Positions 1-45,880 of a stretch of DNA of 45,880 bases are shown here, piece by piece. Origin of the DNA: a virus. Both the position numbers and the translations under genes were made by a program. The DNA lies in IMG/VR virus record IMGVR_UViG_3300025286_000026, positions 1 through 45,880 of that record. The stretch is one strand, 5' to 3'. Each line of letters starts with the position of its first letter. Positions within the stretch are counted from its first letter, which is position 1. The notes beneath the pieces are model-generated. The model worked only from the letters and a program-made list of their open reading frames with translations, searched no databases and was not told the origin of the DNA.

Positions 1-987
1 GTCAGTTACTACTCCACCATATGCTCCGTGTTCTACATCTGATTTTTCACTACCATATCTATCTGCTGGTGATGTTAATGTCTTAGTTCCTTCTGGTGTT
101 TCTAGTTTGGTTCCTCCTACTTTTCTTGGATCTTTTCCAGTTGGTAGGTCCCCCAATTTTTCACCAGGAATCTTTGCTCCGGTTACTTTGTTAAGTGTAT
201 TTCTAAGTCTGTAAATTTCTGTTGCCAATTCACCATAACTGGTTGTTTTGGATAGACCTTGTGCAAATGTACCTGCACCTGGATCTGGTTTCTTTCCAGT
301 TGATCGTGATGCTGCTGCATCTGCTGCTGAACCTGCACCTTCACCTGCCGGTTTTCTCTTGCGTTCTGGTACTGGTTTCTCTTTTGCCTCAGATTTCTTG
401 CCACCCGGTGTGAATGTTCTTGTCTGTCCTGATGGCTGTGTTGATGCTGCCAATCGTTTAGTATCTTTGACTTCTTTGGCAGACATTGGTTTTCTGTCCT
501 GTGTTGCTCCTGCCGGTACATCTTTTACTCCGTATCCTACTGATACTGATCTTGGTGATAATTTTAATACATCTTTAAGGTTAAGTGGTAATTGACTCCA
601 TTTTCTGTCTATAAAGTGTAATGGTTCTTGTATGTTTGCTTTGTGTAGTGCACCCATTCTAGTCTCATAATTCATCTGGTCCCATAATTGATTCATAATA
701 CCCATACTGATAGTGTCCCCTGGAATATAGGTTTCCCCTGCATGTACCTGATCATATGCGTTTTGATCTTCGTTATATATTGTTACATATGCACCGTCTT
801 TTGATACTACTGTTCCTTGTCCCTTGGTATAAGAAACAACGTTTCCAACCTTTGTGTGTTGAATTCTTTCCATATCCAATTTTTTTTCTAGTCCCTCTGC
901 CGGTTTAACTTTTTTAGGATGAGTATTGATATTTTGTGTAGGTTCATCTTGATTAAATGCTGTATCCAGACCTATACCTGATGTCAT
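1..987 (-). CDS. Hypothetical protein, cut by the left window edge
   Basis: An open frame of 329 codons runs from an ATG at 987 to the window edge without a stop, so the C-terminus is missing. The start is supported by a TATA element at 1007-1017 about 25 bases upstream. Residues about 45-70 have alternating hydrophobic and glycine residues (KVGNVVSYTKGQG, then a strand-like stretch) that could form a small SH3/KOW-like barrel. Residues about 150-240 are rich in K, P, A and G and look disordered. I do not recognise a family. It is the last gene seen downstream of the terminase and HNH genes on the same strand, so a packaging or virion role is possible but unproven. Confidence 0.75.
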   Translation of the reverse strand, partial: MTSGIGLDTAFNQDEPTQNINTHPKKVKPAEGLEKKLDMERIQHTKVGNVVSYTKGQGTVVSKDGAYVTIYNEDQNAYDQVHAGETYIPGDTISMGIMNQLWDQMNYETRMGALHKANIQEPLHFIDRKWSQLPLNLKDVLKLSPRSVSVGYGVKDVPAGATQDRKPMSAKEVKDTKRLAASTQPSGQTRTFTPGGKKSEAKEKPVPERKRKPAGEGAGSAADAAASRSTGKKPDPGAGTFAQGLSKTTSYGELATEIYRLRNTLNKVTGAKIPGEKLGDLPTGKDPRKVGGTKLETPEGTKTLTSPADRYGSEKSDVEHGAYGGVVTD

Positions 988-1006
988 ACATCATAATAGA
1001 TTACAG

Positions 1007-1017
1007 TATATATAAAG
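1007..1017 (-). promoter_or_regulatory. TATA element for the left-edge gene
   Basis: On the minus strand this reads CTTTATATATA, centred 25 bases before the ATG at 987, the spacing expected for a leaderless archaeal transcript. The 140 bases between it and the HNH gene hold no further gene that I can see. Confidence 0.7.
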
Positions 1018-1156
1018 TTTTATAAAAGAAGAAGAGATAATAGCGTCTAATGGTACTGCTATTGGACCCTTTTACCACCGATCAAAATGGCTTCTTTAGT
1101 CGTGGTTTGTAGAAAAATACACAACATATACTATATGGTGTACGCCTAATATAAAC

Positions 1157-1552
1157 TCATCCCATGTGAGGACAGACACCTTTGTTTCTATCTTTACCTG
1201 TGTTACAATTCATACATAACACCTGAAAATTATCAGGAAAATCATTTTTTATTAACCATCTGTGTAAATTTGTGGTGGTATTACCTATTTCCTTCCTGTG
1301 TTTGGCACCGTCATTATTAATATGATCCATTGATAAGAATAATGGTTCAGTTTCTCCACAACATTTACATTTTCTACCGTAGTGATCATATATTATCTCT
1401 TTCATATTATTATTATATTTATTCTGTCTTTTGTTTATACGTTCTCTATACTGTTTATAATGTTCTTTTGATGCCTGTAGTTTATCAAACTTATGTTTTA
1501 AATAATAGTCCCTCCAATAAGATTTCTTCTCATCTGGGTTTGCGAAAGGCAT
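1157..1552 (-). CDS. HNH endonuclease
   Basis: A 131-residue protein with a basic, helical N-terminal half (residues 1-50) and a C-terminal HNH nuclease domain. Visible elements are a CKCC metal knuckle near residue 63, the DHINNDG core with its catalytic histidine, a following histidine, and the closing NFQVLCMNCN signature that gives the second zinc knuckle. Such free-standing HNH proteins cut DNA. Next to a large terminase they sometimes assist packaging (known for some tailed phages) and otherwise act as homing endonucleases. The gene has its own TATA element, so it is transcribed separately from the terminase gene just upstream. Either role fits. Confidence 0.9.
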   Translation of the reverse strand: MPFANPDEKKSYWRDYYLKHKFDKLQASKEHYKQYRERINKRQNKYNNNMKEIIYDHYGRKCKCCGETEPLFLSMDHINNDGAKHRKEIGNTTTNLHRWLIKNDFPDNFQVLCMNCNTGKDRNKGVCPHMG

Positions 1553-1572
1553 ACATATATAGGGTTGGATGA

Positions 1573-1582
1573 ATATATAAAG
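1573..1582 (-). promoter_or_regulatory. TATA element for the HNH gene
   Basis: Minus-strand CTTTATATAT centred about 25 bases before the ATG at 1552. It lies in the gap after the terminase stop codon. Confidence 0.65.
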
Positions 1583-1588
1583 TTTCTG

Positions 1589-2986
1589 TCATCCCATTAT
1601 GTTCTTCCAGCCTTCACCATGTTCCACATAATACCACCCTTCACCGAATGATACCGCGTTACATGCCAGTGCTAGTGCGTCTGCATGGTCGTCTTTTGTT
1701 CCTTCATCTACTTTTACTTTTAATTTTCCCTCCTCTGTATAGGCTCTCTTTAAATAGGATAGCTGGTAAAGCACTCTCTTGTCGTCCTGCGGTACCACTA
1801 TCTTCTTGTTCTCGAATATCATACGGATATTACTGTACATTTTTGATTTTTCTGATAGCGAAAAGGTGATTCCTCTGACAGGATATTCTCTTTTCCTTGC
1901 AAGGTCCACAACACCACCACCCAGGCCTGTCTCGTCTATGAAGATTGTCTCGAACGGGTACTTTTGCATCAATTCACCCACCCTTCCGACTATATCTACA
2001 AGGTTGGATTGTGACTCTTTCTCATATTCTATCACCCTTATCTTGTTGTCCTCGTCCACCTCTATTATCATGAATACTGTCTCATCTCTTCCACTTCTTG
2101 CAACGTCAAGACCCATATAATATCTTGTAGCACCCATTGGTTTCCAGGTCCTGTTATGTGAGGCCATCAACAAGTCGAATGGTATAAGCGAGTCACCTAT
2201 GTCTAGGAACTCTCCCTCTACCTCTTGTGTATATTCCTCTTGTGATAATGATTTTACCTGTTCTAAGAATAATGGATCGTTTGCAATCTTTGGGTTGTCT
2301 ACAGATCTAACGTGGAATTCTTTCCATAACCCATCCGGGTTCTTGGGCCGGGACTGTTGACTCGACTCATAGAAATAACCCTGCTTGCCAAATGGTGTCG
2401 ACGTCAACCATACATTCGCTTCCGTAGCCATACCTGATGGCAGGAATGCAACCATGATACTTCTCTTAATGAAAGCACATTCGTCCGCAATGATTACGTG
2501 TGGGGAGTAACCTCTCAATGTCACACCAGTCTCACCTGTTGCTCTTACATATATTTTAGTCATACCTTTTTTATTCAACCACTGTATCCACATCTCTGTC
2601 TGGGTGCTTCTTACTACATATTTTGATAGAAAGTCACTGTTCTTTACCAGTGTTCTAATCCTGTCGAACATGATACTTGCCTGGTTCTGTGTAGGTGCAG
2701 CGATAATAATGACGGCCTCTTTCTTTTCTCTTGCGTCCTTGCTCAAAATGGGGGCAAAGAAACTCCAATGTATTGCCTTAACTGCAGTTGTCATTGTCTT
2801 ACCTGCCTGTCTGCCCGACCTATATATTATGAATCTCTCTGTACTGTCTGCATATTCTGCATTATATTTGAATAGTTTGTGACCCAACATTACCTCACTG
2901 AATTTACTTGGACTCTTAGCCATATCGGCTACCATAGTCATTAGTTTCTCACGTTTTGCAGTTATATCCTTTGAAGGTTTAGGCAT
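1589..2986 (-). CDS. terL: Terminase large subunit (packaging ATPase and nuclease)
   Basis: A full-length 465-residue TerL. The ATPase has Walker A SGRQAGKT (residues 57-64), Walker B VIIADE (164-169) and the coupling motif TSTP (195-198). The RNase H-like nuclease has acidic residues in MGLDVAR (Asp294), IDETG (Asp351) and KDDHADA (Asp432/433/436). It would pump DNA into the prohead and cut the concatemer. The ATG overlaps the stop of the upstream oxygenase-like gene (TAATG), so it is translated within the operon that also holds the putative small subunit. Only two cysteines are present, in contrast to the virion proteins. It lies about 35 kb from the portal gene, an unusual separation. Confidence 0.97.
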   Translation of the reverse strand: MPKPSKDITAKREKLMTMVADMAKSPSKFSEVMLGHKLFKYNAEYADSTERFIIYRSGRQAGKTMTTAVKAIHWSFFAPILSKDAREKKEAVIIIAAPTQNQASIMFDRIRTLVKNSDFLSKYVVRSTQTEMWIQWLNKKGMTKIYVRATGETGVTLRGYSPHVIIADECAFIKRSIMVAFLPSGMATEANVWLTSTPFGKQGYFYESSQQSRPKNPDGLWKEFHVRSVDNPKIANDPLFLEQVKSLSQEEYTQEVEGEFLDIGDSLIPFDLLMASHNRTWKPMGATRYYMGLDVARSGRDETVFMIIEVDEDNKIRVIEYEKESQSNLVDIVGRVGELMQKYPFETIFIDETGLGGGVVDLARKREYPVRGITFSLSEKSKMYSNIRMIFENKKIVVPQDDKRVLYQLSYLKRAYTEEGKLKVKVDEGTKDDHADALALACNAVSFGEGWYYVEHGEGWKNIMG

Positions 2987-3486
2987 TATACTTTCATATC
3001 CTTATCAAGTCTTATACCTATAACAAATACCTTTTTATTCTTTGATTCCATTCCCAAATGATTAAAAGTTGCACTGAATACTATCATTTTCCCCTTCTTA
3101 GGAGACACTGATACTGTTACATCTCTTTTATCATTCAATGAAAATAATGTCACTCCTTCTGCATCTGTCAAATATAATACAACACCTAATTCCTCATTAT
3201 GATCATGTCTATGCCATCCAAGACTACCTGAATCGCCATATTTTATATAATGTACATGAAACGGTGTTGATATTAGACCAATATCATTGTTTAAATTTTT
3301 AACTATATCATCTATTATTTTATCTATTCTTTCATCTACATGTAATATATTAGGTGTCTGATATGCATTGTCAAGATAAGTATTATCACTGACATCAGGC
3401 AAATTTAATGAATCCAAATAACCTGTAAGTTTATCAACCGTATCCAAACTCATTTCATATTCTTTAAATGCAGGGATATTGATCAT
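2986..3486 (-). CDS. 2OG-Fe(II) oxygenase- or cupin-like protein
   Basis: A 166-residue protein with the double-stranded beta-helix pattern of 2-oxoglutarate/Fe(II) oxygenases. A histidine cluster WHRHDHNE (His92, His94, His96, Glu98) supplies the first metal ligands, His143 in FNHLG is the distal ligand, and Arg159 in IGIRL could bind 2-oxoglutarate. The metal site is less canonical than in its four neighbours (HxH/HxE rather than HxD), so a cupin is the alternative. The start ATG overlaps the stop of the gene before it (TAATG) and has an AAAGGAG Shine-Dalgarno. It sits between the two putative terminase genes. The substrate is unknown; a virion protein or DNA are the obvious options. Confidence 0.65.
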   Translation of the reverse strand: MINIPAFKEYEMSLDTVDKLTGYLDSLNLPDVSDNTYLDNAYQTPNILHVDERIDKIIDDIVKNLNNDIGLISTPFHVHYIKYGDSGSLGWHRHDHNEELGVVLYLTDAEGVTLFSLNDKRDVTVSVSPKKGKMIVFSATFNHLGMESKNKKVFVIGIRLDKDMKV

Positions 3487-4007
3487 TATTCGTCTCCTTT
3501 TACTTCCAACTGTCTAAACAATTCTTCAAGGTTACCCTCATCATCAAATGATTTCTTCTCTGTTACTGTTATCTTACTGCCTAATTCAACCATTAGTTTA
3601 GCAATGTTAAGGAATGCATTCTGTTGACTGATGGCATTTCTGTCTGGTATATTTCCGTCCATCTGGGCCTGTACCAATGCAAGGAATACGTTCTCACCCA
3701 TCTCTTTTGCCATTGTGTCAAGCAGCATCTTTAAATCTTCCGGATTCCTAGTGTTGATCTGGTCCAAGAAATTTTTAATGTCCTTTCGTACAGCGCAAGC
3801 AGCACCCTTCTCGTACTTGGGGCACCGTCCGTTGCCACCTTCCTCTTCAGATCTGTAAATACATTTATCGCACTCAGCCGGTAGCTTTGCATATTTTAAA
3901 TGCTTTGCACTGTTATAAGGTGACACTGTCTTATGCTTGTTAACTGTTACTTTTCCGTCAGGTTTTAATCTGATAGATGATTCTTTCTTACCCAACTTCT
4001 TAACCAT
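3486..4007 (-). CDS. Putative terminase small subunit
   Basis: A 173-residue protein with a basic N-terminus (residues 1-45), a zinc site made of CDKC, CPKY and GAACA (about residues 46-72), and helices to the end. The zinc segment followed by helices resembles small-terminase-like proteins of some tailed phages (from memory). Its place one gene upstream of TerL in the same operon supports that reading. It would recognise viral DNA and hand it to TerL. The TATA element at 4028-4037 sets the ATG at 4007 and makes this gene the head of the terminase operon. Without a profile search the family call is tentative. Confidence 0.5.
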   Translation of the reverse strand: MVKKLGKKESSIRLKPDGKVTVNKHKTVSPYNSAKHLKYAKLPAECDKCIYRSEEEGGNGRCPKYEKGAACAVRKDIKNFLDQINTRNPEDLKMLLDTMAKEMGENVFLALVQAQMDGNIPDRNAISQQNAFLNIAKLMVELGSKITVTEKKSFDDEGNLEELFRQLEVKGDE

Positions 4008-4027
4008 ACAATAAGAGGAACAAACTC

Positions 4028-4037
4028 GTATATAAAT
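4028..4037 (-). promoter_or_regulatory. TATA element of the terminase operon
   Basis: Minus-strand ATTTATATAC centred 26 bases before the ATG at 4007. It overlaps the last residues and stop region of the neighbouring gene that ends at 4038. Confidence 0.7.
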
Positions 4038-4790
4038 CTATTTAAAATTTTCCAGATAACAACCCAAACTTTCAAACATAGGCATATAATATAATACCAG
4101 TGGTGCAAGTGTAAGTGCCGTCTGTTCGCCTTCAATCAGGTCCTTTGGATCAAGTCCTGCCCTGCTTAGATGTATAAGGTTCTTCTGACATGCCAACTGT
4201 ATCATTGACTTGTTTGTTCTTCCCTTGTCTCCGAACATTATCTGCTGTCCCTTCCATACGTCAGTCTTCCTTCCTCTGACTCCGCTGGTCCATGTGGTGC
4301 TGTCTATGCTGTCTACCATGTGATTTCTTTCCTTGGTCCATCTGCCCTTGGCCAGTCCGTGATACGAATAGTTTTGTGGAAGCTGTCTTAGTTGTGTGTC
4401 TTCGCTGCTTCTGCTCTGTGCCTTGCCCAATGCTATCCTGTCACCCTTGTAGTTTGGTCTGAATATGGACAGTGACTGTGCATAGTTCTGGTGTAGTATG
4501 GGTATCAGTTTGCTGTTGTATTCCTCCCCCTCTTTCCAGTTATTGTAGTTGTTTAATGCGTCTGTAGGATCGTCATACTGAAGTGCCTCATGTTTCCAGT
4601 CCTGAATGAAACTGTGATACTTGTCTTTGTCAGCACCAAAACCAGGTCCCAACATTACTTCATCAAACCCGTTGGACAGTTTTTCTGCTCTCTCTCCCAC
4701 GAACTTGTATGTAAGCATTACATTCTTTGCACCTACCCTTCGGAGGGCTGATACCTGTGTCTTGTTGTTCGCGTTAAAATAAAATTTCAT
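4038..4790 (-). CDS. Possible tRNA-guanine transglycosylase-like (DpdA-type) TIM-barrel protein
   Basis: A 250-residue protein. The clearest hint is MVDSIDSTTWTSGVRG at residues 158-173, which resembles the DST(S/T)W segment of phage proteins related to tRNA-guanine transglycosylase, preceded by a HGLAKG-like stretch (144-149). PILHQNY (97-103) and RIALGKA (118-124) look like barrel strands. Related DpdA enzymes insert 7-deazaguanines into viral DNA; no deazaguanine synthesis gene is visible here. Much of the N-terminal half is not recognisable. The start overlaps the stop of the upstream zinc-ribbon gene (ATGA) and a GGAG sits 13 bases ahead. An unrelated function remains possible. Confidence 0.35.
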   Translation of the reverse strand: MKFYFNANNKTQVSALRRVGAKNVMLTYKFVGERAEKLSNGFDEVMLGPGFGADKDKYHSFIQDWKHEALQYDDPTDALNNYNNWKEGEEYNSKLIPILHQNYAQSLSIFRPNYKGDRIALGKAQSRSSEDTQLRQLPQNYSYHGLAKGRWTKERNHMVDSIDSTTWTSGVRGRKTDVWKGQQIMFGDKGRTNKSMIQLACQKNLIHLSRAGLDPKDLIEGEQTALTLAPLVLYYMPMFESLGCYLENFK

Positions 4791-4942
4791 ATGTCGTTGT
4801 ACTCCTTTGCACCGTCAATATGTCCTCTTCTTTCACTCTTCTTTAGTTTTTCTAAACAAACATCACATACTGTAGAGTCATCTCTGTATGGTGTGGTGTC
4901 ACCCAATCTCCAACACATATCACATAGGTTCTTACTCATCAT
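4787..4942 (-). CDS. Small zinc-ribbon protein
   Basis: A frame of about 51 codons (ATG at 4942 or in-frame at 4939) encodes a single zinc ribbon with CDMC and CDVC knuckles about 16 residues apart, then a charged helix. Its stop overlaps the start of the transglycosylase-like gene (ATGA), and its start overlaps the stop of the gene before it, so it is embedded in a translationally coupled operon. It is one of more than a dozen such mini zinc ribbons in this window. No specific function can be assigned. Confidence 0.65.
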   Translation of the reverse strand: MMSKNLCDMCWRLGDTTPYRDDSTVCDVCLEKLKKSERRGHIDGAKEYNDI

Positions 4943-5072
4943 TAAACCCCTTTCTCTTGTATTCCCTTAGGTCTGGTGGCAGTGTAAGTGATCTAAGATG
5001 TTCCTCCATATCAGCAAGTAACTTATTAGTTTCCTTGAGTTCATCCAATATCTTTTGTAATACTCTAATCAT
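4932..5072 (-). CDS. Small helical hypothetical protein
   Basis: A 46-residue frame beginning MIRVLQKILDEL, predicted as one heptad-like helix followed by a proline-containing, basic tail. The start overlaps the stop of the upstream oxygenase gene (ATGA) and the end overlaps the next start, so it appears to be a genuine link in the operon. Function unknown; a short coiled-coil accessory subunit is possible. Confidence 0.55.
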   Translation of the reverse strand: MIRVLQKILDELKETNKLLADMEEHLRSLTLPPDLREYKRKGFNDE

Positions 5073-5638
5073 TTTATCCTCTCAAATTTTAATATGAATA
5101 CATATCTTGTTTTATAACACATTCTTGTTGGAGATCTTCCTGCATGTGGTATCCTGGAATCTGCTAGTACTATCCTTCCTTTCTTTGGTAATATGGATAC
5201 TTCAGGTTCATTGTCCTTATAATAGATAGTTTCTCCTCCCCATTCAGGATCCCATTTGTCATTTATATAATATAATACTGTGACATTATTGTCATCATTA
5301 TCAGTATGAATACGTGTGATATCTCCAAATACAAGCGAGTTTATATATGAATTCTCCAATTTGAATTCTCCTTTATATAATCTGTTAATTAATTTTAAAG
5401 ATTTTTTGTATAAACCTGTTTGTTTTGTTACATCATTTTTGAAGTTTGATGCTGAAAACCAATAATCATCCTTGTCATTAATCAATGTCTTATGTTTTCT
5501 CTGAAACATACTGTTTTCTTTTCTTGTCTCTATGTTAGATTTTTCATCTTCCGATAACATATCTTCTATTATATATAAGTCCTTCCCATCAATCGTCTTT
5601 TTTATCAATCTTCTTCTCCAAAACACTGGTTTATCCAT
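5069..5638 (-). CDS. 2OG-Fe(II) oxygenase
   Basis: A 189-residue protein with a clear 2-oxoglutarate/Fe(II) oxygenase signature: RIHTDND holds the HxD pair (His111, Asp113), IPHAGRSP the distal histidine (165), and Arg178 in KTRYVF is the likely 2-oxoglutarate anchor. WGGETIYY is the usual strand between them. The pattern is closest to prolyl-4-hydroxylase-like enzymes of phages. A longer frame starts with GTG at 5665, but I choose the ATG at 5638, which reduces the overlap with the nuclease gene to 34 bases. It hydroxylates an unknown substrate; nearby structural proteins are candidates. Confidence 0.85.
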   Translation of the reverse strand: MDKPVFWRRRLIKKTIDGKDLYIIEDMLSEDEKSNIETRKENSMFQRKHKTLINDKDDYWFSASNFKNDVTKQTGLYKKSLKLINRLYKGEFKLENSYINSLVFGDITRIHTDNDDNNVTVLYYINDKWDPEWGGETIYYKDNEPEVSILPKKGRIVLADSRIPHAGRSPTRMCYKTRYVFILKFERIK

Positions 5639-6363
5639 GGACACATCCCGTCGCAAAGAAAACACCTGGTTCTCTCGGGAAGGTCCTTGGTTTTTAATGA
5701 TTCCTTGATGGCCCTTGCATTGGTTATCATCATGTTAAGATATTCCTCCGGTTTGCCTAGCTTGTATGTTATTGGGACCGGGATGTCTCTCTTCTCCTTG
5801 CTTATGCTGTTGCTGATGTAGATATTGCAGCCCCGCTTGGCATCTCTGCCGTAACATTTGTTAAGTAATACCCTGTAACAGTTGATCTGTGTGATGTGTG
5901 ATTCGCTTGCCTTTGATGTTGCCCTGCTGAAATAGTCTATTGATCCTGTGGTCTTCTTGTCCACTATTACCAGTTCACCGTCTACTTCTATTAAATCGTC
6001 TGCACTGCCATATATAATATCAAGATGTTTTGGATCGTCAGGTTTCATCTTCTTGGCTTCCTCATATGTGACGTTCTTGTCTTCCTCATAGTTATATCCA
6101 AAGAATAACTCGTTGTCTTCCGGGTTGGTTGACAGGTTGGTAACCTTGTGTACTGCCTGTCCATAGAACATTGATTTCATGTCCTCTGTTGTCATCTGCT
6201 TGTATTCATGTGGCACAAACTTGCCATACATAACGTTTCTCATACATGGCTTGATAAGGTCTGACACATGTATGACGCCAAGTCTTTCCGTACCCATTGC
6301 AACCATTTGTGCCTTTCTATATGCAAAATACGCTTCCTTGTTTACGTCACTATTTAAAACCAT
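5605..6363 (-). CDS. Cas4/RecB-like PD-(D/E)XK nuclease with Fe-S cluster
   Basis: A 252-residue nuclease. It has the Cas4/AddB layout: an N-terminal cysteine (Cys40 in IKPCMRN), His72 (GQAVHK), acidic residues in GSADDL (Asp122/123), the VDKKTT core (Asp135, Lys137), Gln159-Tyr163, and a C-terminal cluster CFLC-CPWINQC (Cys234, 237, 241, 247). The cysteines would hold a 4Fe-4S cluster. Family members are DNA exonucleases that make single-stranded ends. No cas1 or cas2 is present, so a role in replication, recombination or host DNA breakdown is more likely than spacer uptake. It has its own TATA element at 6384-6393. Confidence 0.85.
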   Translation of the reverse strand: MVLNSDVNKEAYFAYRKAQMVAMGTERLGVIHVSDLIKPCMRNVMYGKFVPHEYKQMTTEDMKSMFYGQAVHKVTNLSTNPEDNELFFGYNYEEDKNVTYEEAKKMKPDDPKHLDIIYGSADDLIEVDGELVIVDKKTTGSIDYFSRATSKASESHITQINCYRVLLNKCYGRDAKRGCNIYISNSISKEKRDIPVPITYKLGKPEEYLNMMITNARAIKESLKTKDLPERTRCFLCDGMCPWINQCFGEED

Positions 6364-6383
6364 ATTAGTTATTAGCTGTATAC

Positions 6384-6393
6384 TATATATAAA
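6384..6393 (-). promoter_or_regulatory. TATA element for the Cas4-like nuclease
   Basis: Minus-strand TTTATATATA about 25 bases before the ATG at 6363. It lies in the short gap after the upstream oxygenase gene, which ends at 6396. Confidence 0.7.
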
Positions 6394-6395
6394 TG

Positions 6396-7010
6396 TTAAC
6401 GATGTCTGAAACCTATATGACCGTTGATAACAACCCTACCGTGAAACAATAAATCTGAATCAACGTTAATAGGATTAACCTTGTGTAATAAATGTGATGA
6501 GAATATTATCAATTGATTGTCTTGAGGTTTGATCTTTATGTCCTTGTTATTGTGTTTAATTATTAGTTCTCCCCCTGTCCACATTCTTGGTTTGACTATA
6601 TCCAATGGAAGTATGAACGACAACAGTCTTGTTCCTGAAACATTGTCCTGATGCCATGGATATGTTCCGCCTTTCGGATATACTGTTATCCTTGTCTCGT
6701 GATTGTTTGTAACACCTATGGTTTGGAATGGATATGACTGTTGTTTACTATATATAGACAGGGCCTTTTTGTTAAACAGTTTGGTATCATTTAATGCAAG
6801 TATTGTAGAATCAGTTCTATTGTTTAAGTAAACGTCATCCAGATACATTCTTTTATAATATGAATCTTTTACTCCGTATTTTTCATTCATTGGTTTGTCG
6901 ACTATGTTATCTCTTTCACCCACTATAGCATCTTTTATTATTTTTAATTCTGGTTTGGTGTAAAAATTGTCTATCAGTAGTATATCATTGTTTATTTTTA
7001 CTGGTTTCAT
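6396..7010 (-). CDS. 2OG-Fe(II) oxygenase
   Basis: A 204-residue enzyme. The Fe(II) site is WHQDN (His120, Asp122) and LLHKVNP (His176); Arg192 in HGRVVINGH would bind 2-oxoglutarate. YPKGGTYPWH and WTGGELII match the core strands of the prolyl-hydroxylase-like branch. It starts in an ATGA overlap with the preceding oxygenase gene, and is the last of three consecutive oxygenase genes read as one unit. The three share little sequence beyond the motifs, so they are old duplicates or separate acquisitions, probably with different substrates. Confidence 0.85.
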   Translation of the reverse strand: MKPVKINNDILLIDNFYTKPELKIIKDAIVGERDNIVDKPMNEKYGVKDSYYKRMYLDDVYLNNRTDSTILALNDTKLFNKKALSIYSKQQSYPFQTIGVTNNHETRITVYPKGGTYPWHQDNVSGTRLLSFILPLDIVKPRMWTGGELIIKHNNKDIKIKPQDNQLIIFSSHLLHKVNPINVDSDLLFHGRVVINGHIGFRHR

Positions 7011-7525
7011 CTCTTAATATCATCCTTTGTCCATGCGCAAGGACCATATTTGTCAACATAATGTAAGAACACTTGTGCATGTTTTTCACCTTCAAATTTT
7101 GGACGCCAGTGATGTATCTCACATCCCCTATAAATAAGAGCGTCACCTGGATTAAGTTTTATCTCTACCGGATTCTCATCTCTATCCAATACCCATATAC
7201 TCCATGGATCTCCTCCTAGGTCTAATGTCATTGATACTTCACATGCTGGTCTATCTCTATGTATTTTTAATATGTCCCCCCGTTTATATACTCTTGCATA
7301 TGCATATGTCTTGAACAATTCCAGTCCGGAATGATCTTCTATTACTGGTAACATTTCTATATGTTTCTTTTCTGCTATTTCTGGATTATAAAATGAAGGT
7401 GTACCTGATATTTCAGCAGTGAGAACACCGTCAGTTCTATTGCTTAGATGTTCATTTATTTCATATGCCTCTTCTTCTGATATGACATTCCTAATTATGT
7501 CGTAACCTTTTTTATAGAAGGTCAT
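7007..7525 (-). CDS. 2OG-Fe(II) oxygenase
   Basis: A protein of 172 residues counted from the ATG at 7525, which overlaps the preceding stop (ATGA); a TTG at 7540 is a weaker alternative. The metal ligands are HRD (His89, Asp91) and EIHHW (His138/139). LNPGDALIYRG is the typical strand before the distal histidine, and VFLHYV follows it. The arginine expected to bind 2-oxoglutarate is not obvious, so either the cosubstrate site varies or the enzyme is atypical. Middle gene of the three-oxygenase run. Confidence 0.8.
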   Translation of the reverse strand: MTFYKKGYDIIRNVISEEEAYEINEHLSNRTDGVLTAEISGTPSFYNPEIAEKKHIEMLPVIEDHSGLELFKTYAYARVYKRGDILKIHRDRPACEVSMTLDLGGDPWSIWVLDRDENPVEIKLNPGDALIYRGCEIHHWRPKFEGEKHAQVFLHYVDKYGPCAWTKDDIKR

Positions 7526-8175
7526 TTTATACCTATCCAACAGTTCATTGAGAATCGTCCTTTGCTAAATGTTTTTGGTGATTTTGTATCTCTTACCATA
7601 TGTGCTGTTTTTGCTCCGAATATTACTGCCATATTATTTTCTGGGGTTATTATAAGTGGTTTCTCTCTCTTGTCCATTGGTTGTCCTTTATATATTGGTG
7701 ATTTTGTAAATAGTATTTCCCCTCCTTTGTATTTCTTTGGCTCCTCGTTGAAATAATATACCATGGTTACCTGTCTTTTATTGTTATCGAATGCATCTAT
7801 ATGATATTTATAGAGTTGTCCTTCGTCTCCGTATCTGCTTACCTGTGTCTCGTGATAGTTGGACTGACTGAATTTGTTTATTGGGTATGATGAACTTCCA
7901 ATTGGTTCTATAAACTCAGGAGTTGAAAACAAAACGTCCAGTTTAGATAACAGTTTTGATTTACTTCTATCATTGTTATATAATGAATCATAGAATGCAA
8001 CCTTATTGTTTCTGAAATCAGTTTTTTTTCCTTCAGAAACTCCACCTATTGAAGCCTCAACAAACATTTTTTTATTTTTAACTGCCTCTGCAAATATTTC
8101 TTTGTTTTCTTTCTTTGTAAAAATATCTCTTATTATAATTAAAGGTACTGGTTCGTAAATGAATTCAAATTTCAT
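7522..8175 (-). CDS. 2OG-Fe(II) oxygenase (prolyl-4-hydroxylase-like)
   Basis: A 217-residue enzyme with the clearest prolyl-hydroxylase pattern of the set: YKYHIDAFD (His125, Asp127), TAHMVRD (His192) and GRFSMNCWIG (Arg207). VTMVYYFNEE and YKGGEILF are core strands. It is the first of three chained oxygenase genes and follows the glycine-rich adhesin and a coiled-coil gene on the same strand. That order raises the possibility that it hydroxylates a fibre protein (the adhesin contains SPPGPTPG), which is inference. No strong TATA element precedes it. Confidence 0.85.
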   Translation of the reverse strand: MKFEFIYEPVPLIIIRDIFTKKENKEIFAEAVKNKKMFVEASIGGVSEGKKTDFRNNKVAFYDSLYNNDRSKSKLLSKLDVLFSTPEFIEPIGSSSYPINKFSQSNYHETQVSRYGDEGQLYKYHIDAFDNNKRQVTMVYYFNEEPKKYKGGEILFTKSPIYKGQPMDKREKPLIITPENNMAVIFGAKTAHMVRDTKSPKTFSKGRFSMNCWIGIK

Positions 8176-8196
8176 ATATTAATATGGTATAATGTT

Positions 8197-8406
8197 TCAT
8201 ATTAACCTTTCTAATCCTTTCTCTATCTCTTTAGACAATTCCAATCTTTCAGCATCTAGTTGTTTCTCAAGTGCTTGTTTTGTCTTCTCTATCAAGAACC
8301 CTATCTCTTTATTTGGGTTATTGTTCATCAGTCTTAATTGTTTTTTAAGATATTGTATTCTGGATATCCTGTCTGCCAGTTTATCTTCTTCTACTTTAAG
8401 AATCAT
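8197..8406 (-). CDS. Small coiled-coil protein next to the adhesin
   Basis: A 69-residue, highly charged and almost wholly helical protein with two heptad-rich segments (residues about 5-28 and 38-66). It starts in an ATGA overlap with the stop of the glycine-rich adhesin gene, so it is translated right after it. A fibre-assembly chaperone is a reasonable guess from position, but the sequence does not show it. Confidence 0.65.
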   Translation of the reverse strand: MILKVEEDKLADRISRIQYLKKQLRLMNNNPNKEIGFLIEKTKQALEKQLDAERLELSKEIEKGLERLI

Positions 8407-9977
8407 TTTAACGGTACGTTTAATATTAATCCTGCTGTTCCTGAAGAACCATTGGCTTCACTTGGTCCTGTTGCTCCAGCTCCTGCTCCTCCAGCTTGTC
8501 CTGGACCGCCATCCGGGTTTGGTCCACCATCTCCACCGCTTCCACCGCTTCCACCTGATGAACTGTTTAATCCACCTGCACCACCTGCTGCAGATATGGT
8601 TCCATTATTTGTTAATGTATAATAATATAAACCAATTACGCCGCCGCCACCGCCGCCACCGGTACCAGCTCCGCCGGCTCCACCACCGCCGCCGCCTCCG
8701 CCGCCACCATCTTGGAAACCGTTACAACTTCCGTTACCTCCATTACTAGCATTTCCTCCTGAAGAACCATCTCCTCCTAAGGCTTGTATTGTTCCACATG
8801 CTCCTACTACTATGTTTTGAGCTACTAATATAAGTGTTCCTCCGCCTTTTCCTCCTGCGCCACCTACTGCACCTGTTCCGCCCGCTCCGCCAAATCCACC
8901 AGTTGGCGGACTAATACCTGACTCACCACCGTTTCCTCCGGCACCACCTGCGGCGGCTCCTCCGCCGCCTCCGCCTCCGGCCGCCAAAAGATTTGTTTGA
9001 CAAGATAGATATTCAGTAAGATTATTTAATTTTCTAGTCCTGGTTCCTGTTGGACCTCCTGCTCCGCCTGTGGCAGTACTGGTAACTCCTGCTGATCCTG
9101 GTGTTGGTCCTGGTGGTGATCCACTACCTCCGCCATTTCCTCCAGCTCCAGATCCGCCTCCTGCTGTTCCACATCCACCTGGAGCAGTACCTCCACATCC
9201 TGAACTAGCTGCCGTACCTCCGGCTCCTCCTGATATATTAAAATTGGTTGCAGCACAACCTGCTGTACCGTTAGTACCATTTCCTGCCGGGGATGTTCCA
9301 CCCGCTCCGCCCGCTCCGCCACATGCACCTACAGGGTTCATCTGTAACGTGCCGTTGACAGTGAGGGTATCCCTTACAAATATTACCTGTGGTGATGTAC
9401 TACTATCCAATGTTACACACGCGTTAACAGTTAAATTCTTATAATATTGTGTCTGTGTAAGTGTTGTATTACATGATATTGTTACATCACCATCACAACC
9501 GTTTCCAAACCATCCAAGTGTAAGGTTTTTCAAACCGTGATCTACTCTTAAACCTGTTACACCACAACATAGACATGTCTCTGGTATCTGATTCACCGCT
9601 GTTACAGTGGTAGCATTTGTGGTTGCGGTACCCAATACCATTGAGTCTGCAGGTGTACATCCTGTTGTATTTGATGAAAATATCCATCCCTGTGGCTCAC
9701 ATGACGGATCTCTGCATATGGTTGCATATATATAATTTGTATTGCATGCAGTAAGACATGTAATTGCACATGATACAGAGTTATTTAAGTGAAGTCCTCC
9801 TATTCTTGCATTACCTGATGACACATCAACTGCCAATATGTTAGGACACTGTGCCGTGATTGTCAGTCCACATATTATATAATCACATAAGAAATCGTTA
9901 AAATATTTCTCAAAATCAGATGCCTCTACAGTCTTTGCCGATGAATTATCTGATCTAGGAATAAGTATTCGTGTCAT
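8403..9977 (-). CDS. Glycine-rich tail adhesin, cysteine-rich N-terminal part
   Basis: A 524-residue protein in two parts. Residues 1-215 form a beta-rich attachment region with many scattered cysteines (for example TCLCC). Residues about 215-515 are a low-complexity glycine sheet of GGAGG, GGGGGG and GGSGG blocks separated by short hydrophobic strands (LILVAQNIVVG, VIGLYYYTL). This composition resembles the polyglycine-sandwich adhesins of T-even-type phages, where surface loops decide the receptor. The glycine part is GC-rich (GGC/GGA runs), unlike the AT-rich surroundings. About 22 cysteines are present (4%). It starts directly after the stop of the previous gene. Likely the receptor-binding tip. 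Confidence 0.7.
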   Translation of the reverse strand: MTRILIPRSDNSSAKTVEASDFEKYFNDFLCDYIICGLTITAQCPNILAVDVSSGNARIGGLHLNNSVSCAITCLTACNTNYIYATICRDPSCEPQGWIFSSNTTGCTPADSMVLGTATTNATTVTAVNQIPETCLCCGVTGLRVDHGLKNLTLGWFGNGCDGDVTISCNTTLTQTQYYKNLTVNACVTLDSSTSPQVIFVRDTLTVNGTLQMNPVGACGGAGGAGGTSPAGNGTNGTAGCAATNFNISGGAGGTAASSGCGGTAPGGCGTAGGGSGAGGNGGGSGSPPGPTPGSAGVTSTATGGAGGPTGTRTRKLNNLTEYLSCQTNLLAAGGGGGGGAAAGGAGGNGGESGISPPTGGFGGAGGTGAVGGAGGKGGGTLILVAQNIVVGACGTIQALGGDGSSGGNASNGGNGSCNGFQDGGGGGGGGGGAGGAGTGGGGGGGVIGLYYYTLTNNGTISAAGGAGGLNSSSGGSGGSGGDGGPNPDGGPGQAGGAGAGATGPSEANGSSGTAGLILNVPLK

Positions 9978-10478
9978 CTATAACGTCAACTGCCATTCAA
10001 CGATGGCTCTCTTTGATACGTCTTTGACCAGAGGAGTGCCATCTATTTGTCTAGCCCAAAGACTGGAACCTTCTGCAGGACTGTTCCCAGGAGTGCCCTG
10101 GTCATCACATAATCCTATCTCGTTCCATGTAAAATTAGCTTCTGAAAATCCAAAATCTGCAGTAATGAAAAGTGTTGGTCTTACATATGTCTTGTCTGCT
10201 GTTGATATGTCCTTCCAAAACTTGTTTGATGCTGCTACCATATCCGTGTCTGTCAGTGCTGCTGCTTGAGTAGAGTCCCCCACTCCAATTCCTCCTGCCT
10301 CACCGAAACATGACAGACCTGTACCGCCAAGTCTTTTTAATATACTGTCCTTGCCTGTGTTAACTATAAGATTGTCAAACGTGTCATCCTTTATGACTAC
10401 TTCAGTGCCATCAGGGAGTTTCTGCCAGGCCTTTATATGTACTCTACCCTTTAAAGCCTTTAATCTCTCTGCTGCCAT
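9978..10478 (-). CDS. Tail-associated protein
   Basis: A 166-residue protein with the order NLIVNTGKDSILKRLGG, GIGVGDST, FGFSEANFTWNEIGL, LWAR and a C-terminal VEWQLTL, a layout seen in tail-tip or fibre-accessory proteins of tailed phages. It heads a unit with the adhesin behind it. Its TATA element at 10500-10509 fixes the ATG. The exact job is not known; it could link the adhesin to the tail. Confidence 0.6.
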   Translation of the reverse strand: MAAERLKALKGRVHIKAWQKLPDGTEVVIKDDTFDNLIVNTGKDSILKRLGGTGLSCFGEAGGIGVGDSTQAAALTDTDMVAASNKFWKDISTADKTYVRPTLFITADFGFSEANFTWNEIGLCDDQGTPGNSPAEGSSLWARQIDGTPLVKDVSKRAIVEWQLTL

Positions 10479-10499
10479 ATATATATCTTAACTAAAGAA

Positions 10500-10509
10500 A
10501 TATATAAGG
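10500..10509 (-). promoter_or_regulatory. TATA element of the adhesin operon
   Basis: Minus-strand CCTTATATAT centred about 26 bases before the ATG at 10478. Confidence 0.7.
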
Positions 10510-10542
10510 TTTTATCAGAATCGTATAACTATATTAGGTTAA

Positions 10543-11340
10543 CTAAAACCTTTGGTATCCCACTAAATATATGACTAGACCTGTGACACCAGTTCCAACT
10601 GCGTCCAAATCAAACGTGATTACACCGTTTATGTCCATTGTATTGTCTGCTATTACTGGTGGTGTAACTGCCGTTCTGGACGTCTTTTCTCCCACATCTA
10701 TTGTTATTGCTGTTGATAGTATGTCCAGTGCATTCTGTTGAATTTGTATGCTAGGGAGCCCGCATGAAGAAGTGGTTGCCACTGTGGCATATACCTCATC
10801 TAAGGTGAAACAGTATGGCATTTGGAATTCCTTCTGTCCGTTGCCTGTACATATGGTGGTTGTCTCATTCCCAAAGTCTATCTTAATGAACTGTCTTACT
10901 GCCTGTGATTCATATTGTGAACATACGTCATTATATATTAGTGTGTCCCCCCCTGATGCACATGAATCCAGTATTATGTTACTACATTGAAGATCTAGTG
11001 TCTTATTGTTAAATGTTGCAGTATTATTGTTAAATACAAAATCATCTGCTCCGCCAATATCTGGAATAGTCGCTATTGAATTAGACCCCAGTGCAGTTGT
11101 TTTTATACGTATATTAAAACATGTACCATTGGGTTGTTGAATATATAATGATGAATTACCACAAGCGTCTGACTGGAACTCAAACACATTACATTCCTGT
11201 ATGCATACAGTACTTGAACAATAACATGCTATGTTTACATTCTGATTATTAAATAATCTTGATATTCTCCTTACATCTGGAGCTCCAAATTTGGTACACG
11301 TACCTACACAAGCATCAGTTTTTTCGGGCCAATTTGCCAT
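10543..11340 (-). CDS. Cysteine-rich tail fibre protein
   Basis: A 265-residue protein with 14 cysteines (about 5%), many in the first 65 residues (DACVGTC, IACYCSS, CIQEC). The middle holds the fibre repeat pattern SNSIATIPDIGG...TFNNKTL, common in phage tail fibres. The C-terminal 90 residues look like a beta-sandwich ending VIYLVGYQRF. Cysteines are spread through all parts rather than arranged as one zinc site, which suggests disulfides or several metal sites. Own promoter at 11361-11369. Confidence 0.6.
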   Translation of the reverse strand: MANWPEKTDACVGTCTKFGAPDVRRISRLFNNQNVNIACYCSSTVCIQECNVFEFQSDACGNSSLYIQQPNGTCFNIRIKTTALGSNSIATIPDIGGADDFVFNNNTATFNNKTLDLQCSNIILDSCASGGDTLIYNDVCSQYESQAVRQFIKIDFGNETTTICTGNGQKEFQMPYCFTLDEVYATVATTSSCGLPSIQIQQNALDILSTAITIDVGEKTSRTAVTPPVIADNTMDINGVITFDLDAVGTGVTGLVIYLVGYQRF

Positions 11341-11360
11341 ATTTATATATCTCTTATGGA

Positions 11361-11369
11361 CTTAAAAAG
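11361..11369 (-). promoter_or_regulatory. Weak TATA element for the cysteine-rich fibre gene
   Basis: Minus-strand CTTTTTAAG at the standard distance (about 25 bases) from the ATG at 11340. It departs from the TATATA consensus, so a weaker promoter is expected. Confidence 0.5.
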
Positions 11370-11370
11370 A

Positions 11371-14097
11371 TTACGTGGCTCTGGTGTATCCAGAACTTGT
11401 GAATCCTGAACATGTAAATCCTCCAACAGGTGAACATGTACCATATATGCCTCCATCACCATACGAGTTTACGTTATATATTGCTGGTGCTACTACTGTT
11501 ATTGTTATTGAATCTAATAGACACATTGTCTCTACATATACTGTTCCACATAGGGCTCCCTCGATTATATTGAACGAGTCTGAAATACACATGATTTCCT
11601 CCAACTGCTCGGAACACCTGATATCCTTGATCTCCGTGAGTGCAGACTCCAGGTCGTGCAGTTTCTCGATGATTTGTTTCTCATATTCAAGGTCATCGAA
11701 CTTGAACTCACCTAACAATATATTTGTAGTCATATCAGGATATCTCCATGTCAGTGATTTTATAACAAATGAACCATCTATGCTTTTAATATCATTTATT
11801 ACCCTTACAACATCTCCCTCGTTGATTGAGTTTTTCATTACACCCAACTCAAGTTTTAATGATGATCTGATCTCCTTGAATCTGTTCAAATAACCGTTGA
11901 TAAATCTAATACCGTCGTTTCTTGTCTTGATCCAAGGCATTACAAGTCTCTTGCTGTGTCTGCCGTACAGATCTATGCTTGACTGTTTCTCACCCCTGAT
12001 AAGCAATGGTATCTCATACTGATAATCTATCTGTATTGCCTGACCGCATGTTGGAGCAACATCAAATATTATAGTCTTGTTTATGACACATGTTTCGTAA
12101 TCTTCCTCTGCCGTCTGTGCTGTACCACCCACTGTAACACTGCTGGATATGGCACCATGTTGTAATGTGACTTGTGTGCTTGACCCGTCACCTGTAAAAC
12201 ATTCAACAGTACTGTATTTTTTAGATTCTCCTATAACCACTAAATCATTAACTATCTCTGTATCGTCGTTAACACATTCAAAATTCCTTGAATTTACACC
12301 GTGAGTGAATACAAAACATGTTGCAGCAAATGCATTGTCATGTAGGTGGAACTGATTCAATGCGTCGGTAAAGAACGTTCTTCCTATCAACTGTGTAATG
12401 TCTCTTATAATATCTATGAGTTTTCCGTCAGCGTTGAATCTTGACAATGTAATACCACTACATGTGCCGTGCATATGTGGTATAAGACATGTATTATTTC
12501 TAATTAAATCATCTATTATAAATTCAGGGCTTCTGCAGTTATATTGTTGTGCCTTTACCTCTGTCTCACCTAGACTCTTTCCGAATGACTGTGCTATTAC
12601 TTGTTTTTTATTTATTTCTTTTTCTATCTTGGTAGCGAATCCCCCGAACTTCATCAACGAAGTTGCAACAACTTCAGAGTATATCCTTGTTGCCTGTATT
12701 GCTCCTATGTCTTTACTGTACATTCTTAACACATTTATGTCACCTGCAAAATATGCGGTTTTGTTGTGGTTTGTGCCTATGAAAAGTGCAGGGCTGGCCA
12801 ACGTCAAGTTTGACGCAACAGTTGCAGTGTTCTTTTCCACATTATCTACCTCCAGATGAACCACATTGCTTGAGTCCCTGTATACCCTGATGAAGTGCCA
12901 TGCATCATCGTTGTATGATGTGCCACATGTCTTTATATTGTTACCATCTATCTCTGCAACCACGTCCCCTGTGGCCAACCTGTTAACTGACAAGGCAAAA
13001 CCGTTACCTGATAAATTACGTCTAGCGTATACATATCCCAATGAACAGGTGCTCCATTTTGCCCATACCTGTATGTCAAACTGTGCTGCGAAATCAAAAT
13101 CTGTTGTATATGGTATCTCCTGATATGAATCAGTACCGTTAAATGTCATTGAGTTTCCAAACTTGCCAGTCCCTTCTGTTATCACACCTCTTAGATATAT
13201 TGCTCTTATTTCCTCCGCTGGTAATTCTTTAGATACCCATATGTTGCCGTCATCCATTGACCCTGCATATTTTGATGAGCCGTCAGCATATGCTCCATAT
13301 GTCACCAATGAACAATTTAACGTGCATGATGTAAGGTTGTCTGTTATTATTCCCTTTGTATCTGCAACACCGTTTATGTATATGTCAACTGCGTTTCCTC
13401 CACATCCAGGTATTCCATTATATACAACTGTGACATGATTCCATACACATGTATTGACTGGAAAATCTCCCCTTATATGAAGTTCATTTGTAGTGGCAGT
13501 ATTTGTTATCCTAAACTCAACCTGTCCGCATGCATTTAATCCCATCTCCCATCCCTTGTCTGTGGTTGCCGTGGCCTTTTTGGATATCAACGGGACACTT
13601 ACATCGCTTGTCTTGATCCATGCCGACATTGACATGTTTGTGGTCTGATCAACATCATATATACATTCACATGTTATTGATATATAGTCGCATGTACCGT
13701 CAAATACCATTCCCTTCGCACTTACTTTTCCTGGGGCAACACATCCTATTGCACCGTTGTCAATTGCTATTGACTCCCTTATACCCTTGTTTGATGCCGT
13801 ACAAGTTGATGTACAATATACAAGATTTACACATATTCGTGGATATGATATTGCGCCATATGCATTGTTACAAAGTCCCGACTCGTCCCTTACATTTCCC
13901 TGGAACATATACGCTCCAACCATACAGTCAAGACTTACGGCATCCTGTATTATTTTTACTTTGTCGTTTATATCTATGGCAGCACATGCAGGCAATATGA
14001 CCTTTGACTGGTCTATTGCTCTCTCTCCTTCCCTTGTTACATGTGTCTCAAGAACTTTTACAGGGGAGTTACAAACTAATACCTTTACTCTTACCAC
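11371..14097 (-). CDS. Tail hub/tip protein with two LamG-like domains
   Basis: A 908-residue protein. Two concanavalin-A/LamG-like beta-sandwiches are visible: residues about 120-300 (NMSMSAWIKTSD, then VWNHVTVVYNG and VDIYINGV) and about 315-480 (FDIQVWAKW, then WHFIRVYRDS and LHLEV-like strands). The second half (about 510-830) resembles siphovirus tail-hub proteins, with RGEKQSSIDLYGRHSK and INEGDVVRVIND, followed by a short coiled coil and a glycine-rich end. LamG folds bind sugars, so it may contact the host surface. It contains about 32 cysteines (3.5%). It starts with GTG behind a GGTGAGG Shine-Dalgarno in an overlap with the upstream gene. Confidence 0.7.
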   Translation of the reverse strand: MVRVKVLVCNSPVKVLETHVTREGERAIDQSKVILPACAAIDINDKVKIIQDAVSLDCMVGAYMFQGNVRDESGLCNNAYGAISYPRICVNLVYCTSTCTASNKGIRESIAIDNGAIGCVAPGKVSAKGMVFDGTCDYISITCECIYDVDQTTNMSMSAWIKTSDVSVPLISKKATATTDKGWEMGLNACGQVEFRITNTATTNELHIRGDFPVNTCVWNHVTVVYNGIPGCGGNAVDIYINGVADTKGIITDNLTSCTLNCSLVTYGAYADGSSKYAGSMDDGNIWVSKELPAEEIRAIYLRGVITEGTGKFGNSMTFNGTDSYQEIPYTTDFDFAAQFDIQVWAKWSTCSLGYVYARRNLSGNGFALSVNRLATGDVVAEIDGNNIKTCGTSYNDDAWHFIRVYRDSSNVVHLEVDNVEKNTATVASNLTLASPALFIGTNHNKTAYFAGDINVLRMYSKDIGAIQATRIYSEVVATSLMKFGGFATKIEKEINKKQVIAQSFGKSLGETEVKAQQYNCRSPEFIIDDLIRNNTCLIPHMHGTCSGITLSRFNADGKLIDIIRDITQLIGRTFFTDALNQFHLHDNAFAATCFVFTHGVNSRNFECVNDDTEIVNDLVVIGESKKYSTVECFTGDGSSTQVTLQHGAISSSVTVGGTAQTAEEDYETCVINKTIIFDVAPTCGQAIQIDYQYEIPLLIRGEKQSSIDLYGRHSKRLVMPWIKTRNDGIRFINGYLNRFKEIRSSLKLELGVMKNSINEGDVVRVINDIKSIDGSFVIKSLTWRYPDMTTNILLGEFKFDDLEYEKQIIEKLHDLESALTEIKDIRCSEQLEEIMCISDSFNIIEGALCGTVYVETMCLLDSITITVVAPAIYNVNSYGDGGIYGTCSPVGGFTCSGFTSSGYTRAT

Positions 14098-14555
14098 TAT
14101 GCCTCACCTGCGACGACATCTCCTACTATGAATTCAATCCGTCCGTTATATAAGTTGGGTGCGGATGCATTTTTGGCAAATGTCATTTTTCTTATGGTAC
14201 CATTTTTGGTTATACCGTCAACTGATATGGAATATGCATCCTGTATGCTCTGTGGCTGAAAACAATTTATAAGGTATTTTATTTGTTCTGATGGTGTCTT
14301 TGTGGAAGGAGTTGCCTCTGATGATATGTTACATGTTTCTTCAGTGATTGTCCATCCAAGATTTATTCCCAATGTGTTGCCTTCTGCCTTTACAAGTATT
14401 GCATTGTCTGCATTACATTCTGGTAATGGAAAATCCCCTACAGGTGTTGCCAATTCAAAATCCAATGTCTCGAAATTTCTTATTGTTAATGTTGTACATG
14501 CTGGTACGGGATCACCACAGTCACCACTAAGTTTTGTAAACACTACATCTGACAT
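14097..14555 (-). CDS. Putative distal tail protein
   Basis: A 152-residue beta-rich protein placed exactly between the tape measure and the hub, where siphoviruses encode the distal tail protein that caps the tube. A segment TKTPSEQIKYLINCFQP and later strand-rich region (ISVDGITKNGTIRKMTF) fit but are not diagnostic. It overlaps both neighbours by single codons, so the three are translated together. Five cysteines lie in the first 110 residues. Confidence 0.5.
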   Translation of the reverse strand: MSDVVFTKLSGDCGDPVPACTTLTIRNFETLDFELATPVGDFPLPECNADNAILVKAEGNTLGINLGWTITEETCNISSEATPSTKTPSEQIKYLINCFQPQSIQDAYSISVDGITKNGTIRKMTFAKNASAPNLYNGRIEFIVGDVVAGEA

Positions 14556-16564
14556 TATACTATACCTGCCCTTGATGTTGATTCTTTAAGCATTTTTAAT
14601 ATTGCAGGTTTAAGCTGTCTCTCTATGTCTCCTACATTGCTTGCGTTAATTGTAATGTTAAAAGTGTTCCCTCCGCCTGGACTTGTTCCTACACCTGGAG
14701 TAACTGTTTCAGGACCTTTCTCTCCCATAAGATATCCTCTACCAGAGTTTTGTCCTACACCGAATATTGGCTCGTTAATTATTCCTCCCTTTGCCATTTT
14801 CATTATTGATAATATACTCTTTCCCCTGTACTGTTCACCCTTTGCACGCATCATGTTAAGGTGACTGTAAGATCTAGGATCCAGTCCCTGTGTCACTGAT
14901 GTTCCATCACCAAATGTAATTCTATATCTACTACTTGCTGATGCTCCACCACCTGTTACAAGTCCACCACCAAATCTACTCATTGCCTGGCTAGCTATCT
15001 TTGCTGATCTTGTCCTACTACCATCAGCTTTTCTATATCTTGATATTGTTCTGAGATTAGATCTAATCCAACTACTTGCACCTTCGAATGTTTTTGATAT
15101 ATCATGTATATGTGATTCTGCATTTTTTGCATATATAGGTGTTGATGATAGAGTGTTTTCTGATTGTCCAAATGCCTTGTCAATTTTTCCAATATTCATA
15201 AATGAATTCCATGCATTGGTGGCAGCACCTGCGGCACCTTCTGATATCTGTACCCACCAATCATTTGCTACTTCTGCAGCTTCATTTACCTTTTCCATTG
15301 TATCACCTAATATGTCTGACCCAACATCGGGTTGAGTTGGTCCTATGAATTCAGGGTCTGTTTCTGCTACGGCTTCTGGTATTACTGATCCTCCAAATAA
15401 TCCTCCTATGATAGGTAAACCCTTTAACATGTCCCATACCCCAGAAAATCCATCTGAAATGCCTTTCCACATACCTTCAAAGAAACCGATAAATCCTTTC
15501 CATGCATCATCAAATGATTTTTGGAAATCCCTGATAGCTTTACCTGAAAATACATCTGCTATGAACTGTGGAATTGTATTCTCCCAGAAATTATTCCATG
15601 CTTCTACAAATGGTTTCACTGCTTCAGATATTTGAGCCCATGCTACATTTATATCGGTTACCAGTTTTTGTATATCTGCAACAGGTATATTAAACATCTT
15701 ACCTAATGTTTTTAAAGCTGATATTATTAAGTCTTTAAGGCCATTCCAAGGATCACTCATGAATTCTGCTAATGATTCTCCCCATGCTTGCCATGTTGGC
15801 AAATGTTCGGCCCACATCTTATACCATCCTACTGACCACTTTACAAAGTTAATCATCATGGGTCTGAAAATCATACCAAGCATGTCTCCTATAGGTCTAA
15901 GTGTAAACATAATACCTAAATTCATAAGTTTTAACATCACCTTCATCATTGGTGATGAGTCAATAATCATTTTTCCAAGTCCTGCCATTCCTGCTGCACC
16001 TGCTGCAACACCTGCTATTTTTACTGCTCTTGGAATTCTATTTTCTTTTTGTAACTTTCCCAATTTATTTTTTTCAGTTGCTGCAGTTTTACCACCAAGT
16101 CTTCCAGGTGCTAAGTACATGTTTTGCTCTTCTTCACTCTTTGGTTGTTTCCAGAATCCTTTCTGTGATGCTAATTGACCTATTATGGCTCCTCCTGCAC
16201 CACCCATTCTTCCTCCAAATAACTGACCTATCTGTTGAAATGATTGTGCAGTTTTCTGACCTGATGCCCTTACCATTGCATTTTTATATGCTTCCGCCTT
16301 TATTGCCATCTGTCTTTGATAATCCATATTTCTTAAATGTATACGGTTCTGATGTAATTCTTTTTGTCTCTGTGTTAATCCTTCCTTCTGGAGCTTTTCT
16401 GATGTTTTATTAAACTTTTCTGCCTGTCTTTCAAGATTTGCTGATCTTGAACCGCCTCCAGAACCTCCACTCATTCCTGTTAGGCCTGATTTCTTTAATG
16501 CCTGTGCTATCTTCTTTTCTAATAATGCAGCATCAATATCCAGTTTAAGTTTATAATCAGCCAT
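14555..16564 (-). CDS. Tape measure protein
   Basis: A 669-residue protein. A helical N-terminus with coiled coil (residues 1-110) is followed by a hydrophobic stretch with several membrane-like segments (about 178-260), tryptophan-rich helices (270-400), and a typical tape-measure C-terminus: GGIINEPIFGVG, MGEKGPETVTPG and a final NTFNITINASN strand. It sets tail length and may help DNA cross the membrane. At about 1.5 angstrom per residue the tail would be near 100 nm. It contains no cysteine at all, in sharp contrast to the exposed tail proteins. A TATA-like element lies at 16586-16594. Confidence 0.92.
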   Translation of the reverse strand: MADYKLKLDIDAALLEKKIAQALKKSGLTGMSGGSGGGSRSANLERQAEKFNKTSEKLQKEGLTQRQKELHQNRIHLRNMDYQRQMAIKAEAYKNAMVRASGQKTAQSFQQIGQLFGGRMGGAGGAIIGQLASQKGFWKQPKSEEEQNMYLAPGRLGGKTAATEKNKLGKLQKENRIPRAVKIAGVAAGAAGMAGLGKMIIDSSPMMKVMLKLMNLGIMFTLRPIGDMLGMIFRPMMINFVKWSVGWYKMWAEHLPTWQAWGESLAEFMSDPWNGLKDLIISALKTLGKMFNIPVADIQKLVTDINVAWAQISEAVKPFVEAWNNFWENTIPQFIADVFSGKAIRDFQKSFDDAWKGFIGFFEGMWKGISDGFSGVWDMLKGLPIIGGLFGGSVIPEAVAETDPEFIGPTQPDVGSDILGDTMEKVNEAAEVANDWWVQISEGAAGAATNAWNSFMNIGKIDKAFGQSENTLSSTPIYAKNAESHIHDISKTFEGASSWIRSNLRTISRYRKADGSRTRSAKIASQAMSRFGGGLVTGGGASASSRYRITFGDGTSVTQGLDPRSYSHLNMMRAKGEQYRGKSILSIMKMAKGGIINEPIFGVGQNSGRGYLMGEKGPETVTPGVGTSPGGGNTFNITINASNVGDIERQLKPAILKMLKESTSRAGIV

Positions 16565-16585
16565 ATATTTATAAATGCATAATCT

Positions 16586-16594
16586 GATTTAAAG
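16586..16594 (-). promoter_or_regulatory. TATA-like element for the tape measure gene
   Basis: Minus-strand CTTTAAATC centred 26 bases before the ATG at 16564. It begins directly after the stop codon of the frameshifted tail chaperone (16596-16598). Confidence 0.55.
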
Positions 16595-16595
16595 A

Positions 16596-17074
16596 TTACT
16601 TGAACTGTATAGCGTCCTTCATATTTTCGTCAACGTATGCTATCAGTTTTCTGAGGAATGGGACTGTGTGTTTGTCTGTTTCTTGTTTGGTCCATCCGAA
16701 CTTAACTGCGCAGAAGGCGTAGATTCCGATTGTGGCTCGTTCTCCACCTCTGAGCCCATGAAGCTCGTCATCCAGTCCCCTAAAAAATTGACCAATGGGT
16801 AGTCCTCCATGATTTTGTCAAGTATATCATTGATTACCTTGTTTGACACTGAATTAATTGATGCCTCTACCTTGAATGGGAACGGGGCTTTTCTTAATGT
16901 CTTTAATAATATCTGTTTACGAAATATACCTATCTTTACTTTAGGTTTTTGAATATCTGACAAGTCTAATGATGAATTAATAATACCTTCTGTCTCCCCA
17001 AATGAGAGTTCTGTCTCGTATTCTACTTCTTCTTTATTTCCTTTATAGTCTATTTTAAATGACTTTATTACCAT
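16596..17074 (-). CDS. Tail assembly chaperone, long product by -1 frameshift
   Basis: At 16781-16787 the minus strand reads T TTT TTA in the zero frame (codons 97-98, Phe-Leu), a classical X XXY YYZ slippery heptamer. Slipping back one base continues without a stop for 61 codons to a TAA at 16596-16598, giving a 159-residue protein. The new part includes IGIYAFCAVKFGW, then FLRKLIAYVDENM, a helical, protein-like sequence, unlike the polar zero-frame tail it replaces. This copies the gpG/gpGT arrangement of siphoviruses. Downstream GAGC...GCTC can form only a weak stem, so the stimulator is unclear. Confidence 0.8.
16643..17074 (-). CDS. Tail assembly chaperone, short (zero-frame) product
   Basis: A 143-residue protein directly before the tape measure, in the position of the lambda gpG family. 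Residues 1-98 are folded-looking; residues 105-143 are polar and rich in S, N, Q and E and look disordered, as expected where a zero-frame end is tolerated beside a functional -1 frame. It should bind the tape measure and guide tube assembly. The TATA element at 17094-17105 sets the start. Confidence 0.8.
   Translation of the reverse strand: MVIKSFKIDYKGNKEEVEYETELSFGETEGIINSSLDLSDIQKPKVKIGIFRKQILLKTLRKAPFPFKVEASINSVSNKVINDILDKIMEDYPLVNFLGDWMTSFMGSEVENEPQSESTPSAQLSSDGPNKKQTNTQSHSSEN
16781..16787 (-). other. Programmed -1 ribosomal frameshift site
   Basis: Minus-strand TTTTTTA, in phase with the chaperone frame as T TTT TTA. It lies 46 codons before the zero-frame stop and opens the 61-codon extension. 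Confidence 0.8.
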
Positions 17075-17093
17075 ATAAATTATTATGTAAAGA

Positions 17094-17105
17094 GATATAT
17101 AAAGG
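17094..17105 (-). promoter_or_regulatory. TATA element for the tail chaperone gene
   Basis: Minus-strand CCTTTATATATC, about 25 bases before the ATG at 17074. Confidence 0.7.
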
Positions 17106-17109
17106 TTGT

Positions 17110-18138
17110 CTATGATGATGCCGGAATTGTGGTTACTTCATTGAGTGCTACTGCTGTACAATCTCTTGCTTGCCAGTTCAATTCTTCAAATATTGGCTCA
17201 TTTGGTTCAATGGATAGGTTGTGGTCATCTAATGCAATGCCAGTAAAAGAGAATGTTATGGATCTTACTCCTGCACCTGCCACTCCGTTACTAAATGTTA
17301 GTTTTAATGTTGGTTGTTCTGATGCTAATGTTTGTGCTCCTGCAGAGTCGTTACATAATACATCTTTCTGTTGTGCATATAGTTTTACTAATTCTGATTT
17401 ATCTACATATGAAGCCTTGAATTTTCCAGTAATTTCGAACAATCTTCTTATTCCAGAAGATGCTGTACTGTCACCTATACCCCATATATGATCTGCATTT
17501 TGTGTAAATGTGACATCTACGTCCTGTACCTCTGCTATTACTGTACAATCTGGAAACTCCAATGAACCATGAGCAAATGTAAATGGTATATGATCACATA
17601 CAGATAATGTTGCTGGACATGCATCCAGTGCTGCTGTTAATGTTTCATTCTTATAATTTGTGTCAAGTGTAACTCTTGCTAGTTCTCCTACGGACGTACT
17701 AATTGATGCGCTGTTAACAATACCGCCAACCATTGTTCTTACAATGTCAGTTCCGCCTGATTCCTGTCCTATTTGTGCTGTGAAAGACTCAATAATTTCA
17801 GTGTCAGATGTTGCATCTATATCCCATGTATGAGTATATAGTGTGGCACATGTAGGTCCTGTTGTTGTTCCAGTTTTAAATCCTATTAATCCTAGGAACC
17901 ATGGGCTTGACAGTACAAAGTCAAGTGACAATGTTCCTCTGGTTTGACCGTATGCATATGTTTTAACTCTAACATCGTTTAATTGTGATAATGGAATTTT
18001 ATTATTTGTAAATGACCAACCGGTGATTTTTTGTTCAAAACCAAAATTTTCTCCTGCTGATTGGATTCCGGTTGCTTCGGTACCAAATGTTGCTTCTCTG
18101 ACCCATTGAATATATGTAAACGCACCAGTAAATACCAT
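17110..18138 (-). CDS. Major tail (tube) protein
   Basis: A 342-residue beta-rich protein located just before the chaperone and tape measure genes, as in siphoviruses. GTLSLDFVLSSPWFLGLIG and repeated short beta-hairpin segments such as GVRSITFSFTGIALDDHN fit a tube protein, and the final region could be an extra Ig-like domain. Six cysteines (1.8%). It would polymerise around the tape measure to form the tail tube. Strong TATA element at 18159-18168, suitable for high expression. Confidence 0.8.
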   Translation of the reverse strand: MVFTGAFTYIQWVREATFGTEATGIQSAGENFGFEQKITGWSFTNNKIPLSQLNDVRVKTYAYGQTRGTLSLDFVLSSPWFLGLIGFKTGTTTGPTCATLYTHTWDIDATSDTEIIESFTAQIGQESGGTDIVRTMVGGIVNSASISTSVGELARVTLDTNYKNETLTAALDACPATLSVCDHIPFTFAHGSLEFPDCTVIAEVQDVDVTFTQNADHIWGIGDSTASSGIRRLFEITGKFKASYVDKSELVKLYAQQKDVLCNDSAGAQTLASEQPTLKLTFSNGVAGAGVRSITFSFTGIALDDHNLSIEPNEPIFEELNWQARDCTAVALNEVTTIPASS

Positions 18139-18158
18139 GATTAATATTGCATTAATTT

Positions 18159-18168
18159 GTATATAAAG
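18159..18168 (-). promoter_or_regulatory. TATA element for the tail tube gene
   Basis: Minus-strand CTTTATATAC centred 26 bases before the ATG at 18138. Confidence 0.7.
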
Positions 18169-18170
18169 AT

Positions 18171-18620
18171 TTATACGAAGGTGTGGTTGTTGACATCTTG
18201 GTATTTTAGGTCGATTATATGTCTGTACATGTTCCTGTAATCCTGGTTTCTAGTCTCGGATTTGGTTAAAATTATCTGTAGGAATCCCTGGGTATCTCTT
18301 CTTATTATGTTCTGTATGATACGGGTAACCTCTTTTACTATGATATTTTGTCTGGTAGTGCCTCCCGTTTTATAGGATCTGATGTCTATTTTGACGTACA
18401 AGTCATGCCAATATGCGTCTCCGTGTAGGTCAAATGTCCTTATAGGTTCTGATAACGGTTCTATTATTACCCTCTCTGTAGAGTCCCCGTCGAATCCTAC
18501 AACCTTTTTATCCCATACCAGGTCAATTGCAGGTTTTACTCCTCCTGCACATGTAGCATCCCATTGGGCACATAGTGCAGTTTTAAGGTCGTCTATGGCG
18601 TCATACGTGATTATGGTCAT
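18171..18620 (-). CDS. Putative tail terminator/completion protein
   Basis: A 149-residue protein between the connector genes and the tail tube gene, the usual place of the tail terminator. An N-terminal helix (AIDDLKTALCAQW) is followed by VVGFDGDSTERVIIEPLS and a strand-rich region WHDLYVKIDIRSY, then a long helix, the mixed alpha/beta order of that family. It overlaps the upstream gene by four bases (ATGA). Confidence 0.5.
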   Translation of the reverse strand: MTIITYDAIDDLKTALCAQWDATCAGGVKPAIDLVWDKKVVGFDGDSTERVIIEPLSEPIRTFDLHGDAYWHDLYVKIDIRSYKTGGTTRQNIIVKEVTRIIQNIIRRDTQGFLQIILTKSETRNQDYRNMYRHIIDLKYQDVNNHTFV

Positions 18621-19057
18621 ATCATACCACTTCCTGGTGCACCTGAATCATGTGTAAAGTCTGCCAAGTATTTGTCAACCCAGTAATGTGAGTGAATACC
18701 TTCATTAAGTATTTTCTTTTGATATGATTTAACCATAAGGTGTAATCTTCTATCATTTGGTTGTATCCCTTGATGTTTAATGAACCATTCTTTAATCTTG
18801 TTATATGGTGGTTCTTTACTCCATGTCCAGTCTCCACCTGTATCTGATGCCGCTACGGCCCATTCCTTACTTCCTACAATTTTTTCAGTTTCATCAAACA
18901 TTATGCTTTCCTTTTTATCACTACATGTATAGCTATATGAATCCAGTCTTGAAAACTCGTCTTTCATTTCATGTTCCATCCTGTTACCTATGTCATGATT
19001 TAGGTTTCTTCTTAATTGACCTAATGATCTTTTGTTTGCATTAAACAACCCGGTCAA
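18617..19057 (-). CDS. Putative neck/head-tail joining protein (HK97 gp10-like)
   Basis: A 146-residue mostly helical protein with basic N-terminus, located second in the connector run, where gp10-like neck proteins are encoded. The start is TTG in a TTGA overlap with the adaptor stop, showing translational coupling. The tail HYWVDKYLADF would be a C-terminal helix. No diagnostic motif, so the call is by position. Confidence 0.45.
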   Translation of the reverse strand: MTGLFNANKRSLGQLRRNLNHDIGNRMEHEMKDEFSRLDSYSYTCSDKKESIMFDETEKIVGSKEWAVAASDTGGDWTWSKEPPYNKIKEWFIKHQGIQPNDRRLHLMVKSYQKKILNEGIHSHYWVDKYLADFTHDSGAPGSGMI

Positions 19058-19692
19058 GGTACGACAAACACCTCTGCTCTGTCGTGGATGATATTGTCTA
19101 TCTCTTCTTTCCAGTCTCCCATGGCCTGCTCCTTCTTAATAGCGCCACCGAACTCAAGATCATCCATTTTGATTGAGGATCTGATTAAGTCTATACATGT
19201 TAGTTTTAGGCACGCATCCTTTATATCATCTGGTACTGTCGCACTTCCATATCTGTATGTTATTTTTACCCTATTTGCTCTTAATATTGAAAATATAAAT
19301 CCCCTTAGATAAAGTTCTCCCTTTATTGGTTCTACTTCATATGAATCATTTCCAGATACATAACATGTCCATCGTCCATTTGAACCGTTCCATATCTCTA
19401 TCTTGTCTCCTGCACCTGCACATAGATCAGTGCATGCAGATCCTACGGTAGTTACCTCCCTATGTTTTAATGGTATGAATGTACCCCATCCGAACGTATA
19501 TAATAATGGCAATGAATATATCTCTTGAGTTGATTTTGTTCTTCCATATGTATGTCCTGTCCTTCGATCAATTTTTTCCTCTGCTCTTTTGATCAGTTTT
19601 TCGACCTGGGCTATACTGGGACTACTTGCACATGTAATTGATATTCTGAGGAAATCTGCCACGTCACATGTATCAATATAACAAGTTGCCAT
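19054..19692 (-). CDS. Putative head-tail adaptor (gp6-like connector)
   Basis: A 212-residue protein. The N-terminal helix-rich part (VADFLRISI, then IAQVEKLIKRAEEKIDRRTG) resembles gp6-type adaptors that open with a short helix bundle binding the portal. A central beta insertion (residues 60-135, LPLLYTFGWGTFIPL through FIFSILRANRVKITYRYG) is followed by two helices. Such proteins form the ring below the portal. It leads the connector unit with a TATA element at 19713-19722. Confidence 0.6.
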   Translation of the reverse strand: MATCYIDTCDVADFLRISITCASSPSIAQVEKLIKRAEEKIDRRTGHTYGRTKSTQEIYSLPLLYTFGWGTFIPLKHREVTTVGSACTDLCAGAGDKIEIWNGSNGRWTCYVSGNDSYEVEPIKGELYLRGFIFSILRANRVKITYRYGSATVPDDIKDACLKLTCIDLIRSSIKMDDLEFGGAIKKEQAMGDWKEEIDNIIHDRAEVFVVP

Positions 19693-19712
19693 GATATATA
19701 AGTGATTTTGTT

Positions 19713-19722
19713 AGTAATAAAG
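19713..19722 (-). promoter_or_regulatory. TATA element of the connector operon
   Basis: Minus-strand CTTTATTACT about 25 bases before the ATG at 19692. A slightly degenerate version of the common motif. Confidence 0.55.
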
Positions 19723-19724
19723 AT

Positions 19725-20000
19725 TTATTCAAATACTAGTACTATTGTTCCAGATGCGCCTGCAACTGTGTTATCTATAAAAATTCCTGAATTCATTGGG
19801 TGATTTATATACGGTGCCTCAAAATGATTGTTTGCGTTTGCAACCACTGTCATAACTGCTGTACCGGCTGCTGATGTTCCGTCTCTTATGATCCAAGTTC
19901 TGTCTCCTGGTTGTACATAAATGGCTTTCAGAATTCCGTGACCTGTTTTTACCAGTAAATCGGTAGCATCAGTTTCAGAAATATTATTCTTATCGCCCAT
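19725..20000 (-). CDS. Small beta-sandwich virion protein
   Basis: A 91-residue protein of alternating strands (HGILKAIYVQPGDRTWIIRDGT, then GIFIDNTVAGASGTIVLVFE). The LKAIYV...IRDGT pattern is familiar from small capsid- or tail-decorating proteins of tailed phages. It lies in the capsid region with its own strong promoter, consistent with a protein made in many copies. No cysteine. Confidence 0.5.
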   Translation of the reverse strand: MGDKNNISETDATDLLVKTGHGILKAIYVQPGDRTWIIRDGTSAAGTAVMTVVANANNHFEAPYINHPMNSGIFIDNTVAGASGTIVLVFE

Positions 20001-20020
20001 GTTTATATAACTATTAATAG

Positions 20021-20030
20021 ATATATAAGG
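20021..20030 (-). promoter_or_regulatory. TATA element for the small beta-sandwich protein
   Basis: Minus-strand CCTTATATAT about 25 bases before the ATG at 20000. Confidence 0.7.
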
Positions 20031-20060
20031 TTTATTATAAAAAAATAAGTAAAGGTTTAA

Positions 20061-20456
20061 CTAGAAACCTACTACTCGAATCTTTATGCCCATTGAATTA
20101 ACAATGGTTGATGCGTTAGAAAGCTCTGTTAGAGCTGCTGCGTCGGTAGCAACACCTGCTGGATCATCCTTAATTGCTCCAAAAGCCTTGATCTTACCAT
20201 TTGCTGCTGTTGTACCGGCAACGTATTCAAGTAGAAGACCTTTGTCATTTGAGATTATTGATGCTTCAATAACTGTGTCAACTCTACCGCCCAGTGAAAG
20301 GTCAACTGTAACCCCACAGCTTGTGTAATTATCACAAGCTCCGAATGTAACATCTACTACTGTTGAGAGTAGTCTTGATGTCAACTCAGATTGTACGGAT
20401 AGAGTTTTTCCTGCCAATTTTTCTTGGTTTGCATCCACTGCGACTGTAATAGCCAT
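20061..20456 (-). CDS. Putative capsid decoration/stabilising protein
   Basis: A 131-residue protein immediately after the major capsid gene. VTVDLSLGGRVDTVIEASIIS followed by LLLEYVAG and a C-terminal SMGIKIRVVGF is a beta-rich layout I associate with small proteins encoded next to HK97-type capsid genes. Two cysteines. Its TATA element lies between it and the capsid terminator, so it is transcribed on its own. Confidence 0.5.
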   Translation of the reverse strand: MAITVAVDANQEKLAGKTLSVQSELTSRLLSTVVDVTFGACDNYTSCGVTVDLSLGGRVDTVIEASIISNDKGLLLEYVAGTTAANGKIKAFGAIKDDPAGVATDAAALTELSNASTIVNSMGIKIRVVGF

Positions 20457-20475
20457 ATATAAATGTAGTTTTGGT

Positions 20476-20485
20476 GATATATAAG
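20476..20485 (-). promoter_or_regulatory. TATA element for the decoration gene
   Basis: Minus-strand CTTATATATC about 25 bases before the ATG at 20456. Confidence 0.7.
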
Positions 20486-20514
20486 TATAGTGTCCCCTTG
20501 AAAATATATAGTAT

Positions 20515-20544
20515 AAAAAAGATACCTAATCACCCAAAGATTAG
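20515..20544 (-). terminator. Terminator after the major capsid gene
   Basis: On the minus strand CTAATC-TTTGGGT-GATTAG (20526-20544) forms a 6-bp stem and is followed by GTATCTTTTTT (20515-20525). A stem plus U-run is placed 27 bases past the capsid stop codon. Confidence 0.55.
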
Positions 20545-20570
20545 AGTATGTTGGTTCGAATGTGGTTCGA

Positions 20571-21815
20571 CTAAAGTTTAATATCTCTAATCTTGCCTTG
20601 AGCGATGAAACTTCTACATACGGTTTCACCCATAGTTCTGAATACACCTTTCTCAACAAATGCATTGTTGATGAATGGGTAACCTGGACTTCTACGGGTT
20701 GCTTCGTAATATTCTGTTGGAATAGACACCATAATTCCCAATCTTGGGTAGCCATATCCTTCTGCATCAGATGTATCTAATGCAAATAGTCTTCCTACTT
20801 CTGACCCATCACAAGCATTGCTTGGAGCATCTTTGGTTGGAATGAATGGAACTCCATAGATAGAGTCTACGTGTATACCTACACCAGTACCTTTGAATGT
20901 TTGGATACCGTTTACATCGACTTGTACCAATGCTTCACCGTATGGATTTGCAATACGGACTGAAGGCATGAATAAGCCTTGTACTTCGGAATAAACTTCG
21001 TGGGAACCGAGGAATACGTTTGGATCTTTACCAGCTTTCTTACGGATTGATCTAAGGAATGTTCTTAGTACGTCATCTGTCATTATTCCATTAGTACCTA
21101 CGGTACCGGATGGGGATACGACAGTTGAATCGAATGTACTTGAACAGTCTCTGTCAATGGCAGCACCAGAACTTCCTTTCCAAGGATCATAGTTGTCTGT
21201 TGAACAAGCTCCTTGTAAGTTTGCTTCTGTTTGGCTTGATATGATTCTGTCTAGTGATTCCCAGTTAAGGGTACCAGTATGGACAGCACAAGCTGCTGCT
21301 GCTCCTGCTTCAACATCAGTCAATAACATTCTGTTTAACAGTTCTTTGTGTTGAACTGCCATGAAAAGTCTAAGTGAACCTAGACCTCCCCAAATGTCGT
21401 CTTTACTGTGTGTTGCAAGCCATTCCATTACCTCTGAGGCACTGAATGGTAATTGAGCAGTTTTTGGTCTTACATCAATTTCTGCAAGTGTTGGTTTTAT
21501 GGTTTCTGTTATAAGGCCGCCTTCTGTAGTACCACCTAATGCGGTATTGTTATTAGCAACACAGCAGGGGTTAGTTGTTAAACTATCTGCTTTAGCTGTT
21601 ATAACCCTCCAACCGCTTTTGTCCCAAGGATACTTTGGTAAGATACCAAATGCATTTGCTTCAAGATTTAATTGAGCCCATGCGTATGCCCCGAAAACTG
21701 CGTTGAAAGTACCAGTTGTACTGGTTGTTACAGGTGCGTCTGCCTTTCTAAGAGTATTACGGTTGTAACCATAGTACAAAGCTTCTAGCTCATCAATTGT
21801 TTGAATTTTTACCAT
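20571..21815 (-). CDS. Major capsid protein (HK97 fold)
   Basis: A 414-residue protein preceded by scaffold and prohead protease genes, as expected for an HK97-type capsid. The N-terminal arm is residues 1-50; TAQLPFSASEVMEWLATHS suggests the spine helix region and GVPFIPTKDAP with RLGIMVSIPTEYYEATRRS the P and A domain strands. VFLGSHEVYSEVQGLF is typical of archaeal and bacterial capsid proteins of this group. Seven cysteines (1.7%), among them an adjacent CC pair. The start lies in an overlap with the scaffold gene and is preceded by AAGGTG. Confidence 0.88.
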   Translation of the reverse strand: MVKIQTIDELEALYYGYNRNTLRKADAPVTTSTTGTFNAVFGAYAWAQLNLEANAFGILPKYPWDKSGWRVITAKADSLTTNPCCVANNNTALGGTTEGGLITETIKPTLAEIDVRPKTAQLPFSASEVMEWLATHSKDDIWGGLGSLRLFMAVQHKELLNRMLLTDVEAGAAAACAVHTGTLNWESLDRIISSQTEANLQGACSTDNYDPWKGSSGAAIDRDCSSTFDSTVVSPSGTVGTNGIMTDDVLRTFLRSIRKKAGKDPNVFLGSHEVYSEVQGLFMPSVRIANPYGEALVQVDVNGIQTFKGTGVGIHVDSIYGVPFIPTKDAPSNACDGSEVGRLFALDTSDAEGYGYPRLGIMVSIPTEYYEATRRSPGYPFINNAFVEKGVFRTMGETVCRSFIAQGKIRDIKL

Positions 21816-22387
21816 TGCTGTTCACCTTGTTCTGGACTACCGAATTCTCCTTTCAGAATACGTCTGCCGACTGATCCAAGATCTTCATGTCCTGCTTCAC
21901 GAGCTGCCTTAAGCACATCGTTCATTTGAATACCAGCAGATTTCTCTACGGTTTCAAGTGCAGCACCTGGTCTTGGAGTTTCTGTAGAAAAGACTTGTTC
22001 AGATTGACTTAAGCTTTTCTCTTGCATAGAAAGACCGTTTTTGTCAGTCTCTTTTGCATTTTCCTCGTCGGAATCTTTGAGTCCGGCTTGGTTTGAATTG
22101 CTTTGATAATCATCTGGGACTTTGACTTTAGCACCAATATCGTCTTCTGCTGAAACTTTTGGTTTTAGCGGAAGGTCAGTTGGCTCTTCCATGGCTTTAA
22201 TTCTGGATTCAAAACTATCGACTTTTGCACCGATACCTTTGATTTCGTCCTTAAGACCATTGATGTCGAATCCTTTGATGGTTTCTGTCAATGCTTGTAA
22301 AGATGAGTCAAATGCAGATTTCTCTACTTTTTCCTCTTCTTTTTCGTCTTCTTGTTTCTCGTCTTTATATTCTTTTTCGTCAGTCAT
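21809..22387 (-). CDS. Scaffold-like protein
   Basis: A 192-residue, very acidic and Lys/Glu-rich protein (first 25 residues almost all K, E and D) with a coiled-coil segment at about 30-66 and a small C-terminal folded part (VLKAAREAGHEDLGSVGRRILKGEF). It sits between protease and capsid genes, so an internal scaffold removed during maturation is the natural reading. No cysteine. VEKSAFDSS and VEKSAGIQ form a short internal repeat. Confidence 0.65.
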   Translation of the reverse strand: MTDEKEYKDEKQEDEKEEEKVEKSAFDSSLQALTETIKGFDINGLKDEIKGIGAKVDSFESRIKAMEEPTDLPLKPKVSAEDDIGAKVKVPDDYQSNSNQAGLKDSDEENAKETDKNGLSMQEKSLSQSEQVFSTETPRPGAALETVEKSAGIQMNDVLKAAREAGHEDLGSVGRRILKGEFGSPEQGEQQW

Positions 22388-22413
22388 GTTGTTACTTTAT
22401 ATACCTAAAAACA

Positions 22414-22424
22414 ATTATATAAGG
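22414..22424 (-). promoter_or_regulatory. TATA element of the scaffold-capsid operon
   Basis: Minus-strand CCTTATATAAT, 27-37 bases before the ATG at 22387. A second TATA-like TATATAAAG lies only 8-17 bases before the ATG, so a short leader is possible here. Confidence 0.55.
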
Positions 22425-22432
22425 ATATCTAT

Positions 22433-25048
22433 CTAAATGTGCTTTTTTAGGTCAAATAACAGTTTTGCTAACTCTATTGATGCTTTATTATAATTCTCTG
22501 TTGATGATCCAGTTACGGTGTCCTCCTCTCCTGAGTATTTTTCATTTAAATTCCCCCGGTCTTCTTCTCCTGAATACTCTTCTTCCTTTACCTTGCGTGG
22601 GTTGTCCTTTTGTCCTGTATCTTGTTGAGCATTGTCATATGAAGATCCTGTTCTAATTCCCCCGGCTCCACTGCCTGGGTCCATTACACCTGTATCCTTT
22701 GTTTTATCTGTAGGATAGTCACCATCTTCGTCCTGGGTTGTAGCATTAGGCCTGGTTACTTGTCCTGGTCTGTCTTTTCCATCATATACTTTCTCATTTT
22801 TTTCTAGAGCCTCCGCTGGGGGATCGTCATCAAGTCTCATCTTTCCATTAATGCCATCTTCAGCGTTATTTGCCGTCATGGCCCTGTCATTCTTGTTTGC
22901 TGATAATGATGCTGCGTGACTAGATTCTGATTCTTTGCCACAATCCTCACAGAAATATGTACCTGGTTCTGCAAGTGGCTGTTTGGCCTTTGGTTTCTTG
23001 GCACATGCTGCACCAATACACCTTCCTGCGTTATCTCTGTTATTAATATCAACCATTGACATTCCTTTCTTCAAAGCCTCTGCATCCTCGTCCTCATACG
23101 GTCTGTTTACGTGTTTAGGCTGATTTACGTTATGAATAGACGTTGATTCGTTATGATCACATGTCTTTCCTGGCTCTCTTCCTGCAAAACCACCCCTTCC
23201 TGGCTCTGTATACGGTGCGTCTCCTGTTGCTTTTGTTTTTTCCTCGTCGTCATATTCCCTGACTACCTCACATGTATTGTAGTCGTTTCCTGACTTCCAT
23301 GCTTCTGTATTTCTCATTGAATATTGGTTTGCCAGTGCTGTTTCTCCTGCTTCTGGTTTTTCTTTAGGTTTTGATACCTTTCCAGATTCCACTGCTCTTG
23401 CTTCATCCAATTCAATTCTAAGTTCTTTATCTGTTGGTGTTTCTATTTTATTAACATTACCTGTTTTAACTGTGAATAATAGTCTTAACAGGTCAAATGA
23501 CTGTTTCATGTCGTTTCTTTTGGAAGTGAAATTACTGATATATCTCTCTGTTGGGATTGTTATCTTTCCTTGTGATCCTCTTCTTGCGGTTGAATTGTCT
23601 ATGGTAGTTGTGCCCGTTTTATGATCATGTGTTACGGTTGGACCAGGTTTAATCTTTTTCCCTCCGACCTTTGGTCCTGATTGCTTGTTCCAATTGCCTT
23701 CCTGTCTTCTTTTTAATTGTTCTGGAGTCATATTAGACGTGCTTGGTTTTACTTCTCCCATACCTGTCTGACGTGTACCGTGTCTGGTTCCAGGTTTGTC
23801 CTGTGCAGTGTCTGTTTCAGAAGGTTTTTTTCTCATTACCTTAGGCATTTTGTTTCCATACTGGTCTTTTCCATCTTCTGTATATTTTGATTCTATACTG
23901 TCATGAGATTTATCTGAAGATGATAATGAACAACTACATGTACATATTAATCCTGATTCTTGTGCAGAGCCTATTCCTTCATTTACTTGATTCATGATTT
24001 TTTCTCCTGCACATAATGCTGCATCAAATTTACCTCCTACGTTTCTTGCAGCGCCTGCTGCACCTCTTGCAGCGCCTGCTGCGCCTCTACCGATAGCACC
24101 TGCTGCTGCACCCAATGCTGGTAATATTTTCTCTACTTCTTCCAAGTCTGCCTCTTCTAGCATCTCGTCATCGTCTTTATCCATTGCTTTATCATCTTCT
24201 GCCTTGTCTGTTCCATGATATGTAGCCCCGTTTTCCTGTGGCTCTCCTACATTGTTTTCCAATGCCTCTGCATCCTCGTCCTTGTTTGGTGAGTTTGCAC
24301 CGTTTTTATCTGAAAAAGTGTCATCTCCTTTTGTTGTTCTAATACCCTCTGTTTTTCCGTCCGTATCTGGGTGTTTCTCATGTTTCCATTCATCCAATAC
24401 GGTTACTTGGGTATTTTCATCCTCGTCATCTTCAATTTTTACAAGTGAATCTTTATCTACATAACATTTAAATCTATCACATCTTATACACATCTTGCCA
24501 TCTCCTCTGTCTTTTGTCTCTCCTGCCATGGCTTTTGCTATCTCATTATGTTGGGTAATTAATGCAAGCGGTACTGCTGGTTCCTCACATACGGCTACTT
24601 CATATTGTTCCAAATCCTTTAGGGAATATGCAACTGATCCATCTTTCTGCATTATAGGGGTTCTATTGGATTTAGTAGCGCCTCCGAATGAAAGTCCTTT
24701 ATACTTGCCTGATTTTATTGCATTCCATATCTCGTCGTCAAGTTCGTAGTCTCTGTATATCTCACCCTGTATTGTTATTGCAGGATATGATTTTCCCTTC
24801 TCGTCTGTTACGGTTGTTGAACCGAAATTTATTCCTTGACCTACAACTCTGTTGGAATGTGTGTCTGTTATAGGGCCTCCCCTTGCTATCCAAATAGGTA
24901 GAACCTTAAGTAGTTCGTCACGTACGGTGATCTCGCCTTGTCTGTCTTTCATTTCAACTGTTAGCACCCCTTCAAATAATCGTCTAGAGCTTTCAATAGC
25001 TGTCAAATCTTTGGTGACCAGTTTGGAAAAAAACAATCGTTCTACCAT
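22433..25048 (-). CDS. Prohead protease with very long disordered zinc-knuckle tail
   Basis: An 871-residue protein from the ATG at 25048, which fits the TATA element at 25069-25078; an in-frame TTG at 25057 would add three residues. Residues 1-175 form an S78/U35-like prohead protease: DTHSNRVVG holds the likely catalytic histidine (64), YKGLSFGGAT the serine (120), and EVAVCEEPAVPLALI is the usual closing strand. The remaining roughly 690 residues are polar and disordered, with cysteine knuckles (MCIRC, ICTCSC, RCIGAAC, YFCEDC) and a motif AEALEKN repeated three times. Proheads usually carry proteases of about 200 residues. The tail may be a built-in scaffold that is cut on maturation. Confidence 0.75.
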   Translation of the reverse strand: MVERLFFSKLVTKDLTAIESSRRLFEGVLTVEMKDRQGEITVRDELLKVLPIWIARGGPITDTHSNRVVGQGINFGSTTVTDEKGKSYPAITIQGEIYRDYELDDEIWNAIKSGKYKGLSFGGATKSNRTPIMQKDGSVAYSLKDLEQYEVAVCEEPAVPLALITQHNEIAKAMAGETKDRGDGKMCIRCDRFKCYVDKDSLVKIEDDEDENTQVTVLDEWKHEKHPDTDGKTEGIRTTKGDDTFSDKNGANSPNKDEDAEALENNVGEPQENGATYHGTDKAEDDKAMDKDDDEMLEEADLEEVEKILPALGAAAGAIGRGAAGAARGAAGAARNVGGKFDAALCAGEKIMNQVNEGIGSAQESGLICTCSCSLSSSDKSHDSIESKYTEDGKDQYGNKMPKVMRKKPSETDTAQDKPGTRHGTRQTGMGEVKPSTSNMTPEQLKRRQEGNWNKQSGPKVGGKKIKPGPTVTHDHKTGTTTIDNSTARRGSQGKITIPTERYISNFTSKRNDMKQSFDLLRLLFTVKTGNVNKIETPTDKELRIELDEARAVESGKVSKPKEKPEAGETALANQYSMRNTEAWKSGNDYNTCEVVREYDDEEKTKATGDAPYTEPGRGGFAGREPGKTCDHNESTSIHNVNQPKHVNRPYEDEDAEALKKGMSMVDINNRDNAGRCIGAACAKKPKAKQPLAEPGTYFCEDCGKESESSHAASLSANKNDRAMTANNAEDGINGKMRLDDDPPAEALEKNEKVYDGKDRPGQVTRPNATTQDEDGDYPTDKTKDTGVMDPGSGAGGIRTGSSYDNAQQDTGQKDNPRKVKEEEYSGEEDRGNLNEKYSGEEDTVTGSSTENYNKASIELAKLLFDLKKHI

Positions 25049-25068
25049 GACTAACAATATCTTTCATC

Positions 25069-25078
25069 ATATATAATA
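25069..25078 (-). promoter_or_regulatory. TATA element for the prohead protease gene
   Basis: Minus-strand TATTATATAT centred 25 bases before the ATG at 25048. The spacing decides between this ATG and the upstream TTG. Confidence 0.65.
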
Positions 25079-25126
25079 ATATCTATAAAAAATATAAGTA
25101 GCTCCTCTTAGATTTGTCAAAAACGT

Positions 25127-25324
25127 CTAAGAAGTGGCGACTGTGTTTCTGTTTTTGGCCACGTCTGCTGCGAGTACCAGTGCTATAGGTGCCAATATTG
25201 CTGCTAGACCTTGAATATCCGTTATTGGAAGTTTATCCAATAGGAATGAAGGTAGCACGATTGCAGTATATGCCCATAAAGCATGATATCTAAGTCGACC
25301 GGCTAGTTCGAATACCATACTCAT
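25127..25324 (-). CDS. Small two-helix membrane protein (holin candidate)
   Basis: A 65-residue protein with two hydrophobic segments (about residues 15-30, AIVLPSFLLD, and 39-55, LAAILAPIALVLAADVA) joined by a short turn and ending in a charged, basic tail. Size and topology fit a holin or a small membrane accessory protein. It has its own promoter and lies next to another membrane-anchored small gene. Without an endolysin nearby the holin reading stays a guess. Confidence 0.6.
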   Translation of the reverse strand: MSMVFELAGRLRYHALWAYTAIVLPSFLLDKLPITDIQGLAAILAPIALVLAADVAKNRNTVATS

Positions 25325-25338
25325 TCCACGCCAATTGC

Positions 25339-25348
25339 CTATATAAAC
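25339..25348 (-). promoter_or_regulatory. TATA element for the two-helix membrane protein
   Basis: Minus-strand GTTTATATAG, about 20 bases before the ATG at 25324. Confidence 0.6.
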
Positions 25349-25351
25349 TTT

Positions 25352-25660
25352 TTAGTAATCGTCAGTCAGGATATCCTTTGTTACTTCCTCAAATGCCGTG
25401 TCTATATCCGGATGTATTTCCTTGTTTTTTTTATCCAAACGTTTGGATAATATGACTATGGCCTTTCGCATTCTTAACGCGTCATACTTACATCGTCTAT
25501 TTAATTCGTCCACTTTGTCGTTTAATGCCTCTATTGCCTCTTCATTGTCTGACATCATTTTTTTTCTGTCTTTAAAGAACTTGTACATATATGCTGATAT
25601 GCCTGATACTATGAATAATATTGCACCTGCTATTACTTCCCCCAATATGTCTAATTCCAT
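25352..25660 (-). CDS. Membrane-anchored coiled-coil protein
   Basis: A 102-residue protein with one N-terminal membrane segment (residues about 6-27) followed by a basic stop-transfer stretch KFFKDRKK and a long charged helix with heptads (38-80). One membrane anchor plus coiled coil resembles small phage spanin- or hemolysin XhlA-like accessories. It pairs with the next membrane gene, so the two may act together at lysis or exit. Own TATA-like element. Confidence 0.6.
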   Translation of the reverse strand: MELDILGEVIAGAILFIVSGISAYMYKFFKDRKKMMSDNEEAIEALNDKVDELNRRCKYDALRMRKAIVILSKRLDKKNKEIHPDIDTAFEEVTKDILTDDY

Positions 25661-25680
25661 ACCTTTATATATTATTAATA

Positions 25681-25691
25681 ATTATTTAAAG
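25681..25691 (-). promoter_or_regulatory. TATA-like element for the coiled-coil membrane gene
   Basis: Minus-strand CTTTAAATAAT centred about 26 bases before the ATG at 25660. It overlaps the end of the upstream zinc-ribbon gene. Confidence 0.55.
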
Positions 25692-25910
25692 AATTGGTTT
25701 TAACAGGTCTGACTCTATCAAATCAATTATTAATGATTGATCTCTCATGACAGAAACAGTGAAATCATCACGAACGTTAGGGTATATTGTAAAATATCCA
25801 CATCCCCAACACAGTTTGAACTGATAGTTTTTCACTATACCGTTTGACTCCCTGTCAATGGTATACCTGGATATCAATCTTTTGCATTTTTTACAGTCGT
25901 TGTATCCCAT
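25686..25910 (-). CDS. Zinc-ribbon protein
   Basis: A 74-residue protein with knuckles CKKC (residues 6-9) and CWGC (34-37) flanking a short beta-hairpin, then an acidic C-terminal helix. Probably binds one zinc and nucleic acid or protein. Promoter shared back to back with the + strand gene at 25945. Confidence 0.65.
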   Translation of the reverse strand: MGYNDCKKCKRLISRYTIDRESNGIVKNYQFKLCWGCGYFTIYPNVRDDFTVSVMRDQSLIIDLIESDLLKPIL

Positions 25911-25911
25911 A

Positions 25912-25923
25912 CTTTTATATAAG
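25912..25923 (+). promoter_or_regulatory. TATA element for the isolated + strand gene
   Basis: CTTTTATATAAG centred 27 bases before the ATG at 25945. It interleaves with the minus-strand TATA at 25931-25940, so the two promoters are divergent and lie within one 35-bp gap. Confidence 0.7.
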
Positions 25924-25930
25924 CAATACC

Positions 25931-25940
25931 CCTATATAAT
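25931..25940 (-). promoter_or_regulatory. TATA element for the minus-strand zinc-ribbon gene
   Basis: Minus-strand ATTATATAGG about 25 bases before the ATG at 25910. It is the partner of the divergent promoter at 25912-25923. Confidence 0.65.
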
Positions 25941-25944
25941 ATTA

Positions 25945-26379
25945 ATGACAAATGCGTCAGTATATGTGTATGACACATTAGAAGAATACATGTTGTTTTA
26001 TCCTCAAGGGCAGGACGTGGTTACAGAAAATCACCTTTCTTCCTTATGGATTAACGATAAAAACATAGTTCTTGTTAGTGATACCCGTTCAGGTACGGCT
26101 GGCTATAAACCAGATTTTTCAAAATCTCTTGTTTATTTTGATCTAGGTGAAGAATCATTTAAACAATATGAGGATAAATTTGAACCTATAGTCGAGGTCG
26201 AAGTTGAACCCAAACATAACAGGGTTGTGTTTTCCGGTCAAACGATACAACAGACATTAGCTATAGCACGTAGAGTAAAATCCGGTGATCTTAACAATAG
26301 AAAAAGACATGTCAAGGGTTATATTCTATACGACGATAGCAAACCTAGAGTGAATCTGATATTAAAATCAGTTCATTAA
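25945..26379 (+). CDS. Hypothetical protein, isolated + strand gene
   Basis: A 144-residue protein, the only + strand gene between 1 and 42.7 kb. The ATG at 25945 is chosen over an upstream ATG because of the TATA element 27 bases ahead. The sequence is alpha/beta (ASVYVYDTLEEYMLFY, NIVLVSDTRSG, SLVYFDLG), with VVFSGQTIQQTLAIARRVKSG near the end that could be a short helix-turn-helix-like region. I recognise no family. Opposite orientation and an own promoter suggest separate, perhaps early or regulatory, expression. Confidence 0.7.
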   Translation: MTNASVYVYDTLEEYMLFYPQGQDVVTENHLSSLWINDKNIVLVSDTRSGTAGYKPDFSKSLVYFDLGEESFKQYEDKFEPIVEVEVEPKHNRVVFSGQTIQQTLAIARRVKSGDLNNRKRHVKGYILYDDSKPRVNLILKSVH

Positions 26380-26383
26380 TTTT

Positions 26384-26827
26384 TTATTTTCTAAAATTTC
26401 TTGTAAAACCTTCACGAAATAGGTAATCCTTGCCTAGATTTTTCCTCATTGACTTCCAAAATGGATCTACCTTGGTAGTACCACCTGCTCGTCTGAAATC
26501 ACGCAATTTTTCCCTGATTCTGCCGTGACAACTGAAACATAATCTAGCATTTATCTGTTTTATATCCCATGAATACTTTCCACAGAACATACAAAGGTCC
26601 CATCCCTTGTCTGCAAGTGTTACAAGTGTGTGTTCTGGTCCTCTATTGCGTCTACAATGGGCGCACACGTTAAACATTGTTGCAGAAACCGCTTTTTTCT
26701 TCTCACAATTCCAGCAATGACCTTCCTTGTGGTTGTTAACTGCCTTTTGCTCGTCTGCCTGATGCATTTCCCATATTTTTTTACCTGCGGCAGTGCCTCC
26801 CGTGTTTACATCAAGTTTGTCAGCCAT
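26384..26827 (-). CDS. Protein with four cysteine knuckles (double zinc ribbon)
   Basis: A 147-residue protein. The ATG at 26827 follows a GGAAGGAG Shine-Dalgarno and overlaps the previous stop; a longer frame opens with TTG. Four knuckles, CWNC, CAHC, CMFC and CFSC, form two zinc ribbons over residues about 37-103, followed by a very basic tail (KSMRKNLGKDYLFREGFTRNFRK). The basic end suggests nucleic-acid binding. It ends four bases from the convergent + strand gene, in a T-rich stretch that may end both transcripts. Confidence 0.65.
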   Translation of the reverse strand: MADKLDVNTGGTAAGKKIWEMHQADEQKAVNNHKEGHCWNCEKKKAVSATMFNVCAHCRRNRGPEHTLVTLADKGWDLCMFCGKYSWDIKQINARLCFSCHGRIREKLRDFRRAGGTTKVDPFWKSMRKNLGKDYLFREGFTRNFRK

Positions 26828-27032
26828 TTTTCTCCTTCCATGCGTCAAATGCGCCGCCTATTTCCTGACTAACTATTGCGATAATAGCGTCTTCAGGTAT
26901 ATCTGTTGTTTTTTTCATGTTTTCAATTATTGATTTAGGATCGTTTGAATGTAAGCCCTGCATAAGACACTGTCTTACCATGTCAAAGTTGTCCGGGGTA
27001 ACATATTCATATGGATCACGTTTTCTACTCAT
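26820..27032 (-). CDS. Small helical hypothetical protein
   Basis: A 70-residue acidic-basic helical protein between two zinc-ribbon genes, overlapping both (ATGA at its start). Segments NFDMVRQCLMQGL and PEDAIIAIVSQEIGGAFDAW look like amphipathic helices. No family recognised. Confidence 0.6.
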   Translation of the reverse strand: MSRKRDPYEYVTPDNFDMVRQCLMQGLHSNDPKSIIENMKKTTDIPEDAIIAIVSQEIGGAFDAWKEKNG

Positions 27033-27190
27033 TTTTGCCCAAATCCCCTATATGCCTCGTCAATTTCACATTTTAAACATGTGTCAAAATAGCTTGGTTT
27101 TCCACAGAATCTGCAATCATTGAGTTCTCTTGTGAATATTTTGCCTGAAAAAGACTTTTTCAATCCTGAAATAAACCCGTCAAATAACAT
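27029..27190 (-). CDS. Small zinc-ribbon protein
   Basis: A 53-residue frame with a basic amphipathic N-terminus (GLKKSFSGKIF) and one zinc ribbon, CRFC and CLKC 12 residues apart. It overlaps the genes on both sides (11 bases before, ATGA after), which supports that it is translated. Confidence 0.6.
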   Translation of the reverse strand: MLFDGFISGLKKSFSGKIFTRELNDCRFCGKPSYFDTCLKCEIDEAYRGFGQK

Positions 27191-27749
27191 CTGCATCATC
27201 CATATCTTTTATAATCTCCATCAATTCAGTAACCTCTAGTGTATCTATAGTATCCACCACGTTTATATGTTTCGTTTTTTTACTGGTCAATTTTGTCTCT
27301 TTATTCTTAATTTTTATCTGTTTTTCTACAAAATTCATCAATCTGTCTCCCTGTACTCCTGACTTGCTGTCAAGTTTTCTCATATAATGTTCCTTTATTA
27401 CAAGGCTTTTACTAGGTCTTCTTATTACTATTGATGTTATATGCATCGGATCTGACCTCATTACGTCTACTGCCTTTGTGATTAATAATCTCTCCTTTCT
27501 ATTGGCCTTTAACATCTTGAATATTTTTGTTGGGTGTTGTGTGAATGCTGTTATATTATCTATTAATACTAGATTGTCCTCCGATTTTAATGTAATACCC
27601 TTTACTCTTCGCTTGCTATAAAGTCCCTCTAATGTTGAGGCTCCTGCAACTGTATCATCTTGTGGGGTTTTTATTATTACTACTGTAACTCCTCCCATTC
27701 CACCTGTTAATAATAAATTACTACCTAACCCTCTGGTTAAAAGTGACAT
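27180..27749 (-). CDS. Hypothetical virion-region protein
   Basis: A 189-residue protein with a short glycine-rich N-terminal region (LLLTGGMGGVTVVIIKT) then alpha/beta sequence and a lysine-rich stretch (KQIKIKNKETKLTSKKTK, residues 145-162) before an acidic helical end. It follows two fibre-associated genes in the same unit. No family recognised. Confidence 0.6.
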   Translation of the reverse strand: MSLLTRGLGSNLLLTGGMGGVTVVIIKTPQDDTVAGASTLEGLYSKRRVKGITLKSEDNLVLIDNITAFTQHPTKIFKMLKANRKERLLITKAVDVMRSDPMHITSIVIRRPSKSLVIKEHYMRKLDSKSGVQGDRLMNFVEKQIKIKNKETKLTSKKTKHINVVDTIDTLEVTELMEIIKDMDDADVI

Positions 27750-27751
27750 AT

Positions 27752-28324
27752 TTAACCTATGTATGGTGTTATTGCCGTTTGTATTGTTGCAGATGTATTT
27801 CCTGGTGGTGGTGTAATTTTGATACCCATAGATGTTCCCTTTGTAAGATGTATTGGTACTCCAACAACATTTCTACCAGAAGAATCTATTATTGATTGAA
27901 TTGCAACTTCACCGTCAGTGAACGTATAACCTTCTGCACCCTTGTATACCGTTGCATCTAATGTGACGTTTGATCCAAAGTTTCTGTTATATATTGTAAA
28001 TGTTGTGGCATTATCTATGATTGTTCCTGCTGTTGGATTTCTAATAACTTCTACTGTCCAATCACCACATCCTCCTGTGGATGTTCCTAGCAGATGTATA
28101 AATGAATTTATGTCAAGTTCTTCTTCACCTGTATAAGATACATACAACACTGCTGATGAACATGCTGATGTCAATGTAATGTTACCTGTATTAATATTCC
28201 ATGCTTTCCCGTTTTGTAATGAATAATGCTCTACAACCTCTGTAAATCCTCTAACTTTTAAGAATTGATTAGAATCAACTTTTGCTCCAGTTCCGGTTGA
28301 TGGATCTCTAATTTCTACATCCAT
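27752..28324 (-). CDS. Putative virion (fibre/capsid-associated) beta protein
   Basis: A 190-residue beta-rich protein with EHYSLQNGKAWNINTGNITLTS, AVLYVSYTGEEELDINSFI and WTVEVIRNPTAGTII, a pattern I associate with structural proteins of marine tailed viruses. It starts behind an AAGGAGG Shine-Dalgarno just after the upstream gene. Two cysteines. Likely a beta-sandwich attached to fibre or capsid. Confidence 0.55.
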   Translation of the reverse strand: MDVEIRDPSTGTGAKVDSNQFLKVRGFTEVVEHYSLQNGKAWNINTGNITLTSACSSAVLYVSYTGEEELDINSFIHLLGTSTGGCGDWTVEVIRNPTAGTIIDNATTFTIYNRNFGSNVTLDATVYKGAEGYTFTDGEVAIQSIIDSSGRNVVGVPIHLTKGTSMGIKITPPPGNTSATIQTAITPYIG

Positions 28325-28325
28325 T

Positions 28326-28916
28326 TTATATGTCCTCCTTTATAAAAGCATATCTGCAACAAAATGAAACCCTTCCTGTCTGTGCTCCACCTGCTGAGGC
28401 CTGTATATGTAATGTAAGAATATCATTTGTTTTTAATACGAATGTATTACCAATTGCATTTGTAAAATCAACCATTCCTGCCGGTAGATCTGTCAGTGTT
28501 GCAATTATTTCACCATCTGCAAGTCCGGTAATACCTGTTCCTGATGATGTATATATGTCTGCAGTGGCTGTCTTACCTGATCCAAAATTTACATTTGTCT
28601 TATCTAATTCTGTAGTAGTTGCCGGTGTTCCTGTGTCATTTTTTTGAAATGATATCTGTGCCCCTGCATTTTGAAGACCAAATTGTAATGACTCTATGAT
28701 TATATCCCTGTCAGGATCTGTATTTTTAATATAAAATACAATTCCATTAGGTGCACATAATGTATTGGTTTTTCCGGTTGTAGATACGAATACCTCTCCA
28801 TTAACCTGTGATTGGAATTCTCCCTGATTCTTTGAAATACTGTCAGTTTCTAGCCTAAAAATTGTATTTACTCTTGCTGTATTTTTAGTTTGACCATCAA
28901 CAATAGTTTGTGCCAT
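28326..28916 (-). CDS. Putative virion beta protein, related in layout to its neighbour
   Basis: A 196-residue beta-rich protein: GIVFYIKNTDPDRDIIIESLQFGLQN, then NTFVLKTNDILTLHIQA and a terminal RVSFCCRYAFIKEDI. The order (central strand pair, long loop, closing strands) parallels the next gene downstream, so the two may be diverged partners. Heads a unit of several genes with its own promoter. Confidence 0.55.
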   Translation of the reverse strand: MAQTIVDGQTKNTARVNTIFRLETDSISKNQGEFQSQVNGEVFVSTTGKTNTLCAPNGIVFYIKNTDPDRDIIIESLQFGLQNAGAQISFQKNDTGTPATTTELDKTNVNFGSGKTATADIYTSSGTGITGLADGEIIATLTDLPAGMVDFTNAIGNTFVLKTNDILTLHIQASAGGAQTGRVSFCCRYAFIKEDI

Positions 28917-28937
28917 ATTCTCTAATTCATCACATAC

Positions 28938-28947
28938 CTAATAAACT
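28938..28947 (-). promoter_or_regulatory. TATA element for the virion beta-protein unit
   Basis: Minus-strand AGTTTATTAG about 26 bases before the ATG at 28916. It directly follows the stop of the beta-helix gene. Confidence 0.55.
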
Positions 28948-30477
28948 TTATGTAGTCGGTATTTTGTCGAATGGTTCAGTTTCAGTTGCTGCTCCAGCCT
29001 TATTGAATAGATTGAATGAAATCAACGGTGTTGTGTCATCATCATCATATATAATAAGTTGGTTATTTAATATCTTCTGCCTATTCTGGTGGAATTTGAG
29101 GATAGTATCAACTGCCGTTTTTATCAATGCGTTGCATGTTTCTGACGTGTTTGTGGATGTTTCTATTTTTTTAACCCTTGATAATATGTCAAGAACTGAT
29201 GGTTCTATTGTTTCCAGTTTGGTCAAAATATCCTCTGTCTCCGTCTTTACGTCCGATACATCCAATATAGTCTGGGCCACGCCTGCACATATCACATTGA
29301 TTTTACCGTCATTGTTTGTATCTACAGTGTTTAATCCCAAGTCATCAAGTCTTCCAAATCCGTCAGATGTGATTAAGTTTGTATCTCTTATGGATGTTCT
29401 AGATGTCCCTGAGAAAATTGATACTTGATATTTTTTATTATTATTGAATATGCTGTTTGATAACACATTATCTGATGAGTCCTCAGATATCGTAGAGTAT
29501 ATAGATAGTCCATGGCCTGTATTGTTTGTTATCTCCATCCTGTCAAAAAATGATGTTTTAATATCAGTTGCTTTTACACCGTCAAACACTGCATTTTTTA
29601 CAATTATGTTTTCAACTCTATGTTTCTCTCCACATGTTATTTCTATACCGTTTCCAGTGACACATTCAATTGTCAAATCCTGTATGTTGGAAAAACTACC
29701 TGTTACTGTTATTCCATTATCTACCCCACATGCTGCCGTTTTTATCTTAATTCCTGTTATTTGATTTCCTATGCCACTAAGTGTTACTGTAGGACTTCCT
29801 GTTGTAGCTGGATTCATTACAAAGTTTTGTCCCGGTCCTCTCAATAATGTTCTATTGTTTGATATTGTGATTTTTTCTGTAGTTACGGTTTCACCACTTG
29901 GGTCGTTCGCAAGTGCAAATATAACATCTCCTGCATTGTCAGTTGTTAATGCATGTGCTCTACAAAATGTCTGTACAGCCAAACCAACACTGCTTCCATC
30001 CAGTCCGTCACATCCGTCATATGGGCTCCAATATATACTCTGTCCAAATGCCTTGTGATTTCCTCTTAATGATTCTACCAAATATCTCAAGTCCTCATCA
30101 TTGGTACCCGTGATTGATGGTGACAATGAAAGTTCTACGGTTACTTGTGTGAATGATGATGTTGCTATAGGGTTGTTACAATATACATTGGTTGCGATTA
30201 GGTTCCCCCCGGATACCCTCATCTGTTCGAATGTTGGACCACATCTGTCTTCAAATCTAACCCTCCAGTCATGTAACAATTTTAGTGTAATTCCTGTAAA
30301 ATTTCCTCCTCCTAACGAATCCTTACCTGTAATGTCTGCAATTCTCTTGATATCCATATTTACCAAGTTGTCCTCATAATCTCTTATTTGATTGACCAAG
30401 TCCTGAACTGTTACCTCTGTCTGAGGGGCATCTACTTCTATAATCTTGGTGGATTTGAAGAAAGTCAGTGTTGCCAT
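28948..30477 (-). CDS. Right-handed beta-helix tail fibre/tailspike-like protein
   Basis: A 509-residue protein. Residues 1-110 are an attachment domain (TEVTVQDLVNQIRDYEDNLV, LGGGNFTGITLKLLHDWRVRF, RVSGGNLIATNVY) that I recall from fibre proteins of marine tailed viruses. Residues about 190-380 form a parallel beta-helix of the pectate-lyase type, with repeated turns such as GNGIEITCGEKHRVENIIVKNA. A coiled coil follows (400-470). No catalytic site for sugar cleavage is evident. The TATA element at 30498-30506 sets the start. Confidence 0.75.
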   Translation of the reverse strand: MATLTFFKSTKIIEVDAPQTEVTVQDLVNQIRDYEDNLVNMDIKRIADITGKDSLGGGNFTGITLKLLHDWRVRFEDRCGPTFEQMRVSGGNLIATNVYCNNPIATSSFTQVTVELSLSPSITGTNDEDLRYLVESLRGNHKAFGQSIYWSPYDGCDGLDGSSVGLAVQTFCRAHALTTDNAGDVIFALANDPSGETVTTEKITISNNRTLLRGPGQNFVMNPATTGSPTVTLSGIGNQITGIKIKTAACGVDNGITVTGSFSNIQDLTIECVTGNGIEITCGEKHRVENIIVKNAVFDGVKATDIKTSFFDRMEITNNTGHGLSIYSTISEDSSDNVLSNSIFNNNKKYQVSIFSGTSRTSIRDTNLITSDGFGRLDDLGLNTVDTNNDGKINVICAGVAQTILDVSDVKTETEDILTKLETIEPSVLDILSRVKKIETSTNTSETCNALIKTAVDTILKFHQNRQKILNNQLIIYDDDDTTPLISFNLFNKAGAATETEPFDKIPTT

Positions 30478-30497
30478 AATATACTAAAGACTTATAA

Positions 30498-30506
30498 ATA
30501 TATAAG
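30498..30506 (-). promoter_or_regulatory. TATA element for the beta-helix fibre gene
   Basis: Minus-strand CTTATATAT about 25 bases before the ATG at 30477. Confidence 0.7.
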
Positions 30507-30515
30507 AATTATCGT

Positions 30516-33500
30516 CTATGGTAGGTCTACTACAGAATCGGTTGTTCTTACAGCACCGACTGATGCACCGGTTGAACCGAACGTTGAAGTGGTCTGGAAC
30601 GGCAATATACCTTTTCTTCTCACTTTAATGATTAATGGGGCGTCTGACACATAAATTACAGAGTTTGATGTACTTGCTCCTCCTGATGCCTGTTCAATGA
30701 ATACCACAAAGGCGTCATCAAGTGATGTTAGTGCCGTACATGATGTGACGTTACCAATAGTACCTGATGTTAGTGTAAATCTGCCTGTAGTTCTACATAC
30801 TGCATTGTATGGGAATCTAAGGAATAGTCCTGCATTGTTTGGATCTTCAACTCTGATTACTCCTGATGATGGTACGTCTTGTGCCATTGGTACTGCTCTG
30901 GTTGCTGTTTTTACTTCAATGATAGAGTTTGCTGCTCCGTTAGCACATGCTCCTGGAGCACAATCTACTGTAAATTCTGTTGTACATATAACTTCTGCAC
31001 AGGCACATGCGTTAACTGCTCTAAACACTGACACACTGTCACATGCTACCAATGAGGTAACTGCAATAGTCTGCAAGTTAGGTGGGTTTCTTGTTGTACC
31101 TGCTGCGTCTAATAGTTGAATACCTTGAACATCTCCTGTACATAACGTATCCTTGTCTATGAATACACCTGTTGCACCGAATAATTTTCCACCAGCGAAT
31201 GATCCGAATGGTGCTGCCTTTACTTCTGCGTAAGTACTGTCAAGTTGTCTGTAAATTCTACCTTCCAATGCTGCGGTTGTTCCTGTTTGTGCAATTTCAT
31301 TAGTTGATTCTTTTCTAAGTTCAAATTTGGTCCATTCATATACGTTAAGAATTGGGGAAGCGTTACATGATGTTCCACAGTGATTTCCTACCAAATATGC
31401 GTTGTAGTTCTGTTCACCACATCCGTCCTCGATGTCTCCTGGTACGGTTGTCTGGTTAGCTGTATAAGTTCCTGCACATCCCGGGTCATATGTTGTTGCT
31501 GATACTGCCCCTGTAATTAAATTATCTCCAGAGAATGCCGTACATCCTGTTACTTCTATATATAATGCGTCTGCTGCATCTGCCATTAATATGAATCCTG
31601 TTGCACATGTTACTGCCTGGGTAACTGTCTCTCCTCTTGTCCATACACCTGATGATCCAGTTCCTCCGCCTGTTGCAATCTTTGTCTCTACGGTCATCTG
31701 TCTTACTGCTGAACAATATCCTGCTACCAGGTTTGCTACGGATGAGAATGTTGCGGTTGCTGCTGATACTGCGCCCGTGATGGTTTCTGCTGATCCGAAC
31801 TGGGTTGATGAGAATAATGTATAATCCAGTGTGTTACATGTCAAGTTTTCTGCTATAACTACGCCTATGGCTCCGGTAGTTCCGCCTGTAATCTCTTCTC
31901 CTACAGTAAAGCCTCCACAACCAGTATATGATATACGGTATTGGCCGGTCGCATTGTTCAAGTCTGTTGCAGTAGCGAGTGGAATTGGAGCTGTACCACC
32001 TACTGTAGTTGTCTGGAAGTGGTCATATGTGTGACCAAATCGTCTATTGAATATTGTAACTGTTCCGCTGTTAATTAGTTGTCCCAGTGCACATACTGAT
32101 GCACATACGACTGTTGGATCGGAATTTGATTTTACTTTAATTAATACGTTAATGTTTCCTTCTAGCCAGTCAGATCTAAGTACTGAACCGTCTTGTTCAA
32201 TGTAGAACTGTGGTTGTGGTGATGGAGTACATGCTGATTCGGTGTATCCTTGGTCACCTACTCCTTGAATGGAACCTAATGTCTGGTAATTGGTCCAAAT
32301 ATTGTCGTTTGAACTGTCTTTGATGGAACCGTTCTCCAGGAATCTCATGCTGAGATCTGGAATTTGCCATGAATTAATCAAAGTATATTGTTGGTCTTTG
32401 ACTTGGGCGGACATTGGAACGTCGTCATCCATCTGGACAAGATCGTCGAATGTTGCCTGGATATATGTATATAACTCGTTGGCGTTTCTAACTATGTTTA
32501 ATGATACACAATCATCATAAATACCTCCCTGTAATGCGTCTCTTTGTCTGGTTCTTGGTGAACCCAATACGTCTGTTGCACTGTCTAATGTTGCTGTTGT
32601 ATTCTCTACTGATGCGATTGTTACAGAATTTACTTGAATTGATTCACCACATGTAACTGCTCCAGTCTTTGATGCCGTAATTAGTTTACCTGAAGAGTCA
32701 CCATCGTCAATAATTTTTAAAATTCTTGCCTGAATAGATGAAGTTACTCCTGTAATAACATCACCAACTGCAAATACTTGACCTGCAACTTGGGTGTCGT
32801 AAAATATAACACATTCCATAATTAAATTATCATCATTTGCAAATGTTCCCTGTACGTTGTTAAGTCTGAGTGATCCCTGACTTCCGCTTGTTGCACCTAC
32901 GTGTTGTTGTACAACTCCTGACTTACATCCGGTTGCACTGATATTTGCACCGTCTGGAATATATATTGAACATCCTGGAGAATCAAAGTCTATTAAAACA
33001 CTTGTATTGTTGGTTCCTGGTGGGTTTTGAGTTCCACTGGTCAACTCGTTTACCGATGCTGCCCAATCAAAGTCACCTGAACCTGTTCCTACGGCACTTG
33101 CCTTTGTTGAACCGCCAACCTGTAAATTTTCTGCGGCAGTAAAACATGCAGCACCTGTGAACTGTCCATAAATTCTTCCTTGACCGGAAGTGGTAGTATC
33201 ATTATATTCTATGGCTCTAATAACTCCTGTTCTACATGAAGTTGCTCCTGTAACTGTGTCTCCTACTGAAAATCCGCAGTTTGCTACGGTATCAAAATCT
33301 ACATATTCTAATCTAACTAGTCCTGTTCCATCTACAAATCTTCCGACTGTATTGGTTAGGTTTGCCGTTCCTGACGTACCTGAAAGTGAACATATCAGTT
33401 TTGCTACGGCATTATTTCCTGAAGTCTGATAAATATAATCGTCTGCTGCTGGTACGGTACCTGATCCGCCATCCCAGTCGAGATTGCCGTCTATGTGTGA

Positions 33501-33548
33501 AATCTTCTTGTCAATATAATCTATATCCCAATCGTCAGCAACTGCCAT
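30516..33548 (-). CDS. Giant cysteine-rich fibre protein
   Basis: A 1010-residue protein. The pattern FSVGDTVTGATS...TGVIRAI recurs several times (also VFAVGDVITGVTS, FTVGEEITGGTTG) and marks a chain of small beta domains. The middle holds ATFDDLVQMDDDVPMSAQ and YTLINSWQIPDLSM, segments I recall from large fibre proteins of marine phages. The C-terminus IIKVRRKGILPFQTTSTF...VRTTDSVVDLP matches the end of the 765-residue protein at 33786. About 30 cysteines (3%) are scattered through it, often in Gly/Ala/Thr-rich loops. Function: probably a peripheral fibre or whisker. Strong TATA element ahead. Confidence 0.7.
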   Translation of the reverse strand: MAVADDWDIDYIDKKISHIDGNLDWDGGSGTVPAADDYIYQTSGNNAVAKLICSLSGTSGTANLTNTVGRFVDGTGLVRLEYVDFDTVANCGFSVGDTVTGATSCRTGVIRAIEYNDTTTSGQGRIYGQFTGAACFTAAENLQVGGSTKASAVGTGSGDFDWAASVNELTSGTQNPPGTNNTSVLIDFDSPGCSIYIPDGANISATGCKSGVVQQHVGATSGSQGSLRLNNVQGTFANDDNLIMECVIFYDTQVAGQVFAVGDVITGVTSSIQARILKIIDDGDSSGKLITASKTGAVTCGESIQVNSVTIASVENTTATLDSATDVLGSPRTRQRDALQGGIYDDCVSLNIVRNANELYTYIQATFDDLVQMDDDVPMSAQVKDQQYTLINSWQIPDLSMRFLENGSIKDSSNDNIWTNYQTLGSIQGVGDQGYTESACTPSPQPQFYIEQDGSVLRSDWLEGNINVLIKVKSNSDPTVVCASVCALGQLINSGTVTIFNRRFGHTYDHFQTTTVGGTAPIPLATATDLNNATGQYRISYTGCGGFTVGEEITGGTTGAIGVVIAENLTCNTLDYTLFSSTQFGSAETITGAVSAATATFSSVANLVAGYCSAVRQMTVETKIATGGGTGSSGVWTRGETVTQAVTCATGFILMADAADALYIEVTGCTAFSGDNLITGAVSATTYDPGCAGTYTANQTTVPGDIEDGCGEQNYNAYLVGNHCGTSCNASPILNVYEWTKFELRKESTNEIAQTGTTAALEGRIYRQLDSTYAEVKAAPFGSFAGGKLFGATGVFIDKDTLCTGDVQGIQLLDAAGTTRNPPNLQTIAVTSLVACDSVSVFRAVNACACAEVICTTEFTVDCAPGACANGAANSIIEVKTATRAVPMAQDVPSSGVIRVEDPNNAGLFLRFPYNAVCRTTGRFTLTSGTIGNVTSCTALTSLDDAFVVFIEQASGGASTSNSVIYVSDAPLIIKVRRKGILPFQTTSTFGSTGASVGAVRTTDSVVDLP

Positions 33549-33568
33549 ACTTTATTATCGTAATTCCA

Positions 33569-33578
33569 GTATATAAAG
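33569..33578 (-). promoter_or_regulatory. TATA element for the giant fibre gene
   Basis: Minus-strand CTTTATATAC about 25 bases before the ATG at 33548. Confidence 0.7.
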
Positions 33579-33582
33579 ATGA

Positions 33583-33789
33583 TTACTGCCAGTCCCCTGA
33601 CGGCCAGTCTTTTTTTGCCTGTTCCTTCTTTGCTTCCGTTGCATCCGGGGAGGCAACTATCCTTCCATTGGTTAGTTTCCATACAAGATACTCAAATCCC
33701 TTTATCTTTATCTCTTCCGCTCCACATGACAGGCAAAATCTGTTAACCTTTTTTATAATAGACGTACTATTACAGTGTGGACACTTCAC
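33583..33789 (-). CDS. Small zinc-ribbon protein
   Basis: A 68-residue protein opening with CPHC and CLSC 14 residues apart, an ordinary zinc ribbon, then a helix and an acidic end with GDWQ. It begins with GTG in a GTGA overlap with the stop of the large fibre gene, so it depends on that gene's translation. Being encoded between two giant fibre genes, it may help fold or attach them. Confidence 0.65.
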   Translation of the reverse strand: MKCPHCNSTSIIKKVNRFCLSCGAEEIKIKGFEYLVWKLTNGRIVASPDATEAKKEQAKKDWPSGDWQ

Positions 33790-36083
33790 GGCAGGTTCAC
33801 ACTGGTATCTCTTATGAATCTAACACCAACAGAAAGCCCTGATACCGCACTGATTGTTCCTGTTGTTTCAAATGGTATATATCCCTTTAGTCTTGCTCTT
33901 ACGTTTGCTGATATGTCCCCCGCTACCGTCAAACTTCCTGTCACAACACCACACGCATTGCTTGTTCCACATATCAGAGCACTGTCTCCCGGGCTTACAG
34001 GGCATGTGAATATGCCAACCTTCACTCCCTGTACCGCAGTTCCTGACTCGTCGTTTACTGTTACTGTTACGTTTACTGTTGATTGTGGACTGAATGTTGT
34101 TCCGTCATCTGCCGTAAATACTGTTATTTTTCCTAATGATGATAATCCTATTACTCCCCAGCCCTGAGTCAGTGCGACATTTCTCACTGTCTTGAATGTT
34201 GCACATATGGTTCCGGCACATGCTACTCCTTGGAATGGAATTGCGTGTTCTGTTCTGCCCCATAGAATTGGCTTGCACCATGAGTCTCCAGTGTCCAATG
34301 TTGCCTCTCCAAGCTTGGCTATCTGATGATCGTAAAGTTGCTGGGCGGATCTGTCGGTACATGATATTGATCCTGCATCGTATACAAAGTAAAATCTCTT
34401 CTCACTTGAGTTTGTATATGTTGCACTGAATCCTCCTGCGGTACACAGGGTACTACAGTTTGCTACGGCTGTTCCTGTCCTTGCCACTATTATACCTGAA
34501 CCTGCTGTTGAACATCCTTCTATGATATGTATTGTTCCCAGATTTGTTGCGCATTGTCTGATAGTATCCCCAGATGTAAGTGTTCCTGAACCCGATGTCC
34601 ACTTGACCAGACTGTGGTTGTTACATGCCGTTGACTCTATGATTGTCACTTTTGCCGTTCCATCTGCAACTGCAACACACTCTGCGGCACATACGAAATC
34701 GTCTGTAAGTTGTGCAATTACCGTACATTGACCAAAACCTCCCGTCTTGTTTGCTACAGTTTGTGACGTTACAAAAGGTGTAAACCCATAATCAAATGTC
34801 TTTAATGCAAAACAGGCATGAGTTGTAAGAGTCTCACATGCTCCAGTCCATTCTCTTTTAACTACATCTATAACTGCTACACCACAAACATCACTGTTAA
34901 CTTCATTAACCAATGCGGCACATGGTGTACTTTCTACGATTTTAAACCTAGTATTTTGGAGTTTGGTACCACATGTTTGTTGGCTTGTTGCTGTAATTCT
35001 AAACTGTTCTTGAACTGTTGACGCTGCACCTAAAAGAGTAATATCACATGTTGGGGGATCGTTTGTATATTTTGGATTATTTAGAATGAATGTCTTGTTA
35101 TTACTAGCTCCCTGCATTGTAATTATGTCGGCACTGTTACTGATAAACACAACATCTCTAAAAGTAAAAGTTTCCGCACATGTGTTCTGATTTATGTTTC
35201 TGATCGCTCCCATGTCAACCATTTCAAGACCATTAATAGTAATATTTCCACCAACATTAAAAAAATCACATGTAACATCCTGACCTTGAACCCTCCAACA
35301 CTCATAATTTATATTGGGCGCAGTTACGTCAAGCTGTCTTGTACCGAATATGTTTTTTAATCTTACAGTGCCAGTAGTACAGTTTCCAAGTATTCTGTGT
35401 TCTGGGTTTGATACTGATCCCCAAAACTGCTCGTCTAATATGTGTAAAATTGCCCCGTCATTTGCTCTAAAACCACAACGACCGGCTGTTTGGTTTGGAA
35501 ATACAAAATATCCTCCATTAACACCTACTCCGTTATCCTCATATCCGTTTATAAAATGACCATTATTTTCAACCTCTACATCAGGAGCACAATTAGACAT
35601 TTCTGTTCCGTCTGTTTCCAACGACACACCCTTGACCATCGCGAACAGCGCGTACGCTGGACACGCTCCAGTATTACCCACATTAAAAACCCTGGAAGAT
35701 GAATAGTCCTGAAGACGTTTGGTTAAAAGACCTAGGCCTGTCAGTGTAGCCGCGTCCTGTATAATATAAGAAACATGAACAGTATCACACGCTGACGGAT
35801 TAGTACACCATGCCTCATGAATTGTCAAACATGTAGTATCACAGGTTGCACATGCGGTTTCACCTGTTATAAACTTAATCTCCTCATTACATGCACCTTG
35901 TCTTAATACCAATACCCTGTCTGTAAACGTTATACATGCGCATGTATTACAATTGTTTGTATTTCCTCCTGCAGCCCACCTGCCGTTAACAACTGCTGAT
36001 GTTGCTGTTGAAGAGTTTGCCACTCCACACCATGCCGCTGTTGTGATCCTCACACCGTCACCTGCAGAAGTTGTTATTGCCAT
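33786..36083 (-). CDS. Cysteine-rich fibre protein with partial beta-helix character
   Basis: A 765-residue protein with 38 cysteines (5%), the most of any large protein here. Residues 1-200 and 440-640 are beta-rich with cysteine in loop-like positions (TACATCDTTCL, CNTCACI). Residues about 230-370 carry short parallel-helix-like turns (NITINGLEMVDMGAIRNIN, FRDVVFISNSADIITMQG). The last 70 residues are an Ig-like strand set (VNVTVTVNDESGTAVQGVKVGIF) and a terminal domain (RLKGYIPFETTG...RDTSVNLP) shared with the 1010-residue neighbour. Likely a peripheral fibre. It has a TATA-like element and feeds the zinc-ribbon gene. Confidence 0.7.
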   Translation of the reverse strand: MAITTSAGDGVRITTAAWCGVANSSTATSAVVNGRWAAGGNTNNCNTCACITFTDRVLVLRQGACNEEIKFITGETACATCDTTCLTIHEAWCTNPSACDTVHVSYIIQDAATLTGLGLLTKRLQDYSSSRVFNVGNTGACPAYALFAMVKGVSLETDGTEMSNCAPDVEVENNGHFINGYEDNGVGVNGGYFVFPNQTAGRCGFRANDGAILHILDEQFWGSVSNPEHRILGNCTTGTVRLKNIFGTRQLDVTAPNINYECWRVQGQDVTCDFFNVGGNITINGLEMVDMGAIRNINQNTCAETFTFRDVVFISNSADIITMQGASNNKTFILNNPKYTNDPPTCDITLLGAASTVQEQFRITATSQQTCGTKLQNTRFKIVESTPCAALVNEVNSDVCGVAVIDVVKREWTGACETLTTHACFALKTFDYGFTPFVTSQTVANKTGGFGQCTVIAQLTDDFVCAAECVAVADGTAKVTIIESTACNNHSLVKWTSGSGTLTSGDTIRQCATNLGTIHIIEGCSTAGSGIIVARTGTAVANCSTLCTAGGFSATYTNSSEKRFYFVYDAGSISCTDRSAQQLYDHQIAKLGEATLDTGDSWCKPILWGRTEHAIPFQGVACAGTICATFKTVRNVALTQGWGVIGLSSLGKITVFTADDGTTFSPQSTVNVTVTVNDESGTAVQGVKVGIFTCPVSPGDSALICGTSNACGVVTGSLTVAGDISANVRARLKGYIPFETTGTISAVSGLSVGVRFIRDTSVNLP

Positions 36084-36102
36084 ACGATTATATATCTTTC
36101 GT

Positions 36103-36112
36103 TTTATTTAAG
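36103..36112 (-). promoter_or_regulatory. TATA-like element for the 765-residue fibre gene
   Basis: Minus-strand CTTAAATAAA centred about 25 bases before the ATG at 36083. It overlaps the end of the SPOUT-like gene. Confidence 0.5.
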
Positions 36113-36464
36113 AATTACTTTCTTTAAAGATTTCCCATAATACTATTGATGCCGCCTGGTGGGCAAATAGGGCCCTAAATCTTTTCCTGTTTGTTGGAAT
36201 TTTGACATATCTTACATCATAACTCATATCCATATCTTCTTTTCCATAATCCTCTCCAAACACGTAATATGCGTCATCCGGGAAGTCAAAGTCTTCTAAC
36301 GACTCTTCTCCATCCTCTGCAAACACTATAATTGGTTTATCTTTTGGTATGCTGTTAAAACTGCCTACTTCCAAATATTCCTTGTTAAAGGCCAGGGCGG
36401 AATACTCTATATATGACATCTTTTTTACATGATGATATTGAGGATTTACTCCTACTATGATCAA
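36108..36464 (-). CDS. SPOUT-like (TrmH/SpoU-type) RNA methyltransferase candidate
   Basis: A 118-residue protein. DDAYYVFGEDYGKED (about residues 64-78) resembles motif 2 of SpoU/TrmH methyltransferases, and VRYVKIPTN...FAHQAASIVLWEIF (85-113) resembles motif 3, which forms the S-adenosylmethionine-binding knot. It is short for the family (about 150-160), so the N-terminal sheet may be reduced. The start is TTG in a TTGA overlap with the upstream stop; the next in-frame ATG (36419) would remove conserved-looking residues. If active it may modify tRNA or rRNA. The place among virion genes is odd. Confidence 0.45.
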   Translation of the reverse strand: MIIVGVNPQYHHVKKMSYIEYSALAFNKEYLEVGSFNSIPKDKPIIVFAEDGEESLEDFDFPDDAYYVFGEDYGKEDMDMSYDVRYVKIPTNRKRFRALFAHQAASIVLWEIFKESNS

Positions 36465-37360
36465 TTAAATTTACCTTTAATCATGGTCAGTTGTTGGTCT
36501 GTCTTGATTGATATGACGTCGTCCCTTGCTATAAGTCCTGATACCTTTGGTCTGTTTGGATCCGGTGTCATATGTCCTTTGAACCTGGCGTCTGCCTTTA
36601 ATTGGCTGCTTATAATTGGCTCCCCCAGAACCTTTCCTTCGGCACTTATCATCTCTGTATACCAGATATTCTTTCTGATATCAAATCTCAGTCTGAGCAC
36701 TACACATTCTTCAGGTATCTCAACATTTCCTTTTATGTCTCCTATTCTTCCTTTTCCGTTGCCCTTGATAAAAATATGGCCCTTTCCTATCTCTTTTGCA
36801 TCTTCTATTGAATCCTTGGAGAATGTAAATCGTCCGTGATGTATTCCGTCAAACCATGATCTTGTTCCTATAGGTGCCGTAGATGAAACCTGCATGGTAT
36901 ATTCCGACAACTGACTGTCAAACTGACCCATTTGTTTTCCTGCCTTTAACGCCTCAAGCCACCACCTGTGGTTGTTTGGATCCCTTGCGTTTGAATATAC
37001 AAAACCCAGTTGTGCTATGTCCCAGTCCATCTCCATTGGTAACAGTGATCTTCCCTTGATCGTTGATTCAATCTCGGGTTGTTTCATGGCATTGCCTCTT
37101 GGCCTTACACCTTTTAATGTCCATATAATTGATGACTGAAACTTTGGAGTTCCATTATCCGATACCTCATATGGATTGACTCTAATTTGGGGGTTTAATT
37201 CAAATACCATATCATATCCGACCTCTGTCCTGACAACAAGTGTCTTTATATCTGATTTATATCTGATTGAACGGTAAACTTCATTATTAGGTCCTGGCGG
37301 TACTTGTGCGGCAGGTGCCTGTTTTTGTTTAACTCTTTTAACATTTTTACTTTTGGCCAT
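36461..37360 (-). CDS. Hypothetical head-region protein
   Basis: A 299-residue protein with a basic, lysine-rich disordered N-terminus (MAKSKNVKRVKQKQAP) and a beta-rich remainder (IIWTLKGVRPRGN, then GHIFIKGNGKGRIGDIKGNVEIPEECVVLRLRF). It contains one cysteine only. It lies two genes after the portal and feeds the SPOUT-like gene by overlap. I recognise no family; a minor head or injected protein is possible. Confidence 0.6.
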   Translation of the reverse strand: MAKSKNVKRVKQKQAPAAQVPPGPNNEVYRSIRYKSDIKTLVVRTEVGYDMVFELNPQIRVNPYEVSDNGTPKFQSSIIWTLKGVRPRGNAMKQPEIESTIKGRSLLPMEMDWDIAQLGFVYSNARDPNNHRWWLEALKAGKQMGQFDSQLSEYTMQVSSTAPIGTRSWFDGIHHGRFTFSKDSIEDAKEIGKGHIFIKGNGKGRIGDIKGNVEIPEECVVLRLRFDIRKNIWYTEMISAEGKVLGEPIISSQLKADARFKGHMTPDPNRPKVSGLIARDDVISIKTDQQLTMIKGKFN

Positions 37361-37381
37361 GTATTATTATATACACATAAC

Positions 37382-37393
37382 CATATATAAATG
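37382..37393 (-). promoter_or_regulatory. TATA element for the gene at 36461
   Basis: Minus-strand CATTTATATATG about 27 bases before the ATG at 37360. A second TATATAATAA sits close to the ATG. Confidence 0.6.
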
Positions 37394-37762
37394 TTATAAC
37401 TCTGTGATATGTTTTATGGACTTTACAGTCAATGCTATTCTATAAGGCCATAATGTATCCTTTCCGTCTCTCTTTACTACTTCACTATAATCAAATGGTA
37501 CCTCTGCTTCTAATACAAGTTCCCCTTTTTGTCCTGCCTTTAGTATAGAAGGATATTTTATCACCTTTACATAGTTCTTTGTTGTAGGTCTTACGTCCTC
37601 TCCTAATTTGAGAATGCTTGATGCCTTTATGTTAAAGTCCTTGATAGGAAATTCCCCCGTGTTGTGAAGCTTGTATGTCAGCGTCCTGTTCTCTCCCATG
37701 ATGAACTCGAATGCTGATGCCGGTGGGTTTATAATCTGAAGCTCGTTGATGTTTCCCTCCAT
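37394..37762 (-). CDS. Ig-like (NEW3/CARDB-type) domain protein
   Basis: A 122-residue beta-sandwich. RTLTYKLHNTGEFPIKDFNIKAS and LKAGQKGELVLEAEVPFDYSE have the spacing of CARDB/NEW3 Ig-like domains, which often decorate surfaces. It begins one base inside the portal stop with a strong GAGGAGG Shine-Dalgarno, so portal and Ig protein are co-translated. A role in head decoration or portal assembly is possible. Confidence 0.55.
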   Translation of the reverse strand: MEGNINELQIINPPASAFEFIMGENRTLTYKLHNTGEFPIKDFNIKASSILKLGEDVRPTTKNYVKVIKYPSILKAGQKGELVLEAEVPFDYSEVVKRDGKDTLWPYRIALTVKSIKHITEL

Positions 37763-39894
37763 TATGTTTCCTCCTCTTCGGATTTCACTATTTCCATGTC
37801 AGGTAATCCTTCCCTTCTAATTACATATTTTACCTTGCCTTTTGATTTCTTTCTTCTTACAGTATCTGCAAGTCCGTCTGGTGCCTTTTCCTCATCATCT
37901 GCTATTGTTGGGAAATATATGGTTCCTGACTTTTTATACTCTTTCTCCCATGACTTTACAATGTTTCTAGCCTCGTCCTCGGTCATGTCTCCTTCCTTGG
38001 TCATCTTTCTAACCCAGAACTCTTCCGTATGTCCTATTGATTTCTGTGAATCGTTAAATGCGCCTGATCTCTTCTTGCCTCCTGCTGTTGGTGAACCCTG
38101 TCCTGAACCACCTGGGTCTGATGGTCGTTTGTTCATAGGTCCGCCCTGTTTGGCTCCCTGAGTACGCTCACCGTTACCGGTTGTAGATGCACCTCTTCCC
38201 TGTTTCTGTCCTTCCGGTTGTGCCTCCTGTATTTCCATGCCAAGTTCTGCCTGTTGTTCGGCTGCGGCCATTTGTGGCAACATAACCTGCTCGAATGTTG
38301 GTTCCTTTCCGACAACCCAGTCTCCAGTGTGTGTTCTCTTGACATCGAATCCCATTTGTTGCAGGGTTGCGTTGTTCTGGATCTCTTGTGCTTTTATTTC
38401 GAGATCTCTGAGTTCGTCTGCTTCTTCACCTTCTCTAAGTCGTAGACTCCAGTCATTAACTTGTAATTCCTTTGCAAGTCTGTCGAAAATATGTGATTTA
38501 AGGAAATCTTGTGACCATTTTACATGTCTGTTTGTAATTGTAACCTGCATTCCCTCGTTTGCCCATCCTGATGGAAGTTCTCCAAAGTATAACGGCAATA
38601 CGCCATATGCTGCACCTATAATCTGTCTAAGTTCTCTTCTAATATCTATAAATTGTAACTCTTTTAGTGATCCCGTGAAATCAATCCATTGTGCGGCCTG
38701 TCCTGCTCCGCCTTTGTCGGATTCAACCAGTAACGGATGTATCATGTACGGATCTTCTGTTGCTCTTTGTTCAAGTGTGTTCCATGACTTTCTAAATGTT
38801 TCATAATTTCTTGACTGTATGACCAACAAGCCTCTTGGCGGACGCATCTTGTCAAAGTACTTTCTAATGTACTCATCCATGTGAGACAATGACATTACTT
38901 TGCTCCATAATGCATATATCGGTGAAAATCCATAAATCAGTCCCGGTTTATATTTACCTGCAACCCAAATAACCTCACCCTGTGCATATATTACTCTCTT
39001 TGGCTGTGGCACACCTACAGAGTATACTGATGACACTTCCAACAATGCCTTTAATGCTTCCGCACCGCACCTTTCACAGTGCGGTTTGGAGAGCCTTTTA
39101 TCTCTATGCTCAAATCGTGGGCAGACGTATACAGCGTTTCTCTTGTCATCGAAACCGACTCTGCCGTCTGAATCTGCGATGATTGCGACTTGAGGGGGAT
39201 CTATTCTAATAAGTTCTTTAATCTTTGTCTTCTTTTTATCAATCTTACCTGTAGCATCATTAATGTAATAGTTCTTTAATAGTAATAAATATGCATTGTC
39301 TGCTACTTCTAGGTCCCTCTCGAGCATTCTACCGACATCTTCCATGGTTTGGTCGTTATTGTTGACGAAACATGTGTATAATTGTTGTAAAACTTTACGA
39401 TTTTCCGGTTTTGGACGAGAAATATCAGATGAATGACAGTCGTCACATTGTGCAGGGGATTCTTCTTCCTTTAATCCTGGCATTCCTGCCTTGTTTAGTA
39501 TTTTATTTGCATGTGAGAGTCTTTTTGCAGGTGCTTTATCTGTATCAGTGTCTTCTGGCGGTCCTTCCTTGCGATCAAAGGCGTCATCCTTTGATGGTTT
39601 GCCGTCAAACTCCTTTCCACAGTTGTTACACTTGTATTTGTACTTTTCAACAACCTCAAACCCGTTCTTAAACATCTCTCTGTTGATGGTTTCAATGGAA
39701 ATTCTTAGAGCGTCGACGTTATCTGACAACTCATAGATCATAATTAGCGGAAATGGAAAAATTGGTAGTTTTGCGCCTGTATCGGTAGCCATATATGGCT
39801 GCATTATAGCCGGTCTGGATGTAGTTTCGGTATAACCCTTGTCGACTGACGTTAAAGCCTTATATGCACTTGTAAAACGCTGCCTAATACCCAT
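37762..39894 (-). CDS. Portal protein with zinc-finger insertions
   Basis: A 710-residue portal. The core has IFPFPLIMIYELSDNVDALRI near the N-terminus, then LLKNYYIND, YGFSPIYALW (about 345), and GELPSGWANEGMQVTITNRHV (about 470). Two cysteine sites are inserted: CNNC (89-92) with CDDC (150-153), and a second site around Cys258, Cys273 and Cys276 (YVCPRF, CERC). The C-terminal 170 residues are polar, with EFWVRKMTKEGDMTEDEARNIV. It forms the DNA gate of the capsid. The TATA element at 39914-39924 begins this major late unit. Confidence 0.85.
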   Translation of the reverse strand: MGIRQRFTSAYKALTSVDKGYTETTSRPAIMQPYMATDTGAKLPIFPFPLIMIYELSDNVDALRISIETINREMFKNGFEVVEKYKYKCNNCGKEFDGKPSKDDAFDRKEGPPEDTDTDKAPAKRLSHANKILNKAGMPGLKEEESPAQCDDCHSSDISRPKPENRKVLQQLYTCFVNNNDQTMEDVGRMLERDLEVADNAYLLLLKNYYINDATGKIDKKKTKIKELIRIDPPQVAIIADSDGRVGFDDKRNAVYVCPRFEHRDKRLSKPHCERCGAEALKALLEVSSVYSVGVPQPKRVIYAQGEVIWVAGKYKPGLIYGFSPIYALWSKVMSLSHMDEYIRKYFDKMRPPRGLLVIQSRNYETFRKSWNTLEQRATEDPYMIHPLLVESDKGGAGQAAQWIDFTGSLKELQFIDIRRELRQIIGAAYGVLPLYFGELPSGWANEGMQVTITNRHVKWSQDFLKSHIFDRLAKELQVNDWSLRLREGEEADELRDLEIKAQEIQNNATLQQMGFDVKRTHTGDWVVGKEPTFEQVMLPQMAAAEQQAELGMEIQEAQPEGQKQGRGASTTGNGERTQGAKQGGPMNKRPSDPGGSGQGSPTAGGKKRSGAFNDSQKSIGHTEEFWVRKMTKEGDMTEDEARNIVKSWEKEYKKSGTIYFPTIADDEEKAPDGLADTVRRKKSKGKVKYVIRREGLPDMEIVKSEEEET

Positions 39895-39913
39895 ACATTA
39901 TAGTGTCAATACG

Positions 39914-39924
39914 CTTATATAAAG
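39914..39924 (-). promoter_or_regulatory. TATA element of the portal operon
   Basis: Minus-strand CTTTATATAAG centred 25 bases before the ATG at 39894. Upstream lie three copies of a phased AT-rich repeat. Confidence 0.75.
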
Positions 39925-39929
39925 TATTC

Positions 39930-39990
39930 TAAAAATTTTCGGTAAAAAAATTTATTTTCTAAAAATTTTCGTTTTTTGTTAAAAATTTTC
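39930..39990. repeat. Three direct repeats of TAAAAATTTTC
   Basis: Identical 11-mers lie at 39930-39940, 39960-39970 and 39980-39990, with starts 30 and 20 bases apart, that is close to whole turns of DNA. Each holds the palindrome AAAATTTT. They occupy positions about 36-96 bases upstream of the portal start, like binding sites for an activator or architectural protein. The third also could serve as a U-rich 3' end of the candidate RNA at 39990-40100. Confidence 0.6.
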
Positions 39991-40100
39991 TGTGGTTAGA
40001 TGACGTCTCTTACGCACTTTCTAACCTTTAAAGGTTTAAGAGGGCTACTGTTTTTCCGCACTCAGAGCTCAGAACACGGTGGTAATCCCTGACAACCGAT
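39990..40100 (-). ncRNA. Candidate structured RNA upstream of the portal gene
   Basis: This 110-base stretch has no plausible gene but many pairings: GGTTAGA (39994-40000) with TCTAACC (40020-40026), the palindrome AACCTTTAAAGGTT (40023-40036), GACGTC (40002-40007), and a CGG/CCG-closed hairpin near 40077-40098. A TATA element on the minus strand (AGTTTATATTAG at 40117-40128) would start an RNA near 40100, which would end in the A/T-rich repeats. Some of the pairings exclude each other. Could also be protein-binding DNA. Confidence 0.35.
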
Positions 40101-40116
40101 ATATATATGTCATCTA

Positions 40117-40128
40117 CTAATATAAACT
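40117..40128 (-). promoter_or_regulatory. TATA element with no gene start behind it
   Basis: Minus-strand AGTTTATATTAG. No good start codon follows at 25 bases, which argues for a non-coding transcript. Confidence 0.45.
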
Positions 40129-40148
40129 TACCTATATTTAACTATATC

Positions 40149-40313
40149 TCAACAACTGCATTCAACACATTCACAGTCTTCACAATCACAAAACTTATGA
40201 TCGCTACAATCACAATTGGAACACTTGCATGATTCTATAACCTCTATTACAGGTGCGGTGTTTCTTGATACGTGTATTGAACATTTACCTGTACCACACT
40301 TACATGAACCCAT
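40149..40313 (-). CDS. Metallothionein-like cysteine-rich protein
   Basis: A 54-residue frame with 13 cysteines (24%), arranged as CKC near the N-terminus and then a dense C-terminal run of CxC and CxxC pairs (residues 29-54: CKC, CDC, CDC, CECVECSC) with acidic residues between. There is no aromatic core except one Phe, as in metallothioneins that wrap Cu, Zn or Cd clusters. A TATA element at 40333-40343 sits 25 bases before the ATG, so it is an independent gene. No family match can be claimed without a search, as short cysteine-rich proteins converge. Confidence 0.65.
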   Translation of the reverse strand: MGSCKCGTGKCSIHVSRNTAPVIEVIESCKCSNCDCSDHKFCDCEDCECVECSC

Positions 40314-40332
40314 GAGTAATATTACACCAAAT

Positions 40333-40343
40333 GATATATAAAG
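40333..40343 (-). promoter_or_regulatory. TATA element for the metallothionein-like gene
   Basis: Minus-strand CTTTATATATC centred 25 bases before the ATG at 40313. It starts two bases after the end of the neighbouring gene. Confidence 0.75.
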
Positions 40344-40344
40344 A

Positions 40345-40887
40345 TTAGGAATCTATTGGTTTTCCAAGTATAGATTCTATCTCTCTTCTTTGTTTGTCTG
40401 ACACTCTTCCTAAACTCAATGGAGTATATTTTCGTCTTCTTTTCACATTGATAGCATCCTTGTTATCTTTATAGTATTGTGTATCATATTTCTTTTTTCT
40501 CTCTGATGCAAGTTTGGCTTTTAATTTTTTTATCTCTAACTCTTCATCTGTGTCATATTTTAAAAGTCTTTGTTCTTTTCTTATTCCTTTTTGGACGCTA
40601 TCAAATGTTCGTTTTGCCTTTCTAATCTGTAGTTTCCTCTTATATTTGTATTTTATCTCTGCCTCTTTTCTGTCAATGTTTCCCATGAAAACAATCAAGT
40701 TATCTTCCCTTTGAGAATGATATCTTATATTGATTTCCGTTACCAGTGATTTTACCACAATTTTCTGCATCCTGGTTGGATTCTCCACTTCTCTTATGCT
40801 TTTTATTTGGTCTTGGATTCTAGCATTTGACCATGATCGTATTGTTTTATCCATCTGTTGTAATGATATTATATCTTCTTTATCCAT
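40345..40887 (-). CDS. Basic coiled-coil hypothetical protein
   Basis: A 180-residue protein, very rich in K, R, E and I, nearly all helical, with extended heptads at about 65-130 and a basic C-terminal region (KYDTQYYKDNKDAINVKRRRKYTPLSL). The DNxDAINxxRR segment resembles the basic regions that accompany HNH-type proteins, but no HNH core is present. DNA binding is likely from charge. Own TATA element. Confidence 0.65.
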   Translation of the reverse strand: MDKEDIISLQQMDKTIRSWSNARIQDQIKSIREVENPTRMQKIVVKSLVTEINIRYHSQREDNLIVFMGNIDRKEAEIKYKYKRKLQIRKAKRTFDSVQKGIRKEQRLLKYDTDEELEIKKLKAKLASERKKKYDTQYYKDNKDAINVKRRRKYTPLSLGRVSDKQRREIESILGKPIDS

Positions 40888-40908
40888 ATATAATATATAT
40901 CATATACG

Positions 40909-40918
40909 TAATATAAAT
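40909..40918 (-). promoter_or_regulatory. TATA element for the basic coiled-coil gene
   Basis: Minus-strand ATTTATATTA about 26 bases before the ATG at 40887. Confidence 0.65.
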
Positions 40919-40982
40919 CTAACATAAATGATTACATATAATATTAACTTACTACCAGACTACATACCACAACTTTTACACT

Positions 40983-41103
40983 GATTACTGATTACTGTAC
41001 TTACACTGACGTAAGTTGAAAACATGTAATCGGTAATCATACGAAACCTTTATAGCTAGTAAAAATATGTTAGTTAAAATATATGGTAATCAATCTTTAA
41101 CTA
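40983..41103. repeat. Nested inverted repeats with iteron-like GATTAC motifs
   Basis: GATTACTGATTAC (40983-40995) faces GTAATCGGTAATC (41026-41038), a 13-bp inverted repeat with one mismatch. Nested inside is ACTTAC/GTAAGT (40999-41004 and 41011-41016). A further GGTAATC copy (41085-41091) lies within another perfect inverted repeat TAGTTAAA/TTTAACTA (41071-41078 and 41096-41103). Five GATTAC-type copies in 110 bases, in the longest gene-free gap of the window (40888-41186), suggest an operator cluster or a replication origin. Confidence 0.55.
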
Positions 41104-41125
41104 TAACGAATGTGTTAATATATAT

Positions 41126-41192
41126 GACTAGTAATGTGAGTCTGCATTAGGGGACCTAAGCCTCCTTGACCGGTGTGACGAGCCGGCTAGTC
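41126..41192. ncRNA. Candidate cloverleaf-like RNA element
   Basis: GACTAG (41126-41131) pairs with CTAGTC (41187-41192) and encloses a hairpin TTAGG-GGA-CCTAA (flanked by GC/GC pairs, about 41144-41161) and CCGGT-GTGACGA-GCCGG (about 41170-41186), plus a weaker arm. The 67-base outline is tRNA-like, but there is no T-loop consensus and no 7-base anticodon loop, so it is not an ordinary tRNA. The strand is not determined, and the stop of the 28-residue gene overlaps its right end. Confidence 0.35.
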
Positions 41193-41273
41193 TTCTTCCT
41201 CTTCCTTGTCTTCCTTCTTTATCCTGAACAGTCCGTCTTTGGTAAGTTCACATCTGCCGTTCTTGCAACCCAT
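41187..41273 (-). CDS. 28-residue acidic micro-protein
   Basis: A short frame starting MGCKNGRCELTKDG and ending in a K/E/D-rich tail. Two cysteines four residues apart recall the start of the metallothionein-like protein (MGSCKCGTGKC). A TATA-like element at 41295-41306 lies 25 bases before the ATG, which is the main reason to accept it. Function unknown. Confidence 0.45.
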   Translation of the reverse strand: MGCKNGRCELTKDGLFRIKKEDKEEEED

Positions 41274-41294
41274 AGTATGTATAGTATGTATGTG

Positions 41295-41306
41295 TTATTT
41301 AAATAT
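41295..41306 (-). promoter_or_regulatory. TATA-like element for the 28-residue gene
   Basis: Minus-strand TATTTAAATAA about 25 bases before the ATG at 41273. It overlaps the end of the metalloprotease gene. Confidence 0.45.
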
Positions 41307-42075
41307 ACTTGCAATCATACGCTATGTTCTGCAAAAAATTACAGGATTTTACCACAAGCGGATACTTTACACCTTCCCATCCGTACTCCCCGTACAGCTT
41401 GCCCATCATCTGCAACTCGGGGGACTTTATCTCAACAATATCACCATAGTTAATACGAAGATGAGGATACATGACGGATACCTCTATGCCTTCCATATCT
41501 TTTGGTATGGGTGACGAGTTTATATAATGAAGAAGACCAAATGCGTGTCCAAGCTCGTGAATTATAACCGACTGTAATGTATACTCGTTCACCTGTTCTA
41601 TTGCCCAATCAGCCTTACCATTATTCACTATTAGATGACTTCGATCGACATAGTCCACATACACCTGTATCACCATGAACTTGTGGTTGGAATTTGAAAA
41701 ATTTATCGACGTTGTACCAAGCGCTTCGGATCCGCTAAGACTTTCAAACACTACCATTATCGTACAGTGAGGAAAATCTTCTACGGCCTTATCCTTGTGG
41801 TCTTTCCATGATATTGAATCATGTACTATTATCTCCCAGTTTCCCTTTGGGTATTCCTTGAACAGTGCATCCGACCACGAGCTGACAGACAGCCTGGTCA
41901 AAATTTCATGCGTTCTCGCACTGTCACTAACCTCGGGATCTATGTCAAATATGCATACCTCAGGGGTCTTGTCAAACCTCACCTTTAAAGTCTCAAGGTT
42001 GTCACTGACTCCTGCAGGCAAGACTCCAATTCCGCCAACCAAAAATAAAATTAAAAATAATGCGACTGTTTTCAT
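41299..42075 (-). CDS. Secreted matrixin-like zinc metalloprotease
   Basis: A 258-residue protein. Residues 1-20 are a signal peptide (hydrophobic LFLILFLVGGIGVLPA). The zinc site is HELGHAFGLLH (173-183), that is HExxHxxGxxH with Glu174 as general base, and the Met-turn is SVMYP (Met202), so this is a metzincin close to matrixins. The protein would act outside the cell or in the envelope, cutting surface-layer or other proteins for entry or exit. Similar matrixin-like proteins are, from memory, frequent in ammonia-oxidising archaea, so it may be host-derived. Own TATA element at 42094-42105. Confidence 0.88.
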   Translation of the reverse strand: MKTVALFLILFLVGGIGVLPAGVSDNLETLKVRFDKTPEVCIFDIDPEVSDSARTHEILTRLSVSSWSDALFKEYPKGNWEIIVHDSISWKDHKDKAVEDFPHCTIMVVFESLSGSEALGTTSINFSNSNHKFMVIQVYVDYVDRSHLIVNNGKADWAIEQVNEYTLQSVIIHELGHAFGLLHYINSSPIPKDMEGIEVSVMYPHLRINYGDIVEIKSPELQMMGKLYGEYGWEGVKYPLVVKSCNFLQNIAYDCKYI

Positions 42076-42093
42076 GCTATATATCTGTTTACT

Positions 42094-42105
42094 CTATATT
42101 TAATC
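42094..42105 (-). promoter_or_regulatory. TATA-like element for the metalloprotease gene
   Basis: Minus-strand GATTAAATATAG about 25 bases before the ATG at 42075. It overlaps the stop of the 34-residue gene. Confidence 0.5.
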
Positions 42106-42204
42106 TTTTGTACAGTCTTTACAGTCGGGATTGATACATATGGGATTATGTTTTCCGTCCCTGGTAGGATGTGAGGTATTTCTACGCCTTATCGTTCTTG
42201 TCAA
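42100..42204 (-). CDS. 34-residue zinc-knuckle micro-protein (TTG start)
   Basis: A frame starting with TTG at 42204, overlapping the end of the coiled-coil gene in another frame, with a GGAGG Shine-Dalgarno seven bases ahead. The product is basic (TRTIRRRN) and ends with PICINPDCKDCTKD, three cysteines close together. The strong ribosome site and cysteine pattern favour a real gene; the absence of a second knuckle pair limits confidence. Confidence 0.5.
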   Translation of the reverse strand: MTRTIRRRNTSHPTRDGKHNPICINPDCKDCTKD

Positions 42205-42472
42205 CTTTTTCCTCCTTTTTCTGGTCCTGGAGCGCAATCTGTTCCACCTGAAGTTTTGCATCAAGCATATGTTTTGTCTCCATTTTTTTTGTAAGTTCGG
42301 TTGCCATCTTGAAAAGGGTCTTTTCGTTCTTTTGTATATGTCTTACCATGTATGGCTGTTTTTCCTGCAGCCTTTCGTTTTCCTCCCTTATTCCCTCTAT
42401 GTCAAAATTGATCTTGGTGATCTCGTTAGAGAGCACCTCAATTTCCTCTATCAGATTGTCTAGGTCTTCCAT
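42182..42472 (-). CDS. Coiled-coil hypothetical protein
   Basis: A 96-residue, strongly charged protein with heptads over almost its whole length and no cysteine (LIEEIEVLSNEITKINFDIEGI, then a second helix from residue 50). Its start overlaps the end of the upstream zinc-binding gene. Likely a dimeric helper protein; function unknown. Confidence 0.65.
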   Translation of the reverse strand: MEDLDNLIEEIEVLSNEITKINFDIEGIREENERLQEKQPYMVRHIQKNEKTLFKMATELTKKMETKHMLDAKLQVEQIALQDQKKEEKVDKNDKA

Positions 42473-42675
42473 TTTTTCTCTAAGTCTTTTACGCTAACCG
42501 GATATATAATTCTTGCCTTTTCGAGTATGACACTCATCATACAGTCGGCACAACATCCCCCACCAGCGCCAACGGCCTGGTTTCTACAAAGTATACACGG
42601 TATTGACCTGTCCATCTCCTTTCCTCTTTCTTCCACCACATCCCATCTTCTTTTAGGCTTGCCTAAGTCGTCCAT
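42460..42675 (-). CDS. Zinc-ribbon protein
   Basis: A 71-residue protein from the ATG at 42675. I prefer this start because a TATA element at 42696-42706 lies 26 bases ahead, although the frame stays open further upstream. It carries CILC and CCADC knuckles (residues about 27-46) separated by a glycine-rich loop GAGGGC, then a basic helix. One zinc site is likely. Confidence 0.6.
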   Translation of the reverse strand: MDDLGKPKRRWDVVEERGKEMDRSIPCILCRNQAVGAGGGCCADCMMSVILEKARIIYPVSVKDLEKKWKT

Positions 42676-42676
42676 A

Positions 42677-42706
42677 GATTTATATGTGTAAGCAACCATA
42701 TATACA
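42677..42706. promoter_or_regulatory. Overlapping divergent promoters
   Basis: Plus-strand GATTTATATG (42677-42686) lies 27 bases before the + strand ATG at 42709, and minus-strand TGTATATATGG (42696-42706) lies 26 bases before the minus-strand ATG at 42675. Each TATA element falls close to the other transcript's start site, so the two directions should exclude or compete with each other. Confidence 0.65.
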
Positions 42707-42708
42707 TT

Positions 42709-42927
42709 ATGTGGACAGATGAAGCAAACGCAGCAGCGCACCACGAGGATTTGTTAAAAGTTAGAGCGAGGGTAGCGAGCGAGAAAATTCAGGAGGAGAA
42801 TTCTGGTCAAATTGGTACATCACAACAGATGCACGAGTACAGGCTCAAAACCATTGATGATATGATTAAACAGGCAGAATCGGAGATGGTTCAAAAACCT
42901 GCAAAACAGGGGGAGGTGTACAGATGA
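42709..42927 (+). CDS. Small helical hypothetical protein
   Basis: A 72-residue helical, charged protein (ANAAAHHEDLLKVRARVASEKIQEEN) that begins the + strand cluster. The ATG at 42709 fits the TATA element at 42677-42686. It overlaps the next start (ATGA). No family recognised. Confidence 0.6.
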   Translation: MWTDEANAAAHHEDLLKVRARVASEKIQEENSGQIGTSQQMHEYRLKTIDDMIKQAESEMVQKPAKQGEVYR

Positions 42928-43028
42928 TAGGACTGTGCCACATATGTTTCACGTCAGGTGTGGAACTTGAACTTAATAAGAAAAGTGTACCTATATGTAA
43001 GGAGTGCAGTGAAACTGCAGGAGTGTAA
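42924..43028 (+). CDS. 34-residue zinc-ribbon micro-protein
   Basis: CHIC and CKEC are 17 residues apart, a minimal zinc ribbon. It starts in an ATGA overlap with the previous gene behind a GGGGGAGG Shine-Dalgarno and ends in TAATG with the next, so it is a coupled gene of the cluster. Confidence 0.6.
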   Translation: MIGLCHICFTSGVELELNKKSVPICKECSETAGV

Positions 43029-43171
43029 TGATGAACATAGTTAAAGACGGATTTCAGGTCCGAAAAATCATGCAGGAAAATATTCCTGGTGCATTGGCAC
43101 CAATTTATTTATTGGGACTTCCTGGTGACTTGGACAAGCTCCAAGAAATTGTAAAGGAGGTCAAGGGATGA
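43028..43171 (+). CDS. 47-residue hypothetical protein
   Basis: A frame with two tandem ATGs, sequence NIVKDGFQVRKIMQENIPGALAPIYLLGL then a short helix. No cysteine. It overlaps the preceding stop by one base (TAATG). Function unknown. Confidence 0.5.
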   Translation: MMNIVKDGFQVRKIMQENIPGALAPIYLLGLPGDLDKLQEIVKEVKG

Positions 43172-43213
43172 TTGGCTTTGCAGGCTCTGCCTCTGCAGCC
43201 TCTGCCAAAGGAG

Positions 43214-43345
43214 ATGAACTCCTTGATTAGTCCCACAATTGTACCATGCATAGTATGTGAAAGTCCAATGATAAAGACTCGCAGCGACATATGTGTCAAG
43301 TGTTTCTCAAGAGACAAGAGACGCGGGCTGCCAAAGGACCGATAA
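43214..43345 (+). CDS. 43-residue zinc-ribbon micro-protein
   Basis: CIVC and CVKC about 15 residues apart, with a basic C-terminus (SRDKRRGLPKDR). The ATG at 43214 has AAAGGAG just ahead. A 20-codon frame at 43168-43230 overlaps it and is probably not a gene. Confidence 0.55.
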   Translation: MNSLISPTIVPCIVCESPMIKTRSDICVKCFSRDKRRGLPKDR

Positions 43346-43346
43346 C

Positions 43347-43529
43347 ATGGGGGAAACAATAATATGTCCCTCATGCGGCATACAGTCAAAGAAGATTTTT
43401 TCAGGAGGCAGGTATGCCATATGTGATAACGGCAAGTGTAACGTGACAAAGTTTACAGTTCAAGATTTTAAGGGAGACGGAAATGACGAGGGTAATCACA
43501 ATAGATCATACAACAATTCGGTGCGGTAA
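43347..43529 (+). CDS. 60-residue zinc-ribbon protein
   Basis: From the ATG at 43347, one base after the previous stop, rather than from the ATG at 43293 inside that gene. CPSC is followed 16 residues later by CDNGKC, a TFIIS-like or replication-factor-like ribbon spacing. The C-terminus is polar and overlaps the next gene. Confidence 0.55.
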   Translation: MGETIICPSCGIQSKKIFSGGRYAICDNGKCNVTKFTVQDFKGDGNDEGNHNRSYNNSVR

Positions 43530-43743
43530 CGTAACATCATTCGGAGACATTCTTCCTCAACTGGAAGGAAACTGTCTTTATTGTGATTGTGTACTTAGAC
43601 CGTGCAACAACGAGCTGTGTACTCCGTGTAACGACCTATACAAGAAAAAAATTATACGTCGAGATTGTGGCCATTTCCGGAAAAACACAAAAGGCCGAAG
43701 GTTAGAAATACTATCTGATGTATCATCCTCGTCTCTCGATTAG
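43483..43743 (+). CDS. 86-residue multi-cysteine zinc-binding protein
   Basis: The start ATG at 43483 follows GGGAG at good spacing. CLYCDC, PCNNELCTPC and DCGH contribute eight cysteines and a histidine over residues 31-63, enough for two zinc sites, in a basic context (KKKIIRRD). Last gene of the + strand cluster, facing the minus-strand gene at 43771. Confidence 0.6.
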   Translation: MTRVITIDHTTIRCGNVTSFGDILPQLEGNCLYCDCVLRPCNNELCTPCNDLYKKKIIRRDCGHFRKNTKGRRLEILSDVSSSSLD

Positions 43744-43770
43744 TCAGACCGAACTTAGAGTCGAATGAGG

Positions 43771-44034
43771 TCATTTTAACTCTTCCGAACAAAGCCTGCA
43801 CATTGTAATACCGTCTTCAACATCGCCAAGTTCATGTCCACAATAACTGCACATTCTCTTGCCCAGGGTCATGGGGTCTATTGTACCGTCTCTTAACCCC
43901 TTCATAATCTCCTCTATCTCCTTTCTGTCTTCAGGCTCCATCTCGTCAAGCTGTCTCATAAAATCCTCATCCAGCTCTACGTGCCAGCCGTCACCTTTTT
44001 TCGTGGCGGAGCCACGGAACTTTTTTTCGACCAT
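43771..44034 (-). CDS. 87-residue protein with C-terminal zinc ribbon
   Basis: An acidic helical part (EDFMRQLDEMEPEDRKEIEEIMKGL) is followed by CSYC and CRLC 14 residues apart. The gene begins just after the stop of the gene before it, probably on one transcript. Function unknown. Confidence 0.6.
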   Translation of the reverse strand: MVEKKFRGSATKKGDGWHVELDEDFMRQLDEMEPEDRKEIEEIMKGLRDGTIDPMTLGKRMCSYCGHELGDVEDGITMCRLCSEELK

Positions 44035-44036
44035 AC

Positions 44037-44273
44037 CTAATATATATCTTCCTTATATTCATATATTCCCTTAAACTCACCGTCTCTGACAAAACCCATG
44101 CCTGTGTGTCTTGTCATGCAATGGTTACACGTAATATAACATTCAAAATTTTCAGTCTTTATCTTGTGATCTTCTCTCAATACCATGTTAACGTTGCTTG
44201 CCCTATCCTTTCCCATTGTCATTCTTTCCTTGCAATTTTTGCATACAAGTCCAGGGGAAAGTGTCACAAGCAT
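44037..44273 (-). CDS. 78-residue zinc-ribbon protein
   Basis: CKNC (residues 11-14) and CNHC (49-52) flank a basic helix, with strand-rich ends (GMGFVRDGEFKGIYEYKED). The promoter holds a palindrome between TATA and ATG, suggesting repressor control. Confidence 0.6.
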   Translation of the reverse strand: MLVTLSPGLVCKNCKERMTMGKDRASNVNMVLREDHKIKTENFECYITCNHCMTRHTGMGFVRDGEFKGIYEYKEDIY

Positions 44274-44302
44274 GAGGCTGTAGCCTCAAGTGTAATATAA
44301 TA
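44274..44302 (-). promoter_or_regulatory. TATA element with palindromic operator candidate
   Basis: TATA (minus-strand GTATTATATTAC, 44292-44302) is followed by the perfect inverted repeat GAGGCTGTAGCCTC (44274-44287), which abuts the ATG at 44273. A protein bound there would cover the transcript start. Confidence 0.5.
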
Positions 44303-44341
44303 CATGATATAACTAGGCAATACGAGTATATATATCTTAGG

Positions 44342-44387
44342 ATCTGTGCCCTATGACGTAGGGCATCTGTGCCCTATGACGTAGGGC
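44342..44387. repeat. Tandem 23-bp repeat of a perfect hairpin
   Basis: Two exact copies of a 23-base unit (44342-44364, 44365-44387), each holding GCCCTA-TGACG-TAGGGC (44348-44364 and 44371-44387). The second copy contains the stop codon of the gene 44374-44682. Either a double transcription terminator or a protein-binding array. Confidence 0.6.
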
Positions 44388-44682
44388 ATCTATTGGAGGC
44401 CAGGTCAGCCTCATCCCAGTCTTCCAGTTCCAATATTTCCTTCTTTCTTTCATCCTCTATGATATTCAAAAATATGTTTCTGCCAAATTCCGCACCATGC
44501 CAAAAACCCTGCTTGTGTACCGTGCGTAGCAGTTTGGGGAGGCTAGGCATGTCTTTCATAACATCCAGTATGTCCGGATCTTCCTTGTTTAATATGAGTA
44601 ACACATTTTCAAAGCCAAGTGCTTCATTTGCATCACCATCCATCTCAAGTTCCTTTATGATATCCCTAATATCCATAGGCAT
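44374..44682 (-). CDS. Hypothetical acidic helical protein
   Basis: A 102-residue protein. Segments DIRDIIKELEMDGDANEALGFENVLLIL and KLLRTVHKQGFWHGAEFGRNIFLNII are probable helices. The last five residues (CPTS end) are encoded by the tandem hairpin repeat, so the reading frame has grown into it. Own TATA element. No family recognised. Confidence 0.65.
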   Translation of the reverse strand: MPMDIRDIIKELEMDGDANEALGFENVLLILNKEDPDILDVMKDMPSLPKLLRTVHKQGFWHGAEFGRNIFLNIIEDERKKEILELEDWDEADLASNRCPTS

Positions 44683-44700
44683 AATTATAATTACAATTTG

Positions 44701-44712
44701 GTTTATATATAG
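44701..44712 (-). promoter_or_regulatory. TATA element for the gene at 44374
   Basis: Minus-strand CTATATATAAAC about 24 bases before the ATG at 44682. Confidence 0.65.
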
Positions 44713-44716
44713 ATAG

Positions 44717-44754
44717 TCTGCTCATGTGCTAGTGCGTAGCATACGCACAGCAGA
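44717..44754. terminator. Strong hairpin between two minus-strand genes
   Basis: TCTGCT (44717-44722) pairs with AGCAGA (44749-44754), and GTGCGT (44732-44737) with ACGCAC (44743-44748), giving a 12-bp stem with a one-sided bulge. It lies between the stop of the gene at 44767 and the promoter at 44701, a natural place for a terminator, though a T-run is missing. Confidence 0.4.
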
Positions 44755-44766
44755 TTATATATGATG

Positions 44767-45027
44767 CTATATGTATATAGTCTGCTCGTCAGGAATGATC
44801 ACAGCTAATTTCGAAAAAATTTTACCCTTTATATACACGTCCTCACCGGTCCTCTTATTGAATGACCTACTTTTACATATATATATGTCCAACTCATATG
44901 TACCTTCAGGCAGTGTGATTGTTGGCGAGTTCTTTAGAGTAACAATGGAGTCCTTGTAGTCAGACTCTGTGTTACTAGCCTCAATTACATGCGGACCTTC
45001 AAGACCCCTTAATGTCAACTGTGGCAT
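44767..45027 (-). CDS. Small beta-rich hypothetical protein
   Basis: An 86-residue beta-rich protein (TLRGLEGPHVIEAS, TITLPEGTYELDIYICKSRSF, FSKLAVIIPDEQTIYI), possibly one small beta-barrel or OB-like fold. It has its own TATA element. Function unknown. Confidence 0.65.
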   Translation of the reverse strand: MPQLTLRGLEGPHVIEASNTESDYKDSIVTLKNSPTITLPEGTYELDIYICKSRSFNKRTGEDVYIKGKIFSKLAVIIPDEQTIYI

Positions 45028-45048
45028 GTATAATGTTACATTAATCTC

Positions 45049-45058
45049 CTATATATAT
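45049..45058 (-). promoter_or_regulatory. TATA element for the gene at 44767
   Basis: Minus-strand ATATATATAG about 26 bases before the ATG at 45027. Confidence 0.65.
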
Positions 45059-45060
45059 CT

Positions 45061-45123
45061 TTATGGGCAGTGCTTCCACACCTCCGGTGTCCAGCACTCC
45101 TGATATTCGTGTGCTCTGCACAT
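45061..45123 (-). CDS. Possible 20-residue Cys/His micro-protein
   Basis: A 20-codon frame just after the stop of the zinc-ribbon gene at 45128, with three cysteines and two histidines (MCRAHEYQEC to HCP). Size makes it uncertain; the metal-ligand content fits the neighbourhood. Confidence 0.3.
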   Translation of the reverse strand: MCRAHEYQECWTPEVWKHCP

Positions 45124-45127
45124 TTCT

Positions 45128-45508
45128 TCAGGGGAGGACTACGCCAATCGAAGATTGGTCACTAAAATTATAACCATAATCCTTATCCTGATTAACACCA
45201 ATAGGTACACCATTAACAGTATGCAGGGAGTCTCCATCTTCCAAAAGGGGGGTGTTTGGGAGTTTGTAATTGACTGAACAATAATCTGCGTATGTAGGCA
45301 CGTTCATTTGTATAGATTCAGGCATGATGTGAGTCTCTGTGAAATATCTTCCCATATGATACTTTATGCTGTATATGTCTAGTTTCTTTAGTTTTTTCTT
45401 AATTTTTAGTTTCGTTCTCAGCCCCCTCTCAAAGAGTTGTGAACAAGGATTACACAGTTGATTTATTGAACCTACTCTGCATATTGCACATTCATAAGGC
45501 CATGTCAT
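45128..45508 (-). CDS. Zinc-ribbon protein with unknown C-terminal domain
   Basis: A 126-residue protein with CAIC (7-10) and CNPC (19-22), a very basic linker (RTKLKIKKKLKK) and a C-terminal half ending NQDKDYGYNFSDQSS. The basic linker suggests nucleic-acid binding. A palindrome GTGAAGTTTCTTCAC (45519-45533) lies in its promoter. Confidence 0.65.
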   Translation of the reverse strand: MTWPYECAICRVGSINQLCNPCSQLFERGLRTKLKIKKKLKKLDIYSIKYHMGRYFTETHIMPESIQMNVPTYADYCSVNYKLPNTPLLEDGDSLHTVNGVPIGVNQDKDYGYNFSDQSSIGVVLP

Positions 45509-45518
45509 GATATTTCAA

Positions 45519-45546
45519 GTGAAGTTTCTTCACGCATGATATAATT
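45519..45546 (-). promoter_or_regulatory. TATA element and palindromic operator candidate
   Basis: The perfect 15-base inverted repeat GTGAAGTTTCTTCAC (45519-45533) lies between a TATA element (minus-strand AATTATATC, 45538-45546) and the ATG at 45508. The TATA is about 34 bases from the ATG, so a short leader carrying the palindrome would be made. Confidence 0.5.
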
Positions 45547-45565
45547 ATGTGTTTTCCTAATATAA

Positions 45566-45738
45566 ATGTAATAATCCCTTTAGGGATAGAAGTGTGGCCC
45601 CCATTATTAAAGGTAACCAACCAGGGGACCACGGGAGTATTCCCGCCAAGGGAGTACGACGCGTGGACCTCACGTGAGCAATGAAATAGGACTTAAGATG
45701 CTCAAATAACTTCTGACAGTTGTGAGATGCACACTGTA
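45566..45738 (-). ncRNA. Candidate structured non-coding RNA
   Basis: Five consecutive, compatible stems can be drawn on the minus strand: ACAGT...ACTGT with inner GTG/CAC (45716-45737), GAGCA/TGCTC (45676-45703), CGGGA/TCCCG with a 4-base loop (45632-45645), GGCCCCC/GGGGACC (45596-45630), and a closing ATCCC-TTTA-GGGAT (45574-45587) followed on the minus strand by a T-rich stretch, like a terminator. A TATA element at 45753-45763 would start the RNA near 45735. The region is more GC-rich than its surroundings. A GTG-started frame of 65 codons (45557-45754) runs through it but starts inside the TATA region. Confidence 0.5.
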
Positions 45739-45752
45739 TATACGGCTTTGTC

Positions 45753-45763
45753 ACATATAAATG
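45753..45763 (-). promoter_or_regulatory. TATA element for the candidate structured RNA
   Basis: Minus-strand CATTTATATGT, about 25 bases before the first hairpin of the candidate RNA. Confidence 0.5.
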
Positions 45764-45880
45764 ATGTGAAATTTTAACAATGGTGTGGTATTTTCCACAG
45801 AGATTTATATATCTTATCCCCTTTTTTAAAAAAAATTATTTTCCATGAGCACTTGCGACACTATATATAGGTTACTATAC
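45764..45880. other. Right-edge regulatory stretch, no gene seen
   Basis: It holds two more minus-strand TATA elements (about 45806-45816 and CTATATATAG at 45861-45870), a GTGG/CCAC hairpin near 45783-45796, and a TTTTTT-AAAAAAA tract (about 45822-45836). The ATG at 45846, placed about 20 bases after the outer TATA, opens only six codons, so a leader or a second small RNA is possible. Confidence 0.4.

Follow-up and report, generated by a model that had tools for sequence, protein, structure and literature searches.

Predicted −1 frameshifting in a tail assembly chaperone gene shared by an archaeal Caudoviricetes virus and its relatives

The window analyzed here, 45,880 nucleotides of IMG/VR virus record IMGVR_UViG_3300025286_000026, carries an open reading frame that overlaps a second, stop-free frame, and the question is whether this locus is expressed as one protein or as two. 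With a probability of about 0.93, we take it to encode a tail assembly chaperone of an archaeal virus in the class Caudoviricetes, two proteins being made from it via a predicted −1 frameshift. The gene order (tail tube, chaperone ORF, tape measure) matches the position of a tail assembly chaperone (Table 1).

The codons around the slippery heptamer, AAT TTT TTA GGG, place it in the slip phase X_XXY_YYZ. On re-reading of the sequence, the position and phase reported by the first-pass annotation (T TTT TTA at 16787–16781) were correct, and its stop-free −1 frame of 61 sense codons, followed by TAA at 16598–16596, and its 159-residue predicted fusion were both reproduced. This frame does end just before the likely tape measure promoter, as had been stated: TTTAAA adjoins the −1 stop, and TCTTTAAAT does so in most close relatives. 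The presence of the heptamer alone proves little, because TTTTTTA is common in this AT-rich stretch (both strands together: 30 copies vs. about 18 expected); the weight rests on its conservation and phase. By strand, 23 copies were counted on the plus strand of the whole window and only 7 on the minus strand, which carries most genes.

Table 1. Features of the chaperone locus and its neighbors in the window
Feature	Coordinates	Strand	Remarks
Tail tube protein, neighbor	17110..18138	−	PF18906, E=1.2e-14; 26% to HCTV-1/HCTV-16 tail tube
Archaeal TATA box (TTTATATA)	17096..17103	−	Begins 29 nt before chaperone ATG; conserved in relatives
Zero-frame ORF, G-like product, 143 aa	16643..17074	−	ATG at 17074, stop at 16643
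GGAGG, Shine–Dalgarno-like	16804..16808	−	16 nt upstream of heptamer; present in window and 2/9 close relatives
Slippery heptamer T_TTT_TTA (mRNA U_UUU_UUA)	16781..16787	−	In phase, codons 96–98; unchanged in the window and all nine close relatives
−1 frame extension, T-like domain, 61 codons + TAA	16596..16781	−	Four predicted helices; conserved; selected
TTTAAA, likely TATA box of tape measure gene	16588..16593	−	24–29 nt before its ATG; directly after −1 stop
Tape measure protein, neighbor	14555..16564	−	phrog_1535, E=2e-10

IMG/VR was scanned with the zero-frame protein, the tail tube protein, and the fusion alignment, which yielded about 60 loci. After the removal of copies, 43 distinct sequences covering the site were retained, including the window (L093 was added to an initial 42); one further match, ending before the slip site, was left out. 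The window and nine close relatives had T_TTT_TTA at codons 96–98, and in 33 more distant relatives C_CCT_TTA stood instead, displaced upstream by four codons (to codon 92 in most). The heptamer was intact and in phase in 10/10 and 33/33 sequences of these groups, respectively, and none of the 43 distinct sequences had a stop interrupting the −1 frame, which ran on until its terminal codon or the end of the contig. The first-pass annotation had named a disrupted heptamer, or stops in the −1 frame, among relatives as grounds for giving up frameshifting; neither was seen in any of the 43. All complete fusions of the T_TTT_TTA group were exactly 159 aa long; the zero-frame end in this group lay anywhere between 140 and 144 aa. 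Read in the −1 frame, the sequence yields a conserved helical domain (YxxxA..FGW.. motif) that distant relatives keep under another heptamer: its product could be aligned between the T_TTT_TTA and C_CCT_TTA groups, and four residues of the extension (Y21, A25, G29, and W30) never varied. In one subgroup (L025, L026, L027, L069, and others), TTCCCTTTAGGGAA forms a perfect inverted repeat centered on the C_CCT_TTA slip site.

Within the window group, TTT-TTA at codons 97–98 was invariant in 10/10 sequences, whereas six other F/L columns upstream, invariant in amino acid, all varied in codon; at positions 1–95, only 3 of the 27 amino-acid-invariant columns were also codon-invariant. CCT TTA was present in 32/32 counted sequences of the C_CCT_TTA group, while elsewhere in the same genes CCT accounts for 26% of proline codons and TTA for 40% of leucine codons. 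Synonymous shuffling of the zero frame left the −1 frame open in 0.3–4.8% of trials per sequence; the real −1 frame was open in 10/10 sequences of the window group, and the +1 frame contained 1–2 stops in each of them. Judged by sequence variation, purifying selection acts on the part read only in the −1 frame (raw pN/pS of 0.26). Codons 99–108 of the overlap seem to be held by the zero frame (zero-frame identity of 0.98) and codons 109–138 by the −1 frame, with an amino acid identity of 0.80 in the −1 vs. 0.65 in the zero frame and pN/pS of 0.41 vs. 0.75; these values are raw, the pairs compared are not independent, and for frames that overlap such figures are indicative only. A chance open frame, or a gene damaged by an assembly error or indel, might be suspected where TTTTTTA is so frequent; however, the arrangement is common to 43 distinct sequences from many assemblies, with both frames selected, and we give this explanation practically no credence.

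The −1 frame, being clearly coding, could also represent a separately initiated overlapping gene, with no fusion formed. However, in the window, L006, and L032, there is no ATG, GTG, or TTG in this frame before codon 53 of 61; therefore, independent initiation cannot supply the conserved −1 part. An upstream start in the −1 frame was found in none of the sequences, and a TTG that occurs in some others, at codon 2 or codon 6, was not conserved. Separate initiation, which also leaves the conservation of the heptamer unexplained, is extremely improbable.

Another explanation places the slip in transcription: RNA polymerase would insert an extra U at the six-T stretch, and the altered mRNA would be translated normally. 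The slip site indeed consists of six T followed by A, and for the T6 sites alone this is formally possible. However, the same −1 domain is reached in homologous genes from C_CCT_TTA, a family that cannot rely on polymerase slippage because its longest run is three. The A at position seven never varies and is part of the ribosomal motif; moreover, six T is short for transcriptional slippage. As an account of the locus, polymerase slippage is very unlikely.

Around the slip site of the preferred reading, ribosomal −1 frameshifting, stimulatory elements were sought. A downstream hairpin or pseudoknot was not evident: MFE z-scores scattered around 0, and RNAalifold saw almost no covariation. Upstream pairing with the anti-Shine–Dalgarno (anti-SD) sequence was strong in the C_CCT_TTA group, with a median duplex energy of −9.5 kcal/mol against a background median of −2.4 kcal/mol (5th percentile of −8.4); the best SD-like sequence of this group was a full GGAGGTGAT with its 3′ end 9 nt before the heptamer. 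In single sequences, the SD was mostly no stronger than synonymous recoding yields (median p of 0.14) and so is partly imposed by the amino acids. The median for the T_TTT_TTA group was −2.7 kcal/mol, and GGAGG of the window is probably not essential in its group because only 2/9 close relatives share it. In L093, the tail tube of which is 40% identical to that of the window, GGAGGTAATGAAAGACTA precedes CCCTTTA. The site types are separated by one change in the tail-tube tree, which has weak support (87/57 and 63/18) and is unrooted, the outgroup being too distant. It is rather likely that, within one archaeal virus family, the site shifted by 12 nt and changed its type (SD-associated C_CCU_UUA vs. 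SD-independent U_UUU_UUA), the fusion staying colinear and the four intervening codons switching frame.

The structures of the two halves were predicted separately. AF2 gave the zero-frame protein (39-sequence alignment) a mean pLDDT of 78, high over residues 1–90, with two strands and helices; the predicted fold comprises a beta-beta-alpha domain at about residues 1–106 and a disordered polar tail at about 110–143. The −1 half was predicted as four helices (pLDDT of 76). The first-pass annotation had noticed from the sequence that the −1 extension looks more protein-like than the polar zero-frame end. In a Foldseek search of the zero-frame half against viral models (BFVD), tail assembly chaperones were at ranks 1, 4, 6, and 7; they come from Bacillus phages, ChaoS9, and Haloarcula hispanica tailed virus 2 (HHTV-2, rank 7), and their scores were modest (best E-value of 8e-4, TM of about 0.45). 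For the −1 half, the top-ranking model belonged to an uncultured archaeal virus and is uncharacterised (31% identity, prob 1.00, E of 0.065). Two BFVD proteins of uncultured archaeal virus, A0A1S5Y368 and A0A1S5Y388, ranked first or nearly first by fold for the zero-frame half (22% identity) and the −1 half (31%, prob 1.00); both entries are uncharacterised and stand as separate proteins, whereas here the halves join in the predicted fusion. Neither Pfam nor PHROG gave a chaperone-family match above threshold, and no match was found in PDB by sequence or by fold. Tail assembly chaperones are known for low sequence similarity, so a sequence match to a curated family is not strictly defining; the assignment as a G/GT-type chaperone follows from context, frameshift layout, and fold, not from sequence.

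From the observed layout, conservation, selection on the −1 frame, context, and fold, we infer that slippage itself takes place and that its rate is low: most ribosomes would stop at the zero-frame stop codon, yielding the 143-aa G-like protein, and a minority would slip one base back on U_UUU_UUA, yielding the 159-aa GT-like fusion. The mode would presumably be tandem slippage, with the P-site tRNA-Phe and A-site tRNA-Leu re-pairing on UUU UUU. By analogy with lambda gpG/gpGT, the G-like protein would coat the tape measure protein, and the C-terminal helical domain of the GT-like fusion would recruit tail-tube subunits. A point against slippage here is that U_UUU_UUA was among the weaker shift sites in E. 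coli constructs (PMC5009743). Lambda gpG/gpGT resembles the locus in layout, in the −1 direction of the shift, and in the stoichiometric use proposed for its products (PMC5009743), but lambda is bacterial and has another shift site, while the window combines U_UUU_UUA with archaeal leaderless transcription. The siphovirus gpG/gpGT logic invoked by the first-pass annotation agrees with the gene order, the conserved slip layout, and the chaperone-like fold; the name siphovirus itself is presumptive.

A TATA-like word at −27 to −31 from the chaperone ATG was found in 42/43 upstream regions vs. 11% in shuffles, and no SD was seen before the chaperone start in the upstream regions inspected. Since the TATA box lies at about −29 and no SD precedes the start, the mRNA is probably leaderless. 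In a comparison with 50,697 phage records, the major capsid, portal, and tail tube proteins had matches only in Haloarcula viruses (22–26% identity). MCM and RadA-type recombinase genes were encoded on the contigs of two relatives. These features agree with the archaeal transcription and translation claimed at first reading and support a virus of archaea with capsid, portal, and tail-tube kinship to Druskaviridae. Membership in Druskaviridae was rejected on account of these low identities; the virus is a distant relative.

Regarding hosts, AmoC was encoded on the contigs of two distant relatives, L051 (L184:1483-2061) and L055 (L183), the latter copy with one stop inside the match. The L051 AmoC scored 53 bits vs. 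the bacterial-AmoC cut-off of 319 and presumably reads like archaeal AmoC. Archaeal-type AmoC on these contigs points to ammonia-oxidising archaea as hosts of these distant relatives. MCM showed about 30–42% identity to many archaeal phyla, with no single host phylum favored. Thermosome, PolB, and TFIIB were absent from the 11 records examined, and no proviruses were found in 84,980 genomes searched by tail tube. Druskaviridae were placed within marine archaeal viruses in PLoS Biol 2021 (PMC8651126). The relatives are probably mainly marine and their hosts non-halophilic, the habitat being deduced from the literature and amoC, not from sample records.

Several other genes were recorded. Close to its terminase gene, the window has three 2OG-Fe(II) oxygenase genes belonging to a single family (2986-3486, 6396-7010, and 7522-8175), which together span about 5 kb. 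A 908-aa protein with two Laminin-G/concanavalin-like stretches, likely an adhesin, is encoded at 11371-14097, and a Matrixin-like metallopeptidase (PF00413, borderline) at 41299-42075. In the close relative L098 (16302-19114), MoxR-type AAA ATPase and VWA-domain genes adjoin, as reported for HVTV-1.

The kind of system described here is already known: −1 PRF was predicted earlier in chaperone genes of archaeal viruses, namely HVTV-1 and HCTV-1, -2, and -5 (PMC8211752, PMC5009743), the haloarchaeal siphovirus prediction dating from 2013, with G_GGA_AAC in HCTV-1 (PMC5009743). A 2021 review lists one demonstrated archaeal frameshift case and predictions in haloarchaeal viruses (PMC8211752). In the Haloarcula viruses HCTV-1 and HCTV-16 (Druskaviridae), the chaperone likewise directly follows the homologous tail tube gene, upstream of the tape measure, and its annotation gives one ORF together with a join across a −1 frameshift, like the layout here. 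However, the HCTV-1 heptamer differs from T_TTT_TTA, two genes separate its chaperone and tape measure (none in the window), and the chaperone proteins had no detectable sequence similarity to that of the window: neither sequence nor profile comparison matched the HCTV-1 chaperone halves (hhalign probability of 0.3% and 2.4%). A comparable layout is known in the haloarchaeal siphovirus Hardycor1, where the chaperone pair HrrHc1_110/115 upstream of tmp carries the −1 slippery heptamer G_GGA_AAT (PMC7911831); its host is halophilic and its heptamer is other than that of the window. As far as the literature consulted shows, the chaperone family without sequence kin, the lineage, U_UUU_UUA in an archaeal virus, and the site switch between sister groups are new.

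Verified archaeal frameshifting is almost absent, and the present analysis adds a large, strongly conserved predicted set, probably from marine non-halophilic archaeal viruses, of which one or more carry archaeal-type amoC. It would allow annotators to join the two parts of a gene that otherwise stays divided and without a name. The shift site comes in two versions, only one of which has a conserved SD upstream; both are directly testable as reporters, and the relocation of the site, if true, would be a natural experiment on frameshifting by archaeal ribosomes.
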